Shown here: in pieces, positions 1 through 64,000 of the stretch | Numbering within the stretch: position 1 is the stretch's first letter | Layout: each line of letters starts with the position of its first letter | Assembly: GCA_000010565.1 (NCBI GenBank) | Contig: AP009389.1 | Span: forward strand, 2,294,001-2,358,000 | Source: Pelotomaculum thermopropionicum SI | GTDB taxonomy: Bacteria > Bacillota > Desulfotomaculia > Desulfotomaculales > Pelotomaculaceae | DNA: 64,000 nt | Direction of reading: 5' to 3' | The notes under the pieces: model-generated | What the model saw: the letters and a program-made list of their open reading frames with translations, nothing else | What the model was told of the DNA's origin: nothing | The model's database searches: none | Position numbers and translations under genes: made by a program

Positions 1-1117
1 GGAGGCTGTTCATCCGCCATTTAATGGACAGGCCGGAGGCCCCGCTTGTGCCGCTGTCGCCTTTGCCCAGGGCCACGGCGGGGATTTCGCAGTTTATCAG
101 CAGGAGGTCGACCAGCCTTTCGAGTTCCTGAAAGGCCGCCTGTAGCTGGCCGTCCCAGGTAATGTACTGCGGTACGACGTCGTCCTTGCCCATCACTTCA
201 AAGACTTTGTCCAGGCCCACCCTGAAGACCGGGTTCCCGTCTTCGTCTTCGGCCATGACGCCGGCCGGCACAGCTATGGCAGGGTCGGCGTGCTTGTCCA
301 GGATGGTGGCGATTTGGGAGAGCCGGTGGTTGATTTCGTCAAACAGGGACTTGTTCTCGGTCAGGTCGTCGATCCCGTGCCAGCTTTCGTCGGTGGCATA
401 GTTGGGGACGTGTACCACCAGGGGGAAGGGCACGTCGGTCTCCACTTCCCGGCGGCTTCCCGCCAGTTCCGCGTAAATCCGCCATTCGGTTATTTCGTTG
501 TCTACGGTAATGGAGAGCGGGTTCATCCGGTACTTAACGTAAACAATGCGGCCGGGGTAATGGCTTTCCACGTTCAAGACCCAGCCCTCGCCGTTTTTGT
601 CCCTGACCAGCATGGGGTAGGCGATGTGGTAGGCGGTTATCTTGTTGCTGTCCCCCGGTGCCGTCTCGGGGAAGACGTATTCAGCGTTCTGGGATTCGAT
701 AATCACGCGGTAGGGGTCCGCCTTTTCGTCCACCAGGCCGCCCCATTCCTGGCCCCAGCGTACCTTATAAAAGCTGTCGCCCCGGTAGCTGTTGCCCAGG
801 GCCGACTCATAATTGGTTATATCCAAGTTGTTTTCTTTGACAATTCTTTCAAGGGCTAATTGTTCCGGTGCCTTGTCGTCTTTGCCGGCCGTATAGACAG
901 GCGTTTCACCAAACAAAAAGTCCGCCGATTTCTTGCAGATAATCGCCGGGAGGTTCGTCGATATATAAATTATTTCGTTGTTCCTGGTCGAGAGCCGGTT
1001 CTGTACCTTTTGGAACACGTCGTAATGTTTGCCCATAAACAGCTTCCGGTTTTCCCGGTAGCGTGCGATCCGGTCTTTATGGGCCGGCGGCGGGTAATAT
1101 TCGCCTATACCGAACAA
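1..1117 (-). CDS. Phage portal protein, N-terminal part (runs off the left edge)
   Basis: The reverse strand is open from a TTG at 1117, preceded by AAGGAGG about 8 nt upstream, to the window edge. The translation begins LFGIGEYYPPP and contains NNEIIYISTNLPAIICKKSADFLFG-type and GASGLSIKWRM-type segments typical of SPP1 gp6-like portal proteins. Portals form the dodecameric ring through which DNA is packaged and ejected. The gene follows terL by 54 nt in the same frame, which is the usual TerL-portal order. About 370 codons are visible and the C-terminus is outside the window. The family call is by recognition of sequence style and context; the TTG start is chosen because no ATG or GTG lies in frame after the terL stop. 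Confidence 0.8.
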   Translation of the reverse strand, partial: MFGIGEYYPPPAHKDRIARYRENRKLFMGKHYDVFQKVQNRLSTRNNEIIYISTNLPAIICKKSADFLFGETPVYTAGKDDKAPEQLALERIVKENNLDITNYESALGNSYRGDSFYKVRWGQEWGGLVDEKADPYRVIIESQNAEYVFPETAPGDSNKITAYHIAYPMLVRDKNGEGWVLNVESHYPGRIVYVKYRMNPLSITVDNEITEWRIYAELAGSRREVETDVPFPLVVHVPNYATDESWHGIDDLTENKSLFDEINHRLSQIATILDKHADPAIAVPAGVMAEDEDGNPVFRVGLDKVFEVMGKDDVVPQYITWDGQLQAAFQELERLVDLLLINCEIPAVALGKGDSGTSGASGLSIKWRMNSL

Positions 1118-1171
1118 GAGGCTCGCCTCCTTTTTGCGTTCATCACTTAATGGGCTAGCGGGGCGGGCCTT

Positions 1172-2890
1172 TTACAAGCCGGCCGGTTTTTTATGGAACG
1201 TCCTCCTCTTGCCGCTCCCGCATAGTTCGACGGCCATCTGCAGGGCGTCGGGGAGGTCGTCGTGGTCGTGGGTGGGGTAGTTTTCCAGCATTTCAATTAG
1301 GAGCCGCTGGTGCCGCATCACCCGGATATAGCCGTTTTCAAACAGCGGCTCCAGGCTTTCGATCCGTTCCTCTTTCTTGGTCTTGTGGGATACGCCTTTA
1401 AGTTTGGTGGTGTAAATACCAGCCTTCGCCAGCCGTTCCCGCAACTGCCGGAACAGGTCAAGCTGGGCCTGTACGGTCTCGACGGCAAATACTTTGTTTC
1501 GGTACTGTAGGATTTTTTCCATAGCCACTTCCAAGGCTTCGTGGGCCGGGCACTTCTTGGCCCAGGCGTCAACCACGTAAATAACGCCGGTCTTCCGGTG
1601 CCGTGCCACTGTGACTATAGCGTTATAGTCGGACCGGCTGTTTTTCCCGAAGGCGATGTCCCAGGCGGCGTAAAAGTCCAGGGGCAGGTCGCATCCCCGG
1701 TCGTCCTTTAGGTCGCCGTAATCAAAATAGGTGAACAGGCCGGGCTTGAATATCTGGGTGTCTTCGTCTACGGGGTTGTTCATAAATTCCGAGCCGAAGG
1801 CCCTTGAGCCGATGTTTACCTTTTCCATCATCAACTTGGCGTAGGAAAACCGCTGGGGCCAGAGGACTTCCACGCCCCTGTCCATTTCCTCCTGGTTGGC
1901 ACGGTAGAAGGCCAGGGCGTCTTCCAGCCGGTTTTCGTTTTCCGGGTCGCGGTAGATGTTTTCAAACTGTTCCAAGAGGTCTTCCCGTTCCGGCGGCGAC
2001 ACGACGGCCGAATAGACGCGGCTTTGGAAGTCGGCCCGTTTGAGGATATGCGGCAGGAGGCCCGCCCTGTGGACGATGGTGCCCATGTAGATAAAGGCCG
2101 TCCGCTGGGGATCGCCTATCGGTATGACTACGGAGTTAAACCAGTGTAGATTTTTGTCACGTAGTTCCGGGGTGTTGGTGTTCTTGGCACTCTCCAGGTC
2201 GTCGCATACCACGAGGTCGGGCCGGTGGGAGCCGTTCCGCTTGCCGCGTAACTGCTTGCCCATCGAGGCCGCTTCCACCAGGACGCCGCTTTTGGTCAGG
2301 AAGGCTTCCTGGTTGTCCCGGTCGTTTAAAGACTTCTTGGGGGAAAGCAGTTCCCCGAAGTCCTCGCGGAGTTTTTGGTTGTACTTAAGCTGGAGCGATA
2401 TCCATTCGATAAACTTCTTGGCCGAAGTGTCCGTTTCGGAAATAACCAGGATATATTTTCTTTTCTTGAAAACGATTTGGTGGACGGGAAAGGCGTTGGA
2501 GAGGTAGGCCGATTTTGCGTGGCCCCTGGGGGCGGCCCATCCGATCCGGGCCGTCGGGTCGGTGCTAGAGACTTCATCCAGGATACTGCACAGTTCGCGG
2601 TGGAACTTGGGGGCCTGTTCAATGTAGACCCCCGCCGGAATTAAGTTTTGCTCGTTTTCGGGGTTCATGCTGTCGGAAAAATACTCGTACATAAAATAAA
2701 GGACAGACTCCTCGGCGTGGTCTATCCTTTTCAGCTTCACCAGTTCTTGCAGGTCGTTCCGGTAGCTGGCCTTCTGGGTTTCGGTAATTTTCGCCCCGTG
2801 CCGCATTTTGATTTGTATAAGCCTCACGCGGGTTTCCAAAAGTTCGATCCGGGCACGCCGCTGGGACTTGTCCAGTAAGTCAAAGCTCAC
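1172..2890 (-). CDS. terL: Phage terminase large subunit (TerL)
   Basis: A 572-residue packaging ATPase/nuclease. Visible motifs are an adenine-binding/Walker A segment APRGHAKS (about residue 124), Walker B DLVVCDD (about 230), the coupling region MGTIVH (about 270), and the RNase H-like nuclease acidic positions AAWDIAFGKNSRSDYN (about 410) and HDHDDLPDAL near the C-terminus. It cuts and translocates phage DNA into the prohead through the portal encoded just downstream. The start is a GTG behind AAGGGGGT. No small terminase is recognisable directly upstream; that interval is a 600-bp AT-rich gap and a cargo gene. Length and motif order fit an intact enzyme. Confidence 0.93.
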   Translation of the reverse strand: MSFDLLDKSQRRARIELLETRVRLIQIKMRHGAKITETQKASYRNDLQELVKLKRIDHAEESVLYFMYEYFSDSMNPENEQNLIPAGVYIEQAPKFHRELCSILDEVSSTDPTARIGWAAPRGHAKSAYLSNAFPVHQIVFKKRKYILVISETDTSAKKFIEWISLQLKYNQKLREDFGELLSPKKSLNDRDNQEAFLTKSGVLVEAASMGKQLRGKRNGSHRPDLVVCDDLESAKNTNTPELRDKNLHWFNSVVIPIGDPQRTAFIYMGTIVHRAGLLPHILKRADFQSRVYSAVVSPPEREDLLEQFENIYRDPENENRLEDALAFYRANQEEMDRGVEVLWPQRFSYAKLMMEKVNIGSRAFGSEFMNNPVDEDTQIFKPGLFTYFDYGDLKDDRGCDLPLDFYAAWDIAFGKNSRSDYNAIVTVARHRKTGVIYVVDAWAKKCPAHEALEVAMEKILQYRNKVFAVETVQAQLDLFRQLRERLAKAGIYTTKLKGVSHKTKKEERIESLEPLFENGYIRVMRHQRLLIEMLENYPTHDHDDLPDALQMAVELCGSGKRRTFHKKPAGL

Positions 2891-2923
2891 ATTCTACACC
2901 CCCTTTGTAGCGGCCCTGGTTAG

Positions 2924-2952
2924 CCTGTATTACGTACATTAGTACACGGTAA
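2924..2952 (-). promoter_or_regulatory. Promoter-like site upstream of terL with the shared phage spacer motif
   Basis: Reading the minus strand: TTACCG, a 17-nt spacer TGTACTAATGTACGTAA, then TACAGG. The hexamers are poor matches to a sigma-A promoter. However, the spacer closely matches the spacers of the two strong promoters at 5020-5048 and 6350-6378 (TGT start, TACGTA core), so this is probably a regulated, activator-dependent or weak version of the same promoter class. Confidence 0.45.
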
Positions 2953-2978
2953 GGTATTTGTATTACCCCAAAATAAAA

Positions 2979-3004
2979 ACGCCCCAGAAGTCAATCCAGG
3001 GCGT
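2979..3004 (-). terminator. Rho-independent terminator upstream of terL
   Basis: On the minus strand ACGCCC pairs with GGGCGT around a short loop, followed by TTTTTATTTT. It lies upstream of the terL promoter, so it would insulate terL-portal from transcripts entering from the right. Confidence 0.6.
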
Positions 3005-3119
3005 GTACGTGGATTTGGATTTTTTGGGTATTCGGGTTATAATATTGAAATAATTCCCCAGTTAAAGGACACTACGGATTGTCGTCAAATCTTTTTATGT
3101 GCAACAATTTGGAAAGATT

Positions 3120-3141
3120 AAATTCCTGAATACAGGAATTT
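3120..3141. other. Perfect 9-bp inverted repeat in the terL-DUF2971 gap
   Basis: AAATTCCTG, loop AATA, CAGGAATTT. It lies in the AT-rich interval 3005-3494, which holds no convincing gene. The same interval has two direct copies of ATGTCTAATC (about 3166 and 3219). There is no T-run, so an operator or mRNA element is likelier than a terminator. Confidence 0.4.
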
Positions 3142-3494
3142 CAAAGACATAATCACTATACACAAAATGTCTAATCCCTTTAAGCAGAGCAATAAAGCGG
3201 CAGGAAGATTATGTTAGTATGTCTAATCATGGTTCATTGAACAAAAATGTTTATAATTTTGCCCCTGATCATCGTAAAATTTATAAGGTGAAGACCATAT
3301 CAGACATTTTAGGACTAACAAATTATTTCCCAAAAAATTGATTTCATTAACTTTTCTAAGGAAAGCTGTACCAAATTTATGTCTTAGAAATCCCTGGAAT
3401 ACAAACAAAGAAGGAGATACTTGATTCTCTGTGGAAACTATTACAAGTGGATATTTTATTGTATAATGGTGGGTTGTTTTTGGGAGGAATAACA

Positions 3495-4373
3495 ATGGTA
3501 GATATTTTATATCACTATACTGATTTGTCTGGCAAACTAGGGATATATGATAATAATACCCTTTGGCTTAAATTAACATCGAAATCAAGAAACGATGTCG
3601 AAGACACATTATATATTAAAAAAATAGTGAAAAAAATACAACAGGAATACGATTGTGACAGCACTTATATAAAACGTGCAATAAAAGTAATGGATGATGT
3701 TTTAAACCCTATCGGTAAAGACAAAAAATATGAATTCCTTAAGAATAATGTTTTTATGTTTTGTACGTTTGGAATAAGAGATGATGTTGCTGGAAGATGC
3801 CTTTATGATGATGCCACTGAAGTTTTTAGAATATCCTTTGATAAGAAAAAGTTAATTTCTTGTTTGAAAAAAATTGCCGATCAGGGTTTATATTATGATT
3901 ATTTTTTATGTGATAACGTTGTTTATTCTGAAAAGCATCTGAAAGAAAATATTTTATCAATTCTTCATAAATATGAAAATGAATATAAAAAAATATTAGA
4001 AAAGAATATTAACAATGTGTGTATTATAGACGATCCATATCTGGCAAGTACTCCTTCAAGTTGCACAAGTGGGTGGAGATCTTTGTTATTAATAGAAAAT
4101 GGAATATGGATTGAAACAAATAATGAGAAGGGAACAAAAGAATTTGTACGACAGAACGAGATGTGGGTACAATTAGCAAATGATTTTTATAACATTGCAC
4201 CATTTATTAAAAATCCAGATTTTATTAATGAGAGAGAATTTAGGTTTTCATTTTATAGAAAATCTAAGAAAAAAGAATACACTCAATTAAATAAAAATTA
4301 CTGTATTGAAGTTAAGATAAACAGAGAGTGTTTAATTGATTGTAACAGTATTGGTTATGGCAAAAAAAATTAA
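3495..4373 (+). CDS. DUF2971-like protein, lone AT-rich cargo gene
   Basis: 292 residues, starting at the ATG behind GGGAGGAATAACA rather than an upstream in-frame codon. The N-terminus VDILYHYTDLSG...LWLKLTSKSRND and the C-terminal INEREFRFSFYRK segment resemble the DUF2971 family (LYHYT/KY start, NDP-like motif, C-terminal REFR). No catalytic function is established for that family. The gene is the only plus-strand unit between minus-strand phage genes, is far more AT-rich than its neighbours, and has no partner. These are signs of recent acquisition as a lysogenic cargo gene. A role in defence or superinfection exclusion is inference from position only. Confidence 0.6.
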   Translation: MVDILYHYTDLSGKLGIYDNNTLWLKLTSKSRNDVEDTLYIKKIVKKIQQEYDCDSTYIKRAIKVMDDVLNPIGKDKKYEFLKNNVFMFCTFGIRDDVAGRCLYDDATEVFRISFDKKKLISCLKKIADQGLYYDYFLCDNVVYSEKHLKENILSILHKYENEYKKILEKNINNVCIIDDPYLASTPSSCTSGWRSLLLIENGIWIETNNEKGTKEFVRQNEMWVQLANDFYNIAPFIKNPDFINEREFRFSFYRKSKKKEYTQLNKNYCIEVKINRECLIDCNSIGYGKKN

Positions 4374-4464
4374 AAAAATAAAATTTCAATAAAACCGAGT
4401 CTAGTGCCTGTTGTTTCCTATCGTTTATTGAATTTAACTGTTGCATGCTATTACTAAACTATGA

Positions 4465-4983
4465 CTAAAATTCATATTCCAGGCGTTTTCCGCTTTCACC
4501 AACCCAATCTTGTGCTTCGTAAAGCGAGGCCGTGTCGATCCCCCAATCTTCATAACCCTGCCGGATTATTTCAAAGTAGTGTTCCCCAGGGGCGGCCTCG
4601 ACGTAGTGGGGGGCCATTTGGTAAGCGAAAGCCAGGACTTCGGTGCCGTCTTCCAGCACTACCGGGATGTAGTAGCGATCATACATTCGCGGGTAGCCTT
4701 CGTACCTGTCCAGGGTTATAAGGTCTTCGGCGGTTATCCGGTACAAGGCCCCAAAGACTTGGTACCCGCCTGTCTTGGCCTGTTCTATGTCGGCCACTCC
4801 GTACCCCCGCCGATGGCTTCCCTTGAAAGTCAGCCGGTAGTTGGGGACCACGGCCACGGCCACCGGCTTTGAGCCGGGGCACCGGGCTTTCATCTGTTCT
4901 ATGTTAAGGTTGGAGCCGTAAGCGAAGTATAAAACGGTAAGATAACCATTATCGTCAAGCTCTACTTTACGGTATTTTTTCAT
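4465..4983 (-). CDS. Gamma-glutamylcyclotransferase-like (GGCT/AIG2) protein
   Basis: 172 residues. The family signature YFAYGSNLN lies at residues 19-27, the substrate loop GYGVADIEQ near 60-68, and the conserved catalytic Glu in LDRYEGYP near 95. Members open gamma-glutamyl-amine or gamma-glutamyl-amino acid bonds to give 5-oxoproline or a cyclised product. Start ATG lies behind GGGGGA. It has its own strong promoter (5020-5048). In the same block lie an amidoligase and an ABC-GNAT protein; GGCT with amidoligases is a pairing reported in comparative genomics of non-ribosomal amide-bond systems. The substrate is unknown here. Confidence 0.85.
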   Translation of the reverse strand: MKKYRKVELDDNGYLTVLYFAYGSNLNIEQMKARCPGSKPVAVAVVPNYRLTFKGSHRRGYGVADIEQAKTGGYQVFGALYRITAEDLITLDRYEGYPRMYDRYYIPVVLEDGTEVLAFAYQMAPHYVEAAPGEHYFEIIRQGYEDWGIDTASLYEAQDWVGESGKRLEYEF

Positions 4984-5019
4984 TTACGTGTCCCCCATTT
5001 CGTAATGCTGCATATTTGT

Positions 5020-5048
5020 ATTATAGTACGTAATGAGGTACATTTCAA
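5020..5048 (-). promoter_or_regulatory. Sigma-A promoter of the GGCT gene with shared spacer
   Basis: Minus strand: TTGAAA, 17-nt spacer TGTACCTCATTACGTAC, TATAAT. Both hexamers are near consensus. The spacer is almost the same as that of the amidoligase promoter, so a shared regulator may bind inside the promoter. Confidence 0.8.
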
Positions 5049-5079
5049 GCAAAAAAAATTAAGCAAAGTCCCTTTTGCC

Positions 5080-5358
5080 TTAGTGTTCCAGTATTTCTGT
5101 AACAATGTTTACCCGCTTCAATTCTTTTATGAAAGACTCACAATCTGTAAAGTTTATGGCCTGGCCGGTTTGTATTTGTGCCCGGCGGCCTACCCCCTGC
5201 ATAAATTCTTCCACCGTGTCTTCCTCGCTGAAAGAAGAATTATAAAGCTGGTTTACTATATCGTCGTAGGTTTCACCTTCCAGCCTTAACCCGTCTATGA
5301 ACGTGACTGTCAACATCGGATACAACCCCTTAAAAATATCCTCGGCATATATTAACAT
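5080..5358 (-). CDS. Small phage protein of unknown function (92 aa)
   Basis: Starts at ATG behind AAGGGGGA, giving good translation signals. The product is acidic (TYDDIVNQLYNSSFSEEDTVEEF) with a C-terminal FIKELKRVNIVTEILEH. No domain, signal peptide or membrane segment is recognisable. It lies between the amidoligase and GGCT genes on the same strand. Its stop is about 30 nt upstream of the GGCT -35, so it may be read from the amidoligase promoter. It could be a peptide partner of the cluster, but that is only positional inference. Confidence 0.6.
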   Translation of the reverse strand: MLIYAEDIFKGLYPMLTVTFIDGLRLEGETYDDIVNQLYNSSFSEEDTVEEFMQGVGRRAQIQTGQAINFTDCESFIKELKRVNIVTEILEH

Positions 5359-5383
5359 TTTTTATTCCCCCTTATTCTACCGT

Positions 5384-5414
5384 AAGGGCCGGGGCCTTTT
5401 CAACCCCGGCCTTT
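5384..5414. other. GC-rich hairpin between amidoligase and the 92-aa gene
   Basis: GGCCGGGG pairs with CCCCGGCC around a 9-nt loop. The T-run lies only on the plus strand, while both flanking genes are on the minus strand. For the operon it is therefore more likely a pause or mRNA-stability hairpin than a full terminator. Confidence 0.45.
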
Positions 5415-5423
5415 TATTCGGTT

Positions 5424-6287
5424 CTAGGCGGCCCTGCTCTCGAAGTGCTGGCGGCGTTTCATCTGGAATTTTACCGCCTGGCCGTAGTCGTTTTTCAGGC
5501 TTTCCCTGGTGACTTCCCCGAACAGTGTCCTTCTCAGGCGGCGTTCGTGGTTGAAGTTGGTTACGGCGTCCCGGTCGTGGTCTTTCCTGGCTATCCGTAT
5601 GGTTTCCAGCTTGGCCCTTTCGACAATCGCCTGGGTGAAGACTACCCAGTTGACTGCTTTCTGGCTGTTAACCGTGCCCCCGTGTTGCCTGAATTCCAGG
5701 GTCTGGTGACGGTAGTAGGCTTGGAAGTTCAGTTTATGGTAGCGGCTGTGGAAAATTTCGCCTATCCTGGTCAGGCTGTCGGCCTGTTCCAGCTTTTCGA
5801 TCTGCTCCCTGGTGATGGCCCGGCAGTATTGGTTGCCGTTGCCGCGTCTGCTGGGGGCTACTATTGCATCAAAGAAATTCTCGAATTTGTAGTACAGGAA
5901 GAAGATGTTTTTGAAGCTGTCTACGGTGAAGTCGGCGACGCCGTGGTGTACGTGGAAGCCGCAGGTCTTGTCGACCTTGGCCCCGGCCCTGTCCAGGGCT
6001 TCCATAACCTTCTTCAGTTCTTCCAGGCCATCTTTGCCTTTCAGCACCGGGCTTACCAGTTCGTGGCCGCCGGTCGCCAGGCCAGTACCTACGTTGTTTA
6101 CACTGGAATCGTATACTAACTTCCAGTGGGGGCGGCGGCTGTGGTTGTATCTTTCGTGCTGTACGTCTATCCCGGCGTTCCGCAGGGCTTCCAGCACTTG
6201 CGGGGCGGTGGTTCCGAAGAATTCAATTTCAACTCCGAAGGTCCTGTTTTCGTTGAATTCGAAGGTTCTCAGTTTGTTCATCGCCAT
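5424..6287 (-). CDS. Amidoligase family protein (COOH-NH2 ligase fold)
   Basis: 287 residues. Near the N-terminus FGVEIEFFG (about 17-25) is the first acidic strand typical of the Amidoligase_2/glutamine synthetase-like group. HELVSPVL, the GFHVHHGVADF segment (about 110) and LEFRQHGGTVN (about 203) follow in the expected order and supply metal/ATP-binding acidic and histidine residues. Family members are predicted ATP-dependent ligases that form amide or gamma-glutamyl bonds on small molecules or peptides. Start ATG lies behind AAGGAGG with 9-nt spacing. The gene is driven by a near-perfect promoter at 6350-6378. Neighbours with GGCT and GNAT folds suggest a make-modify-release pathway; the substrate cannot be read from sequence. 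Confidence 0.82.
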   Translation of the reverse strand: MAMNKLRTFEFNENRTFGVEIEFFGTTAPQVLEALRNAGIDVQHERYNHSRRPHWKLVYDSSVNNVGTGLATGGHELVSPVLKGKDGLEELKKVMEALDRAGAKVDKTCGFHVHHGVADFTVDSFKNIFFLYYKFENFFDAIVAPSRRGNGNQYCRAITREQIEKLEQADSLTRIGEIFHSRYHKLNFQAYYRHQTLEFRQHGGTVNSQKAVNWVVFTQAIVERAKLETIRIARKDHDRDAVTNFNHERRLRRTLFGEVTRESLKNDYGQAVKFQMKRRQHFESRAA

Positions 6288-6349
6288 TGTGCTTGTCCTC
6301 CTTGGTGTCGCTTGATGTTGGGTTATTTGGCGTCCCGCCTTATGAGTGT

Positions 6350-6378
6350 ATTATATTACGTAATGAGAGACAAGTCAA
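6350..6378 (-). promoter_or_regulatory. Strong sigma-A promoter of the amidoligase gene
   Basis: Minus strand: TTGACT, 17-nt spacer TGTCTCTCATTACGTAA, TATAAT. The spacer overlaps the perfect palindrome ATTACGTAAT and matches the GGCT promoter spacer at 13 of 17 positions by eye. That arrangement fits a repressor or activator site inside the promoter. Confidence 0.85.
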
Positions 6379-6398
6379 TGGTTTTTTGCCACTTTCTG

Positions 6399-7808
6399 TC
6401 AGGAAGTTAATGCCATCGTTTTGTATTCGGGATTTTCCCAGATATAATAAGCCCTTTCCCTGGGCATAACGTCTTTAATCAGCTTTGCTACTTCTTCTTT
6501 GCTGAATTCGTCCACTTTCCGCCTCCAGGCTTGCTTGTGCCCTTTGTTTACAGACATCGTTCCACCGTCTTTGGCGTTGTAGACTTGCTTTATTATGTCG
6601 GTAGCCAGGAGTCGGTAAGTATCCGGGTCTAGCGTGTTTAACTTTTCCAAGTTATAGGCCACAGAACTCCCAAAGGTGAAGTCCCAGCCCAGGAGCCGAA
6701 GCTGTGCACGGAGCTTTTTGAATTTTTCAAACGGCGTATAAGGTACGCGGGTCATCCCGGCCTTTTCCGCAAAGGGGTTCACGGTTCCCATCGTAGTCAG
6801 CATTTCCACATACCGCTTGCCGGTCAAGGGCATGGTGTCCCTAATCAGCCTTGCCCCCAGGCCGATCCCCCGGTACTTGGGGTGCAGTACCACGCGGGTT
6901 ATCATGGTTACTTCCTGGTTTAAAAGCCGGGCCACTTCGGAAGTGGCAGCCCGGTAACGGTCAGTCCAGGCGTTACGGCCGGCCAGGGCCAGCGGAGGGT
7001 TCTGATAAACAATAACACCCACCGTTTGGCCCCGGTGGGTGTACTTAAAGACGTGCTGGGCACTTCTAAACATTTTGTCGTTACGGTAGTGGAAGCGGGA
7101 GAGGGCTTTGTAGTCTCTTAGCGTGCCGGGTTCCAGGGTGATTTCCGCTTCTACGGTGCAACGGTGAGGTAAAGGTGGGTGCCAGGGGTAGAGGGTTTGT
7201 ACGTTACTTCCCAGCCCTTTTCTAATAACAACGTCAGGGCTAAGGTCGGCCTCAAGGTCGGTGTGGGCGGTGGCTACCACAAGGGTCTTACCGTTCTTAC
7301 GACAAACCTTTTGCATATTGAAGGCCACGATTTTAGCGGTGTCGCGGTCTAGGATGGAACAAAATTCATCTATGAAAAAGGCTTCCACGTCGGCTTCCAG
7401 CATTTTAGCCAGCATAAAGCGGTACTTTTGGCCGTCAGAGAGTTCCCGGTATTTTCGAAGGAATAGGAAGGCGTCATTTAGGCCGACGATGGTTAAAAGC
7501 TGTACCGCCTGGGGGGTGTTATGGCCCACGCTTTCAATGATCGGGGCTTCCGGGTCTACGGTGATTTCATGGGCGGCCAGGACGTTGGGGTGGGCCGCGT
7601 GAAGTTCACGTAAAAGCGTACTTTTGCCACTTCCAGAGTCGCCGGTGATGTAAATGATATCGCCGGGAGCCACGGTCAGGGTGAAGTTATCAAAGACGGT
7701 GAAGGTGTACTGGTCGTCCAGGGACACGCCGAAGGCTTCAGCTATGGCGAGGGTGCGGGGGGTAGTTATGGTTTGCATGGCATAGTGGCGGTTTACTGTG
7801 AATTCCAC
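6399..7808 (-). CDS. ABC-type ATPase fused to a GNAT acyltransferase domain
   Basis: 469 residues. Residues 1-210 form one ABC nucleotide-binding domain: Walker A GDSGSGKST (about 56), signature ELSDGQKYR (about 122), Walker B AFFIDEF (about 142), H-loop ATAHTD. Residues 215-380 form a GNAT-like domain with acyl-CoA loop HPKYRGIGLGARLI. There are no membrane segments and no partner permease, so it is not a transporter. Such fusions are known in archaea and phages as ABC ATPase-acetyltransferase proteins of unknown role; the GNAT fold is also that of phage Mu Mom. The start is a GTG behind GAGAGG with long spacing; an ATG ten codons in is an alternative. It probably acts with the amidoligase and GGCT encoded downstream. 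Confidence 0.83.
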   Translation of the reverse strand: MEFTVNRHYAMQTITTPRTLAIAEAFGVSLDDQYTFTVFDNFTLTVAPGDIIYITGDSGSGKSTLLRELHAAHPNVLAAHEITVDPEAPIIESVGHNTPQAVQLLTIVGLNDAFLFLRKYRELSDGQKYRFMLAKMLEADVEAFFIDEFCSILDRDTAKIVAFNMQKVCRKNGKTLVVATAHTDLEADLSPDVVIRKGLGSNVQTLYPWHPPLPHRCTVEAEITLEPGTLRDYKALSRFHYRNDKMFRSAQHVFKYTHRGQTVGVIVYQNPPLALAGRNAWTDRYRAATSEVARLLNQEVTMITRVVLHPKYRGIGLGARLIRDTMPLTGKRYVEMLTTMGTVNPFAEKAGMTRVPYTPFEKFKKLRAQLRLLGWDFTFGSSVAYNLEKLNTLDPDTYRLLATDIIKQVYNAKDGGTMSVNKGHKQAWRRKVDEFSKEEVAKLIKDVMPRERAYYIWENPEYKTMALTS

Positions 7809-7980
7809 GATGTTCGTTCCTCTCTGTAAAATAACACATTAGACAGGATGTCTCTCCCACCCTTTATTACCTAAATATTTTTAAATTTTATTAATAAGAT
7901 TTGGAAGGGATTTTATTGTTGATGTCAAACTGGTTTAGGAAAAACCTTTTCGTAATCTTGGATAAAAGGAGATGTTTTCA

Positions 7981-8895
7981 ATGCCAATAGTTTCGATTAT
8001 TAACTACAAAGGAGGCGTCGGTAAGACAACTCTTACAGCAAATTTGGCTGCTGAATTGGCATTTAGAGGGAAAAAGGTTTTAGCAGTTGACTTAGATCCT
8101 CAAGCGAATTTGACTTTTTCATTTGTGTCGGTTGATTTATGGAGAAACAAATTTCAGGATGATAAAACCATAAAATTTTGGTTTGATGCCTTTATTGATC
8201 ATGGAGCAATAAAAGACCTATCGAGCTTGATAATTCGGCCACCTAGAGTAAATGATATTACTACAGCACCGCTGGACATTATTTGCTCTCATTTGGGATT
8301 AATAAATGTAGACCTTGAATTAGCTGTTATGCTTGGAGGATCATCACCACGCCAACATAGAAATAATTTCCTTAAGATATATTCCTTATTAGCAAATGGA
8401 TTAGCAAGTTTTGAAGATAAATATGATTTAATAATAATAGATTGTCCGCCAAATTTTAATGTTGTAACAAAAAACGCATTGGTTGCAAGTAATTACTATA
8501 TGGTTCCTGCAAAGCCTGATTACCTTTCCACCTTGGGTATAGAGCAGTTAAATAGACACGTTGAAGAACTTATTAGGGACTACAATAAATATGCTGTTGA
8601 GATTGACGACAATTATAATGAATTATCACCTAAGCTCCTGGGTATAATCTTTACAATGGTATTTATTAGAAGTGGAAAACCAATTTTTGCACAAGAGCAA
8701 TATATTGAACAAGTTAAGAGGACAGGACTGCCTATATTTGATACGCTAATTCGTGAAAACAAAACTGCATATGCTGATGCACCAGAGTACGGTGTCCCTG
8801 TAGTAATTAAAGGTGCTTCTGGAAAAACCTATATTGACGTCCGCTCTGAATTGGAAGAGTTAGCAGATGAATTTATCCGAAAGGTTGGTCTATGA
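7981..8895 (+). CDS. ParA/Soj-type P-loop ATPase, AT-rich cargo gene
   Basis: 304 residues from the ATG 9 nt after AAAGGAG; an ATG nine bases earlier touches the ribosome site and is unlikely. Deviant Walker A KGGVGKTT (about 9-16), switch I DLDPQANLTFSF (about 38), and Walker B YDLIIIDCPPN (about 154) are intact. ParA-like proteins form ATP-dependent dimers that move DNA or protein cargo. No ParB or parS-like partner is present. Instead the stop overlaps the start of a small gene (ATGA). Codon use and AT content differ sharply from the phage genes and match the DUF2971-like and coiled-coil cargo genes, pointing to transfer. Function in partition, copy control or defence is undetermined. Confidence 0.82.
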   Translation: MPIVSIINYKGGVGKTTLTANLAAELAFRGKKVLAVDLDPQANLTFSFVSVDLWRNKFQDDKTIKFWFDAFIDHGAIKDLSSLIIRPPRVNDITTAPLDIICSHLGLINVDLELAVMLGGSSPRQHRNNFLKIYSLLANGLASFEDKYDLIIIDCPPNFNVVTKNALVASNYYMVPAKPDYLSTLGIEQLNRHVEELIRDYNKYAVEIDDNYNELSPKLLGIIFTMVFIRSGKPIFAQEQYIEQVKRTGLPIFDTLIRENKTAYADAPEYGVPVVIKGASGKTYIDVRSELEELADEFIRKVGL

Positions 8896-9353
8896 TGAGT
8901 TGTTTTAAAAACGAACTTGCATCATTATTTAAGGTACTATCTGAAACAATTGGCGGCCTCACTGATGAACAATACAATAAATTAATTAATGGAAAGGGGA
9001 TGTTGCTCTATACTGATAATCACAGAACATCAACTGACAATAATAAGCAAAAATCAAAAGAATTATTTCCAAGTAGGAAAGTAATTAGTGATGCGGAAAT
9101 AGAAAATCTATCAAGACAAATTTCAAAAATTACAACTAGGGAAGAAGCTTATACCTTATTAACAAAAGACCTAAATATTAGCAAGAATGATTTAATAAAG
9201 CTTGCTAATATTTTAAAGGTTTATATTTCAAAAAACGATAAGAGGGTTAATATTATTGATAAAATCATTGAATCAGTTATTGGTGCTAAGTTACGCTCAG
9301 AGGCTATTAGAAGCACTGATTTAAAAGGAACTTCTTCTTACAATAAAGAATAA
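8892..9353 (+). CDS. Small partner of the ParA-like ATPase, possible SAP-like C-terminal domain
   Basis: 153 residues, overlapping the ParA-like gene by ATGA, so translational coupling is likely. The middle is polar and flexible (HRTSTDNNKQKSKELF). The last 60 residues (LNISKNDLIKLANILKV then KRVNIIDKIIESVIG) look like a helix-extended-helix of the SAP/LEM kind, often used to bind DNA; this is a weak resemblance by eye. It takes the place a ParB-type adaptor would occupy. The IS element begins 4 bp after the stop codon, so any further downstream gene has been separated. Confidence 0.6.
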   Translation: MMSCFKNELASLFKVLSETIGGLTDEQYNKLINGKGMLLYTDNHRTSTDNNKQKSKELFPSRKVISDAEIENLSRQISKITTREEAYTLLTKDLNISKNDLIKLANILKVYISKNDKRVNIIDKIIESVIGAKLRSEAIRSTDLKGTSSYNKE

Positions 9354-9396
9354 AATAGGGCTTGCTGAACAAGTTTTCCAATTTCACAAACTGCTC

Positions 9397-10281
9397 TTAG
9401 ATAACCGCATACACAGTGTAATTTTGGTCCTTATAAGTCTTCAAGATGGCGCATATAAAATGGCAAAAAAGAAGCCGGAGCCGGTGTTCCAAGTTCATTA
9501 CCAGGAACTGCAGCGCAATGACGCTCTCTGCTGTCTCTTTGAGGCGTGCCATGATCCTGGCCAAGCCGTATCTGCGCTTGCATACGCCAAAGCCGCCTTC
9601 AACAGCGTTGCGTTCCCTCATGTCCTGGTGTGCGAATTGCTTCTCCCGTCTGCTATCAAGTGGCGGACGGCCCAGCGGCGGCCCGCTCAGCCTGATGCCA
9701 TGTTTTCTGCAGAAAGAGAGGTTTTCTCTGGTACGATATAACTGGTCGGCCAGGACTGCTTCCGGATAGTGACCGTGCCGTTTCTTGTAGTCTTCGACCG
9801 CCTGTTTTAAGCCAAGACTTTCGTTGAAGGAATCCCAGCTGAGGTGATCGATGAAGGCGTATCCATCAACCATGCTAATGGCCACTTTAGCCCCAAACTC
9901 GGTCTCCGCCCTGGCCTTGCCCCTTACTATGGGACGCACGTGGGGCTGAGAGATGCTGACTATGCGATCATCGATACGGTGTGTCCTTGTCTGGTACATC
10001 TCCCGCTGCTGGGCGTAGAGAATACGAATGGTTTCCAGTTCTCTAGACTGCCGGGCGCTCAAATTGCCATGGCCATCACACTTTAGAAGAAAATCGATTG
10101 TGCCCAGGTTTCTGCGAAGGTACCCCAGTTGTTTACCGATAGCCTTACGAATAGCCTTCACATGCGGTTTTCTCTGCCTGGCGAACTTCAGGTAGTCTTT
10201 TCTCGCCCGCTTGCGGTAGGTACGGGGTTTCCTGGCCAGTCCGAGTTCCTGATTGTACAGGGTGTCGATCATCTTTTCCAT
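9397..10281 (-). CDS. IS5-type transposase, C-terminal frame
   Basis: 294 residues carrying the rest of the DDE domain: GAKVAISMVDGYAFIDHLSWD, the second Asp in VLADQLYRTRENL, and the catalytic Glu in RNAVEGGFGVCKRRYGL. It overlaps the N-terminal frame by 13 nt. The ATG at its start is in the overlap and need not be a true initiation site. Together the two frames are of usual length for the family, so the element may be active if the frame change is programmed. Confidence 0.83.
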   Translation of the reverse strand: MEKMIDTLYNQELGLARKPRTYRKRARKDYLKFARQRKPHVKAIRKAIGKQLGYLRRNLGTIDFLLKCDGHGNLSARQSRELETIRILYAQQREMYQTRTHRIDDRIVSISQPHVRPIVRGKARAETEFGAKVAISMVDGYAFIDHLSWDSFNESLGLKQAVEDYKKRHGHYPEAVLADQLYRTRENLSFCRKHGIRLSGPPLGRPPLDSRREKQFAHQDMRERNAVEGGFGVCKRRYGLARIMARLKETAESVIALQFLVMNLEHRLRLLFCHFICAILKTYKDQNYTVYAVI

Positions 10282-10862
10282 TTTTCCCTGGCCTCATTGA
10301 GAAGGGAGAGGTCAGTGGGATACCGGATGTCTGCCGGGGCGCAGGTAGCGTCAAGCAACAGCTTGCCCTTGTTCACTTCCGGCTTCCATACTTCAAAATT
10401 ACCGGAGCCTGATGGATTGCCTGGGTCTTTGTCTTTTGGGTCCTTGTCTTTTTGTTCCTTGTGTTTTTCGCTCTGGCAGATCAACTCGTTAATTTTCTTT
10501 ATGATCTTTTGATCCAACCGTTTCCGGAAATGGACCATTAACGAGGGATCGAAGGGCGGTTCTATCTGGTATTTCTCCAGCCCAATGAAATACTGGAGAT
10601 AGGGGTTTTCGGTGATCTGCTCCACCGTCTCCCTGTCGGTGAAACCGCATCGTTCTTTTATAATCAAGGCGCCCAGGGCCATACGCAAGGGCTTTGCCAC
10701 TGTACCGGTATTGGACGGGAAAAGATCGGCATATTCATTTTCGATCTGCTCCCAGGGTATTATCTTGGCCAGTTTCACCCAGCGGTTGTTGGCATCAAGT
10801 TTTCCTTCGAAGGGAAGTAGAAAGTCTTCAATAACCATCTGACCAGTGGGACGCCGGTACAT
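10269..10862 (-). CDS. IS5-type transposase, N-terminal frame
   Basis: 197 residues: a DUF772/InsH-like N-terminal domain (FPSNTGTVAKPLRMALGALIIKE, FTDRETVEQITENPYLQYF) and the first catalytic Asp in KLLLDATCAPADIRYPTDL. The frame ends 13 nt inside the next frame, at an A5 run just after GAGGCCAGGG. A -1 change there would join LLNEARE to MEKMIDTLYN. Whether this is programmed frameshifting or a one-base loss cannot be decided from the sequence. Confidence 0.85.
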   Translation of the reverse strand: MYRRPTGQMVIEDFLLPFEGKLDANNRWVKLAKIIPWEQIENEYADLFPSNTGTVAKPLRMALGALIIKERCGFTDRETVEQITENPYLQYFIGLEKYQIEPPFDPSLMVHFRKRLDQKIIKKINELICQSEKHKEQKDKDPKDKDPGNPSGSGNFEVWKPEVNKGKLLLDATCAPADIRYPTDLSLLNEAREKWKR

Positions 10863-11033
10863 TTTTCCGCCTCCAAGTGCAAGCTTTTTACATGATTTAG
10901 CTCGTTTTCCTTGGAGAATAATTCGACAAAAAGGCCCTTAATCCTTTGGTACTACTGGAATTTATGGCTATTCAGCAAGCCCTAATTAACGTAAATTAAA
11001 AGACTTTGTGTCAATCAAACCAGATTCCAAAAT

Positions 11034-11057
11034 AGGGAAGGGCAAAAGCCCCTCCCT
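11034..11057 (-). terminator. Terminator after the fibre gene (possibly bidirectional)
   Basis: AGGGAaGGGC, loop AAAA, GCCCcTCCCT, with ATTTTGG following on the minus strand and TATGTTTT on the plus strand. It lies about 75 nt after the probable true stop of the fibre gene at 11134. Confidence 0.6.
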
Positions 11058-11206
11058 TATGTTTTGCCACTTCATAACATCTAAAAGCCCCGTCGCAATT
11101 GCGTGTTGTAATATAATATAGCATCTTGTTGCATTATTCTGTAACAGTTAGGCCCACGGTAGCCTTAATGGTTTCCTGGTTCTTCGAGGTGTCAGGCTGT
11201 CCGTTT

Positions 11207-14200
11207 TCATCCAGCGGTTGCAGGGTTACAGTGAAGACTACTTTCTTGGGTGTAGCTTGCAATGATCGGCTCCAACAGGATGAAGACTCTATGGCCGTCA
11301 ACAACGGCTCCACCTTCTGCCAAAGTTATTGAGCCGTCCTTATATTTGTAAGTTGCGGATGTCACTTGGAAATTGGAGCCGTCGGTCGAGCTAATTTCCA
11401 CGCCTACTTCTTTCTTTTCACCCATTACAAAAGTACGCACTTCCAGGGCGTCCTCCTTCCATTCGTATCTTTCCGATAATTCAGCCGCCTCAAAGAGGTA
11501 TTCAATTTCCTGGGCTTCGTACCGTTCGGCCTGTTCGGTCAAGCTGTAACGGTCTTCTAATTCCTGGGCCGTATAGCGGTCTACCAGTTCCGTTATTTCG
11601 TAGTCCGGGGCACGGCGTAACAGTGTCTTAATAATTTCCCGTAAGGTATCAGCCACAAGGAAAGCGGCCTTCCTAATGCCCCGCCTGGTGTCGGCCAAGG
11701 CCACAATAATGGCCAGGGTATTCCGCCTGGTGTCAGCGTGAGCTTCAGTCCCTACGATAACTTTCCTGTAGGCATCAACCTGAGCTAATCCCTGGGCTGT
11801 AGTTTTGCGGAAAGTATCGGCCAGGGTCGTTAAATTTACGATGGGCCTTCGCTTAGTGTCGGCGTTGGTCTGGGTGTTGACAATAACACGGCGGAAGGTA
11901 TCGGCATTAACTCGGGTTACGGCAATTGCCGTCACTTGCCGGTAGGTGTCCGCTAAAACATGGGCCGCCATTTTGACTTTACGGTAAGTATCAGACTCGG
12001 CTACAGCTTGGGCCAGTGTTTTCCTCCGAGTATCTACGCTAGCTTGAGCCGCTTTCCTGGTCTTACGGTAGGTATCAAAAAGGGCCTGGACGGTTTTTAT
12101 GGATTTCCGGTAGGTGTCCGAATTTACTACGGCGTCGGCCAGAGCCTTCCTTTTTGTATCCGCTTGAGCTTGTATGCTTGCAGCTACTTTCCGTAATGTA
12201 TCCGCTTGAATTACAACCACAGTTATAAGCGTTACGTTACGTAAGGTGTCCGCCAACACGGTCACGGTGGCTGCCACTTTCCGCACGGTGCCCGAGTGGG
12301 CCTGTACGTTCGCCCTGGTCTTTCTGTAGGTATCATTAATAGTCTGAACGGTATTTCGTACCGTGCGGTAGGTATCCGCGACGATAAAAACGGCGTTAAG
12401 TGCCTTCCGGCGGGTATCACTTACGGCTTGTGCCTGGGCTTTAACTTTCCGTAAGGTGTCCAGGTAGAAAGTGGTGACGCTGATTAAAACAACGCTTCGC
12501 AGGGTATCGGCGTTAGTTACAATATTTTGCCGCAGCTTACGCAAGCTATCAGCTTGGGTCTGGGTGTTTACCCGTACCTTACGGCGGGTGTCGGTCAGAA
12601 AAATGAAGCTGTCCGTTACTTTACGCCGGGTGTCAACAACACCCTGGGTGTTATTTAACACTTTACGCCGGGCATCTACAGCCAGGGCCGCCACGTTCAA
12701 GCGTATTTTACGAATCGTATCCGGGGCCGCAACAAACAGGGCCAGGGCCTTGCGGCGGGTGTCTACGTTGGCAGCCGTGATTACCCTGGTTTTGCGGTAG
12801 GCATCTGCTTTTGTCTTGGCGTTTGCCTGTATTTTCCGGCAGCTGTCTAACATAACTTGGGCCGTATTCTTAACTTTTCTTACCGTATCGGCGGTAATTG
12901 TAATAACATTCCGCAGCCTTCGCTCTGTATCAGCCGGTGCTATTGTGTTATTTCTGGTTTTGCGGCGGGTGTCCGTATGGGTCTGGGCGTTATTTCGCGT
13001 TTTGCGTAGGGTGTCAGAAATAGAATTAGCTGTGTTTTTCAGTCTGCGATTGGTATCAACCAGGGACGCCCCGGTCTTCCGGGCTTTGCGGTAGGTATCC
13101 CCCAAAGTTAAAGCCGCGTTTCGTGCTTTCCGGTAGGTGTCCACGGTAGCAGAGCCGGACCGGGTCACTTTACGCTGGGCGTCAACCAGGGCCATAATAT
13201 TAAACTTTGCTTTACGCAGAGTATCAGCCGGGGCCTGGATGTTTTTTCGTACTTTACGGTAGGTGTCCGCCAAAACTGTGGTTGCCTGCCGGGACTTTCG
13301 ATAGGTATCAGCCTGGGCCTGGTCGGTCTTACGTGCTTTGCGTAAGGTGTCGGCTAAAACAGTGATACCGCTTTTTATAACCTTCCTTCTGGTATCCGCG
13401 TTCAAAACCACGTTAACAAGCCCGGAATAGGTAAAAACGTCGCCGCCCCAAACATCATTTGTTAAGGTGATGCCGTCTTGCACGGTATTACTGGCGTCCA
13501 GGATTTCAACGGAGCTTACCGGGAAAGTAAGGTGTTCGCAGTTGACTGTAGCCGTCCCGCCGGATTCCGTCGCCGTCGGCCCAGTAGAACCACCCACACG
13601 GGCCTTCCACCCGGCAGGGAGGCCTGAAACGGTAATATTAGGAGAAGAATATACAGTATAGTCATCAGCATAGCATAACTTTTTGTACGCAGTGGTTGAC
13701 GTGATACCGGCCCCTGTCCAGGAGGCGTCAGTTGTATCAATTTGCCACGTGCTGGGTTCTGCTGTCCCGTACTGCCAGATTTTTATCGCCAGCCTTGAGC
13801 CTTTGCACATAAATTTGTAGTAATACCACGTGTTGGCAGAAAGTGAGGCGGGTGGGGTATAAGACGCTATTTGCGTAGAAGAGGTCAAATACTTGAAAAG
13901 GTATATTTTGTTAAGGTTCCAGTCGTACCTGGTATAGTAGTAATAATGTGAGCCATCGTCAACAAAGCGGTTATACAAATAAAAGCCCGAGCCGGTCGTT
14001 TTATATGTCCCGCTGAAGTAGAAAAGGTGCTGGTGGATATAGTCGCCCACTCCGGCAGGAAATTGGTAGTCATCGCCCCAGTCCGCTATGCTGGTAGACA
14101 AGTTATCCGCCATTTGTATCCATTTGTTGGTCGCGTTATAGGTAACAGTTCCCGCAGTATAATAGTTCGCTAAAGTGTTGGAATTCCAATATTCTGTCCG

Positions 14201-14248
14201 TATTTTCCCTGTACTGTTCCTGGTTACGGTCATTTTATTCCAGTCCAC
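11207..14248 (-). CDS. Giant repeat-containing phage fibre/adhesin-like protein
   Basis: 1013 residues from a GTG (an ATG 15 nt later is an alternative). Residues 20-185 resemble a LamG/concanavalin-like beta-sandwich, with YDWNLNKIYLFKY and LSANTWYYYKFMCKGSRLAIKIW, suggesting glycan binding. Residues 284-879 are about 42 copies of a 14-residue unit, consensus ADTxRKVxxxxxxx. Residues 885-930 hold five copies of a 9-residue unit (ELxDRYxxx). A small beta-rich C-terminal domain follows. The visible frame ends abruptly; in the +1 frame coding continues as ATPKKVVFTVTLQ...VGLTVTE to a stop at 11134, so the last 35-40 residues are probably frameshifted. Likely a tail fibre or surface-binding structural protein. 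Confidence 0.75.
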   Translation of the reverse strand: MDWNKMTVTRNSTGKIRTEYWNSNTLANYYTAGTVTYNATNKWIQMADNLSTSIADWGDDYQFPAGVGDYIHQHLFYFSGTYKTTGSGFYLYNRFVDDGSHYYYYTRYDWNLNKIYLFKYLTSSTQIASYTPPASLSANTWYYYKFMCKGSRLAIKIWQYGTAEPSTWQIDTTDASWTGAGITSTTAYKKLCYADDYTVYSSPNITVSGLPAGWKARVGGSTGPTATESGGTATVNCEHLTFPVSSVEILDASNTVQDGITLTNDVWGGDVFTYSGLVNVVLNADTRRKVIKSGITVLADTLRKARKTDQAQADTYRKSRQATTVLADTYRKVRKNIQAPADTLRKAKFNIMALVDAQRKVTRSGSATVDTYRKARNAALTLGDTYRKARKTGASLVDTNRRLKNTANSISDTLRKTRNNAQTHTDTRRKTRNNTIAPADTERRLRNVITITADTVRKVKNTAQVMLDSCRKIQANAKTKADAYRKTRVITAANVDTRRKALALFVAAPDTIRKIRLNVAALAVDARRKVLNNTQGVVDTRRKVTDSFIFLTDTRRKVRVNTQTQADSLRKLRQNIVTNADTLRSVVLISVTTFYLDTLRKVKAQAQAVSDTRRKALNAVFIVADTYRTVRNTVQTINDTYRKTRANVQAHSGTVRKVAATVTVLADTLRNVTLITVVVIQADTLRKVAASIQAQADTKRKALADAVVNSDTYRKSIKTVQALFDTYRKTRKAAQASVDTRRKTLAQAVAESDTYRKVKMAAHVLADTYRQVTAIAVTRVNADTFRRVIVNTQTNADTKRRPIVNLTTLADTFRKTTAQGLAQVDAYRKVIVGTEAHADTRRNTLAIIVALADTRRGIRKAAFLVADTLREIIKTLLRRAPDYEITELVDRYTAQELEDRYSLTEQAERYEAQEIEYLFEAAELSERYEWKEDALEVRTFVMGEKKEVGVEISSTDGSNFQVTSATYKYKDGSITLAEGGAVVDGHRVFILLEPIIASYTQESSLHCNPATAG
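11612..13399 (-). repeat. About 42 tandem 42-bp units encoding a 14-residue motif
   Basis: Units differ freely at synonymous and variable positions, while D-T-x-R-K is kept in almost all. Most units are exactly 14 codons; five are 15 or 16 codons. Strong protein-level but weak DNA-level conservation argues for old, selected repeats rather than recent slippage. Confidence 0.9.
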
Positions 14249-14280
14249 CCCCTTACCTCGGCTATATACAAAAAAGAAAA

Positions 14281-14301
14281 ACCAGGGGAAAAACCCCTGG
14301 T
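14281..14301 (-). terminator. Strong rho-independent terminator after the 125-aa gene
   Basis: Minus strand ACCAGGGG, loop TTTTT, CCCCTGGT, then TTTTCTTTTTT. It starts at the stop codon of the 125-aa gene and ends only 22 nt before the fibre gene start, so fibre expression must rely on read-through or a promoter overlapping this hairpin. Confidence 0.9.
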
Positions 14302-14679
14302 CTATGCTACGTGGAAGTGGTCAATGTCAAATGCTGGGTTGTACTGAGTTCCAATCCAGATTATCGCTTCTCTTACAGTTAGTTTGGGGTTGTACTCGTT
14401 CGGGTTAAGCCCCAGCCCTTTGAGCTTGTTGACAAGGAAATTCCATTCACTACGGGTTAAAGTATCGTCCATAGCTTTGTTAATGCGGTGGATTTTTGGG
14501 TCGGCCTCCATTTCCGGGGTAGGGTTTGAAACATAGACCAAAGCCCCCTTTCCCGCTACTGCCGCACAGACATAGTTTACAGGGTAATTGTCGATGTAAG
14601 GCCTGTAAGGGTCTTCGTCGCCGTACTTGGAAGTTGACGGTGAGCCGATCATCCCACAAATATAAAAACCGCCTGCCAT
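14302..14679 (-). CDS. Phage-associated protein of unknown function (125 aa)
   Basis: Begins MAGGFYICGMIGSPSTS. The central part mentions aromatic and proline-rich stretches (DPYRPYIDNYPVNYVCAAV), and the C-terminal half is helical (MDDTLTRSEWNFLVNKLKGLGL). No domain is recognised. It sits between the 136-aa gene and the fibre gene on the same strand, 17 nt from the upstream gene, so it is probably a minor structural protein of the fibre module. Confidence 0.6.
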   Translation of the reverse strand: MAGGFYICGMIGSPSTSKYGDEDPYRPYIDNYPVNYVCAAVAGKGALVYVSNPTPEMEADPKIHRINKAMDDTLTRSEWNFLVNKLKGLGLNPNEYNPKLTVREAIIWIGTQYNPAFDIDHFHVA

Positions 14680-14696
14680 ATTAAACTACACCCTTT

Positions 14697-15107
14697 CTAT
14701 ACAGCTTCGATAGTTGCGGTTACTTGAAGGTCAACAGTGGTATCGTTGACAGGGGTTTCGTCTGAGGTCGCCTTTGCTTTAGCCCAGAAAAGTTTATTGG
14801 TTGCCCCAATTACAGGGTTAGTCAGGGTTAGGTAAGCACCGTAGGCCCCGAAGGTTCCGGGGGAGCCAGCGTTGTCCGGGGCTAACGCCCACTTTGCGGC
14901 GGTAGTGCCCACCAGGGCGATGGTTACGTCGCCGTTGGTCTGGTAGCCGGTGTCACAACGCAGGGCCAGCTTGATCGCCGCACTTTCCTCGTTGTTAGTG
15001 GCGTTCAGGGTCACGGAAATAGGAGCGGCCCCGGTATTTTCCGAAACTTGGGTGCCGTCGGTACCGCCGGCGGTTGGGTTATTCATGTAGACGTGGATGT
15101 AAGCCAT
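14697..15107 (-). CDS. Small phage structural-type protein (136 aa)
   Basis: The ATG at 15107 is preceded by AAAGGGGAAAA and is preferred over an in-frame start 27 codons upstream. The product (MAYIHVYMNNPTAGGTDGTQVSEN...) is rich in Thr, Ala, Gly and Asn, with alternating small and beta-branched residues (VTIALVGTTAAKWALAPDN), as in phage decoration or Ig-like beta-sandwich proteins. A TATAAT at about 15250 on the minus strand could be its -10, but no good -35 was found. It heads the three-gene fibre block. Confidence 0.6.
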   Translation of the reverse strand: MAYIHVYMNNPTAGGTDGTQVSENTGAAPISVTLNATNNEESAAIKLALRCDTGYQTNGDVTIALVGTTAAKWALAPDNAGSPGTFGAYGAYLTLTNPVIGATNKLFWAKAKATSDETPVNDTTVDLQVTATIEAV

Positions 15108-15339
15108 AAAATTTTCCCCTTTCAAAGTAAAAATGGTGGGGCTGCCGTCGCCCTCACCATAGTGGGTGGGTAGGGGAAAGTGAAACAAGTTCTAGTAGAC
15201 ATATTCAAGGAAACGGCGTGTTATCTACAGTTTGATATGGAACCGGGGTATTATATACATCTTGTTTCCTTAAGAACCCCAGCTTCTATAGTTCCTTCCT
15301 TGACTTGATTAATTGACGAATTTTTTATATCTGTTAACT

Positions 15340-16089
15340 TTATACCATATAATCAAACTTGTCGCCTTCTTTTCTATACTTAGTATATAAAGCTTTAAAT
15401 TTACTATTAAGGGATTTAATTTGTTCGATTGTTAACTCATCAAGCTTATCTTTATATTTGCATATGTCATTATATAATTCAATATCTTCTATGGACATCC
15501 TATTGGGAAATGGCCCTTCAGAATGTCCTAATAACCTAACATAACTTTTAAAAGAATTTATTTCACTTATTTTTTCTACAGTTAATTGTTTAAGTTTTAT
15601 TTGATTAACAAAATCTTCTAATTCAAACAACTTATTATTTATTAAATCTTTATATTCTTCAAAACTCTCTTTAAAATTTCTTGTATTTAAAATATCGTCT
15701 ATTTTATTCTGTTGTTGTTCAATATCTCTCTTGGCCTTATATAAATCATTTATGAGTTTGTTGGACTTATCAATATTATCCATTAACTCATCTGTTTTAT
15801 CTCGCACTTTTTTGTATAAGAAATACCAAATAGAACTTATAGCAGTAACAACTATTGCAACTATCGTAATACCCCAAGTTATAATATTATTTAAAATAAT
15901 AATTTTATCATTTTTGGTTTCTAAAAGTGCCTCATAAAGTGCAGATATACTTACGCTCTGGTCATTATTACTTTGACTCATGGTTTGGCAATATGAATCA
16001 ACTAAAATAAAGTTAAAAATAACACAGAAAAAAAGTATAACAAATAATGATCTTACATAAATTGCCATATATCTCAATACAATTACCAC
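15340..16089 (-). CDS. Membrane-anchored coiled-coil protein, AT-rich cargo gene
   Basis: Up to 249 residues. The start is uncertain among GTG 16089, a TTG four codons on, and ATG 16068, all near AGAGGTGG. It has an N-terminal hydrophobic stretch (SLFVILFFCVIFNFILV, signal or anchor), a second membrane helix at about 68-90 (IITWGITIVAIVVTAISSIWYFLY), then a long Lys/Glu/Asn-rich helical region ending in KFDYMV. No enzymatic motif is seen. It is as AT-rich as the ParA-like and DUF2971-like genes and sits next to the integrase stump at the element end, a usual site for lysogenic cargo. Function unknown. Confidence 0.55.
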   Translation of the reverse strand: MVIVLRYMAIYVRSLFVILFFCVIFNFILVDSYCQTMSQSNNDQSVSISALYEALLETKNDKIIILNNIITWGITIVAIVVTAISSIWYFLYKKVRDKTDELMDNIDKSNKLINDLYKAKRDIEQQQNKIDDILNTRNFKESFEEYKDLINNKLFELEDFVNQIKLKQLTVEKISEINSFKSYVRLLGHSEGPFPNRMSIEDIELYNDICKYKDKLDELTIEQIKSLNSKFKALYTKYRKEGDKFDYMV

Positions 16090-16119
16090 CTCTCGAGATT
16101 AATAGTTTATATATTTCTA

Positions 16120-16320
16120 TTATTTAACCGTAAATCCTTTATATCTATGTAAAATAAAACATGCTAAAGAGTGCATAACCTGTAAATCGTTGTCCCACAG
16201 GTTGACGTAATGCCTGACCATTTCAAGGGTCGAATGGCTTAGAAGATTTTGTAAAGCTAATGTATTCCCACCGTTCATAATAAACAGCTTCGCAAAGGTA
16301 TGCCGGAAAGTGTGCGGGAA
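16120..16320 (-). pseudogene. C-terminal stump of a tyrosine integrase
   Basis: Sixty-six codons, too short to be noticed as an ORF. Translation gives PHTFRHTFAKLFIMNGG, LLSHSTLEMVRHYVNLW and ends GFTVK. These hold the HxxR box, the second His and the catalytic Tyr of phage/XerD-type recombinases in correct spacing. An in-frame TAA lies directly upstream at 16321-16323, so the N-terminal two thirds are gone. It lies 230 bp inside the tRNA-Leu fragment, exactly where a tRNA-targeting integrase gene is expected. Confidence 0.85.
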
Positions 16321-16553
16321 TTATTTTACAAGTCAGCCACACCTTCTTCCACTTTTTAGCTAAGAAAGAATAACAAAGGCTCACAAAAAAAAATTTAAAT
16401 TCGAGAAGGTATTTTTTCGATAATGTTGAAATCTGATTTGTAAAGGGACTCGTTTGAAAGTTTAGGCACCTAAAAATTGCTCCCTTGTTCTTAACGGAAT
16501 GGTATAAGAAAAAGTCCTGTAATATCAACGTCTGGCGAAAAGTTTCCGAAATC

Positions 16554-16615
<62 letters not shown>

Positions 16616-16694
16616 GCTTGATTTTCGAGGCTTCTGGGGCCTCGAAAATTTTTCTGTAAAATATGAATCCGTCCGCGTTGAATTAATTAACTCC

Positions 16695-16728
16695 AGCGGA
16701 TTCCTTTCCTTAGCGGATTCCTTTCCTT
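16695..16728. repeat. Two tandem 17-bp repeats
   Basis: AGCGGATTCCTTTCCTT occurs twice head to tail. The interval 16616-16849 between the tRNA fragment and hicB otherwise holds only this and the 29-bp repeat. Confidence 0.85.
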
Positions 16729-16753
16729 CCTCAACTTCCTCAAAAAACTCTCC

Positions 16754-16782
16754 CGCTTGAACAGGATTTTGCCCACAGGAAA
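16754..16782 (+). repeat. 29-bp direct repeat, copy 1 (upstream of hicBA)
   Basis: Matches 17523-17551 with a single A/G difference; begins CGCTTGA and ends CCCACAGGAAA. Similarity extends upstream into sequence resembling the last codons of hicA (CTCAAAAAACTCTCCCGCTTGA against TTCAAAAACCTTCTCGCTTGA in outline), so this copy is probably the 3' remnant of another hicA. Confidence 0.85.
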
Positions 16783-16849
16783 GCTAAATCTTACTTCACC
16801 AAGGCATACTATATGTAAGGGCTGGAATGCGTCCCGGTAAGGGAAGAAC

Positions 16850-17302
16850 ATGAACCTCTTCATTGTTTACCTCGAACCTGCCGAAGAAGGAGGCTATATT
16901 GCTTCTGTACCGGCACTATCGGCTTTGCACACTCAAGGAGAAACTAAGAAAGAAGCCTTGGCAATGACCGAGGACGCCATAAGAAGGGACATCGAAAGTT
17001 TAAAAAAATGGGGAGCCGCTGCCTTGGATGTGAAGAACAGAGGACGTTTAGTCCAGGGAGGTATAAACGATATGCTTTACCGCTATAAAGTCATCCTCGA
17101 ATGGGATGAGGAAGGTAAGGGCTATGTAGTTTCCGTTCCTGCCTTACCAGGGTGCTTCACCCAGGGAGATACGATTGAAGAAGCACTGGAAAGGGCAAAA
17201 GAGGCTATAGCAGGCCACCTGGCAGCTTTAGCACAGGAAGGTTTACCTCTACCCTCTAAAGACGTTGAAATAGCTGAAGTGCAGGTAGAGATAGCTTCAT
17301 GA
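16850..17302 (+). CDS. hicB: HicB-type antitoxin with two tandem HicB domains
   Basis: 150 residues. Domain 1 (about 1-55) has EEGGYIASVPALSALHTQGET; domain 2 (75-140) has EEGKGYVVSVPALPGCFTQGDT. Both are the partial RNase H-like fold that caps HicA. Usual HicB proteins carry one such domain. Codon 75 is an ATG (17072) preceded by GGGAGG at 10 nt, so a 76-residue single-domain form may be made from the same mRNA. The stop overlaps the hicA start by ATGA, typical of toxin-antitoxin coupling. The antitoxin would also repress its own promoter, although no DNA-binding helix-turn-helix is visible at the C-terminus. Confidence 0.88.
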   Translation: MNLFIVYLEPAEEGGYIASVPALSALHTQGETKKEALAMTEDAIRRDIESLKKWGAAALDVKNRGRLVQGGINDMLYRYKVILEWDEEGKGYVVSVPALPGCFTQGDTIEEALERAKEAIAGHLAALAQEGLPLPSKDVEIAEVQVEIAS

Positions 17303-17529
17303 GCAGGCTACCCAGGGTCACGGGTAAAGAAGTGGTTAGTGCGTTGAAGAGAGCTGGCTTTGTGGTGGTAAGAATACAGGGTAGCCACCACCATTTACTG
17401 AAGGCGGGTTCTAAAAGTCTGGTTACTGTTCCTGTGCATTCCGGGGAAATCCTGAAACCAAAGCTATTGAAAAACATCCTGGAGCAGGCCGGACTAACCG
17501 TTGACGAGTTCAAAAACCTTCTCGCTTGA
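17299..17529 (+). CDS. hicA: HicA mRNA interferase toxin
   Basis: 76 residues: a compact double-stranded RNA-binding-like fold with RVTGKEVVSALKRAGFVVVRIQGSHHHL, in which the His of GSHHHL is the catalytic residue, and a C-terminal TVDEFKNLLA. HicA cleaves mRNAs when HicB is lost. Full-length and without visible damage. Starts inside the hicB stop codon. Confidence 0.92.
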   Translation: MSRLPRVTGKEVVSALKRAGFVVVRIQGSHHHLLKAGSKSLVTVPVHSGEILKPKLLKNILEQAGLTVDEFKNLLA

Positions 17530-17551
17530 GCAGGATTTTGCCCACAGGAAA
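17523..17551 (+). repeat. 29-bp direct repeat, copy 2 (downstream of hicBA)
   Basis: Overlaps the hicA stop codon and runs into the 3' flank; pairs with 16754-16782. The two copies frame the hicBA operon exactly. Confidence 0.85.
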
Positions 17552-17690
17552 AAAACTGCCTGACGGCCCGGTCTTTTCGCCAACTGCCGCAAAAACCAAA
17601 GTTAACAGGCATACTTTCGCAAGCAGAAGATAGTCAGCCGGGGAAGCCAAAAAATTGAATCAGCCGGCTTATTTTTAACAAAAATAAGCA

Positions 17691-17718
17691 TTGTTTTTCA
17701 CCGTCCAAAGAATATAAT
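17691..17718 (+). promoter_or_regulatory. Promoter of the riboswitch-kimA unit
   Basis: TTGTTT, 16-nt spacer, TATAAT. The aptamer begins about 14 nt after the -10, consistent with transcription of the full leader. Confidence 0.75.
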
Positions 17719-17731
17719 TTACACTGTATGC

Positions 17732-17889
17732 ATCGCTGAATTCCGAAAGGAAGCGGGGGACCCAACCATTGGGGTGAATCCCGTTCAGCTGCCGGCAACC
17801 CTGCGGACACCAACCGGCAGCTAACGGGTAGGGCTAATTCCTTCGGCCCGAATCCGTCAGCTAACCTCGCAAGCGTTGAAAGGAAGGAT
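17732..17889 (+). promoter_or_regulatory. ydaO/yuaA cyclic di-AMP riboswitch
   Basis: Conserved elements in order: CGCTGAATTCCG, GGAAGCGGGGGACCCAA, GGGGTGAATC, the central GTAGGGC, CCTTCGGCCCGAATCCGTCAG, CTAACCTCGCAAGCG. This is the ydaO aptamer, which binds c-di-AMP and is an off-switch. The adjacent terminator at 17920-17948 serves as expression platform. It controls the K+ transporter downstream, the same regulator-target pair as in Bacillus ydaO (kimA). Confidence 0.95.
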
Positions 17890-17919
17890 AAAACTATGCA
17901 TAAAGGTTTATATTTTTAA

Positions 17920-17948
17920 ACCCAGGGTGAGTTTTTGCGTTCCTGGGT
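17920..17948 (+). terminator. Riboswitch-controlled terminator
   Basis: ACCCAGG pairs with CCTGGGT over a 15-nt loop, followed by ATTTTATTTT. It lies 30 nt after the aptamer and before the kimA start, so c-di-AMP binding would favour termination. Confidence 0.88.
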
Positions 17949-18026
17949 ATTTTATTTTCCAGGCGGACATTTTTGGCGGGCTTTCAAGAAAAGCAACAAA
18001 CATTGAAAAATGGGGGTTGTAGTACC

Positions 18027-19865
18027 ATGCCAGGCAGCTTAAAAAGGCTTCTTATAGGCAGACCGCTTCACAATAATGAAATTATCAAAGAAAAACTGCC
18101 TAAATGGAAAGCTCTCTCAATTTTTTCTTCCGACGCGATATCATCCATAGGTTACGGTCCGGAGCAGGTTGTTTTAATTCTGGCCGTGCCCTGGGCACTT
18201 GCCTACGGCTACACCTGGCTTGTTGCTGCCGCAATTTTATTAACACTGGGCTTTGTGACCCTCTCTTACGCCCAGGTTGCCCAGGCCAACCCGGGCGGCG
18301 GCGGATCTTACTCCGTCGCCAGAAATAACCTCAGCGAACTGGCGGCCCTGACTGCGGCGGCGGCGCTTTTTATTGATTACAGCCTGACGGTGGCGGTCAG
18401 CATATCTTCCGGCACCGATGCCATTATCTCGGCATTTCCCATGCTGCTGGGTCACAGGCTGGAGTTAAACCTTTTTGTCCTTTTCGGCATATTGATGCTG
18501 ATAAACTTAAGAGGCGTCCGGGAATCGTCCAATGCTTTCGTTTTTCCCACTTACGCCTTCATTTTCGGAATTCTGGCGTTAATTGCTTACGGCATTTTCC
18601 GCATGGTGACAGGACATGAAGTGGTTATTCCCCAACAATCTCTAGCCAGGCAGCCGCTTGACTGGGCAGTCCTATACCTTGCTTTGCGGGCCTTTGCCAG
18701 CGGCTGCAGTTCCATGACCGGCATCGAAGCCATTTCAAACGGCGTTCCTATGTTTAAGGAACCAGAGGTAAGAAACGCCAAGATAACGACTTACTGGATG
18801 TCGACAATACTGGCGGTGATGTTCGCCGGCATTACCCTGTTAATCCTCCATTATCACATAATGCCGGCCGAGAACGTCACCGTGGTCTCCCAGGTGGCAG
18901 AGCTGACCTTCGGCAGGAGCTTCATGTATTATTACATCCAGGTCACGACGATGTTCGTGCTGTACCTTGCAGCAAACACCGCCTATAACGGACTGCCGCC
19001 CCTTTTGTCGATCCTGGCCCGGGACAAATACATGCCCCGTTACCTGGCTGCCAGGGGCGACAGGCTAACCTTCCATAACGGAATAATCTTATTGAGCATT
19101 GTAGCGGCCGTATTAATCATTCTTTATCACGGCAATACTGAACACCTTATCTCCCTGTACGCGCTGGGAGTATTTCTATCCTTCACCATTGCCCAGTGCG
19201 GCATGGTGGTACACTGGCGAAAGGAAAAAGTTCCCGGCTGGACTGTCCGGGCCTTTTTAAACGGACTGGGGGCTGCAGTAACAGGCATTGTCGTCCTGGT
19301 CATCATGGTGGCAAAGTTCTTCTACGGAGCCTGGCTAATCCTCGTTGCCATACCCTCGCTGATCTACATCTTCAAGCGCATTTACAACCACTATGAGGAT
19401 ATGCGGGAACAACTGGCACTGCCCCTGGACGAAAGCATCACAATCAAGCCGGCCGAAGGCAGCAATATCATCATCGTGCCTGTGGCAGGAGTTACCCGTG
19501 TGGTGGCAAATACGCTTACCTACGCTAAAAAGCTGTCCGACCGCATAGTTGCCGTATACGTGGCAACCGATGAAGAGGCAGCAAAAAAAATAAGGGGAAA
19601 ATGGGAAAAATGGAACCCGGGGGTAAGGCTGATTGTACTGTACTCACCCCACCGGGCCATCATTGCCCCTTTGTTTAAATTCATTGACAGGGTGGAAAAG
19701 AAAAAAAACCCCGAAGATTATATTACCATCCTGATACCGGAATTTGAGACGAAAAAATGGTGGCACCGGCTCCTGCACAATCAGACCGGCTGGCTTTTGA
19801 GAACTTTGCTGATTCTAAGGAAAAACATTGTTGTTACGGTAGTCCCGTACCGCCTGGAGAAGTAA
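18027..19865 (+). CDS. kimA: KimA-type potassium importer (APC superfamily)
   Basis: 612 residues from the ATG at 18027, where family similarity begins (MPGSLKRLLIGRPL); an upstream in-frame TTG adds 18 residues without similarity. About twelve membrane helices occupy residues 30-440, with the APC unwound-helix motif FSSDAISSIGYGPEQ near 37-51. The C-terminal 170 residues are a soluble USP-like domain (IIIVPVAGVTRVVANTLTYA). KimA is a high-affinity H+/K+ symporter, repressed when c-di-AMP reports adequate K+. Monocistronic, with riboswitch in front and terminator behind. Confidence 0.93.
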   Translation: MPGSLKRLLIGRPLHNNEIIKEKLPKWKALSIFSSDAISSIGYGPEQVVLILAVPWALAYGYTWLVAAAILLTLGFVTLSYAQVAQANPGGGGSYSVARNNLSELAALTAAAALFIDYSLTVAVSISSGTDAIISAFPMLLGHRLELNLFVLFGILMLINLRGVRESSNAFVFPTYAFIFGILALIAYGIFRMVTGHEVVIPQQSLARQPLDWAVLYLALRAFASGCSSMTGIEAISNGVPMFKEPEVRNAKITTYWMSTILAVMFAGITLLILHYHIMPAENVTVVSQVAELTFGRSFMYYYIQVTTMFVLYLAANTAYNGLPPLLSILARDKYMPRYLAARGDRLTFHNGIILLSIVAAVLIILYHGNTEHLISLYALGVFLSFTIAQCGMVVHWRKEKVPGWTVRAFLNGLGAAVTGIVVLVIMVAKFFYGAWLILVAIPSLIYIFKRIYNHYEDMREQLALPLDESITIKPAEGSNIIIVPVAGVTRVVANTLTYAKKLSDRIVAVYVATDEEAAKKIRGKWEKWNPGVRLIVLYSPHRAIIAPLFKFIDRVEKKKNPEDYITILIPEFETKKWWHRLLHNQTGWLLRTLLILRKNIVVTVVPYRLEK

Positions 19866-19881
19866 AGGGCACATAAAAAAA

Positions 19882-19900
19882 CCGGCCCCGGCAAGGCCGG
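19882..19900. terminator. Bidirectional terminator between kimA and the zinc-ribbon gene
   Basis: CCGGCC and GGCCGG pair around a 7-nt loop, with TATTTTCTTTTTTT on the plus side and TTTTTTATG on the minus side. It serves the two convergent genes. Confidence 0.88.
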
Positions 19901-20122
19901 CTATTTTCTTTTTTTAAGCCAGCCCAGGCTTAACGGCAGCACTTTCGGCTCGAGCAGGGCAGGGTCAACATAATAAATAAGCTTGTTGCACGTCTTGCAA
20001 AGGTAAATGTTAGTCTTTGCACCGGGAATGCTCATGGCCGCCCTGCCGCAGGTGCACTTTACTTCTTTCTGTTCAGGTTCGCCGGCCTTTTTTCCAATAA
20101 ACTTGCCCAGCACGGTGAACAT
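19901..20122 (-). CDS. Small zinc-ribbon protein of unknown function (73 aa)
   Basis: Two Cys pairs, C-T-C at about 23-25 and CKTC at about 42-45 (KCTCGR...IYLCKTCNKL), should bind one zinc ion. The rest is basic at both ends (LKKRK). No further domain. Convergent with kimA and divergent from yyaC; no operon partner. Confidence 0.7.
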   Translation of the reverse strand: MFTVLGKFIGKKAGEPEQKEVKCTCGRAAMSIPGAKTNIYLCKTCNKLIYYVDPALLEPKVLPLSLGWLKKRK

Positions 20123-20304
20123 AATCCCATTCCCCCCAGTATTAAGTGCCGGAATCCGTAATAAAGTTTTTACCTTAAAAATTATATTATCCGGTCAAAA
20201 TTTGCAGGAAAAAATATTTTATAAACAGCCACCAATCTCCATATTTTATCTCCCGCATTTGAGATAATGTTAGAAAAATATGGAAATAATATGGAGAGGT
20301 TGTT

Positions 20305-20874
20305 TTGCAGGACAAAGCCCGGTATTTATTTTGCCGCCATTTTGAGGAAAAATATATATTCAGCAGCCTTACCACAGTTTTTTTTAATAATATACCCAGG
20401 GACCGGGAAACTGTTTTTCTCTGCATCGGGGCAGAACGTTCAACAGGCGACAGTTTCGGCCCAATGACCGGGACGCTGCTGAAGCAGATGAAGGTAAACA
20501 ATGTTTTCGGCACCCTGGAAAACCCGGTCCATGCTCAAAATCTGACAGAAATATACAACAGCATCGAAAAAGGGAAATTTACGGTGGCCATAGATGCCTC
20601 GCTGGGCAGTTTCGGTGAACTGGGCTTTCTGAAAGTTAAAAAGGGGCCCATTCATCCGGGCAGCGCTACCGGCAAAGACCTGCCGCCGGTAGGAGACCTG
20701 TCGGTAGTTTTAAATGTAGGCATCGGCGGCATAGCCAACTACCTGCTTTTGCAAACTGCCAGCCTCAATATGGTATGGAAAGGAGCAAACATTGTAGCCA
20801 GATCTGTTTCCACCGCCTTATATATGATTAAGAAAGGTTTTTCATTTAAAAACAGCTTAGATTATAAAATATAG
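20305..20874 (+). CDS. yyaC: YyaC family spore protease-like protein
   Basis: 189 residues from a TTG 5 nt after GGAGAGG. The family pattern is clear: VFLCIGAERSTGDSFGPMTGTLL (about 36-58), GTLENPVHAQNL (about 72-83), DASLGSFGELG (about 100) and VGDLSVVLNVGIGGIANYLLLQ. YyaC is related to the GPR germination protease/hydrogenase-maturation protease fold and is found in endospore formers. Monocistronic. Its presence supports a sporulating host. Confidence 0.88.
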   Translation: MQDKARYLFCRHFEEKYIFSSLTTVFFNNIPRDRETVFLCIGAERSTGDSFGPMTGTLLKQMKVNNVFGTLENPVHAQNLTEIYNSIEKGKFTVAIDASLGSFGELGFLKVKKGPIHPGSATGKDLPPVGDLSVVLNVGIGGIANYLLLQTASLNMVWKGANIVARSVSTALYMIKKGFSFKNSLDYKI

Positions 20875-21037
20875 CCGGTTACTTTTTAAATTTATTTTAT
20901 CACTATAAACTTATTTAGCTGAAAAAAGATAAATACTTTTTTAGCAATAATTTAATGTATAATGTTATAAAACATTTGACTGGTACAAAAAATTAATTTA
21001 TAATTCATTATATATTTAAAAAAGGGAGTTGAAAGTA

Positions 21038-21337
21038 ATGGCCTTTGAAATTTATAAACCCCGCGTGGAAAAGGATACGTTCGTATCTATTTCGAAAAAC
21101 CATATAACCATCAATAAAGAGCTGTTGAGCAAACTTAATGCAAATTATGTGGAACTCGCCTATGACAGAGATACGAAAACTATCAGGATTAAGCCTTCCA
21201 CCAATAAAAACGGGCTGTCTATTAATAAAAACAAAATTGGAGCACGGGGATTTTTCAAGCACTTTAATATAGAGCAAAAAGGGAAGTTCAACGCCGTCTT
21301 TGACGATAAAGAAAAAGCTCTTTACATCCGGATTTAA
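21038..21337 (+). CDS. Conserved hypothetical protein, AbrB-like in outline (99 aa)
   Basis: Starts at the ATG 9 nt after GGGAG; a TTG nine bases earlier is less likely. Residues 1-55 (VEKDTFVSISKNHITINKELLSKLNANYVELAYDRDTKTIRIKP) follow the swapped-hairpin pattern of SpoVT-AbrB DNA-binding domains, but the match is by eye only. AT-rich, with an extensive AT-rich upstream region (20875-21037) that should hold its promoter and shows nothing else. Single gene with its own terminator. Confidence 0.6.
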   Translation: MAFEIYKPRVEKDTFVSISKNHITINKELLSKLNANYVELAYDRDTKTIRIKPSTNKNGLSINKNKIGARGFFKHFNIEQKGKFNAVFDDKEKALYIRI

Positions 21338-21374
21338 CATTTAACATAAACCATTTATACTGCATCATGCTTAT

Positions 21375-21396
21375 AAACCGGCCCTGTTACCGGTTT
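21375..21396 (+). terminator. Terminator after the AbrB-like gene
   Basis: AAACCGG, 8-nt loop, CCGGTTT, then GTTGTTATT. Confidence 0.75.
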
Positions 21397-21414
21397 GTTG
21401 TTATTACTTCCGGG

Positions 21415-21921
21415 TTAGTGCAAAAGCAAGCCAGATTTCTGGCTGCTTTGAAGGATTTCCAGAAGCTGGATAAGTTCTGTGCTGCCCCTGTTTGACATTG
21501 CTTCCTCGGCCACTTTGCTGGACAGATCTTCCATACCCCGTCCCACATCGCGGACCAAAAGCGCCCTGGGCCTGAACCTGCCCATTTTGTCCACCCCGGC
21601 AGATATGCCTTCCTCGATCAGGCTCCAGTCGGTCATTAAGACCAGGTGCCCTCTTTTGGTAATCAGCGGCAGATATTCCCACATGTCCAGATTAAAACCG
21701 ACGGATACCGCATTTTCCCCGTCCCACCCAATATCCAGCGTAACCATGTAACCGCCGTTTTCAGCCGGAATCAGCTCCCAGCTGAACCAGTATTCAATTT
21801 CCTCTCCCTCGTGAAACCGCTTGAACAGTACGGACAGGCACCGGTCCAGGGCTGGCACGACCAGAATTACCGCCTGTTCCGTCTCCCCGATAAATTCGGG
21901 CAGGGCAATTTCTTTTTGCAT
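21415..21921 (-). CDS. Hypothetical protein (168 aa)
   Basis: Begins MQKEIALPEFIGETEQAVILVVPALDRCLSVLF. The first half is beta-rich with paired aromatic residues (EYWFSWELIPAENGGYMVTLDIGW); the C-terminal 40 residues are helical. No signal peptide, membrane segment or known motif recognised. Not coupled to a neighbour; it could be read with the macro-SGNH gene, which lies upstream on the same strand. Confidence 0.6.
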   Translation of the reverse strand: MQKEIALPEFIGETEQAVILVVPALDRCLSVLFKRFHEGEEIEYWFSWELIPAENGGYMVTLDIGWDGENAVSVGFNLDMWEYLPLITKRGHLVLMTDWSLIEEGISAGVDKMGRFRPRALLVRDVGRGMEDLSSKVAEEAMSNRGSTELIQLLEILQSSQKSGLLLH

Positions 21922-22009
21922 ACCCCCAACTCCCCGCTAAAAAATAAAGGCTTACAGGAATTATTCGCTGCAGCCCGGTCATTTCCTATTTTTATTTAAA
22001 ATTTTTGCC

Positions 22010-23089
22010 CTAAGGCATTCCTCTTTTCAACTGCAGCAGCACCCGCTCCGCCGCGCCGGCCAGGGCCCGGTAGCCGTTTACGTTGGGGTGGCTGTCGTCC
22101 TCAAAATAGGCCGGGTTCGCCTTTCCGGTAGCGGGATCGAGAAGGGGGGTATAAAAATCCATTACGGGCAATAAATTGCTTTCGGCAAACTCCTCCAGCC
22201 AGTTTCTGAATGTATCCAGTTCGCACACGGCACAGGACATGTCGCCCGGCAGGAACCCCTCGTAATTGGACAGGTCCATCGGCACGGGCAGGCCCACCAC
22301 CAGGCAAATACCCTCTTCAAACGCCCTCGTCACCATTTCTTCCACATTTTCCCGAATTTTCTCCTGCCAGGTTCCAACCCAGACATCGTTGGTACCGCCC
22401 ATAATAATTACATATGCCGGTTCAAACGAAATCACGTCCCGTTCGAAGCGGCGCTTCATCTGCCTGGTGGTGTCGCCGTTTACTCCTTTGTTAATAAGTT
22501 TCATGTCCAGCTTCTCAGAGCAGGCCCTTACCCACGACGTATCCGGCCCGTAAGGGTAGCCGTAGGTAATGCTGTCGCCCAGGCACACCACGCAATCCCG
22601 CCCGGCAATGCGGGAAAAGGCATCATATCCCTTATCGTCAAACAAAGCAAATATAACCTCGCCAGGCTCCAGGCCTAAGGCCAGGTGCCGCCGCACCTCG
22701 CCGACCATTACCCTGGCGGCCGTGTCGAATTCCAGCCCGCCCACACCGGTACCCAGGGCAGGGAAGGCAATGGTTTTCAGGCCTAGTTCACCGGCCCGCA
22801 GCAGTGCATTCCGGGTGGCAGCCCGCACCTTTTCCGCATCTGTAACCAGGTCCTGTCCCATGGCGGCCGCGTGCACAACGTACCGCGCCTTTAGCAAACC
22901 GGCACCGGTAACCACGGCCTCACCGACTGGAATGGGGCCTTTGGCCACCGCCTCTTCCTCGATTGCAGCACCGCCCTTGCGCTTAATTGCTCCCGCCACC
23001 CCAGCACCCATCCACAGGTGGTTGTTGGCCGCATTGACAATGGCGTCAACCTGAAGCTCGGTGATATCGCCCTTTAAGACCTTTATCAT
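22010..23089 (-). CDS. Macro domain fused to an SGNH (GDSL) hydrolase
   Basis: 359 residues from the ATG 10 nt after GGAGGT. Residues 1-160 are a macro domain ([44 protein letters not shown]), which binds ADP-ribose and often removes acyl groups from O-acetyl-ADP-ribose. Residues 165-359 are an SGNH hydrolase with nucleophile Ser in CLGDSITYG, oxyanion Asn in GGTNDVW and catalytic Asp/His in [10 protein letters not shown]. Both halves keep their active-site residues, so the protein may combine two ester-hydrolysing activities on related substrates. Cytoplasmic: no signal peptide. Confidence 0.9.
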
Positions 23090-23209
23090 CTGTTCAATAC
23101 CTCCGGAACACAAATCTCCAGGATTACCCTGCGTTATGTGCTTAAAAGACTTTTAGGCATATAGCGGAAAACCTGGTAATAATAATTCTTGCCAAGGTTT
23201 CATTTTCCT

Positions 23210-23818
23210 TTATTTAATTTTTTTAATGCCCTTTTTCAGGCGGCCCTTTAAATGCAGGTAAACCAAGTATATTACCAGAATCCCCCCGCCTGCCAGCGGC
23301 AGCCTGGTGTTCAGGTAGCCGGAAATGAGTGGGTAATTGTGTCCGAAAAACATTCCCACAAGCAGGTAAAGAAAGCCCCAGCCCGCAGCAAAAATAGAGT
23401 TGAAAAAAAGAAAATAGCCCATACCAATCCGGCTTACGCCGGCCATGTATGGGGTCAGGTTGCTTACGCCCGGAAGGAATCGCCCGAAAACAATAAAGGC
23501 CGGCGCCGAACGGTCCAGCCAGGCCCGGGTTTGTTCCAGCCGTTCCGGTGAAATGCGCAGGTACCTGCTGCAGCGCATGAAAAAAGGCTGGCCCAGGTTT
23601 CTGCCGATTAAGTAAGCAGTTAAGGATCCGGCAGTATAGCCGGCCAGGGTTGCCATCAGCGCGCTTGAAAATTCCAGCCTGCCCTGGTTGACCAGAAAGC
23701 CCGTCAAAATAACCATAATCCCGCCGGGGAAGGGGACGCCCATGGCTTCAATGAAAACGCCCGCCAGCAGCCCGGCGAGGCCCAGGGTTGAAAGGTATTT
23801 GACAATCAGGTCGAGCAA
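23210..23818 (-). CDS. DedA family membrane protein
   Basis: About 202 residues from TTG 23818, 7 nt after GGAGGGAGG. Family marks: VFIEAMGVPFPGGIMVILTGFL near 25, the GRFLPGVSNLTPYMAGVSRI motif near 115 with the conserved Gly-Arg, and four to five membrane helices. DedA proteins act in lipid carrier recycling and proton-motive-force maintenance. Followed on the minus strand by a 130-bp GC-rich spacer with an inverted repeat (about 23882-23905) but no T-run. Confidence 0.88.
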   Translation of the reverse strand: MLDLIVKYLSTLGLAGLLAGVFIEAMGVPFPGGIMVILTGFLVNQGRLEFSSALMATLAGYTAGSLTAYLIGRNLGQPFFMRCSRYLRISPERLEQTRAWLDRSAPAFIVFGRFLPGVSNLTPYMAGVSRIGMGYFLFFNSIFAAGWGFLYLLVGMFFGHNYPLISGYLNTRLPLAGGGILVIYLVYLHLKGRLKKGIKKIK

Positions 23819-23970
23819 AAAAAATCCTCCCTCCACAGGTCACACCTGAACGGCCCGGAAACAGCCCCACCCTGACGGTTTGCCGGCCTTAAACCGGCCC
23901 GGCAGGCGGGAACCGTCCCTGTACCCTTATAATGCCCGGAGGCAGGAATAATTATATGTTCATCCGCCTT

Positions 23971-25725
23971 TTAAAGCACTCTGGCCGTTCCCCTGTAGAT
24001 CAGCCCCCGCTGGCCGTCCACGGTAACCGTATCCCCGTCCTTCAAGATGGAAGTAGCCCCCTCCACCCCCACGACCACTGGAATGCCGAACTCCAGGCAG
24101 ACGATGGCGGCATGGGAGGTCAGCCCGCCAACCTCGGTAATAACGGCGGCGGCGTTTTCCATTGCCGGAACATAGTCGCTGTCGGTAGCAACAGTCACAA
24201 GCACATCGCCCTGCCTCACCTTCTCCAGCGCTTCCCTGGCGGTGCGGGCCACCCGCACGGGTCCGGTTACCGCCCGCTGCCCTAAGCCGGTTCCCCTGGC
24301 AATGATTTCGCCGACCGTGTGGACCCGGATCAGGTTGGTCGTGCCGCGAACCCCGGCCGGCACTCCGGCGGTTATTACCACCAGATCTCCCGCCTTGATC
24401 AGTCCGGCGCTTAAAGAAACCTCCACGGCGGCGGCCATCATCTCGTCGGTGCTCCTTCCGGCCCCGGCTAAAAGCGGCTGGACCCCCCAGACCAGGGCCA
24501 GCTTCCGCATCACCCTGGCGTGGGGCGTAACCGCCACAACAGGCGCCTGCGGCCGGTATTTAGAGACATTCTTGGCGGTATAGCCTGACTCCGTTGCGGT
24601 GATTATGGCGGCAGCGCCGAGGTCCTGCGCGGTGGCGCAGGTGGCGTAGCTGATGGCGTCGGTCACGTTCCGCCGGGAGGAAAAAGCCCTTTTTTTAACC
24701 AGTATTTCCTCGTAGCGCAGGGCAGCTTCAGCCCGTTCAGCTATGCGGGCCATGGTTTCCACCGCCTCCACCGGGTATTTCCCCGCCGCCGTTTCGCCGG
24801 AAAGCATAACGGCATCGGTACCGTCAAAGATGGCGTTGGCCACATCGCTGGCTTCAGCCCTGGTCGGCCTGGGGTTGTGGATCATGGACTCCAGCATCTG
24901 GGTGGCGGTAACTACCGGCTTGCCGGCGCGATTGCATTTTTCTATGATGATTTTCTGCACCAGGGGGACCTCCTCCGCGGGAATTTCCACGCCCAGATCC
25001 CCCCTGGCCACCATAATCCCGTCCGATACCTTGATGATGTCGTCCAGATTATCGACCGCTTCCCTGCTTTCAATTTTGGAAATGATGTCGATATCGGCCC
25101 CGGCCTCTTCGAGAAGCTGGCGGATGGCCAGAACATCGGCCTTTTTTCGGATAAAAGAAGCGGCAATAAAGTCAACCCGCTGCTCAATGCCGAACCTTAT
25201 GTCTTCCACGTCCTTATCCGTAACGGCCGGCAGGTTTACCGGCACCCCGGGCACGTTGACCCCCTTCTGGCTGGTCAGCTCGCCGCCGTTTTCGACGCGG
25301 CAGCGTATTTCCGTTTCATTAGTGGACAGAACCTTTAAAGCTATCAGACCGTCGGCCACAAGAACGGTGTCCCCGGGCCGCACATCGCCGGGCAGGCCGG
25401 GATAGTTAACCGGTATCCGCTCTTTATCACCTTTCACGTCTTGCGTGGTCAGGCTTACCATGTCGCCTTGCGAAAGGATGACGGGCTCTTCCTTGAAATA
25501 GCCCAGGCGGATTTGCGGCCCTTTGGTGTCCAGCATGATGGCCACATTTTTCCCCACCTCGCCGGCGGCGCGGCGGATGGAGGCAATGCGCCGCCCGTGC
25601 TCTTCATGCGTGCCGTGGGAAAAATTCAGGCGCGCCACGTTCATCCCGGCGCGCAAAAGTTTCTTGATTACCTCCACATCGTCGCTGGCAGGCCCAATGG
25701 TGCAGACGATTTTGGTCCGGCGCAT
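23971..25725 (-). CDS. pyk: Pyruvate kinase with C-terminal PEP-utiliser mobile domain
   Basis: 584 residues. The TIM barrel carries [13 protein letters not shown], the K+/Mg2+ site [10 protein letters not shown] and the signature [12 protein letters not shown] then [10 protein letters not shown]. The last 85 residues are a phosphohistidine-type domain ([10 protein letters not shown]), as in Bacillus-type enzymes. Converts PEP and ADP to pyruvate and ATP. ATG behind GGAGGT; 16 nt downstream of pfkA, so co-transcribed. Confidence 0.97.
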
Positions 25726-25741
25726 AAAAACCGACCTCCCC

Positions 25742-26710
<969 letters not shown>

Positions 26711-26769
26711 TTACCCCCCTGAATGCTGCATCTGTTACTGCATATTATTTTCCCCAGGGCGCGCTCTTA

Positions 26770-27732
26770 TTAAATCGATTCCCGCATTAAACTGCCGATG
26801 GTGCGGAATTTGCCGTACCTGGCCGCCACCAGCTTTTCCGGTTCGATTTCCAGCAGTTCTTCCAGGGCTTTTGCCAGGGCCTCGCCCAGGTTTGCCGCGG
26901 CGGCCTCCGGATCGCGGTGCGCCCCGCCCAGCGGTTCGGGAACCACCTGATCGGCCACCCCCAGCTCAAAAAGATCCTGGGCGGTAATCTTGATGGCCTC
27001 GGCCGCTTCGCGGGCGCGCGAGGCGTCCTTCCATAATATGCTGGCGTAACCTTCCGGCGATATGACCGAATAGATGGTATGCTCCAGCATCAGAATGCGG
27101 TCGCCTACCCCGAAAGCTATGGCCCCGCCGCTGCCGCCCTCGCCAATTACCACGGAAACTATGGGGGTTTTCAGGGTGGCCATGGTCATTATGCTCCGGG
27201 CAATGGCCTCGGACTGCCCCCTTTCCTCCGCCCCCATCCCGCAGTACGCGCCGGGCGTGTCGATAAAACAGATTACCGGCCGCCTGAATTTTTCAGCCTG
27301 CTTCATCAGGCGCATGGCCTTGCGGTAGCCTTCGGGATGGGCCATGCCGAAATTCCTGGCCAGGTTCTCCTTGGTGTCTTTGCCCTTCAGGTGGCCCACC
27401 ACGGTTACGGCGCGTCCCCGGAAGCGGCAAATGCCGCCCACCACCGCCGGGTCGTCCCCGAAAAGACGGTCCCCGTGCAGTTCTATAAAATCGGTAAAAA
27501 GATAGTTTATATAATCGTAAGTGTTGGGACGCTCGGAATGCCTGGCAATGAGTACCTTCTGCCAGGGTGTCAGGTTGCCGTAAATGGCTTCCCTGACCTC
27601 CCTGACCCGGTTTTCCAGAATGGATATCTCGTTTGCCAGATCTATTCCTTTTTCCCTGGAAAAATTCCTTAATTCGCTTATCTTAAGCTCCAGTTCCTGG
27701 ATCGGCTTTTCAAAATCCAAAATGACCGGCAT
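26770..27732 (-). CDS. accA: Acetyl-CoA carboxylase carboxyltransferase, alpha subunit
   Basis: 320 residues with LDFEKPIQELELKI start, GAYCGMGAEERGQSEAIARS, and VIGEGGSGGAIAFGVGDRILMLEHTIYSVISPEGYASILW, all hallmark AccA segments. Pairs with AccD to transfer CO2 from biotin to acetyl-CoA. One nt after the accD stop. Confidence 0.97.
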   Translation of the reverse strand: MPVILDFEKPIQELELKISELRNFSREKGIDLANEISILENRVREVREAIYGNLTPWQKVLIARHSERPNTYDYINYLFTDFIELHGDRLFGDDPAVVGGICRFRGRAVTVVGHLKGKDTKENLARNFGMAHPEGYRKAMRLMKQAEKFRRPVICFIDTPGAYCGMGAEERGQSEAIARSIMTMATLKTPIVSVVIGEGGSGGAIAFGVGDRILMLEHTIYSVISPEGYASILWKDASRAREAAEAIKITAQDLFELGVADQVVPEPLGGAHRDPEAAAANLGEALAKALEELLEIEPEKLVAARYGKFRTIGSLMRESI

Positions 27733-27733
27733 C

Positions 27734-28585
27734 TTACTTCTCCCCCCGTAAATGCAGATCCAGGAGCCTGGCCAGGGTTTCCTTCATCTGCGGCCTGGGA
27801 ACGATCATGTCGACAAAGCCGTGCTGCTTTAGAAATTCGGCCCTTTGAAACCCTTCCGGCAGCTTCTGGCGGATGGTCTGCTCTATCACCCGGGGACCGG
27901 CAAAACCGATCAGGGCACCCGGCTCGGCAATAACAATATCCCCCAACGCCGCAAAGCTGGCGCTCACCCCGCCGGTGGTGGGATCGGTTAAGACCGAAAT
28001 ATACAATTGCCCCTCCTCCCCCAGCCTGGCCAGGGCCGCCACCGTCTTGGCCATTTGCATCAGGGAAAGAATTCCTTCCTGCATTCTGGCCCCGCCGGAA
28101 GCAGAGAAGATAATCAGCGGCCTCCGCCCGGCGGCAGCAGCTTCCGCGGCCCTCGTAATCTTTTCACCCACCACGGTGCCCATGCTGGCCATCATGAAGC
28201 GTGCGTCCATTACCACCACAACTGCCGGGTAGCCTTCTATTGCCGCCTCCCCGGTTAACACCGCCTCGTTCAGGCCGGTGCTCTGTCGGGCGCTGACGAG
28301 CTTGCTTTCGTAATCGGGCAGGTTAAACGGGTTAACCGGCAGCAGGGCCGCATCCAGTTCCTTAAAACTTCCTTCATCCACGGTCATCGCAATCCGCTCA
28401 AAGGCGGACAGCCTGAAGTGAAATCCACACTTCAGGCAGACCTTGTAGTTTTTATCCAGTTCCTTTTTAAATAAGATTTCGCCGCACCGTTCACACTTAA
28501 CCCATACGCCCTCCGGTATCTCGCGAGTTTCGGACTCCGGCTGAACAGTTATATACTTTTGCTTGCGGAACAGATCCAAAATCAA
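27734..28585 (-). CDS. accD: Acetyl-CoA carboxylase carboxyltransferase, beta subunit
   Basis: Zinc ribbon CERC (about 30) and CLKC (about 49), then the crotonase-like core ([42 protein letters not shown]). A start at TTG 28585, 6 nt after AGAGGT, is preferred; five codons upstream another TTG is in frame but overlaps the ribosome site. Functions with AccA in malonyl-CoA synthesis. Confidence 0.95.
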
Positions 28586-28605
28586 AATCGCACCTCTCAA
28601 AATTA

Positions 28606-28797
28606 TTAAGCATTATTGATAATTTCCAGCGCTTCATCAACTTCAGACTCTGGTACCAGTACCTCTATAGAGCACATGTTGTTGGATTGTGGAAGGCCAA
28701 TCGCCCTGAGTTTTACCAGCAAGCCTTCTGCTGTGAGGAGCTTCTCCAGCCTTTGGGCTTCTTTTTTATTGGGCGCTATATAAACCACCGTCCACAC
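28606..28797 (-). CDS. DUF2007-like small protein (63 aa)
   Basis: GTG start 7 nt after GAGGGGG; gives [31 protein letters not shown] and ends in an acidic helix ([14 protein letters not shown]). The beta-alpha-beta-beta-alpha pattern is that of DUF2007/GlnB-like small proteins proposed to be signal-transducing. Upstream of accD by about 20 nt, so probably the first gene of the acc-pfk-pyk operon. Confidence 0.7.
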
Positions 28798-28914
28798 ATT
28801 GAAACCCCCTCTGACAGGTTTCGCCGGCATGCCTATTAGTTTCTTCTATTCATCTTACCAGTATTCCTCTATTCAGTCAAAATAATATCCAGAGCTTTTC
28901 ACCCTGGATAGCTT

Positions 28915-29145
28915 TTATTCGTCTGTCCGGAGTCTGCCGTGTTTGGTCAGGAGTTCTACCTTGCCCCGGATTTTAATTGCCGAGGTGTGTTCGGTAAACT
29001 GGGCAATCATGACCTCCCCCTTATCAAGTTTCTCCGAATGATGAAACTTGGTATCCTTGCCCCGGGTCAGCCCGATAATGGTAACCCCGTTCTCCAAAGC
29101 CTTTATCACAACGTACTCGCCAGCAATTTCCCATGTTTCCGTCAA
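28915..29145 (-). CDS. mtrB: TRAP, tryptophan RNA-binding attenuation protein
   Basis: 76 residues, nearly the Bacillus protein: [34 protein letters not shown] then [23 protein letters not shown]. The tryptophan-binding threonines and the RNA-binding KKR-like positions (Lys in LENG/KDTK, Lys and Arg in IKIRGK) are present. It forms an 11-mer ring that binds (G/U)AG repeats in trp leaders. TTG start behind AAGAGGTG. No trp genes, and no anti-TRAP, lie within the window. Confidence 0.95.
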
Positions 29146-29258
29146 TTATTTTCACCTCTTAAATTTCCCTTTTTTAACAGTTTCATCATAACACAAGTTA
29201 ACCGGGGTTGACAAGCAGGGCCGCAGCGCTGCGAGAATTTCACCTGACGCGGCCATGG

Positions 29259-32200
29259 CTACAGCTCCAGAATGCTGAAAAACTTTACCTTTTTCTTCCC
29301 CGCTCTTTCACTGTCATAATCATACGCGGGAATATATGCAGGTGGGCCGGCAGCCGGCCCCGGACCGGCCTGAGCGGCATCTTTTTCAGCTTTTCCCGCG
29401 GCGGAAAGACCGGTCCTGCTTTTTATTTTAACCCTGGCGTGCCCCAGAAGATCCTCCAGCCTGCTTACAACCGGCCCGGATAAATCAACCCAGAAATTCT
29501 CCCCGGCTTTGATGATCCTCCTTTCCTTTTCAAAGTGGAGAAACACCGGGGACTCTCCCTTAAAACTGCTCAGAATAAGCTGAATCTGATCCAGCAGGGG
29601 CGAACTGACGCTGTCAATTTTTATATGCAATTCACCGCCAAGGCAGCTTTCAACGGTTGAAATCTCCTCCCCGATTATTTTGGTTTCCTCGCCGCCGCCG
29701 CTGGTTTTGCCTTTCACTAGAACCACCTCGTCCACTCTGAGGGCCAGGCGGTTTTGCGTATAGGTACGGGGGAAAACCACAACCTCAACCGTCCCGGTAA
29801 GGTCCTCCAGAGTCAGAAAAGCCATTACCTCTCCCCGGCGGGTGTTGATTTTTTTTACGTCGGTGATCAACCCCCCCAGGACAACTTCGCTGTTGTCGGG
29901 CAAATCGGTTATCTCCACCGTTTTAACCGTGGTTAACCTGTTCAGGGCCTCCCGGTAGCGGGAAAGGGGATGCCCGCTGATGTACAGGCCCAGCGTTTCC
30001 TTTTCCATGGCCAGCAGTTCGTCTTCGGGGTATTCCCCCACCTCCGGGAAGCTGATGCTCACAGAATCAGTTGAGCCGCCAAAAAAGTCGAGGAGGGAAA
30101 GCTGCCCGTTTTCCCGCTCGCGCTGGGACTGCTGGGCCAGGGCCAGGCCTGAGTCCACGGCGGCCATCAACTGGGCCCGGCGGTAGCCGAGCGAGTCGAA
30201 GGCACCGCACTTGATCAGGCTTTCCAGCACTCGTTTGTTGACAACTCTGGTGTCCAGGCGCCTGCAAAAATCGGCGTAGTCGCTAAAAGGGCCATCCTTC
30301 TCCCTGGCCCGGATAATCGAATCCACCGCCCCCATTCCAACATTCTTTACCGCCGCCAGGCCGAAGCGGATTTTATTGCCCGCCACCGTAAAGCTCTCCC
30401 GGCTCTCGTTGACGTCGGGCGGCAGCACCTCGATGCCCAGCCGCCTGCACTCCTCGATGTACGCCGCCACCTTGTCGGTGTTGTCCTTCACCGAGGTTAA
30501 CAGCGCCGCCATGAACTGCAGCGGGTAGTTGGCCTTCAAATAGGCGGTCTGGTAGGATACCAGGGCATAAGCCGCCGAGTGGGATTTATTAAAACCATAG
30601 CCGGCGAAATACTCCATCAGGTCAAAGATCTGGCCGGCAGTCTCCCCGTCAACGCCGTTCCTGGCGGCTCCCTCGATAAACTGCGAGCGCAGGCCCGCAA
30701 TGATCTCCGGCTTTTTTTTACCCATAGCCCGGCGCAGCAGGTCGGCCTCGCCCAGGGAAAAACCGGCCAGGTCGCTGGCTATGCGCATTACCTGCTCCTG
30801 GTACAGGATTACCCCGTAGGTGTCCTTCAATATCGGCTCAAGCCTGGGATGAAGGTACTTCGTCTTTTTAAACCCGTGCTTGTTCTTGATGAAATCGTCG
30901 ACCATGCCGCTTCCCAGCGGCCCGGGGCGGTACAGGGCCACAAGGGCCACGATATCCTCAAAAACTTCCGGCCTTAAGTCCCGCAGAATGGACCGCATGC
31001 CGCTGCTTTCGAGCTGGAATACGCCGGCGGTCTCGCCCCGGGCAAGCATCTGGTAGGTTTTCTGGTCGTCAACCGGTATCCTCTCTATATCCAGCTCCTC
31101 TCCGGTGCTTTCTTTAATCAGACGCAGGGCGTCGCTGATCACCGTCAGCGTCCTCAAGCCCAGCAGGTCCATTTTCAACAGGCCCAGCTCTTCAACCGTT
31201 CCCATGGCAAACTGGGTCGTCACCGGCCCGTCTGTAGCCTTATATAAAGGAAGGTAGTTGGTCAGCGGCTCCGGAGTAATCACCACCCCGGCAGCATGGG
31301 TGGAAGCATGCCTGGGCATCCCTTCCAGGGCCGCCGCGGTGTCTATTAATTTCCTTACCTCCGGCCTCTGGTCGTACAGCTCTCTTAACTCCGGCGATTC
31401 GTTCAAGGCCTTTTCAATGGTCATGTGCAGCTCCATGGGCACCAGCTTGGCCACCCTGTCCACCTCGCCGTAGGGCATGTTCAATGCCCTCCCGACATCC
31501 CTGATGGCCGCCCGCGCCGCCATGGTGCCGAAAGTGATAATCTGCGCCACCCGGTCGGCACCGTACCGCCGGACCACGTAATCAATAATTTCTCCCCTGC
31601 GCTCGAAACAAAAATCCACATCTATGTCAGGCATTGAGACCCTTTCCGGATTGAGAAAACGCTCAAAGAGCAACCCATATTTTAAGGGGTCTATGCTGGT
31701 TATACCGAGGCTGTACGCTACCAGGCTGCCGGCGGCGCTGCCGCGGCCTGGCCCCACCGGTATCCCGTTCTGCCTGGCATAGTGAATGAAATCCCAGACA
31801 ATCAGGAAGTAGGCCGAATAGCCCATCTGTTTGATGACGCCCAGCTCATATTCAAGCCGCTTTTTGACCCCGTCGCTGAGTTCGCCGTAAATCCTGCGGG
31901 CTCCCTGGTAGCAGAGCTCTGCCAGGTAGGTGTCGGCATCGTACCCCTCCGGCACGGGATAATGGGGCAGGTAGTATTTGCCGAATTCTATCTCCACGTT
32001 GCAGCGGCCGGCAATTTCCACCGTGTTCCGGAGCGCCCCGGACAGTTCGCCGAAGAGCAGGTTCATTTCTTCAGGGCTTTTCAAGTACAGCTCCTCCGAC
32101 TGGAACTTCATCCGGCCCGGATCGTCCACGCTCTTGCCGGTTTGAATGGCCAGAAGCACATCCTGGGTCTCCGCGTCTCCCCGCCGGACGTAGTGCACAT

Positions 32201-32810
32201 CGTTGGTGACAACCAGGGGAATGTTCATCTCCTTGTGAATTTTCAGCATTTCCCTGTTGACCTTTCTTTGTTCCGCAAAGCCGTGGTCCTGAAGTTCCAG
32301 AAAAAAGTTTTCCGGCCCGAAGATATCCCGGTAGTCCCCGGCTGCCTGCCGGGCCTTTTCATTTTCCCCGGCCAGGATTCTGGCCGAAACCTCCCCCGCA
32401 ATGCACCCGCTTAAGGCAATAAGGCCCCTGCTATGTTCGGACAGCAGCTCCTTGTCCACCCTGGGCTTGTAGTAAAAGCCCCTGATAAAGGCCATGGAAA
32501 CAAGGTTGAGCAGGTTGCGGTAGCCCTCCTCGTTTTCGGCCAGCAAAACCAGGTGGCTCAGGTTGTCGTCAATTTTCGGAGTCCGGTCGTCCATGCTGCG
32601 GGGCGCGACGTATACCTCGCAACCTAAAACAGGCTTGATTCCGGCTTTTTTGCAGGCCTTGTAAAAATCCACCGTGCCGAACATAACTCCGTGGTCGGTT
32701 ATGGCCAGGGCCGGCATCTGCATTTCGCTGGCCCTTTTTACGGCGTCATTGATTCTGGCGGCGCCGTCAAGAAGGCTGTATTCCGAATGAAGGTGCAAAT
32801 GTACAAACAA
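29259..32810 (-). CDS. dnaE: DNA polymerase III alpha subunit
   Basis: About 1183 residues. The start at TTG 32810, behind GAGAGAGGG, gives the usual MFVHLHLHSEYSLLDGA; a GTG 13 codons upstream is in frame but extends beyond the family start. PHP domain (HLHLHSEYS, ITDHGVMFG), catalytic core PDIDVDFCFERR with the active-site Asp pair, RHASTHAAGVVI, YRPGPL, a helix-hairpin-helix region and an OB-fold near residue 990-1090. Replicative polymerase. Confidence 0.97.
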   Translation of the reverse strand: MFVHLHLHSEYSLLDGAARINDAVKRASEMQMPALAITDHGVMFGTVDFYKACKKAGIKPVLGCEVYVAPRSMDDRTPKIDDNLSHLVLLAENEEGYRNLLNLVSMAFIRGFYYKPRVDKELLSEHSRGLIALSGCIAGEVSARILAGENEKARQAAGDYRDIFGPENFFLELQDHGFAEQRKVNREMLKIHKEMNIPLVVTNDVHYVRRGDAETQDVLLAIQTGKSVDDPGRMKFQSEELYLKSPEEMNLLFGELSGALRNTVEIAGRCNVEIEFGKYYLPHYPVPEGYDADTYLAELCYQGARRIYGELSDGVKKRLEYELGVIKQMGYSAYFLIVWDFIHYARQNGIPVGPGRGSAAGSLVAYSLGITSIDPLKYGLLFERFLNPERVSMPDIDVDFCFERRGEIIDYVVRRYGADRVAQIITFGTMAARAAIRDVGRALNMPYGEVDRVAKLVPMELHMTIEKALNESPELRELYDQRPEVRKLIDTAAALEGMPRHASTHAAGVVITPEPLTNYLPLYKATDGPVTTQFAMGTVEELGLLKMDLLGLRTLTVISDALRLIKESTGEELDIERIPVDDQKTYQMLARGETAGVFQLESSGMRSILRDLRPEVFEDIVALVALYRPGPLGSGMVDDFIKNKHGFKKTKYLHPRLEPILKDTYGVILYQEQVMRIASDLAGFSLGEADLLRRAMGKKKPEIIAGLRSQFIEGAARNGVDGETAGQIFDLMEYFAGYGFNKSHSAAYALVSYQTAYLKANYPLQFMAALLTSVKDNTDKVAAYIEECRRLGIEVLPPDVNESRESFTVAGNKIRFGLAAVKNVGMGAVDSIIRAREKDGPFSDYADFCRRLDTRVVNKRVLESLIKCGAFDSLGYRRAQLMAAVDSGLALAQQSQRERENGQLSLLDFFGGSTDSVSISFPEVGEYPEDELLAMEKETLGLYISGHPLSRYREALNRLTTVKTVEITDLPDNSEVVLGGLITDVKKINTRRGEVMAFLTLEDLTGTVEVVVFPRTYTQNRLALRVDEVVLVKGKTSGGGEETKIIGEEISTVESCLGGELHIKIDSVSSPLLDQIQLILSSFKGESPVFLHFEKERRIIKAGENFWVDLSGPVVSRLEDLLGHARVKIKSRTGLSAAGKAEKDAAQAGPGPAAGPPAYIPAYDYDSERAGKKKVKFFSILEL

Positions 32811-33071
32811 ATTCCATCCCTCTCTCCCCTCAATTATTTCTTTTTTCACCGCCCAAATCCTCCTCTTGCCGGCCGGTGCGGCAAAGAAGACAAAAGCCGG
32901 AACGCTTTAGAGCACAAACAGATATTTTTGATACAGTATAATCCAATTTTGAACATTAAAAAAAGCATAATGAGCAAATATGGCACAAAGAGACGATTCT
33001 GGATATATTTGCTTTTAAAAAATAAGCAGAAATCCCGGTTGTATCTTCAATTATTGCAAATAAACACATTT

Positions 33072-33101
33072 TTGACATGATTTTTGCTAATAAAATATAA
33101 C
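33072..33101 (+). promoter_or_regulatory. Promoter of the chemoreceptor gene
   Basis: TTGACA, 18-nt spacer, TATAAC in the AT-rich interval 32811-33160, which holds no gene. Confidence 0.65.
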
Positions 33102-33160
33102 ATCATTTTACATCCATATAATTCCATAAAACTGCAATACAGAAACCCGGAGGTATAAAA

Positions 33161-34390
33161 ATGTCACTGCGTGCAAAGTTCCTGGTTGGACTGGCCCTTT
33201 TTATTCTGGGCACCCTTATTTTTTCCGGCACTATTTTTTACAAGCTTAATGAAATTCAGGATACAATTCAGGCCGCCGGGGTTTTCCAGAGCCTGGCCGG
33301 TCACAGTGCCGCTTTTGACGGAAATATACAGAAAATCGAGGCCGCCTGTGTTTTCATGAAGCGCCTGGTATTTGCCGCCGCCCTGCTTGCCGCCGCCTTC
33401 GGCGCGGCCGCCGTTTTTCTGCTGACAAAAGCAGTAGCCCTTCCTGCCGGGCTGCTGGCCGCCGGAGCGGTCAGAGCGGCGTCGGGCGATCTCACAGAAG
33501 CTGAAATAAAAGCAGAATCAAAGGACGAACTGGGACAACTGGCCGAAGCGTTTAACTCAATGACGGCCAGGTTAAGGGAAATGACCGCCCGGCTTCAGGA
33601 AAGAGCCGCGAACATAGCTTCTTCGGCCGGCCAGTTGTCTGCCAGCACCCAGAACATTGCCACCGGAGCCTCCGAAACTGCCAGCACGGCCAACCAGTTA
33701 GCAGCCACAACGGAACAGGTTACCGAGAACATCCAGCGGCTCGCCGACACGTCGGCCCGGGCATCCGGCTATGCCCAGGAAGGCAGGGAGAGCATCGTCA
33801 ATATCACCTCCCAGATGGAGGAAATCAGAGAGGCCACTGCTGCCTCCAGTGAAGCAATCACCAATTTAAGCCACCTATCAGCCAAAATTTCCCAAATTGT
33901 AGAGATAATTACCTCTATCGCCAGCCAGACCAACCTGCTGGCCTTAAATGCCGCCATTGAAGCGGCCCGGGCCGGGGAGCAGGGCAAGGGGTTTGCTGTA
34001 GTTGCCGATGAAGTGAGAAAACTGGCCGAGGAGTCTGCCGGCGCGGCTAAAGAAATTAACAATCTCGTGGTTAACATCCAGCAGGGGGCGGTAATCGCGG
34101 TTCAGGCCATGGAAAAGGGCAATACCCGGGTACAGGCAGGCTCAAAGGCAATCCAGGACATGGGAGCCACCTTCGAAAAAATTATCGGCGCCGTCCATGA
34201 AGTGGCCGATGAAGTTTGTTCAGTAGCCTCTGCTGTCGAGGAGGTCTCTTCGGCCGCCCAAAACCTTTCGGCATCTACCGAAGAACAAACGGCCGCAATA
34301 GAAGAAATATCATCCGCCACCCAGGAACTGGTCAAAATAGCCGAAGATATCGAAAGCCTTGCCGGCTACTTCAGAACAAGCCGGGAATAA
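33161..34390 (+). CDS. Methyl-accepting chemotaxis protein with minimal extracellular part
   Basis: 409 residues. Membrane helix 1 at about 8-28, a loop of only about 40 residues, helix 2 at about 66-90, HAMP to about 145, then the signalling hairpin with tip [45 protein letters not shown]. The normal 150-250-residue ligand domain is missing, so sensing must be membrane-based, cytoplasmic or by a partner. A FIST protein follows two genes later and is a candidate partner. Confidence 0.9.
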
Positions 34391-34508
34391 AACCGGGCGG
34401 CCGGCGGTGGAGAAATCACCGAACAAAAGCTTTCACCGGGAGGTGAGCTGACGGGAACCGGACCTTATTTTTTAACACAATCCAGATTTTTAAACGGGAG
34501 GCAGAGGA

Positions 34509-34715
34509 ATGGCAGGCAAAATTAAAAGGATGATAGACGACATTTTAAGCCAGGTGGCAAAGGGCGACCCTGTGCTGATCAAAACAACCAAAACCAAGCT
34601 GATCCTGAAAGGCATTAACCCGGAAAAATTCACCTCCACTTCAGAGGACGACCCGGCCGTAATGGAAAAACTGTCCGCCCTGGCCAGAGAGTTTAAGGTA
34701 AAGTTAAGCGTCTGA
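34509..34715 (+). CDS. Hypothetical protein between MCP and FIST (68 aa)
   Basis: ATG behind GGGAGGCAGAGGA. Basic N-terminus (AGKIKRMIDDILSQVAKGD), a strand pair (VLIKTTKTKLILKGINPEKF) and a C-terminal helix. No known domain. Same strand and spacing as the FIST gene 41 nt downstream, so probably part of one sensory operon. Confidence 0.65.
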   Translation: MAGKIKRMIDDILSQVAKGDPVLIKTTKTKLILKGINPEKFTSTSEDDPAVMEKLSALAREFKVKLSV

Positions 34716-34756
34716 GCTAATGTGCTTATAAAGCAACAATTTTGAGGAGGACAAAA

Positions 34757-35863
34757 ATGAGCGTAAAAACAGCATACTCAACCCTGTGTCCGGCCGAAAG
34801 AGCAGCCGGAGATATCTACAGCCAGTTGCAAAAATTTGATCCGAAAATGGTTATATTTTTTGCTTCTTCAGCCTTTGACCAGGCGGTTTTAAGCCAAAAG
34901 CTGCAGGAATGCTTTCCCTCCGCCGTGACTTTTGGCTGCTCCACGGCCGGCGAGATCATCAGCGGCAAGATGCTGAAAAATTCCGTCGTGGCCATGGCTT
35001 TCGATGAAGAAACAATTTCCGGCGTTAAAGTGGAGGTGGTCGAAAATATTAAAGAAGACGGCGACGTCAAAAAGGCCTTTGCTTCTTTTGAGAAATATTA
35101 CGGCGAACCGGCGCGGCAAATGGACTACAAAAAGTACACCGGCATAGTTTTGATAGACGGCCTGAGCATGTCTGAAGAAAAAATAATGGAAAGAATCGGA
35201 GACACCACAAACGTGGTTTTCGTAGGAGGCTCGGCCGGCGACGACCTTAAATTTGAAAAAACTTACGTTTGCGCCGGCGGCAAAGCCTATACCAATGCAG
35301 CCGTGCTGGCCCTGTTAAAGCCCAAAACCGCCTTTGACTTTATTAAAACGCAAAGCTTTGACGTTCTGAATAAGAAACTGGTCGCCACCAAAGTAATCCC
35401 GGAAAAGCGCGAGGTCGTCGAATTTAACGGCAAACCGGCCGCCGTTGCCTACGCAGAGGCGCTCGGCGTTTCCGTAAAAGAAGCTGCAAACTTTTTTATG
35501 ACCCATCCTCTTGGCCTGGTAGCCGAAGATGAAATATTCGTGCGCAGCCCGCAGAAGATTACCGGGAACAGCATGGTGTTTTACTGCAATATCCTGGAAG
35601 GCATGGAGGTATACGTTCTGCAGGACAGGGACATCGTCGGGGAAACCTGGTCGGCCATTAAAAGCAAGAAGAGAAGGATGGGACAAATTACGGGAATAAT
35701 TAACTTCAACTGCATCCTCAGAACGCTGGAGCTCGAGCAAAACGGCGAAACAGGGGCTTACGCAGGGCTTTTTTCCGAAATACCCACCATTGGCTTTTCA
35801 ACTTACGGCGAGGCCTTCCAGGGCCACATCAACCAGACCGCCACAATGCTGGTTTTCAAGTAG
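34757..35863 (+). CDS. FIST domain sensory protein
   Basis: 368 residues from the ATG behind GAGGAGGAC. FIST N domain (about 10-200) with VTFGCSTAGEI, VVAMAFDEETISG and FVGGSAGDDL; FIST C domain (about 210-360) with FFMTHPLGL, GIINFNCILRTLEL and IGFSTYGEAFQGHINQT. FIST domains are predicted small-ligand sensors, often linked to chemotaxis or cyclic-dinucleotide enzymes. Soluble and not fused to an output domain, hence likely to act through the nearby receptor. Confidence 0.9.
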   Translation: MSVKTAYSTLCPAERAAGDIYSQLQKFDPKMVIFFASSAFDQAVLSQKLQECFPSAVTFGCSTAGEIISGKMLKNSVVAMAFDEETISGVKVEVVENIKEDGDVKKAFASFEKYYGEPARQMDYKKYTGIVLIDGLSMSEEKIMERIGDTTNVVFVGGSAGDDLKFEKTYVCAGGKAYTNAAVLALLKPKTAFDFIKTQSFDVLNKKLVATKVIPEKREVVEFNGKPAAVAYAEALGVSVKEAANFFMTHPLGLVAEDEIFVRSPQKITGNSMVFYCNILEGMEVYVLQDRDIVGETWSAIKSKKRRMGQITGIINFNCILRTLELEQNGETGAYAGLFSEIPTIGFSTYGEAFQGHINQTATMLVFK

Positions 35864-35875
35864 GTTTTTGGGATA

Positions 35876-35917
35876 AAACCCTTTGCACCGCTTTTTTAAC
35901 CGGTCAAAGGGTTTTTT
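35876..35917 (+). terminator. Terminator of the MCP-FIST operon
   Basis: AAACCCTTTG pairs with CAAAGGGTTT over a 19-nt loop, followed by TTTTTT. Confidence 0.85.
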
Positions 35918-35955
35918 ACTCAGGTATTAACTTTTATTTTATTCCACATGCCAGA

Positions 35956-36417
35956 TCATACCAGATCTGCCCACTTTCCTCCCGTAATTATCTCCAGTTG
36001 CTCCATTGTTACAGGCAGGGCCGAGCGGGGCGTGCCGGCCGCTGCATAAACCACCGGGAAACGGCGCATCGAGCCGTCCAGCAGGACGGGCATTCTCTCC
36101 GGCAGCGCCACAGGGCAGACTCCCCCCACCGGATAACCGGTAACCCTTTCTACCGTTTCCGGGTCGGCCATCCTGACTTTTGACGCCCCCAGGCATCTCT
36201 TCAGCTTCCCGCTTTTAACCTTGTTGTCGCCGCTTGCCACCACCAGAACCGGCCGGTCATCTGCTAAAAACACAAGCGTCTTGGCAATCTGCCCCACTTC
36301 CACCCCCAGCGCGGCCGCAGCCAGCTCGCAGGTGCTGGTGCTTTCCTCCAGTTCTATTATTCTCAGGCCTAAATTGAACCGATCCAGGTAGGACTGGACC
36401 CTCTCAATAACGGTCAT
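35956..36417 (-). CDS. YbaK/EbsC-type aminoacyl-tRNA deacylase
   Basis: 153 residues with the family blocks STCELAAAALGVEVGQIAKTLVF (catalytic-site Lys), VVASGDNKVKSGKLKR and GYPVGGVCPVALPERMPVLLDGSM. Hydrolyses mischarged Cys- or Ala-tRNAPro type substrates in trans. ATG start; weak ribosome site GGGAG. Confidence 0.88.
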   Translation of the reverse strand: MTVIERVQSYLDRFNLGLRIIELEESTSTCELAAAALGVEVGQIAKTLVFLADDRPVLVVASGDNKVKSGKLKRCLGASKVRMADPETVERVTGYPVGGVCPVALPERMPVLLDGSMRRFPVVYAAAGTPRSALPVTMEQLEIITGGKWADLV

Positions 36418-36470
36418 GCAAATTTCTCCCTTCGTTCCTCATGGGTACCTGCTTTCATACCGCTATCAGC

Positions 36471-36929
36471 TTACTTCAGCCCGGGAAAACCCTGCTGGCG
36501 CAGGGCTTCGTAAAGCACCACCGCCACCGCGTTGGCCAGATTTAGCGACCTGGCCCCGTCTATCATCGGCACCCGGATCTGACCGTCGGGGTAGCCGTCC
36601 AGGATCTCGGGCGGCAGCCCTTTCGTCTCCTTGCCAAAAACCAGGCAGGAGCCGGGCTCGTACGAAACTTCCGTGTAAAGGCGCCGGGCCTTTGTGGTGG
36701 CCAGGTAAAACCGGCAGCCGCGGTAAGAGGCCGCAAACTCCCCAAAGCTGTCGTGGTACAGCACCCTAACCAGGTTCCAGTAGTCAAGGCCGGCCCGTTT
36801 AAGATACCTGTCCTCTGTGGAAAAACCAAGGGGCTTTATTAAGTGAAGGGTTGCTCCGGTAGCAGCACAGGTCCGGGCTATATTTCCAGTATTGGCCGGT
36901 ATTTCCGGCTCCACCAGCACCACATGCAA
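36471..36929 (-). CDS. trmL: tRNA (cytidine/uridine-34-2'-O)-methyltransferase TrmL
   Basis: 152 residues from a TTG behind AAGGGGG, giving HVVLVEPEIPANTGNIARTCAATGATLHLIKPLGF. SPOUT knot residues VFGKETKGLP and IPMxxxARSLNLANAVAVVLYEALRQ are intact, and length equals the family norm. A longer in-frame extension upstream lies inside nth and is rejected. Coupled to nth: the start lies 6 nt before the nth stop region. Confidence 0.92.
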   Translation of the reverse strand: MHVVLVEPEIPANTGNIARTCAATGATLHLIKPLGFSTEDRYLKRAGLDYWNLVRVLYHDSFGEFAASYRGCRFYLATTKARRLYTEVSYEPGSCLVFGKETKGLPPEILDGYPDGQIRVPMIDGARSLNLANAVAVVLYEALRQQGFPGLK

Positions 36930-36934
36930 AACTC

Positions 36935-37627
36935 TTACCCCCTTTTTGCCGGATAACAGCAAAAATCCTTTACACAGCACCTGTGGCAGGCCGGTTTCCT
37001 GGCAGAGCAAACCTGGCGCCCATGGGCAATAAGGCGGTGGTGCGCCGCCATCCGCTGCGGGGGCGGAATCAGGCCGGCCAGCTCTTCCTCAACTTCTTCA
37101 GGCCTTTTGGCTTCCGACAAGCCCAGCCGGCGGGCAACGCGGTAAACGTGGGTGTCAACAGGCAACTCGCACCCGCCGAACGCCACCCCCAGCACTACTC
37201 CGGCAGTCTTGCGCCCTACTCCCGGCAGGGCTTCAAGGGCTTTTCTGTCCTGCGGCACCAGGCCGCCGTGTCTTTTTACCAGCTCGCGGGAAGCTTCAAT
37301 AATATGCCTGCTTTTGACGCGGTGCAGTCCGCACCCCTTGATTTCCCCGGCCAGTTCCTCCGGCGACAGGGCTGCAAACTCCTGCGGAGTATTGTATTTT
37401 TTAAACAGGCCGGCGGTTATCCTGTTGACCTGCCGGTCGGTGCACTGGGCCGATAAAATGGCCGCAACCAGCAGTTCAAAGGGTGTTCTGAAGTTCAAGG
37501 CAGTACCTGCCTCCGGATATTTTTCAGCTAAAATTTCCATTATCCGGGCTGCCGCCTCTTCTTTTGCCGGTAAAAAATTATTTTCCCCAAATCTTTCCCT
37601 TTCTGCCGCTTTCTTTATTTCTTTCAC
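36935..37627 (-). CDS. nth: Endonuclease III
   Basis: 230 residues: AILSAQCTDRQVN, the helix-hairpin-helix LPGVGRKTAGVVL with catalytic Lys just before it in the usual fold, catalytic Asp in PVDTHVYRVARRL, and a 4Fe-4S cluster C-x6-C-x2-C-x5-C at the C-terminus. Removes oxidised pyrimidines and nicks AP sites. Upstream 37628-37879 is AT-rich, with no gene visible. Confidence 0.95.
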   Translation of the reverse strand: MKEIKKAAERERFGENNFLPAKEEAAARIMEILAEKYPEAGTALNFRTPFELLVAAILSAQCTDRQVNRITAGLFKKYNTPQEFAALSPEELAGEIKGCGLHRVKSRHIIEASRELVKRHGGLVPQDRKALEALPGVGRKTAGVVLGVAFGGCELPVDTHVYRVARRLGLSEAKRPEEVEEELAGLIPPPQRMAAHHRLIAHGRQVCSARKPACHRCCVKDFCCYPAKRG

Positions 37628-37879
37628 TTTTTTGCCATTTTTTTAAGCACCTCTTGGTCAGGCTTTACCAATCAACAAATATTCTCTGCCGCCGCCGCCG
37701 TTCCTTCCATAATTCCAATTCCTTTCTGGATTATTGATTTTTATCAGGAGCCTATTTTAAACAACCGTAAATAAACATTTTCAGTCCGGGCAATAATAAA
37801 AAAAGCCTGTAAAACAAATTATACCACCGGTTTTTGCATGATAATCTTTTTTATATTTTTGAAGGAGGGACCTTTCTCC

Positions 37880-38632
37880 ATGAATGTTCTGTTCCCCTTA
37901 TTGTTCCTGGCATTAATACTGGTACTGGCGGCAGGCATTTTTTTATGGCCTGCAAGGCGCAGCCGCCTCCAGGTTAAGAAAAAAGAATTCGATGCTCTCC
38001 CCAGGCCTTTATTCATGCAGGAGACTGCCGAGGAACCCGGCCTGCACATTCCGGCTTCGACAGCACGGCCGGTTTTCAGCCCTCCTCCGGAACCCCAGTT
38101 GCCCCGGAAATACGGGGTGGACCGTTTGGTGCTGATGGCGCGCGACCCCCACTGGCTTTACGCCTACTGGGAAATTACCGCCACCAAGCAGGAAGAATTC
38201 ATTAACAGCTACGGCCCTGCAGCCTGGTCCGCAACCCACCCGGTGTTGAGGGTATATGACGTAACCGGCGTGGATTTCGACGGGAAAAATGCAAACAGTT
38301 ACATGGACATACCCGTCGGCGAGGACACGGAAAACTGGTATATCGAAGTGGGGCAGCCGGACCGCTCTTTTTGCGTGGATCTCGGCCGCATGTTCCCGGA
38401 CGGCCGGTTTGTTACTTTATTAAGGTCAAATACGGTCACCACCCCCCGCGCCTCCCTGTCAGACCGCCTGGACGAGGAATGGATGTGGATCGAAGGGTTG
38501 TACCGCACCATCAGCCGTCTCCAGTACGGCACCAGTTCGCCGCTGATCGTCGAAGAACTGGCCGTACGGGCGGGCGCCCTGCCGCTCGGCATCAGTTCGC
38601 CGGGCAACTGGGAAAACAGGCGGGAAACCTGA
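37880..38632 (+). CDS. DUF4912 protein with N-terminal membrane anchor
   Basis: 250 residues from the ATG behind GGAGGGACC; an upstream in-frame ATG precedes that site. One membrane helix at 2-22 (FPLLFLALILVLAAGIFLW), a Pro-rich linker, then the DUF4912 core: DRLVLMARDPHWLYAYWEIT, VLRVYDVTGVDF, WYIEVGQPDRSFCVDLG. The domain has a carbohydrate-binding-like beta-sandwich look. It sits 95 nt upstream of a GH57 gene, a repeated association in related Firmicutes, so a role in glycan/glycogen handling is likely. Confidence 0.85.
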   Translation: MNVLFPLLFLALILVLAAGIFLWPARRSRLQVKKKEFDALPRPLFMQETAEEPGLHIPASTARPVFSPPPEPQLPRKYGVDRLVLMARDPHWLYAYWEITATKQEEFINSYGPAAWSATHPVLRVYDVTGVDFDGKNANSYMDIPVGEDTENWYIEVGQPDRSFCVDLGRMFPDGRFVTLLRSNTVTTPRASLSDRLDEEWMWIEGLYRTISRLQYGTSSPLIVEELAVRAGALPLGISSPGNWENRRET

Positions 38633-38727
38633 GCCTTTATCGAAGCGGAACCGCAAATCAAGGTAAGGCCGGGGCCTGTCCCGGCGCAATTCCGGGATGA
38701 AAAGTTAAATTGTGAAGGGAGCTTGCC

Positions 38728-40338
38728 ATGCCAAAAGGATATCTGTGCCTTGTGCTGCACGCGCACCTGCCGTACGTGCGGCACCCCGAACATGAATTTT
38801 TTCTCGAGGAAAAATGGCTTTTTGAGGCTATAACGGAAACGTACATCCCTTTAATCCAGGTTTTTGAGCACCTGATAAGGGACGGCATCAGGTTCCGGCT
38901 GACGGTAACATTAAGCCCGCCCCTGATTTCAATGCTGACCGACCCGCTCCTCCAGGAGCGCTATGTCAGGCACCTGGCAAAGTTAATCGAACTGGCGGAA
39001 AAGGAAGAAGGGCGCACTTACGGAAGCCCGTTTCACGAAACCGCCCTGATGTATAAAAAGCGCTTCCAGGAGGCCATGACCGTCTTTTGCGACCGCTACG
39101 GCCGCAACCTCGTTTCAGCTTTTAAATACTTCCAGGACGCCGGGCGCCTTGAGCTTATAACCTGCGCCGCCACCCACGGCTACCTGCCGCTGATGATGCT
39201 TTTCCCCGAGGCGGTGCGGGCTCAAATCAGGGCGGCCGTTGAGCTGCATACCCGCCACCTGGGCGGCCCGCCGCATGGAATCTGGCTGCCCGAATGCGGC
39301 TACGCCCCGGGCGTGGACGAGATACTGAAAGAAAACGGCTTAAAATTCTTTTTTACCGACACCCACGGCCTGCTGTACGCATCACGCCGGCCGCGCTTTG
39401 GCATTTTTGCCCCGATTTACTGCCCGTCCGGCGTGGCCGCCTTCGGCAGGGACGTGGAATCATCAAAACAGGTCTGGAGCAGCCAGGAGGGCTATCCCGG
39501 CGACTACGACTACCGCGAGTTTTACCGGGACATAGGATACGACCTGGACTATGAATACATAAAGCCTTACATTCATCCCGACGGAATCAGGACGCACACC
39601 GGAATAAAATACTATAAGATCACCGGCAGGGTCGACTTGAGCCAGAAAGAGCCTTACAACCCCCGGCGGGCCGAGGAAAAGGCCGCCATTCACGCCGGGA
39701 ACTTTATGTTCAACCGCCAGCACCAGGTGCGTTACCTGGCCGGCTTGATGGACCGGCCCCCGGTTATAGTGGCGCCATACGACGCCGAGCTTTTCGGGCA
39801 CTGGTGGTTTGAAGGGCCGCTGTGGCTGGAATACCTAATCAGGAAAATCGCCTTTGATCAGGACGACATAGAAATGATAACCCCCAGCGATTACCTGCAG
39901 CGCCACCCGTGCAACCAGGTGGCCGTTCCCTGTTCATCCAGTTGGGGGAATAAAGGTTATCACGAGGTCTGGCTGTGCGGGGCAAACGACTGGATTTACA
40001 GGCACCTGCACATGGCGGCAAGCCGGATGACCGCACTGGCCAACCGGCACCAGTCCGCCGGCGGCCTGCTCAAGCGAGCCCTGAATCAGGCGGCGCGCGA
40101 GCTGATGCTGGCACAGAGCAGCGATTGGGCTTTTATCATGAGCACGGGGACCATGGTTGATTACGCAATTAAAAGAACAAAAACTCATGTAAGCAATTTT
40201 TTACGGCTGTATGAAGAAATTGAAGGCAACAAAATTGACGAGGGCTGGCTGAGCGCCCTGGAGTACCGAAACAACATTTTCCCGGATATAGACTACAGAT
40301 GGTATCAGAGCAAGCCAGGACAGGCAAAAGCAGGATAA
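38728..40338 (+). CDS. GH57 family glucan branching enzyme-like protein
   Basis: 536 residues. GH57 motifs: LHAHLPYVRHPE (motif 1), THGYLPLM, the catalytic nucleophile Glu in WLPECGY (about 190), and the acid/base Asp in YDAELFGHWWFEG (about 350), with C-terminal helical DUF1957 domain. This combination is that of GH57 alpha-1,4-glucan branching enzymes, which introduce alpha-1,6 branches. ATG behind GGGAGC. Length agrees with known members. Confidence 0.9.
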   Translation: MPKGYLCLVLHAHLPYVRHPEHEFFLEEKWLFEAITETYIPLIQVFEHLIRDGIRFRLTVTLSPPLISMLTDPLLQERYVRHLAKLIELAEKEEGRTYGSPFHETALMYKKRFQEAMTVFCDRYGRNLVSAFKYFQDAGRLELITCAATHGYLPLMMLFPEAVRAQIRAAVELHTRHLGGPPHGIWLPECGYAPGVDEILKENGLKFFFTDTHGLLYASRRPRFGIFAPIYCPSGVAAFGRDVESSKQVWSSQEGYPGDYDYREFYRDIGYDLDYEYIKPYIHPDGIRTHTGIKYYKITGRVDLSQKEPYNPRRAEEKAAIHAGNFMFNRQHQVRYLAGLMDRPPVIVAPYDAELFGHWWFEGPLWLEYLIRKIAFDQDDIEMITPSDYLQRHPCNQVAVPCSSSWGNKGYHEVWLCGANDWIYRHLHMAASRMTALANRHQSAGGLLKRALNQAARELMLAQSSDWAFIMSTGTMVDYAIKRTKTHVSNFLRLYEEIEGNKIDEGWLSALEYRNNIFPDIDYRWYQSKPGQAKAG

Positions 40339-40345
40339 CTGCAGC

Positions 40346-40364
40346 AGGGGGCGTTTTGCCCCCT
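40346..40364 (+). terminator. Terminator after the GH57 gene
   Basis: GGGGGC, loop GTTTT, GCCCCC, then TTTAAATTTATTT. Confidence 0.88.
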
Positions 40365-40405
40365 TTAAATTTATTTATATTAAAAAATTTTTTGAAAAAC
40401 CGGTC

Positions 40406-40435
40406 TTGATCAAAAATAACTTTTTATCTTATAAT
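40406..40435 (+). promoter_or_regulatory. Promoter of the lactate permease operon
   Basis: TTGATC, 18-nt spacer, TATAAT; about 190 nt upstream of lctP. The long leader (40436-40627) contains the operator and no ORF. Confidence 0.75.
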
Positions 40436-40446
40436 TTACATATCAT

Positions 40447-40459
40447 ATGGTCATACCAT
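40447..40459. promoter_or_regulatory. FadR/LldR-type operator downstream of the -10
   Basis: Perfect dyad ATGGT CAT ACCAT, the TGGTnnnACCA pattern of GntR/FadR-family regulators of lactate and related operons. Placed at about +5 to +17, where a bound repressor would block the polymerase. A related site is at 52849-52866. Confidence 0.8.
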
Positions 40460-40627
40460 CATAATATAATATGCTATGATTATTTTGATAAGAATATAAG
40501 GGGGTGGGGCTCTATGTTTGGCACTTTATTAAGCTGTTCTCCTCCTTAAATTGTCAACAAAAAATTCCCTACAGTCCGCTATAGTCTGAAGAAATTTCCC
40601 CAAAAAAGATTTGTGCAGGAGGTATAG

Positions 40628-42406
40628 ATGCTCATGCCCTGGACACAGGCCATTAACCCGCTCGGCAACCTCTGGCTTTCAGCCCTGGTTGCTGCCGTAC
40701 CGGTCGTATTCCTTTTTATAGCCCTGGCAGGCCTGCGCATGAAAGGACATATTGCCGGTCTGTTAACCGTTTTCCTGGCCATATGCGTGGCGGTTTTCGC
40801 CTTCGGCATGCCCACCAAATACGCGCTTTTATCAACCCTTTACGGGGCCATGTTCGGCCTTTTGCCAATCGGCTGGATCGTCATTACCGCCGTTTTTCTT
40901 TACAATATGACGGTGAAGACGGGCCAGTTCGAAGTCATCAAAGACTCCATAGCCGCCATAACCGACGACAGGCGCCTGCAGGCTCTTTTAATTGCCTTCT
41001 CTTTTGGAGCCTTTATAGAAGGCGCGGCAGGCTTCGGCACACCGGTGGCGATTACCGCCGCCATGCTGGTCGGCCTTGGCTTCAACCCCTTCTATGCTGC
41101 CGGCATCTGCCTGATTGCCAACACCGCACCGGTAGCCTTCGGCGGTATCGGCATTCCCATCATCACGGCCGGCGGCGTTTCGGGCCTGGACCCCATGGCC
41201 ATCAGCCAGATGTGCGGCCGCCAGCTGCCCCTGCTGTCGGTATTTGTACCGTTCTGGCTGGTCCTGATCATGTCCGGCTGGAACGGCGTTAAAGAAGTAA
41301 TGCCGGCCGTGCTGGTGAGCGGTGTGTCTTTTGCGTTAGTTCAGTGGTTTTCCTCCAACTATTTAAGCCCTATGCTTCCCGATATCCTTTCCTCGCTGGC
41401 CTCAATCATCTGTCTCGTCATTTTCCTGCGCTTCTGGAAACCTAAAGAAGTATGGCGCTTTGCCGACGAACCGCCCGCCACTTTAAAGGTGAAACACCAC
41501 AGCGCAGGCGCCATTTTGAAGGCCTGGTCGCCGTTTATAATTCTCACCGTGCTCATTGCAGACTGGGGACTTCAGCCAGTAAAAGCAATTCTCGACAAGG
41601 CAACTGTAAAACTGGTATTCTCAGGACTGGATAAGATGATTCTGGTAGGCGACAAACCCATGTCTGTGGTTTACAACTTCAACTGGCTTTCGGCAGGCGG
41701 CACGTCCATCCTGCTGGCGGCCATCATATCCGCCTTTGTGCTGAAAGTGAGCCCGGCCAGGTTCCTGGAAATACTGTGGGACACTTTAAAAACCCTGCGC
41801 TATGCCCTTTTAACCATTGCCTGCGTTCTCGGCTTTGCCTACGTTTCGAACTGGTCCGGCATGACCACCACGCTGGGCAAGGCTTTCACCATTACCGGCG
41901 CCGCCTTCCCGTTCCTCTCTGCCTTCCTGGGCTGGATCGGGGTATTCATTACCGGCAGCGACACTTCTTCCAACGCCCTTTTCTGCAGCATGCAAAAAGT
42001 AACTGCCGATTCCATGGGTATTAACCCGGTGCTCACGGTAGCAACCAACTCTTCCGGCGGCGTGGCGGCCAAGATGATTTCTCCGCAGAGCATCGTTGTC
42101 GGCACCTCTTCCACCGGCCTGGTTGGACGGGAAGGCGATCTTTTCCGCTTCACCCTGCCGCACAGCCTGTTCTTCACCGTGATCATTGCCCTCATCGCTC
42201 TCGCCCAGGCCTATCTCTTCCCGGGCATAATTCCCGGCAGCAACAGCAGCAGTGTCGGCAGCATCGCAGGCAACCGGCGGCGGCACGACCATCCTGCTGA
42301 TTACCGGCATTTTCATCGTTATCCTGGGCGCACTGGCATACCGCCAGGGCACCATTGCCGCCGCGGAAAAACAAAAAGCTTAAAACACAGAGGAGGTGTT
42401 ATTTAA
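40628..42406 (+). CDS. lctP: L-lactate permease, C-terminus apparently frameshifted
   Basis: Start ATG behind AGGAGGTATAG. Residues 1-540 are a normal LctP with 12 or more membrane helices, GAFIEGAAGFGTPVAITAAML (about 128), PVAFGGIGIPI, and GSDTSSNALFCSMQK. After YLFPGIIPGS the frame becomes Arg/His-rich (RRRHDHPADYRHFHRY), unlike a membrane protein. In the +1 frame from about 42235 the sequence reads SQATGGGTTILLITGIFIVIL and ends AAAEKQKA at a stop at 42381-42383. That gives a final membrane helix and a natural stop before glcD. Hence either a one-base indel or a sequencing error near 42230-42245. Imports lactate by proton symport. Confidence 0.9.
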   Translation: MLMPWTQAINPLGNLWLSALVAAVPVVFLFIALAGLRMKGHIAGLLTVFLAICVAVFAFGMPTKYALLSTLYGAMFGLLPIGWIVITAVFLYNMTVKTGQFEVIKDSIAAITDDRRLQALLIAFSFGAFIEGAAGFGTPVAITAAMLVGLGFNPFYAAGICLIANTAPVAFGGIGIPIITAGGVSGLDPMAISQMCGRQLPLLSVFVPFWLVLIMSGWNGVKEVMPAVLVSGVSFALVQWFSSNYLSPMLPDILSSLASIICLVIFLRFWKPKEVWRFADEPPATLKVKHHSAGAILKAWSPFIILTVLIADWGLQPVKAILDKATVKLVFSGLDKMILVGDKPMSVVYNFNWLSAGGTSILLAAIISAFVLKVSPARFLEILWDTLKTLRYALLTIACVLGFAYVSNWSGMTTTLGKAFTITGAAFPFLSAFLGWIGVFITGSDTSSNALFCSMQKVTADSMGINPVLTVATNSSGGVAAKMISPQSIVVGTSSTGLVGREGDLFRFTLPHSLFFTVIIALIALAQAYLFPGIIPGSNSSSVGSIAGNRRRHDHPADYRHFHRYPGRTGIPPGHHCRRGKTKSLKHRGGVI

Positions 42407-43803
42407 TGTTAGACGCCAGGGTCATCCGGACCTTAAAAAGCATTTTAGGCAGCGAAAACGTGGTAACGGCTAAAGAAGACCTCCTCTGCTATTCTTTCGA
42501 CGCCACTGCCGGCATGCCGGAACATGCACCGGATGTTCTGGTAACACCGCACAGCACGGAACAGGTAAGCGCTGTAATGAAAACAGCCGCCCGGCACAGA
42601 ATCCCGGTTTACCCGCGGGGGGCCGGCACCAACCTGAGCGGCGGAACCATACCCCTGCGGGGCGGGCTGGTTCTTTCCACTCTGAAAATGAACAAAATTA
42701 TCGAAATAGATCCGGAAAACCTGATCGCGGTTGTTCAACCCGGGGTAGTCATCCAGCACCTCAATGAGGCCGTAGCCCCCTACGGCCTCCTTTACCCTCC
42801 TGATCCCGGTTCCATGGCCACCGCCACCATGGGAGGCAGCGTTGCAGAATGCTCCGGCGGGTTGAGAGGGCTAAAGTACGGCGTTACCAGGGACTATGTC
42901 ATGGGCCTTGAAGTGGTGCTGGCCAGCGGCGAAGCGGTCCGCTTCGGCGGGAAAACTGTAAAAAACGTCACCGCCTACGACATGGTGAGGCTTTTTACGG
43001 GCTCTGAAGGAACCCTGGGAATTATTACCGAGATTACCGTCCGCCTGATTCCGGCTCCTCCGGCCAGGGTGACCATGTCGGCAATATTTAAAGACCTGAC
43101 CGGTGCGGGCCGCTCAATTGAAGGAATTATCAAGAACAAGGTAATCCCGGCAACTATGGAAATAATGGACAGGGTAACCATGGAAACGGTAGAAAACCAC
43201 GCCCGGGTCGGCCTGCCCATCCAGGCGGAAGCTATCCTTCTAATTGAAGTTGACGGCATTCCAGAAGTGGTGCAAAAAGAGGCTTCCATCGTTCAGGAAG
43301 TAGTTGCCAAAAACGGCGGTGAAGTAAGGGTGGCGGCAAACGACCAGGAACGCGACCGGCTCTGGGCCGCCAGGCGCGAAGCCCTGCCGGCGCTGGCCCA
43401 AAAGCGCCCCACCACCATCCTGGAAGACGCCACCGTACCCCGCAGTAAAATCACCGAAATGCTGCTGGCCATCCAGGAAATCGGGCGGCGCTACAACCTG
43501 ATAATCGGAACCTTCGGCCATGCCGGCGACGGCAACCTGCATCCCACCATTCTCACCGACGCCAGGGACAGGGAAGAAATGGAACGCGTGCACAAGGCCG
43601 TAGACGAAATTTTTAAAACCGCCATCTCCCTGGGCGGCACGCTCAGCGGGGAGCACGGCATCGGCCTGGCCAAGTCGCGCTACCTCCCCTGGGAAATCGG
43701 CACCGGCGGCGTCAACGTGCTGAAAAAAATCAAGGAGGCCCTCGATCCGCAATGTCTTCTTAATCCCGGCAAAATGGTCGCTTGCGGGGAGGATCAAAAA
43801 TGA
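42406..43803 (+). CDS. glcD: FAD-linked lactate/glycolate oxidase subunit GlcD
   Basis: 465 residues from ATG behind GAGGAGG; an in-frame start upstream overlaps lctP and is rejected. FAD-binding PCMH domain (VYPRGAGTNLSGG, PPDPGSMATATMGGSVAECSGG, GSEGTLGIITE) and C-terminal FAD-oxidase domain (GHAGDGNLHP, SGEHGIGLAK). Oxidises a 2-hydroxy acid (D-lactate or glycolate) with electrons passed to the Fe-S subunit. Stop overlaps the glcF start by ATGA. Substrate is inferred from the permease next to it. Confidence 0.93.
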   Translation: MLDARVIRTLKSILGSENVVTAKEDLLCYSFDATAGMPEHAPDVLVTPHSTEQVSAVMKTAARHRIPVYPRGAGTNLSGGTIPLRGGLVLSTLKMNKIIEIDPENLIAVVQPGVVIQHLNEAVAPYGLLYPPDPGSMATATMGGSVAECSGGLRGLKYGVTRDYVMGLEVVLASGEAVRFGGKTVKNVTAYDMVRLFTGSEGTLGIITEITVRLIPAPPARVTMSAIFKDLTGAGRSIEGIIKNKVIPATMEIMDRVTMETVENHARVGLPIQAEAILLIEVDGIPEVVQKEASIVQEVVAKNGGEVRVAANDQERDRLWAARREALPALAQKRPTTILEDATVPRSKITEMLLAIQEIGRRYNLIIGTFGHAGDGNLHPTILTDARDREEMERVHKAVDEIFKTAISLGGTLSGEHGIGLAKSRYLPWEIGTGGVNVLKKIKEALDPQCLLNPGKMVACGEDQK

Positions 43804-45065
43804 GCTATTTTTACGATCTCTCAAAAGTGGAAGAGGAGATAGCCAACTGCATGCGCTGCGGCAACTGTCAGGCATCCTGCCCCTATTACCGGGAAACCCT
43901 GAGCGAATCCAATGTGGCCCGCGGGCGGATCAGGCTGGCCAAAGCAATTCTGGAAGGCAGTCTGCCTTACAGCCCGGCCCTGGCCGAGCGCATGGAATGC
44001 ATGACCTGTTATGCCTGCAATGCAATCTGCCCCTGCGGCGTAAAGGTAGATAAAATACTTTTAGCCGCCCGGGCTGCCCTGGTCAGACAGGGCGGCGCGC
44101 CAGCGCTGAAAAAAGTAATGGCTCTGGCCTTAAAAAATCAGCGGATGCTCGACCTTTTTGTCAGGGCAGCAGCTACAACAAAGCCGCTGTTCTTAAAAAA
44201 GCACCCGCTTGGCGGGCACAAGCTCCGCTTCTACGCCGGCTTGAACGGCCGCCGCGTGCTGCCGGACATTGCCGGCAAAAATTTTCGCGACCGCATCCAG
44301 GAACACATTACCGTGCCCGGAGCCCGCAAAACCGCCGCCCTCTTTACCGGCTGCCTGGGCAACTACGTCTACCCGCAGACTTCAGCCGCAGCAGTAGATA
44401 TTCTTTCTAAAAGCGGTTTTAACGTCGTTATCCCCAGGGCTCAGCATTGCTGCGGCGCGCCGCTTTCCTTAAACGGCGTTGTAGACGCTGCCGAAGCCCT
44501 GGCCCGCTCGCACGCAGACCTGTTCTTTTCATTAGCGGCAGACATTATTGTAACCATATGCGGCACCTGCGGTGAATCATTTAAAAAGAAATACCCGGAG
44601 CTTTTGAGCGGATCGCCCTCATACTCTCACAAGGCGAAGATAATTGCCGCCAGAACCTGCGATATTGCCCAGGTTGCCTGTGAATACACCCTTAACGGCC
44701 GTTCCCGGTTGAAAGAGCTGAATATGGACGTGACCTATCACGAGCCGTGCCACCTGGGGCGGGGGATGGGGGTAAGCAAAGAGCCTGTACAGATTATTCA
44801 AAGCATCCCGGGCGTAAACTTCAGGCCCTTAAAAGAACCCGCCCGCTGCTGCGGCAACGCCGGTTCGTTTAATATCACCCACTACGGCCTTTCGCTCAGA
44901 ATCCTCAAACACAAATTGGCGGATATTGAAAGTACGGGGGCCGGGGCCGTAATTACCGGGTGCAGTGCCTGCCGCATGCAACTGGCCGACGGAATGGCCC
45001 AAGAAGGCAAAAAGCCCGTCATCATGCACACCGCCGAACTGCTGGCCATGTCTTTAAAAGCATGA
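43800..45065 (+). CDS. glcF: Fe-S subunit GlcF with two CCG domains
   Basis: 421 residues from ATG behind GGGGAGG. Two 4Fe-4S motifs CMRCGNCQASCP and CMTCYACNAICP near the N-terminus, then two CCG (DUF3390-like) domains with CCGAPL...CGTCGE and CCGNAGSF...GCSACRMQL. It takes electrons from GlcD towards quinone or an electron-transfer flavoprotein. Complete; useful as reference for the broken CCG domain of the LutBA fusion. Confidence 0.93.
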   Translation: MSYFYDLSKVEEEIANCMRCGNCQASCPYYRETLSESNVARGRIRLAKAILEGSLPYSPALAERMECMTCYACNAICPCGVKVDKILLAARAALVRQGGAPALKKVMALALKNQRMLDLFVRAAATTKPLFLKKHPLGGHKLRFYAGLNGRRVLPDIAGKNFRDRIQEHITVPGARKTAALFTGCLGNYVYPQTSAAAVDILSKSGFNVVIPRAQHCCGAPLSLNGVVDAAEALARSHADLFFSLAADIIVTICGTCGESFKKKYPELLSGSPSYSHKAKIIAARTCDIAQVACEYTLNGRSRLKELNMDVTYHEPCHLGRGMGVSKEPVQIIQSIPGVNFRPLKEPARCCGNAGSFNITHYGLSLRILKHKLADIESTGAGAVITGCSACRMQLADGMAQEGKKPVIMHTAELLAMSLKA

Positions 45066-45151
45066 AATGGACATATTCCGGTGCGGGCAAGGGCAGTCCG
45101 CACCGTTTTCTTTCAATATATTTACAGGTGCGAAAAGGAAATATTAAGCAA

Positions 45152-45181
45152 TTGCCTGACAATAATCAATTGAGTTATAAT
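45152..45181 (+). promoter_or_regulatory. Possible internal promoter for gntR1
   Basis: TTGCCT, 18-nt spacer, TATAAT in the AT-rich 178-bp gap after glcF. No TGGTnnnACCA dyad is seen here. Confidence 0.4.
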
Positions 45182-45243
45182 TTAAGAAATATCAAGGTAT
45201 AATTTTTAGAAAAGCCAGAAAAATGTTAAAGAAAGGTCAGTGT

Positions 45244-45948
45244 ATGGAACTACAGCCGATCAAAACAAAGCGCATTTATGAAACAATTGTGGAACAAATT
45301 AAAAACTTAATCGTCAGCGGGAATTTAAAACCTGGTGACAAGCTGCCTTCAGAAAAAGAGCTGGCGGAAATACTGCAGGTAAGCCGCACTTCGGTCAGGG
45401 AAGCGCTGTGCGCCCTCGATATGGTGGGCATTTTAGAGGTGCGCCCCGGAGGCGGCGCTTTTGTACGGCAGTTCAACCCGCACGATATTTTAGAATCCCT
45501 TTCATTTGCCCTCATTCTGCAAAAGGAAAAAATCCGGGATATTATGGAGGTGCGGCGGGGCCTGGAAATTGAGGCGGCAGGCCTGGCGGCCGAAAGGGCT
45601 ACAGAGGAAAATTTAGCCAAAATGGAAGAGGCCCTCCGCCAAATGGAAGCCGATCAGGCAATGGGAGCCCCGGGGGACGAATCGGATTTAAAATTTCATT
45701 ACGGGGTTGTCGAAGCAGCGCGCAATCCGCTCCTGCTCAGGGTTATGAACACAATTTACGATACCATGAACCAGACCTTAAGAATAACAAGGAACTTATG
45801 GCTTACATCCAGCACGCCGCAGAGGCTTCTGGAGGAGCACCGGCAGATCTACCAGGCAATCAAATCAAAAAACGGCAGGAAAGCGAGAAAGATAATGTCC
45901 CTGCACATTCAAAAGGTGCTTAAGGAGCTGGAGCGCATCTACAGTTAA
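45244..45948 (+). CDS. FadR-subfamily GntR regulator, copy 1
   Basis: 234 residues from ATG behind AAAGG. N-terminal winged helix (KTKRIYETIVEQIKNLI, LPSEKELAEILQVSRTSVREAL) and FCD ligand-binding domain (DIMEVRRGLEIEAAGLAAERA, DLKFHYGVVEAARN, HRQIYQAIK) with metal/ligand His and Asp positions. Close relative of LutR/LldR-type regulators. Last gene of the rightward lactate operon; its likely targets are the dyads at 40447 and 52849. Confidence 0.92.
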   Translation: MELQPIKTKRIYETIVEQIKNLIVSGNLKPGDKLPSEKELAEILQVSRTSVREALCALDMVGILEVRPGGGAFVRQFNPHDILESLSFALILQKEKIRDIMEVRRGLEIEAAGLAAERATEENLAKMEEALRQMEADQAMGAPGDESDLKFHYGVVEAARNPLLLRVMNTIYDTMNQTLRITRNLWLTSSTPQRLLEEHRQIYQAIKSKNGRKARKIMSLHIQKVLKELERIYS

Positions 45949-45978
45949 AAAAGCCCTCTTAAGGAAAGAGGGCTTTTT
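45948..45978. terminator. Bidirectional terminator shared by the two lactate operons
   Basis: AAAAAGCCCTCTT and AAGAGGGCTTTTT form a 13-bp stem with a 5-nt loop and T-runs on both strands. It overlaps both gntR stop codons. Confidence 0.92.
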
Positions 45979-46657
45979 CTACTCTGTCCAGATGATCGTA
46001 CATTGCCTTTTGGGCCTTAACGTCGTGACCGTTTTTTACGGCTTCAAAAATCTCGTAATGCTCCTTTAAAAGCCTCTGAGGTGTACCGGGCGTGCGGTAA
46101 AGTTCATCCCTCGCCTCCTTCAACAACCTGCTCATGGTATCCCGGATGGAGTCCATCAGTAGTACCAGCAGGGAGTTGCGGGTGGCCTCGGCAATGGCGT
46201 AGTGGAACTGCCAGTCGGCCTGCTGGCCCACATCTCCCGCCTTGATGTCCTCTTCCATCTGGGCCAGCGCCCCTGCCATCTTTATTACTTCTTCATCGGT
46301 GCAGCGCAGGGCGGCCAGGCCGGCAGCACCGACTTCTAAAATTTTTCTGAGCTCCAGGAATTCGCGCATGGTGTTTTTTTCTGTGGCCAGCATTAGCGCC
46401 AGCGTTTCTGCAAGCATGTCGGTATTCACTTCTTTGATAAAAGTGCCTTCGCCCTGCCTGATATCGATGATGCCCATGGCCTCCAGGGCCCTGTATGCCT
46501 CCCGCACGGCTGACCGTCCCACCTGCAGCCTGTCCGCCATTTCGCGCTCCGGAATAAGCCGGTCGCCCGGCTTGAGCGTACCGTCGGCTATCAGGTTCTT
46601 TACCTGCTCGATAATCTCCTCATACACCTTTTTGGTTTTCACGGGCTTTAAGTTCAT
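45959..46657 (-). CDS. FadR-subfamily GntR regulator, copy 2
   Basis: About 232 residues from ATG 46657 (ribosome site GGAGAGGG is rather far, so an ATG 11 codons upstream remains possible). Paralogous to copy 1: LKPVKTKKVYEEIIEQVKNLIADGTLKPGDRL, LQVGRSAVREAYRALEAMG, and the FCD segment DWQFHYAIAEATRNSLL; roughly half the positions agree by eye. Last gene of the leftward lactate operon. The two proteins may recognise the same operator with different ligands or form heterodimers. Confidence 0.92.
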   Translation of the reverse strand: MNLKPVKTKKVYEEIIEQVKNLIADGTLKPGDRLIPEREMADRLQVGRSAVREAYRALEAMGIIDIRQGEGTFIKEVNTDMLAETLALMLATEKNTMREFLELRKILEVGAAGLAALRCTDEEVIKMAGALAQMEEDIKAGDVGQQADWQFHYAIAEATRNSLLVLLMDSIRDTMSRLLKEARDELYRTPGTPQRLLKEHYEIFEAVKNGHDVKAQKAMYDHLDRVEKALFP

Positions 46658-46746
46658 GGCCGCACTTTCACATCCCTCTCCTGAAATCATAAATCAAGCA
46701 GTTCCCCGATTTTAGCCGGACGGCTCAGGCAGAAAGTCTTACGGTT

Positions 46747-48903
46747 TCAGTCTGCCAGGCTGCCGGCAAGAATATCGGCTAAAAACTCGACTTTTACGCC
46801 CGCTTCGCCGCATTCCGCCAGGCCCCGGCGCAACTGCATCAAACAGCCCGGACATTCCACCGCTACCAGGCCGGCTCAGCTGTCTATTATATTTTTTAGC
46901 TTTTTATTTAAGATCCTGCCGGAAATCTCCGGATACTTAAGAAGATATGAGCCTCCAAAACCGCAGCACTCGTCTGCTCCTTTCATTTCCACCAGGTCGG
47001 CCCCGGCCATCTTTAAAAGCTCCCTGGGCTGCTCCGCCACTCCCAGGCTTCTCTTTAAATGGCAGGAATCGTGATAGGCTACCTTCTTTCCAAGAGCTTT
47101 AAAAAGCATGCCTTTTTTCGTATAACCCTGCCGGTAAATAAAGTCTGCAAAATCATAAGTCCTGGCGGACGTTTCTTCGGCCAGCGGACCGTAAACGGAA
47201 TCCTGTTTCAGAAGGGAAGGGTAGATGTTCTTTAAGGCGTGCGTGCAGGTCGGGCAGGGCGTCACGATATAATCAACACCCGCCTGCTTCATTGCAGACA
47301 GGTTTTGCCGGGCCAGGACGGCCATTGCGCCGGGGTCTCCCATCTGCCGCGCCGGATACCCGCAGCAGGTTTGACCGGCTATAAAAACACAGCCGATGCC
47401 GCCGGACTGCAATACCTTCTCAACCGACTGGCCTATTTCCGGGTAAACAAAGTCCACCAGGCAGCCGGCAAACAGCCCTGCCTTCGGCCTCCCCGCTGCC
47501 CGTATTGAAAGGCCACCGCCTCCGGCCGCTCTTACCCGCAGCGGCCTGCCGGCCAAAGGCGGCAGGTTTTTAAGGCCGCCCACCAGAAAAGGCGGCAGGT
47601 TGACCGTACCTTTCTTTCTGTCTATAAACGGCCCCTGGATGCGGGATGCCAGGCGCAGCGAGCCGTGAAACAGCTTTCTGGCCGGCAAAACCTTTTTCAA
47701 AACAAAGCCGGGCACAAACGGCAGGCCTTCTTTTTCCACCACCCTTTTTCTGAGCTCCAGAATCAGCCGTGGAATGTCAATTTTGCCCGGGCAAAAATCC
47801 TTGCAGCGCTCGCAGCCGATACACAGCGACTGAATGTCGGCACTTTGCTCCAGGCCGTGGAAGAAGGCGGTCAAAACAGCACCGATGCCGCCCGTATAAA
47901 CATGGCCGAAAACGTGCCCGCCAATTTGCTGGTACACCGGGCAGACATTCAAACAGGAAGCGCAGCGGATGCACTGTAAAGCTTCCTTAAAAACCGGATC
48001 GCGGCTCATTCTGGTACGGCCGTTGTCCAGCAGGATAACGTGCATATCCTTCACAATGTTATTACCTTCCAGGTCTATTCCCTGGGCCGGGCCGGTGATG
48101 AACGTCACGTAACTGGTAATGGCCTGGGCGGTAGCGCTGCGGGGCAGGGCTTCCAGAATGGGAACTGCGTCGGCCATTGTCTCTACCAGCTTTTCCAGCC
48201 CGACAATAACCACGTGAACGGGCGGCAGGGTGGTAGTAAGGCGTCCGTTCCCCTCGTTGGTGACCATGATTAACGTTCCCGTTTCAGCTACGGCAATATT
48301 GGCCCCGGAAATGCCCATCCCGGCCGACAAAAACTTCTGGCGCAGCCTCTCCCTGGCCACCTTGACCAGCAGGCCGGGATCTGGCGGCAGTTCCTCCCCG
48401 CCTTCCCGGGAAAAAATGCCGGCTACTTCATGCCTGCTCAGATGTATGGCCGGCATGACCATATGGGACGGCCGCTGGCCGTAAATCTGGATGATCCTTT
48501 CCCCCAGGTCGGTTTCCACTACTTCCAGGCCGTTTTCCTGCAGGTACTCATTCAAATGAATTTCCTCGCTGGCCATGGATTTGGACTTGACCACCGTCCT
48601 TACCCCACGGCCGGATGCCAGCCTGAGAATGTAATCCCTCGCCTCATGCCCGGAAGAGGCAAAAAATACCTTGGCCCCTTTTTCCCGCAATTTTTCCGCA
48701 AAGCGTTCCGCCAGCACTTCCATCTTGCCGGCCGCCCGCTGCTTGGCGGAAGATATTTCTTCCCTCAACTCCAAAAAGTTTTTCCCGCTGTAAATTCTTT
48801 CACGCGAGGCGACATAATCATTTGCAAAGCGGCAAAGCGCCGAAGACACCTTGCCGTCGGCAAGGACCTCGGCAATCTGCCGCCTGATGTTGGAACGTCC
48901 CAT
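46747..48903 (-). CDS. lutB: LutB-LutA fusion (lactate oxidation Fe-S/LUD protein) interrupted by an in-frame TGA
   Basis: The LUD domain (about 1-290: SKSMASEEIHLNEYLQENG, GANIAVAETGTLIMVTNEGNGR) is followed by 4Fe-4S motifs CIRCASCLNVCP and CIGCERCKDFCP, then LutA-like CCG domains (CCGYPAR, CPTCTHAL, CCGFGGSY). Translation stops at TGA 46876-46878 after 675 residues. In the same frame 42 further codons (AGLVAVECPGCLMQLRRGL...LAD) supply the last CCG cysteine pair and end at TGA 46747-46749. The first TGA aligns with a Gly codon in GlcF (STGAGAV against DS*AGLV), so GGA to TGA is the simplest history. Start overlaps the lutC stop (TAATG). Confidence 0.88.
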
Positions 48904-49496
48904 TAGCCGGCACCTCCCAGTTCATCTATAAAGACCACGTGCAGTTCTCCGGGGCCGTGTACACCTATGGTGAGCACCCGCTCAATGTCAGCCGTTCTGC
49001 TGGGCCCGGAAACAAAGGCCAGGTAAGGGGGCAAAGCTTTTTTCCCGCTTGCGTAGGAATGCATGACCTCCCGGAAAGTAGCCGCCAGGCCACGTGTCGG
49101 ACCTGCCGCAATGCATACGGGCGGCAGCATTGAGGCCAGCCGGCTTTTAATCATGCTGGCATCCTGTACAATGGTACCCGTTTCCGCAATAGCCGTTTCA
49201 AATGACACAATTCCTACATCGGCCCGTCCGGCCGCCTGCCGGGCATTCTCCCCGCTCCAGTCCACCAGCTTGCCTCCCAGCAGCTTTTCCAGTTCCATAA
49301 GCTTCAGCAGCGGCGCCTGCTCCACCGCCACTTTCTGTGCGTTCAACTCTTCAACCAGGGCGGCAATGCCTGCTGCCGCCTCTTTAATTCCGGCGTACCT
49401 GTACACGGCAGCAGCCAGCAACTGGGCCCGTTCTTTAAACTCTTCGTACAGACCGTCCATACCTTCCCCTGCCGCCTTTCGCTCATGCCTGGCCAT
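48903..49496 (-). CDS. lutC: LutC, LUD-domain lactate utilisation protein
   Basis: 197 residues with LUD marks VGIVSFETAIAETGTIV, SRLASMLPPVCIAAG and SGPSRTADIERVLTIGVHGPGELHVVFIDE. Acts with LutA and LutB in oxidation of L-lactate to pyruvate. ATG behind GGAGGTGG. Translationally linked to the LutBA fusion. Confidence 0.93.
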   Translation of the reverse strand: MARHERKAAGEGMDGLYEEFKERAQLLAAAVYRYAGIKEAAAGIAALVEELNAQKVAVEQAPLLKLMELEKLLGGKLVDWSGENARQAAGRADVGIVSFETAIAETGTIVQDASMIKSRLASMLPPVCIAAGPTRGLAATFREVMHSYASGKKALPPYLAFVSGPSRTADIERVLTIGVHGPGELHVVFIDELGGAG

Positions 49497-49535
49497 AATT
49501 CCACCTCCGGGCTATCAACCCATATTGCGGTTTAG

Positions 49536-50594
49536 CTAAACTTTTTTCAAAAAGGACAAAACATGCTGCCAGTCAAAATACTTTTCCACATTTTCCAGGG
49601 CCGCCTGGATGCTGTCCCTGTCGCCCGGCCGGATATGCCTGCTCACCCGCCCGAGCTTCTCTATGGTGGTGTATGTGTCGTAATGCACCAGAATTACAGG
49701 AACCTTTTTCTCTTCCGCCCTGGCAATGACTTTTACATCAGGATAAAGACCGCCGGTGAGAATGAGGGCCGACGTGCTGGTTTCCAGGGCGGCCAGGGCC
49801 AGATCGGCGCGATCTCCGCCGAAAATTACGGCCTTGTTGGCCAGGCGCCGGAAATAACCAAGGGCGCTCTCCATAGTCATGGCCCCAATTACTATGTCTT
49901 CCACCACCAGGTTTAACCGGTCGGGACAGGCTAAAATTTCACCGCCTAAAGCTTCGTAATACTCGCCAACCGTCGGCGAAACAATTTCAGGCCGCTGGGG
50001 AAAAACTCCCAGTACCTTGAACCCCTCCCTCTCTAAAACAGGTTTGTATACCCCTTCTGTTTTTGAATACAGTGCGCGCGGCACGTTGCTGAAAATAACT
50101 CCCAGCACCTCTATTCCGTCCCTGGCCAGGCACCTGCTCATATGCAGCGCTTCATCAAGGCTGAAGTCGTTCTCTGCCTTGACCACCAGAACCGCCGCAG
50201 CCCCCATCTTGCCGGCCAGACTTACAGAATCCAGACCGCAACTGCTCAGCACGTAGGGCGACAGGGCACCGTCAATCAGCACAACATCGGCAAAACTGCC
50301 TACCTCGTTAAAAGCCTCCATGATTTTTTCCTCCGCACCTTCATATGCCCCGTGGGAACTCAGGTAAAAAGGACCGGCGGAAAGGGGCGCTATTTTCTCC
50401 AGCGGAACATTCATCCCCAAAACTTCTTTCATAAGAACGGCATCCAGGTCAACGCCCCCCGGCACCCGCTTGCCGTTGGCTACCGGCTTAAAGTAGGCGG
50501 CACTAAGGCCTTCCTGCCGCACTTTCTGGGCCAGCCCAAGGACCACCACCGTTTTTCCGCTGCCGGGCATCCCCATTATATACAAACTCTTCAT
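49536..50594 (-). CDS. BioD-like P-loop/DRTGG domain protein
   Basis: 352 residues from ATG behind GAGGTGG. Residues 1-210: Walker A GMPGSGKTVVVLGLA and AAYFKPVANG, VVLIDGALSP, like the N-terminal regulatory part of large phosphotransacetylases. Residues 215-330: DRTGG domain (VVEDIVIGAMTMESALGYFRR...VIFGGDRADLALAALETSTSALILTGG). No transacetylase catalytic domain. Adjacent to an ADP-forming acyl-CoA synthetase, so a regulator of acetyl-CoA/acetate flux is a reasonable guess. Confidence 0.85.
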   Translation of the reverse strand: MKSLYIMGMPGSGKTVVVLGLAQKVRQEGLSAAYFKPVANGKRVPGGVDLDAVLMKEVLGMNVPLEKIAPLSAGPFYLSSHGAYEGAEEKIMEAFNEVGSFADVVLIDGALSPYVLSSCGLDSVSLAGKMGAAAVLVVKAENDFSLDEALHMSRCLARDGIEVLGVIFSNVPRALYSKTEGVYKPVLEREGFKVLGVFPQRPEIVSPTVGEYYEALGGEILACPDRLNLVVEDIVIGAMTMESALGYFRRLANKAVIFGGDRADLALAALETSTSALILTGGLYPDVKVIARAEEKKVPVILVHYDTYTTIEKLGRVSRHIRPGDRDSIQAALENVEKYFDWQHVLSFLKKV

Positions 50595-50622
50595 AACAAC
50601 CACCTCACGGAATTTTTGACAT

Positions 50623-52728
50623 TTAAGAAATGGTTATCTTAATATCCAGGGCTGAAAGACCCTTTTCATAGGCAAAGACGGGGTTGATATCCATCTCCGT
50701 TATTTCCGGAAAGTCGACTGACAGCCTGGCAACCCGCTTGATTACGTCAATAACCGCCGGAAAATCGCGCGGCGCCTCGCCGCGGTAACCTTTTAAAAGG
50801 GAGTATGCCTTGGTTCTGGCAATCATCTCCTCGATCTTCTGCTCGTCAAACAGGCTCTGGGCCAAGCCAAAGGATACGTCTTTCAGAAGATTGACGTAAA
50901 TACCCCCCAGGCCGAAAGCAATCAGCGGGCCAAACTGAACATCTTTGGTAACTCCGATGATCAATTCGGTGCCCCTGGGCATCATTTTCTGCACTTCTAT
51001 GCCGTACACCGGCACCCCGGGCAAATAGTGGCTTACGCTCTCCATTATTTCTATAAAGCTTTTCTCCACTTCCTCCGGCGAATTAAGCCCTATCTTTACC
51101 CCGCCAACATCGGTCTTGTGCTGAATGCGCGGCGAGGCCACCTTTAACACTACCGGAAAGCCCATCTTTTCCGCTACCTCTGCCGCTTCCCGGGGAGAGG
51201 TGGCCAGAACAATCGGAGCGGCGGGTATGCCGTAGGCCATGGCTACCTCTGCCGCCTCACTGCCCAGCAGGGTAAGCCGCTTGTCCTTGATAACATCGTA
51301 AAAAATTGCTTTTACTGTTTTCCTGTCTATCCCGTCCAAGAGCTTTTCCTCTTTCCTCTCCTGCTTCTGACAGTACCTGCCGTAGTTGTAAAGACCTTTG
51401 ATGCATTTGACGGCCGGCTCAGGAAAAGTAAAACAGGGAATGCCGGCCCTGGAAAGTATTTCTGCCCCTCCGGCCAGCTTGGCACCGCCGGTATAAGCTG
51501 CCAGAACGGGCTTGTCGGGATGGGCATCCCTGGCCTCCACAATCACCCGAGAGGTCTCCTCGGCTTCTGTTACCGCCGTCGGACACATCAAAACCAGCAC
51601 GCTGTCTACATTGGGATCGTCCATTACCTTGTTCAGGGCAAACTTGTAGCGGTCGGACCTGGCATCGCCTAAAACGTCCACAGGGTTATATATGCTTGCT
51701 TCGCCGGGCAAATTGGCGCGCAACTCCTCAATGGTCTCTTTCTCAAAACGGGCCATGTGCAGGCCTTCCAGCTCTACGTTGTCGGTAGCTATAATGCCCG
51801 GCCCGCCTGAATTGGTGATTATGGCCACCCGGTCGCCCTTCGGAGATATACACCTGGAAAATGCAACGGCAAGGTCAAAAAGCTCGGTCATGCTGTGCGC
51901 CCTGATGATGCCGCAATCGTTAAAGGCCGTCTCGTAAGCCAGATCGCTGCCGGCCAGGGCACCGGTGTGGGAAGAGGCGGCGCGCGCCCCGGACTGGCTG
52001 ATCCCGGACTTGTAAACAATGACCGGTTTCTTCCTTGCCGCCTCAGAGGCCACTTCTAAAAACCGCCTGCCGTCTACGATATCTTCTATATAACAGAGAA
52101 TAACCCTGGTATAATCGTCATTGGCGGCGTCTTCAATAAAATCGATCTCGTTCAGGTCGGCCTTGTTGCCCAGGCTCACCACCTTGTTAAAGCCAAGACC
52201 CACGGAACTGCTCCAGTCCAAAATGGCCAAAAGCATTGCCCCGCTCTGTGAAAGAAACGCTATCCTCCCGCCTGTCGTAAAAGTGCTGGAAAATGAAGCG
52301 TTGAGCGGCGTGCTGGCATCCATCAGACCAACGCAGTTCGGTCCAAGCATGCGCATCCCGTAAGTCCTGCAGGTCTCCACCAACTCCTTCTCCAGTTCCA
52401 TCCCTTCCCGCCCGATCTCTTTAAAACCTGCCGTCACAACAATTAGCGCCTTCACCCCGGCCTCGCCGCACTCCCTGGCCGCTTCCAGCACCCGCCCGGC
52501 AGGAACTGACAGAACGGCTAACTCTACCTCGCCAGACACACTGCTAACCGCAGGATAACAGGCCAGCCCCTCAATCTCTTTCTCCCGCGGATTGATGGGG
52601 TAAATGCTGCCGCGATAACCGCTCTCAATAATGTTCCGCACAATGGCGTTGCCAATCTTCCCGGGCGTCCTGGAAGCCCCGACTACCGCCACCGACTGGG
52701 GCCTGAATAAACTCGTCAGTTCACCCAC
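50623..52728 (-). CDS. Acyl-CoA (acetyl-CoA) synthetase, ADP-forming, fused alpha-beta
   Basis: 701 residues. CoA-binding Rossmann part (FRPQSVAVVGASRTPGKIGNAIVRNI), succinyl-CoA ligase-like flavodoxin domain with phospho-His region SSHTGALAGSD, and ATP-grasp beta part (GFPVVLKVASPRIQHKTDVGGV, MMPRGTELIIGV, FGLGGIYVNLLKD, DINPVFAY). Makes acetate and ATP from acetyl-CoA, ADP and Pi. GTG start. First gene of the leftward operon, giving energy gain for lactate oxidation. Confidence 0.93.
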   Translation of the reverse strand: MGELTSLFRPQSVAVVGASRTPGKIGNAIVRNIIESGYRGSIYPINPREKEIEGLACYPAVSSVSGEVELAVLSVPAGRVLEAARECGEAGVKALIVVTAGFKEIGREGMELEKELVETCRTYGMRMLGPNCVGLMDASTPLNASFSSTFTTGGRIAFLSQSGAMLLAILDWSSSVGLGFNKVVSLGNKADLNEIDFIEDAANDDYTRVILCYIEDIVDGRRFLEVASEAARKKPVIVYKSGISQSGARAASSHTGALAGSDLAYETAFNDCGIIRAHSMTELFDLAVAFSRCISPKGDRVAIITNSGGPGIIATDNVELEGLHMARFEKETIEELRANLPGEASIYNPVDVLGDARSDRYKFALNKVMDDPNVDSVLVLMCPTAVTEAEETSRVIVEARDAHPDKPVLAAYTGGAKLAGGAEILSRAGIPCFTFPEPAVKCIKGLYNYGRYCQKQERKEEKLLDGIDRKTVKAIFYDVIKDKRLTLLGSEAAEVAMAYGIPAAPIVLATSPREAAEVAEKMGFPVVLKVASPRIQHKTDVGGVKIGLNSPEEVEKSFIEIMESVSHYLPGVPVYGIEVQKMMPRGTELIIGVTKDVQFGPLIAFGLGGIYVNLLKDVSFGLAQSLFDEQKIEEMIARTKAYSLLKGYRGEAPRDFPAVIDVIKRVARLSVDFPEITEMDINPVFAYEKGLSALDIKITIS

Positions 52729-52848
52729 AGCCCTTCACCACTCCTTTTTCAATACAAGTTAATGTAATAAAGCAACCTAATATACTGCAGTGTTTATATT
52801 GCAGCGTTGCAGCGCCCAGTTCCAGGTCATATGTTATACATATGTAAT

Positions 52849-52905
52849 GATATTATGATATGACCACTTTATTATAGTATAAATTATTGTTTCTTCTCCC
52901 GTCAA
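52849..52905 (-). promoter_or_regulatory. Promoter and operator of the leftward lactate operon
   Basis: Minus strand: TTGACG (52900-52905), 18-nt spacer, TATACT (52876-52881), then TGGTCATATCATAATATC (52849-52866) at about +3 to +20. The operator resembles the lctP site TGGTCATACCATCATAAT and has an inverted half-site GGTCATAT at 52825-52832. Same placement after the -10 in both operons. Confidence 0.72.
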
Positions 52906-53011
52906 CACAAAATTTGCTAGTACAAGGAAGCTAACATCAAGTTAAATGAATATTTCTTATCCCTTTAGCACACTGCCTTTTTCACAGACAAGCCTCCCAA
53001 ATACTATAAGA

Positions 53012-53031
53012 GCCGTCCTCACAAGGACGGC
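53012..53031 (-). terminator. Hairpin after the phosphomannomutase-like gene
   Basis: GCCGTCCT, loop CACA, AGGACGGC; followed on the minus strand by TCTTATAG, a weak T-run. The interval 52906-53134 otherwise holds no gene. Confidence 0.55.
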
Positions 53032-53134
53032 CGGTAAAAGATATAGAAAAGATATAGATCCGCCGATTTAAGGAAGCTGCGGAACAGTTTCCGTGCACGG
53101 CACCCTGCCGGGAAACCGCGACAGTTACGGTGAA

Positions 53135-54991
53135 TCAGGCATTTTGCCCGACAATCTCGTTTATTTTCTTTAAGTACATCTCGGTCAGCGACTCGGCTAT
53201 TTCCATAGTGCTTCCCTCGCTGAAAACCCGGCATACAGGCTCGTCGGGGTCTGGCAGCACCAGGGCCCAGCCGTCCTGATGATAGACCTTGACGCCATCC
53301 AGCAGTTCCAGCCGGCCGGCAGGAGGGTCCTGGATCAGGTGTCTGATTACCCTGCCTTTTGCTTCCCAGGGAACGGGAACCTCCTTCTTGTCGACAAAAA
53401 ACAGCGGTATTTCCTCCACCAGCTCCGACAGCGGGGTGCCGTTTTGAGCGGCATAATCCAGCACTCTGGCCAGGGCCGACAGGCCGTCGAAGTGCAGGAA
53501 AAACTGGGACACCCCTTCCGCGCCTTCTCCCTGCACCAGAACCTTGTCCAGAAAATCCTGGAGGGCAGTTTTAGTCCTCACCACCCTGCCCTGGTACCGT
53601 TCGGCCAGCACCTCGATGGCTCTGGGCGCAGTAACGGGCACCACCACAGTTCCCCCCTGCTTTTTCAGAATAATCAGGGACAGCAGGGCGGTCAGCAGGT
53701 CGTCCTGGATTATCCGTCCTTTTTCATCGATCAGGATTAAGAGGTCTGCATTTGGATCCAGCACCGCGCCCGCATCGGCACCGCTTTCCATAACCGCACG
53801 GGCCATCGAGGGCAGCATACCCTGAAGAGTCCGCCAGCTCCGGTAACCCGCGCCGTCCCCGTCAGGTCCGCCGCTATCAGTAAAAATCCCCAGCTCCTCG
53901 CTCAGCCCGGCAATAAAACCACCTAAATTGTGCCGGTCGCAACTTATTACCAGCTTAAATCCGACATTCCTGATCCTTTCTTTGTCCAGGCCTTCGCAAA
54001 CGGCTTTAATATAACCGGCCGCCAAGCCGGGTACGGTTTCCGGCGGCACGATCCTGGCCGCATCCGCCCGGGCATAATCCTCCCTGGACAACGCGTTTTC
54101 AATCTTTCGCTCCATATCCCTGGAGATGTTTCCTCCGCGGGAATTGGTAAAGACTATAACAACCCGGTCGGGCGAGTACGGCGATACCTTGACGTGCACT
54201 CCCCCTTTGCAGCCAAGGCGGCGCACGGCGTAACGCTGCAGCGGCGTGATGCCGGTTCCCAGATCCAGAACCGCGGCTCCTGCCGACTGCATTCCGGCCG
54301 CCAGGGCTTCTTTAATCATGCGCGAGGCGGTGTAGTTGTCGCTGCTTACGGCAAGCCGCACCCCGGCGCCGCACACCGCTCCGAAAGCTCCGCCCAGCCT
54401 GGCGGCAAACTCGGGGGTGATCTCCACGTTAACCAGGCCGCTTACACCCTCAAAGCCGAAAAACCTCTTGGGAGAGCATGTTCCCCAAACCAGGCTCCGC
54501 TGCACCGTGGCGCCGGTCTCGACTACCTTATGCGGCCACAGCTTTACTTCCGGCTTTAAAAGGCTGTTTTCCTTAATGATGGAATCGTCGCCCACCACCG
54601 CCCCTTCATAGATCCCGGCCCCGGACTGCACCTGAACCCTGCTGCCCACCACCGCACCGCGCAGGGCCGCCCCGCTGCCCACGAAAACATTGTTCCAGAG
54701 GACGCTGCGCTTTATGGAGGCCCTCTCCTGAACCAGGCAGCCCTGTCCCATGACCGTATACGGGTCGATTCGCGCTCCGGCCCCAATCTGGCAACCGGCG
54801 CCGATCAGGGCAGGGCCTTCGATGGAAGCGGCCGGATCGATAAAAGCACCGTCCTCCGCCCAAACACCGGGAGAGATTTCTTTCCCCGGAATTTTAATCC
54901 TTACCTTTCCGGAGAGGGCGTCGTAATGGGCTTCGATATACTGTTGTAAATTACCCAACTTACATACAGAAGTAGCCCGTAACAAAACCAA
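53135..54991 (-). pseudogene. Nucleotidyltransferase/phosphomannomutase fusion, 5' part cut off by the mobile element
   Basis: 618 codons. From residue 14 (GNLQQYIEAHYDALSGKV) it follows the usual junction between the N-terminal sugar-nucleotidyltransferase domain and the left-handed beta-helix of fused mannose-1-phosphate guanylyltransferase-like proteins. Hexapeptide repeats (ALIGAGCQIGAGARI...AVVGSRVQV) fill 50-170 and the phosphohexomutase-like domain 200-600 (SSDNYTASRMIKEAL, ADLLILIDEKG). The first 220 or so residues are absent. The visible frame begins with a TTG (LLRATSV) from the abutting element, 0 nt from the recombinase stop. It probably became 3'-only through integration. Confidence 0.85.
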
Positions 54992-54994
54992 TCA
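54950..54994. other. Probable attachment junction of the serine-recombinase element
   Basis: Homology of the chromosomal gene stops around 54955 and the recombinase stop codon lies at 54992-54994. Large serine recombinase genes commonly abut their own att site. The core dinucleotide cannot be set without the other junction. Confidence 0.65.
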
Positions 54995-56542
54995 CAACTC
55001 GCCCGGCCTGGCCGCCGCTTCCGGCATGAACGCCGCGTACACCGTCACCCTCAAGCTTTCCCCGCGCCCGGCCACCGTCACCTGTTTTACCAGGGCGCGG
55101 ATCAGTGCCCTCTTCTGCTCAAAAGAAAGGAAATCCAGCCGGGAAAGAAAAGATTCCGCCTCCCTGCGGATCTCCCTGGCCCTGACCTCCACTGCCGCGC
55201 TTCGGCGCAAAGCCGCCTCAACTTCTTTCTTGCGGGACAGCAGTTGCTTTTCCCGCCCCTTCAGGTCCCGCAGGAGCTTCGAGGTCTTTTCGTCCAGGTC
55301 CAGCAGCCCTGCCGCCAGGGCGCTCCTGATGTTGTCCCGCCCCTTTTCCACGTCGGCCAGGTGCTTTTCAATCCGCTCCAGGTCGGCCCGCAGGTCTTTC
55401 TCCCGCGACCGCTCCCTGATCTCCCTGGCCAGCGCGTCCGGGTCGTTCAGCCACTCGCACACCCGGTCCCAGACAGCCTTTTCAACTATTTCAGCAGGCA
55501 CCCTTTTAATCGGCCTGCACCCCTGGTTTGAAGCGCCCGCCGCAGTTTTAACGCAGGTGTAGCCGCGCTCCCGCGAACCGCCGCTTTTCGTCTTGACCGC
55601 GCCGTGCATGGTGTTCCCGCAGTCGGCGCAGGAAATGAGCCCGGACAGGAGGTATTCTTCCCGCGACCAGCCCGACCACAGCCGCCGGGCGGCCTTGATT
55701 TTCTCCTGCGCCTTTTCCCACGTTTCCCTGTCGATTATTGCGGGCACCGGAACGGCAATCCACTCTTCTCCCGGCTTTTCTTTGACTTTAACCCGCTTTT
55801 CCGGCGGCAGGTGTTTGTTGTAACAGGTCCCCCGGCAGTCCCGCCGGTTGTAATAAAACGTCCCAACGTACATCGGGTTGGTGAGGATGGTTTTGACGAC
55901 GCACCGCTGCCAGGCGGGCCTGCCCTTCCGCGTCGGTATACCTTGTTCGGACAGCCTGGCCGCCACACCGTTGACGCCGATGTCCTCCGTGGTGAACCAC
56001 CGGAATATCATCTTCACCACTTCGGATTCGACGGGGTGGGGCTTGACCGTGCCGTTATCGTAAATATATCCGTAGGAATCGGCCTGGACCGGCAGCCCTC
56101 CCAGGCGGGCCTTCTGGAGCTTGCCCCGCACCGTCCTCTCCCGGATTTTCTCTTTCTCGTATTCGGCTATCGCTCCCCGCAGGGCGTAGAAAAGCCGCCC
56201 ATCAGGAGTATTCTGCCACTCGAAGTTAACAAATTCCAGCCGGACGCCCGCCTTTTCTATTTCGTCGGTTATGATTAACTGGTGGGCCAGCTTCCGGGCC
56301 AGCCGGTCGGGATCAAAACATACCACCAGGTCCAGTTGCCCGGCCTTAACCGCTTCCCTCAGCGCGGAAAGTCCGGGCCTGTCCAGCAGTTCTCCGGATA
56401 TGCCTTCGTCGGCGAACTCCATCACCTCACCGGCTCCCAGCGCAGCCGCCTTTTCACGGCAGGCCGTTCGCTGGTCGGGCAGGGAATAGCCGTGTTTCGC
56501 CTGGTCTTCAGTCGATACCCGGAGGTATATTGCGGCCCTCAA
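54992..56542 (-). CDS. Large serine recombinase (site-specific integrase)
   Basis: 516 residues. Catalytic domain with YLRVSTEDQ (nucleophile Ser10 and Arg8), FADEGISGELLDRPGL and VVCFDPDRLARK; recombinase domain (GYIYDNGTVKPHPVESEVVKMIF, ILTNPMYVGTFYYN); zinc ribbon CADCGNTMHG...YTC...GCRP; and a long coiled coil (about 395-480). All catalytic residues are present. ATG overlaps the upstream small gene (ATGA type). Integrates or excises the element in region D; its target is the adjacent phosphomannomutase-like gene. Confidence 0.95.
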   Translation of the reverse strand: MRAAIYLRVSTEDQAKHGYSLPDQRTACREKAAALGAGEVMEFADEGISGELLDRPGLSALREAVKAGQLDLVVCFDPDRLARKLAHQLIITDEIEKAGVRLEFVNFEWQNTPDGRLFYALRGAIAEYEKEKIRERTVRGKLQKARLGGLPVQADSYGYIYDNGTVKPHPVESEVVKMIFRWFTTEDIGVNGVAARLSEQGIPTRKGRPAWQRCVVKTILTNPMYVGTFYYNRRDCRGTCYNKHLPPEKRVKVKEKPGEEWIAVPVPAIIDRETWEKAQEKIKAARRLWSGWSREEYLLSGLISCADCGNTMHGAVKTKSGGSRERGYTCVKTAAGASNQGCRPIKRVPAEIVEKAVWDRVCEWLNDPDALAREIRERSREKDLRADLERIEKHLADVEKGRDNIRSALAAGLLDLDEKTSKLLRDLKGREKQLLSRKKEVEAALRRSAAVEVRAREIRREAESFLSRLDFLSFEQKRALIRALVKQVTVAGRGESLRVTVYAAFMPEAAARPGEL

Positions 56543-56733
56543 CGGTCGCCACCCCCCGCTTCCATCCGCTGCCCGGCCTGCGCCTGCTCAAAAAAGTCCG
56601 CCAGCAGGCGGAAGGCGTCGCGCAGGCGCGAATCGTCCGTATCGTATACCACAGTCACTTCAGGTTTCATCTCCTTCCCCTCCCGGTTGGGAGTATAACC
56701 CTTCCGGGGCGGTTTTAACCTTTTTGTACTCAT
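56539..56733 (-). CDS. Small protein coupled to the recombinase (64 aa)
   Basis: Stop overlaps the recombinase start. The basic N-terminus (STKRLKPPRKGYTPNREGKEMKP) is followed by VTVVYDTDDSRLRDAFRLLADFFEQA, a strand-helix unit. An ATG at residue 22 is an alternative start. Position and size would suit a recombination directionality or regulatory factor, but no family is recognised. Confidence 0.6.
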   Translation of the reverse strand: MSTKRLKPPRKGYTPNREGKEMKPEVTVVYDTDDSRLRDAFRLLADFFEQAQAGQRMEAGGGDR

Positions 56734-56806
56734 ATGCTTTTCTCCTTTCGTTATATTTCTACACCAGGTTGAAATTGTCCTATAACCCGGCGCTAAAAAA
56801 ACAAAA

Positions 56807-56827
56807 CCCCCGGCGTCAAACCGGGGG
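56807..56827 (-). terminator. Terminator after the 83-aa gene
   Basis: CCCCCGG and CCGGGGG around a 7-nt loop, then TTTTGTTTTTTT on the minus strand; overlaps the end of the 83-aa gene. Confidence 0.85.
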
Positions 56828-57067
56828 CCGTCCTTCGGCTCTCTCCTTTTTCCGCTCCACCGCTCCCCGCCCGGCCTTCACGGCCTCAAGGCAGGCGTGG
56901 AAGCAGGCCCGTTTCAGTGTCTCGTCCTGGCCGGGCCGGCGGCGGCGCATTTCCTCCGCGCGGCGGCAGATCGCGATCACCCGCCGGTTCGGGTCGCTTT
57001 CCCGGTAGGTGCTCTTCAGTAACTGGTCGCGTATGAGCAAGTGATCTGGTCTAGGCACATGGATCAT
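56816..57067 (-). CDS. Hypothetical mobile-element protein (83 aa)
   Basis: Begins MIHVPRPDHLLIRDQLLKS behind GAAAGGAGATGATCC. Basic, helix-rich, with RRAEEMRRRRPGQDETLKRACFHACLEAVKAG. No domain recognised. Own terminator; likely monocistronic. Confidence 0.6.
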   Translation of the reverse strand: MIHVPRPDHLLIRDQLLKSTYRESDPNRRVIAICRRAEEMRRRRPGQDETLKRACFHACLEAVKAGRGAVERKKERAEGRPPV

Positions 57068-57117
57068 CTCCTTTCAAAATCGGGCCGTTTTAAAAAGCCC
57101 TCTATAAAACGACAAAA

Positions 57118-57150
57118 CCCGCATACCCAACAATAACAGGGGCCTGCGGG
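57118..57150 (-). terminator. Terminator after the zinc-ribbon gene at 57288
   Basis: CCCGCA and TGCGGG pair over a 21-nt loop; TTTTGTCGTTTT follows on the minus strand. The flank AAAAGyCCTCTrTAAAACGA recurs near 61380. Confidence 0.6.
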
Positions 57151-57211
57151 CTTTTGGAAAATATTCCCCTTTATCGTATTTTGGACTGGGGGTATCATCA
57201 TACCGGCAAGT

Positions 57212-57234
57212 TTCACAAATCGAAAGCGTGACAT
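57212..57234. repeat. 23-bp repeat, copy 1, start of a larger duplication
   Basis: Core CGAAAGCGTGACAT after TTCACAA. With 57914-58070 it shares about 150 bp: a TATYATSATA tract, this core, a hairpin region and the last codons of a zinc-ribbon gene. Confidence 0.8.
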
Positions 57235-57287
57235 CCGGAAGCCTTGAAAGACGGGGCTTCCAGAACCAGAAAAATTGTCTAATGTTA

Positions 57288-57815
57288 TTACATGGAGTGG
57301 TGGGCCACTTGCTTTTTCCTCGCCCGGTATTTCCTCTCCCTGGCCTGCTCCGTTTCAACCTCCCGCTTGCACTCCCGGCAATACGTCTGCCTGTTGCTGA
57401 CAACGTACAGGATAGGTTTGTCGCACCGCGCGCAAGCCCTGATGACCGTATCCGCTTGCTCCTGCTTCTGTTCCTCCGGCTCCGGCTGGCGATCAAGTTC
57501 GTATAGGCCGTGTTCTTCCTTTCCACTGCTTTCCTTTTCCCAGGGGAAGGGCCTGTCGTACTTCCTCTTTGACTTTTTCACCGCGTTGGCGAACTTTTCA
57601 AGGTCGCCGTCCGGCCAGAGGCCGTTATGCTGCCGCACGTAAAAATCCCGCTCTGAAATGCCGCACTCCATGCAGCGGGCGTAGTCCAGGCGGGAATCGT
57701 GGCCGAACTCGGTCTCTTTTCCGCAGTACGGGCACCAGGCCCGGCCCTGCTTCAACCCCTTTGGCTCATAACCTTCCGGGGGCGATATAATCTTGACGGT
57801 CAATTTTAAGCACAC
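57288..57815 (-). CDS. Zinc-ribbon protein A of the mobile element (175 aa)
   Basis: Three metal sites: CPYC and CMEC (about 28-51) and CARC with CREC (about 128-152). Ends in the basic tail YRARKKQVAHHSM. Middle region is charged (KKSKRKYDRPFPWEKESSGKEEHG). No catalytic domain. Paralogous at the C-terminus to the protein at 58015-58353. ATG/TTG region at 57815 behind AAAGGAG. Probably nucleic-acid binding. Confidence 0.7.
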   Translation of the reverse strand: MCLKLTVKIISPPEGYEPKGLKQGRAWCPYCGKETEFGHDSRLDYARCMECGISERDFYVRQHNGLWPDGDLEKFANAVKKSKRKYDRPFPWEKESSGKEEHGLYELDRQPEPEEQKQEQADTVIRACARCDKPILYVVSNRQTYCRECKREVETEQARERKYRARKKQVAHHSM

Positions 57816-57888
57816 TCCTTTCTGCTATGGTTTTTCCTAAAACATCACCACAGTCAAGTTTCAAGCCTTTAAAACACCGTTGTTTTAG

Positions 57889-57911
57889 TTCACAATTCGA
57901 AAGCGTGACAT
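57889..57911. repeat. 23-bp repeat, copy 2
   Basis: Same core as copies 1 and 3; 50 bp from copy 3. Confidence 0.8.
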
Positions 57912-57938
57912 TTGGGGGGTATTATGATAGGGGTAAAC

Positions 57939-57961
57939 TTCACAATTCGAAAGCGTGACAT
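57939..57961. repeat. 23-bp repeat, copy 3
   Basis: Identical to copy 2 over the full unit and continuous with the long duplication reaching the 3' end of the gene at 58015. The hairpin AGCCTTG/CAAGGCT follows at about 57967-57985. Confidence 0.8.
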
Positions 57962-58014
57962 CCGGAAGCCTTGTGGCTCAAGGCTCCCAGAGCCTGAAAA
58001 ATCGTCTAATGTTA

Positions 58015-58353
58015 TTACATGGAGGGGTAAGTCACTTGCTTTTTCCTCGCCCGGTACTTCCTCACATACCTTGTGCGCGCCTCCTGCCTGCCCTGCTTCC
58101 GGTGTACGAAGCACCACTTTTGCCGGTTGCTGGCCGGGTTAAATTCGCGCTTGCATACCGGGCACGTCTTTTTCACCTGGCCCGCAAAAACCGGCGGGCG
58201 GTATTTTTCAACCCTTTGCCTCTCCAACTGCTCCCGCTTCCGCTTGCGCGCCCTGGCCCTGGCTACTTCCGGGTCGTCCCTGCACTCCGGGCAGTATTTT
58301 TGGGCGGTCTGCGCCGGCTCAAATTCCTCTCCGCACCAGCGGCACTTGATCAC
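58015..58353 (-). CDS. Zinc-ribbon protein B of the mobile element (112 aa)
   Basis: GTG start overlapping the upstream gene's stop (GTGA). CRWC and CPEC (about 4-26), then CPVC and CFVH (about 70-90), and the tail YRARKKQVTYPSM shared with protein A. A longer reading frame upstream (to 58599) is Gly/Arg-rich shadow of the 67-aa gene and rejected. Probably DNA or RNA binding. Confidence 0.72.
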   Translation of the reverse strand: MIKCRWCGEEFEPAQTAQKYCPECRDDPEVARARARKRKREQLERQRVEKYRPPVFAGQVKKTCPVCKREFNPASNRQKWCFVHRKQGRQEARTRYVRKYRARKKQVTYPSM

Positions 58354-58553
58354 TCCTTTGCCCCCTTCCCGACCTCCCTGACCATCGCCCGCACCTTCTC
58401 CTTCTCCCCCACGAACTGCCGGGCGAACAGCACCCCGTCCCTGCGGCGGTACTCCCCCGCCTGCTTCAGCCCGGCCTTCCTGGCCGCCTCCCATATGGCG
58501 GGGTCCTCGCTGTAGATGGCGGCCTTGCCTTCGCCGTAGTCCCAGGTCTGCAT
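58350..58553 (-). CDS. Small mobile-element protein (67 aa)
   Basis: MQTWDYGEGKAAIYSEDPAIWEAARKAGL behind AGGAGCTGGTTCC, with a C-terminal basic-acidic helix. Resembles small proteins of phages and ICEs that begin with a Trp-rich strand, but no family is named. Coupled to zinc-ribbon protein B. Confidence 0.6.
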   Translation of the reverse strand: MQTWDYGEGKAAIYSEDPAIWEAARKAGLKQAGEYRRRDGVLFARQFVGEKEKVRAMVREVGKGAKE

Positions 58554-58599
58554 GGAACCAGCTCCTTTCCTGAAATTTTTGTATTCCTAGTAAAAACAA

Positions 58600-58631
58600 A
58601 AGCCCGGCATTTCAAAGCTTCACCGGGGCTT
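58600..58631 (-). terminator. Terminator upstream of the 67-aa gene
   Basis: Minus strand AAGCCCCGG and CCGGGCTT over a 15-nt loop, then TTGTTTTT. It would end a transcript now separated by the IS. Confidence 0.65.
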
Positions 58632-58738
58632 AAAAAAACGCTAAAACAGCCATTTTCAAAAAGATTCACTTGCTAGCTTTTCTTCTACTCCGCCGAAAAT
58701 TCGCCGGATTTTCACGTGGCGTCCGAGGTTAAAAAACA

Positions 58739-60315
58739 GTTAGTGTAAAGTTATTGTAGGAATTTTAGAGGAAAAAAGAGAAGACATCACCGTCCTTAGC
58801 CACAGGACGAGTAACCCCAAAAGATTACCCAAAGAGGTGATGTCTTCATGGAAATGATTCGCTCCCTAACCCCCATACTCCTTTCAATAATGGAGACAAC
58901 AATTAATAATTTAAGCGGAGAAATGGATTTTAACACCTTCCAGGACAAATTAGCATCCAAGCTAAATGAGGCAGGTCGAGAAATTATACGGCAAGTTTTA
59001 GAAGAAATGGACCGGCAAATTAAGGAGGACAAAAAAAGGCGGCAGAATTGGCAAGTTTGGCGAAGCGGAGATACTAAAGAAATAGTTACCCGTTTTGGAT
59101 TAGTTGCCTATAAAAGAACCTACTACAAGCACAAAGAGACCAGCCAGTATGCGTATTTAGTAGACGAGCAGGCAGGTTATACTCCCCACCTGCGGGTAGA
59201 TCATAACGTAAAAGCAGAGTTGGTAGCCCGTGCAGCCGATCTTTCCTATCGCAAGAGCGGTCAGGTAATAGGAGAGCAGTGTGGAAATATTTCAATCAGC
59301 GGCCAGACAGTAAAAAAAGCAGTAGACACCTTTGAGCGGGCCGCATTACCGAACAAATTAAAAAAGCAAGTGAAGTGTCTATATATAGAGGCAGACGAAG
59401 ACCACGTAGCATGTCAGCGTGGGAGAGGTTTTGAGGTCCGGCTGGTATATATCCATGAAGGCTGGAGTTCGAATGGAAAGCGCCGCAAGCTTGAGCGGCC
59501 CATATACCAAAGCAGTGTAGACGAAGATATTAGTACTTTTTGGGAAAGAGTTTGGGAAGAAGCAAATAAGCTCTATGACTTAGAAGCGGTAGAAAAAATA
59601 TATCTCATGGGAGACGGGGCGGCCTGGATTCAAAGCGCAAAAGAAGTATTTCCCCAGGCAGAATTTGTTTTAGACCGTTTTCACTACATGAAATATGTTC
59701 GTATGGCCGTTGCGGGGGCACATAATAAACAGGGGCAAAAACTGAAGAGTGCCATACGCTTTGGGAATTGCGAAAAAGCCCGGCAGGTAATCCAGGAGTT
59801 AATAAAGGCGGCTGTTACTCCCGGTCGCAAACAGAGGATTTTAGATGCCTGGAGATATATTAAGAATAACTGGGCAGCAATAGCAGCTTTACACCGTGAA
59901 GAAAAAACAATTAGCTGCAGCGGAGAAAGTCACATAAGCCATATTCTTTCAGCACGGTTGAGCAGCCGGCCCATGGGTTGGAGCAAAGACGGAGCTAGGC
60001 ATATGTCCTATATTCGAGTTGCCCGGGCCAACGGGCAGTCTATTGCTGAAGAATACAGGCGGCAACGGCAATTCCAGCCCTTACCTGTTATTTATATCCA
60101 ACAGGAAAAATTAGAAAGAGAACGCAAAAAACTAAAAGAAACTCGTGAAGTACTTGATAACATCCCCGTACTGCAAGGGCCTAAAAATTATCTTCGGGAG
60201 GCCTTGAAAGGGTTGGCTTTTGCGTAAAAAGCAATTTTAACTAAATAATGGTCTTTTTATTTGTTCTAGGGTCGGCCGGTTGTCTTCTTTTTTCCAACAG
60301 TGTCTTGACACTATC
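58739..60315 (+). mobile_element. ISLre2-family insertion sequence with 9-bp target duplication
   Basis: TAAAAAACA flanks both ends (58730-58738 and 60316-60324). Terminal inverted repeats read GTTAGTGTAAAG and, inverted, GATAGTGTCAAG. About 1577 bp with one transposase. The exact duplication suggests a recent, still intact insertion. Confidence 0.85.
58848..60227 (+). CDS. ISLre2-family transposase (UPF0236)
   Basis: 459 residues, intact. Family segments: FGLVAYKRTYYKHKET, ADLSYRKSGQVIGE, VKCLYIEADEDHVACQRG (acidic catalytic residue), YLMGDGAAWIQSAKEVFPQAEFVLDRFHYMKYV and CSGESHISHILSARLSSRPMGWSKDGARHMSYIR. ATG behind AGAGGTG. Confidence 0.93.
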   Translation: MEMIRSLTPILLSIMETTINNLSGEMDFNTFQDKLASKLNEAGREIIRQVLEEMDRQIKEDKKRRQNWQVWRSGDTKEIVTRFGLVAYKRTYYKHKETSQYAYLVDEQAGYTPHLRVDHNVKAELVARAADLSYRKSGQVIGEQCGNISISGQTVKKAVDTFERAALPNKLKKQVKCLYIEADEDHVACQRGRGFEVRLVYIHEGWSSNGKRRKLERPIYQSSVDEDISTFWERVWEEANKLYDLEAVEKIYLMGDGAAWIQSAKEVFPQAEFVLDRFHYMKYVRMAVAGAHNKQGQKLKSAIRFGNCEKARQVIQELIKAAVTPGRKQRILDAWRYIKNNWAAIAALHREEKTISCSGESHISHILSARLSSRPMGWSKDGARHMSYIRVARANGQSIAEEYRRQRQFQPLPVIYIQQEKLERERKKLKETREVLDNIPVLQGPKNYLREALKGLAFA

Positions 60316-60438
60316 TAAAAAACAAAAAACTATTGACACCCCGCTTTGATTTGTATACACTTAAATTAACAGAGCTCACCACGCATTTTGACGTTTTAAA
60401 CGTCTATGCGGACCAGGGTGAGACTTTTATATTTCGGG

Positions 60439-61340
60439 ATGATTAGAGCAGTGTCTTCCTACCAATTTCCTAAACCCCCTCTAACATTTGAGCAACAAGT
60501 TGACCTGCTGAAGAGTCGTGGGTTAATAATAAAAGATACCACCTTTGCTAAAAAAATTTTAACAAATTTAAGCTATTATAGATTAAGCGGATATACCCTA
60601 AGTTTTAGGACAAACGATATTTTTCATACAGGCGCAACTTTTGAGATCGTTTATCAAATATACGAATTCGATCAAAAATTAAGGTATTTACTGCTCGACA
60701 TGATTGAAGTAGTAGAAATTGCTTTTAGAACACATATAGCATACTATCATGCACATAATTATGGTTCTTTGGGTTATCAAGAAAGTTTATATTTTGAGGA
60801 TACTAATTATCATAACGAATTTATGAACGAATTCAAAGAACAAATAAACAGGAATAAGGATAGAGAGTTATTTATTAAACATCACTTTGAAAAATACAAT
60901 GGTAACTTTCCTATATGGGTTGCCGTCGAACTTTTTTCTTTTGGAACTTTATCGAAATTCTTTAAGAATATGAAATCTAAGGATAGAGAGTTTATATCTA
61001 AACAACATTACGGATTTCTTCTGTATATACCACAAACTGGTTACATTCATTGGTTAATTTACGAAATATATGTGCCCATTATGGCAGGATTTACAATAGA
61101 GTCTTTAAAATAACTCCACGGCTAGGTACAAAAGATAAACAATTATTTGGACAATTAGGTATAGAAAATAATAAGTTATTTGCGGTTATCTTCGTTTCAA
61201 AATACCTAATCAAAGATAAAAAAAGATGGGCAACATTTTTAACCAACCTTCAGGCACTTTTTGAGGAATACAATGATGTAGATATTTCTCTAATAGGTTT
61301 TCCTAATAATTGGCATGAATTACTTCACGGCATTAGTTGA
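60439..61340 (+). pseudogene. Abi_2 (AbiD/AbiF-type) abortive-infection gene, frameshifted
   Basis: First frame to 61113: KPPLTFEQQVDLLKSRGLII, YYRLSGYTLSFR, FDQKLRYLLLDMIEVVEIAFRTHIAY, the typical Abi_2 N-terminal half. At about 61013 coding passes to the next frame, which reads ISSVYTTNWLHSLVNLRNICAHYGRIYNR, containing the R-N-x-x-x-H HEPN RNase motif, and ends at 61340. One base missing after TACGG explains it. As it stands the first product lacks the HEPN motif. AT-rich relative to neighbours. No partner gene. Confidence 0.88.
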
Positions 61341-61529
61341 TTCCACTACAAAACCCTTTCAAAAAAATGTTATCGGGCCTCTAAAAGTCCTCTGTAAAAC
61401 GAAAAACCCCCCAAACCCTTGTCTCGCCGTGGGACTTGCGAGTTTTCTGCGCGGATTGTTGTCTAAAAGCCCTTGATTTTAATAGGCTGCAATACTGGTA
61501 AAAAATGCTAGACAGCGAAATATAACCCC

Positions 61530-62069
61530 TCACCCCGCCTTCCTCACCACCGCCCCCGCCAGGGCAGCCACCACCCGCGCCGGGGTGAACCGGGCCACTT
61601 CCAGCAGGGCCGCCTCCACGGAAAGCGGGCCGCCGGACCGGTAGGCCCTTTCGCCGGTCATGGCGTCGTAGGCGTCGCAGGCGGCCAGCAGGAGAATTTC
61701 CACCCCAGGCTCGGCCAGGCCGTCCGGGTATCCCTTGCCGCCGGGCCTTTCGTGGTGGCCGCGTATCAAGGCCCGCGCCAGCGGCGGCAGGTCCGGGCAA
61801 AGCTCCAGGGCCAGGTTTTCCCCGGCCACGGGGTGGACTTTCACCAGCGCCCAGTCGAAGGTGTTCAGGGGATACTTGGTGAAAAGCTCCTGGGGCCAGT
61901 TTGTCTTACCCAGGTCGTGCATGTAGGCGGCCTGGGCGATCAGTACCGGGTCGGGTAGGCGCAGGAGCTTTGCCGCTCCCAGGGCCAGCAGCGCCACCCG
62001 GCGGGAGTGCGCCTCCAGGCAGGGCGGCGCGGTTGCCAGGGCCTGGCGTGCGGCTTGTAACATGCTCAT
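61530..62069 (-). CDS. HD-GYP-like metal-dependent phosphohydrolase
   Basis: 179 residues. AHSRRVALLALGAAKLL, the metal site AAYMHDLGKTNW, VKVHPVAGENL, and HHERPGGKGYPDGL, followed by LLAACDAYDAMTGERAYR. HD-GYP proteins hydrolyse cyclic di-GMP and related dinucleotides. It has no receiver or PAS domain, so input is unclear. GC-rich, unlike the Abi_2 gene beside it. The gap 61341-61529 holds no gene. Confidence 0.88.
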   Translation of the reverse strand: MSMLQAARQALATAPPCLEAHSRRVALLALGAAKLLRLPDPVLIAQAAYMHDLGKTNWPQELFTKYPLNTFDWALVKVHPVAGENLALELCPDLPPLARALIRGHHERPGGKGYPDGLAEPGVEILLLAACDAYDAMTGERAYRSGGPLSVEAALLEVARFTPARVVAALAGAVVRKAG

Positions 62070-62126
62070 GGTTTGAACGCTCCTTTCTGTGGTATAATTA
62101 ATTTAAAACTCAGGTGGTGAGATCGC

Positions 62127-62345
62127 TTGATTTACAAGCTGCCAGTGACAATCAAACTATATGGCAGGGAGTATATTGCCCGCTGTGAGCCGTTAAGGGC
62201 CACCGCCACGGGGGATAACCCTGACGAAGCGTTGAAAAATTTAAGGGAAGCCATAGACGAAATGATAAGGGAATTTGGCCGGGAAGAGGTATTTCAAGAC
62301 GTTAGTCCTGAAACTGAAGTGCGGGTGCTTGAGGTAAGCGTATGA
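62127..62345 (+). CDS. HicB-like antitoxin of a second TA pair (72 aa)
   Basis: TTG start behind GGTGGTGAGA. One HicB-like fold: YKLPVTIKLYGREYIARCEPLRATATGDNPDEALKNLREAIDEMIREFG. Stop overlaps the next start (ATGA). Lacks a separate DNA-binding domain. Confidence 0.75.
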   Translation: MIYKLPVTIKLYGREYIARCEPLRATATGDNPDEALKNLREAIDEMIREFGREEVFQDVSPETEVRVLEVSV

Positions 62346-62584
62346 GTGAGTTTTTGGAGCTGAAAAGGAACGAATTCGAGGCTTTTTTATTGCGTTTCAG
62401 CAGGCCCGGTTCGCTCAAGTTTCGCAACAACAAGTGGGTTGGCCTCAACAGAGAAGGGAAACCTTTCACCGTCCACGTAAAGCACGGTAGCACCAGGAAA
62501 TACCCGCCGCCGCTTATTAAGGCTGTAGCAAAGGACTTAAAAGTATCGCTTGAAGAATTCCAGGAGTGGCATAAAAATCTTTAG
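62342..62584 (+). CDS. HicA-like toxin of a second TA pair (80 aa)
   Basis: ELKRNEFEAFLLRFSRPGSLKFRNNKWVGLNREGKPFTVHVKHGSTRKYPPPLIKAVAKDLKVSLEEFQEW. The H-G-S-T-R-K strand-helix junction and the C-terminal helix follow the HicA plan, although it is longer and the catalytic His context differs from the copy at 17299. Confidence 0.72.
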   Translation: MSEFLELKRNEFEAFLLRFSRPGSLKFRNNKWVGLNREGKPFTVHVKHGSTRKYPPPLIKAVAKDLKVSLEEFQEWHKNL

Positions 62585-62604
62585 GCTGTCTTTAAAAGAC
62601 AGCC
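62584..62604 (+). terminator. Terminator after the second TA pair
   Basis: GGCTGTCTT, loop TAA, AAGACAGCC, then GTTT; strong stem, short T-run. Confidence 0.65.
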
Positions 62605-62662
62605 GTTTGGAGTGTACGGTATTTTATGTTTTGACAAGCCCGGCGTACTGCGAGGTCAGGAG

Positions 62663-62767
62663 TCACCCGCCTTTGGCGTAGTCGGCCATGTAGGAGAGTG
62701 CGGCTTGCCGGGCGGCGGTTTCCACGTGGGGGTTGTCGGTGAAAAGGGCGTGGCGAGATTCATATTC
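62663..62767 (-). pseudogene. 3' remnant of an unidentified gene next to the intron
   Basis: About 34 codons, ESRHALFTDNPHVETAARQAALSYMADYAKGG, then a stop; open upstream only to 62770. Composition looks coding but no family is recognised. It adjoins the truncated intron ORF. Confidence 0.35.
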
Positions 62768-62770
62768 TAA

Positions 62771-63121
62771 TCAATTTGTCGTTGTCACTGGAAACAATTC
62801 CGGCAGCTTAATTAGAGAAATTCCCGGCGGTTTATCCTGAGAAACAACAACCCGGTCTTTTACGGTGGGTATTCCCAGCGGGCGTTTGCTGCCGTCCGCT
62901 TTGGGAATCTCCACTCTTAAGACCGGCTGCGGTTCGTATGTGCCGGTTTTCAGTTCGTGATGAAGTTGGCGCAACCTTTCTTCCAGGTTCTGGCCGAAGG
63001 CTTCCACGGTCTCACCGTCTACTCCGGGAGCTCCTTTGTTGGCTCTAACGGCACGATAAGCTCTTTCAAGGTTGTCGAGCCGGTATACTTTGTCAATGAG
63101 GCTGTACCATTTCTTCACCAT
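62771..63121 (-). pseudogene. Group II intron reverse transcriptase, N-terminal remnant
   Basis: 116 codons: DKVYRLDNLERAYRAVRANKGAPGVDGETVEAFG and the RT motif LRVEIPKADGSKRPLGIPTVKDRVV, then an unrelated tail ending VTTTN. The catalytic YADD box, maturase and endonuclease domains are lacking, so an internal deletion has removed about three quarters of the gene. Confidence 0.9.
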
Positions 63122-63847
63122 TTCACCTGATTTCGCTATGCTTCTTCAGTCCTTTACGGTTTTGCGGCGGTTTCTTCCTGCGGGTTTCCCGGCGTCTCTA
63201 GCTCTGTGGCAATCCTACCGTTAAGTGCCGCAGTACTCCGCCTGAGCGGACGTTATGGCTAGCAAGTTCGTCACCGCCTGCCTTAACGTTCCCCTTGGCA
63301 TTTCAGCCTCGGTTATCTTCTCATCCCACCGCTCGGTTCATCAGTTGCATACTTTGGTTTATCTTCGCCCCTTCGCACACATAAAGGCTTTTGGCTCTTT
63401 ATGTCCCGCTGCAACATGGTGCAGCGTCCCCTCAGTTTTATCCTCCGGTCTGTTGCCAGCCTTCACTGGCTGAGGGTTAGTCACTACTACGGGCTCATCT
63501 GCCACCCGACACCACCTGTTCCCTCCCTTGCGTTTCCGCTTGTTTGGGCTTACCTGCCGTGACAGCAGGATGATGCCGGGCTTCCCCGGTTAAGTCTGCC
63601 TGCCTGAACTTGAACGCATCCGTCCTAACTTCTCAGGTTATCCAGCTTTCGGGCTTTCCCATATTATGCAAGGTTACCCGCCTGAGCAGCCAACACCGGT
63701 TCGCTTACGCTATGTTCCAAGTTCCCCCTTCGGCTTCCTTCAGACATCACCTTTACCGGTGACGCCCTTGCCTACGGGTTGTCTTCCCGCTGGATAGGCG
63801 ACAGGGTCTCTTTCAACCCATCGGCTCGGCAAACATGCCGGGCGAAC
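62771..63847 (-). mobile_element. Truncated group II intron (probably bacterial class C)
   Basis: Minus strand from GTTCGCCCGGCATG (63847) through about 720 nt of structured, non-coding sequence with repeated GNRA-like hairpins, then the RT start at 63121. Plus-strand ORFs here (63255-63473, 63779-63973) are shadows. Domain V and the 3' end are not found near 62770, agreeing with 3' truncation. It lies directly behind a terminator hairpin, the usual target of class C introns. Confidence 0.8.
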
Positions 63848-63854
63848 ATAAATA

Positions 63855-63880
63855 GGAGTGGGGGCATCAAGCCCCCCTCC
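63855..63880 (-). terminator. Terminator hairpin used as intron target
   Basis: Minus strand GGAG-GGGGGC, loop TTGAT, GCCCCC-CTCC, then TATTTAT and the intron 5' end. The remaining 63881-64000 shows no convincing gene. Confidence 0.7.
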
Positions 63881-64000
63881 TACTTACATCTCCAGCCGCG
63901 CGGGTACGCGCGGCGTAAGCCGGGTCGGGATGCTTCCAGCAATTTAATGACAGCCCCTTTTGGGGGGGGATGAGCCTTTTTCCTGACTGCCCCCATGGTT

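Follow-up and report, generated by a model that had tools for sequence, protein, structure and literature searches.

Two minus-strand genes lie end to end in the window, by which we mean the whole stretch of 64,000 nucleotides analysed here (C1:2294001-2358000 of Pelotomaculum thermopropionicum SI, genome G000, whose chromosome is closed in one contig of 3,025,375 bp). The upstream gene (54992-56542) encodes a 516-aa large serine recombinase with the Pfam domains Resolvase, Recombinase and Zn_ribbon_recom. The downstream open reading frame (ORF; 53135-54991) carries LbetaH and PGM/PMM domains I-III (Pfam) and has no NTP_transferase domain. A preliminary description of this DNA had placed a serine-recombinase element inside a nucleotidyltransferase-phosphomannomutase gene; its coordinates were right, and the Pfam searches bear out the domains. 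It had also held that the gene lacks exactly its N-terminal domain and that the recombinase stop touches the new start. The domain is indeed absent and a TTG start directly follows the stop, but this TTG is not the true gene boundary, which falls at a GG crossover at 54954-54955. An attachment arm of the element, read through, supplies the ORF's first ~12 codons (VLLRATSVCKL...), and the gene begins only at GNLQQY. From this junction to the stop, the 3' half (53135..54953, minus strand; Pfam PGM_PMM I-III and LbH) shares about 67-72% identity with the corresponding stretch of the intact gene in relatives from the family.

The missing 5' part had been expected to the right of the window, in an ORF ending just before a GNLQQY-type junction. 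A genome-wide search for NTP_transferase domains found it in a 249-aa ORF (C1:2618756-2619505, minus strand), which reads ...GYWCDIG and then continues with unrelated residues; the window fragment resumes at GNLQQY. The N-terminal nucleotidyltransferase half thus ends exactly at the junction (C1:2618846-2619499), on the same strand as the 3' half and 270 kb to its right. When the halves are fused at the GG dinucleotide, they form an 824-aa frame with no stops, in line with the proposal that precise excision would rebuild the gene. Finding the 5' half at a distance of 270 kb means that the preliminary description understates the case.

The gene is contiguous and full-length (~825 aa) in 50/60 genomes, two of these with one internal stop, in a tally made from search rows that counts G000 itself. 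In the remaining genomes it is split (3), broken near the C-terminus (1), cut by a contig end (3) or not found (3). As nearly all homologues are full-length, the missing first domain is not natural variation, and the explanation that homologues naturally lack it was rejected. Neither outcome that had been named beforehand as speaking against a split gene, a genome without a 5' fragment or homologues naturally lacking the domain, was therefore found. An assembly artefact is an unlikely cause of the split, given the one closed contig and two independent genomes with the same split.

The insert and its empty site in relatives

Between the two GG cores (C1:2348954-2348955 and C1:2618844-2618845) lie 269,890 bp, about 9% or one eleventh of the chromosome. 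The window holds the left 9 kb of this element (54954..64000), as delimited by empty-site comparison and attL/attR, and the element runs on to C1:2618845, 260 kb past the window. Eight relatives have an empty site (G017, G003, G013, G018, G012, G008, G030 and G044). In these genomes the gene is flanked on one side by the GT/leu/gat genes that sit beyond the N-half in G000, and on the other by the GH57 branching enzyme that sits beyond the C-half, together with its neighbours. Since both flanks adjoin in eight relatives, the 269,890 bp are an insertion; queries taken from within the 270 kb had almost no matches in the relatives' empty-site stretches.

A chromosomal rearrangement across a small element might also have left a 270-kb gap, and the many transposase-like ORFs, long repeats and heterogeneous GC (42% to 60%) in the middle of the element would fit such a history. 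We regard it as very unlikely, however, as the empty-site synteny joins both flanks, matching attP halves lie exactly at both ends (see below), and backbone genes inside the region are homologous to those of a 106-kb element in another genome. In addition, ARAGORN finds no tRNA across the 320 kb region, and no housekeeping genes were recognised by eye between the element ends. The heterogeneous GC and the many transposase-like ORFs suggest instead that a single element may have grown, and was probably enlarged, by nested insertions.

Attachment sites

The P arm of attL on the element side (54956..54990, minus strand) reads TGGTTTTGTTACGGGCTACTTCTGTATGTAAGTTG. Within it, TACTTCTGTATGTAA is identical in the element of a second genome, G005, and the arm is an inverted repeat of the one at the element's other end. 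The crossover dinucleotide of attL (54954..54955, minus strand) is GG, as is its partner at the right end, outside the window. The reconstructed attP of the G000 element is GGCTACTTCTGTATGTAA-GTTG[GG]CACG-CTAAAAACAAAGATAGC, an inverted repeat about GG, and the attachment sites of the elements in G005 and in a third genome, G054, have the same design. In all three, the GG at the crossover centres symmetric arms and restores the reading frame. P and P' match as inverted repeats at 13/24 positions in G000, 17/24 in G005 and 19/24 in G054, and the same symmetry is reached by 98/43,219, 1/14,148 and 0/1,570 GG-anchored sites, respectively; the arm symmetry of G000 alone (13/24) is modest. The right-end arm of G000 is similar to the left arm of its own element as well as to the right arm in G005. 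Because the real right end outscores every other one of 43,248 GG-anchored sites when its own P arm and the G005 P' arm together serve as the reference, the two ends, 270 kb apart, are read from their sequences as the halves of one symmetric attP. With a common 2-bp core and symmetric P arms, attL and attR are those of a large serine recombinase element, and the recombinase, with its Resolvase, Recombinase and zinc-ribbon domains, lies at the element end, adjoining attL upstream of the 3' gene half. A search of viral contigs for the assembled attP circle found none; a P-arm pattern match in viral contig L214 was dismissed as coincidental, since the DNA there is AT-rich and holds neither the recombinase nor the gene.

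The recombinase and its sister elements

The same gene is split at the equivalent GG in both other genomes. G005, from the same bacterial family as G000, carries a 106,306 bp element with a recombinase 75% identical to that of G000; in G054, a MAG (record DFNH01000024, UBA3572), the element measures 8,844 bp and its recombinase is 59% identical. The three recombinases form one clade (support 0.99) that is sister to the recombinases of sigK-intervening (skin) elements, which upholds the likeness to elements of spore formers that had been drawn from the window alone. The skin recombinases in the sister group adjoin sigK halves, and G000's own skin recombinase is among them. Insertion has thus recurred at one site whose attB is empty in relatives. 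The gene tree places G005 as the sister of G013, whose copy is intact, and therefore either the insertions were independent or losses were precise. A search with the recombinase among 113 genomes of the class found no further cases at E 1e-110, a cut-off too strict for recombinases as distant as that of G054. In plasmid and phage collections, the recombinases among the matches listed were all distant, at about 39% identity or lower.

Two related loci were noted. In G000, a skin-type element about 4.2 kb long interrupts sigK (locus L101, C1:1155001-1175000; 5138-5494 and 9741-10097 on the minus strand, 8209-9717 on the plus strand); the recombinase of this skin-type element is 54% identical to that of the 270-kb element. 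In G031 (L109, 7927-10086), a related recombinase abuts a LigD primase-polymerase gene fragment, possibly marking a further gene-intervening element.

Gene content of the element

The right part of the G000 element encodes a Prim-Pol, a DnaB-like helicase and a TraG/VirD4 coupling protein of type IV secretion systems (T4SS; PF02534, 5.5e-54 in G000 and 1.2e-35 in G005). The coupling protein and several of its neighbours have homologues in the 106-kb G005 element, which also carries AAA_10 (VirB4-like) and VirB11-like T2SSE ATPases and ParA; among the part of the G000 element's ORFs that was scanned, no VirB4- or VirB11-type ATPase, relaxase or complete T4SS was identified. On the strength of the T4SS coupling protein found in each, the 270-kb and 106-kb elements resemble integrative conjugative elements (ICEs).

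The cargo comprises a YcaO/NHLP peptide cluster, a glycyl-radical enzyme, an aldehyde oxidoreductase, Hma-like and AbiD defence genes and a spore photoproduct lyase. Many NHLP-type leader peptides and a YcaO cyclodehydratase are encoded at C1 about 2384-2462 kb, and 12 such leader peptides have been described in this species (PMC2887384). As it lies inside the element, this peptide-natural-product cluster looks like mobile cargo. The low-GC (about 42%) catabolic segment at C1:2513-2550 kb, with the glycyl-radical enzyme, an aldehyde ferredoxin oxidoreductase and a MutL-like protein, is probably a separate acquisition within the element. An HmaB/HmaC-like defence gene pair occupies L018 4109-9133 (C1:2504109-2509133). 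At 60406-61340 of the window, an AbiD/Abi_2 gene is followed by an overlapping ORF in another frame and is possibly frameshifted. Two similar gene sets of tyrosine-recombinase type (C1:2399031-2402501 and C1:2569214-2572693, the latter being the set in which Phage_integrase domains were tested) lie inside the element in the same orientation, 170 kb apart. Reverse-transcriptase-like ORFs, of group II intron type by eye, are found at 62771-63121 of the window, at C1:2583157-2584428 and in G005 at C3:236145-237419; the latter two, from two elements, are 85% identical. The spore photoproduct lyase gene in the cargo (C1:2370604-2371614) has a second copy at C1:210938-211948. The argument that the only such lyase lies in the element, which would confine excision to the mother cell, was accordingly rejected.

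The recombinase operon

A small ORF of 64 aa (56539..56733, minus strand) overlaps the recombinase start, and its homologues precede the recombinase in G005, G054 and sigK-skin elements. It has no match in Pfam or NCBIfam and is perhaps an accessory protein or recombination directionality factor (RDF). Between this ORF and a terminator-like hairpin recognised by eye lies a promoter-like motif, ATAGGACAA-N12-GTAGAAATA (56754..56783, minus strand), which resembles the sigma-H consensus RNAGGAWWW / RNNGAATWW (PMC8510167). The pattern RTAGGAYAA-N12-GTAGAAW has exactly two matches in the genome, one upstream of the 270-kb element's recombinase and the other upstream of the sigK-skin recombinase. 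Related motifs with a constant 12-base spacer precede the recombinases of many relatives, many skin recombinases included, and the motif is read as a predicted conserved promoter.

These observations bear on whether the insertion is developmentally controlled, that is, excised in the mother cell at sporulation with the sugar-nucleotide enzyme made only then, as with SPbeta and spsM in Bacillus subtilis. We hold this to be possible but less likely than not, on circumstantial evidence. The sigma-H-like motif common to both G000 recombinase operons and many skin recombinases argues for it, as do the sister relationship to skin recombinases, the interruption of sigK in the same genome by such an element, purifying selection on both gene halves, and the precedent of the same layout at a polysaccharide gene (PMC4191935). 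The sigma assignment, however, is by consensus only, and no sporulation promoter is recognisable ahead of the target operon. Moreover, the skin recombinase of C. difficile is sigma-A-driven and an RDF sets the timing of excision (PMC5025042), which makes a recombinase promoter weak evidence for developmental control.

The target operon and selection on the gene halves

The split gene forms an operon with genes for a CBM53/CBM25 protein and a glycosyltransferase with starch-synthase-like matches, and the GH57 branching enzyme gene lies on its far side. From this setting, the gene likely supplies NDP-sugar for alpha-glucan (glycogen-like) synthesis. No sigma-E-, K-, F- or G-like promoter was recognised upstream of the operon. 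The dN/dS values of the split halves are like those of intact pairs (N about 0.03-0.08, C about 0.11-0.17), with many dS values near saturation. Both halves are intact and dN/dS is unrelaxed in three separate genomes (G000, G005 and G054), and the recombinase and attachment sites are kept in all. The halves are thus maintained either by excision or by a separate function, or the insertion is young.

A young insertion would be expected if a plain ICE merely used the gene as its attB, without programmed excision, leaving the gene lost or impaired. This account, which we place a little below an even chance, gains from the conjugation and replication genes of the element, its large accessory cargo including RiPP and defence genes, and the scattered insertions, with G005 next to the intact G013 in the gene tree. 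Against it stand the intact halves with unrelaxed dN/dS and the preserved recombinase and attachment sites in all three elements. Alternatively, the halves could act as separate proteins, in which case the split would be harmless and excision unneeded. The break does fall between whole domains, the N-half spans nearly the entire NTP_transferase model, and low dN/dS is kept in each half. At the junction, however, neither a ribosome-binding site nor a start is convincing for the C-half, no start codon of the C-half overlaps the recombinase stop in G005 or G054, and nearly all relatives retain the full-length fusion, all of which make separate function unlikely.

Discussion

Together, these results describe what is very probably an integrative element of 269,890 bp that belongs to the serine-integrase type and carries conjugation genes. 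Its insertion point is the GG of a glycine codon, in a gene that fuses an NDP-sugar pyrophosphorylase to a phosphoglucomutase/phosphomannomutase. In such a scheme, the recombinase would have integrated a circular element by recombining attP with the gene as attB. It could also excise the element, probably helped by a directionality factor, which would rebuild the gene and release the circle. Because the recombinase is intact, the attachment sites match and the halves are intact, the element looks excision-competent. Both halves of the host gene are retained and are restored in frame on joining, as in gene-intervening elements. Excision might take place in a minority or terminal cell type, such as the mother cell at sporulation, which is possible though on the doubtful side; that the recombinase operon shares a promoter motif with the genome's own skin recombinase makes it a live possibility.

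Most of the known gene-intervening elements are remnants of phages located in sporulation genes. In Bacillus subtilis, the SPbeta prophage (SprA/SprB) is a 134 kb insert in spsM (PMC4191935). There, as here, a polysaccharide-synthesis gene is split and the serine recombinase gene directly precedes its 3' half; the insert is very large, and a precise join restores the gene. The P. thermopropionicum element differs in its 270 kb, its conjugative rather than phage genes, its NDP-sugar pyrophosphorylase-PMM target and its recombinase. By analogy, it may function like SPbeta in spsM as an unusually large gene-intervening element, for which sporulation control is plausible. The sigK skin elements of B. 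subtilis and C. difficile (CD1231/CD1234) use SpoIVCA-type recombinases (PMC5025042). Sister recombinases, a small upstream ORF and the promoter motif link our element to skin elements, as judged against the sigK-sited recombinases of relatives. Unlike them, it has another target gene and attachment site, is far larger, and interrupts a metabolic gene rather than a known sporulation gene. The gin element in gerE of Bacillus cereus ATCC10987 is likewise a non-phage gene-intervening element excised by a serine recombinase, but it measures 28.6 kb and has three recombinases and a 9-bp core repeat; conjugation genes are not mentioned in the part of that paper on which this comparison draws (PMC5595907). 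With serine-integrase ICEs, the element shares a single serine integrase at one end, a T4SS coupling protein, replication genes and cargo, although in G000 it breaks into a conserved gene at mid-length and leaves both halves intact.

The fullest version of the developmental account is doubtful. It holds that a sigma-H-like programme, common to this 270-kb conjugative element and the skin element, directs excision in the mother cell and so switches on sugar-nucleotide or alpha-glucan synthesis during sporulation. If developmental excision were true, this would be the largest gene-intervening element known to us, and a conjugative one. In each of three genomes (G000, G005 and G054), a member of this family, with sizes from 8.8 to 270 kb, occupies the same codon; the family ties skin-type recombinases to conjugative elements and targets a metabolic gene. 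With sister recombinases located in sigK and one bordering a ligD fragment, it suggests how skin-type recombinases jump to new target genes, and it allows a direct test of whether the departure of a giant mobile element is programmed.
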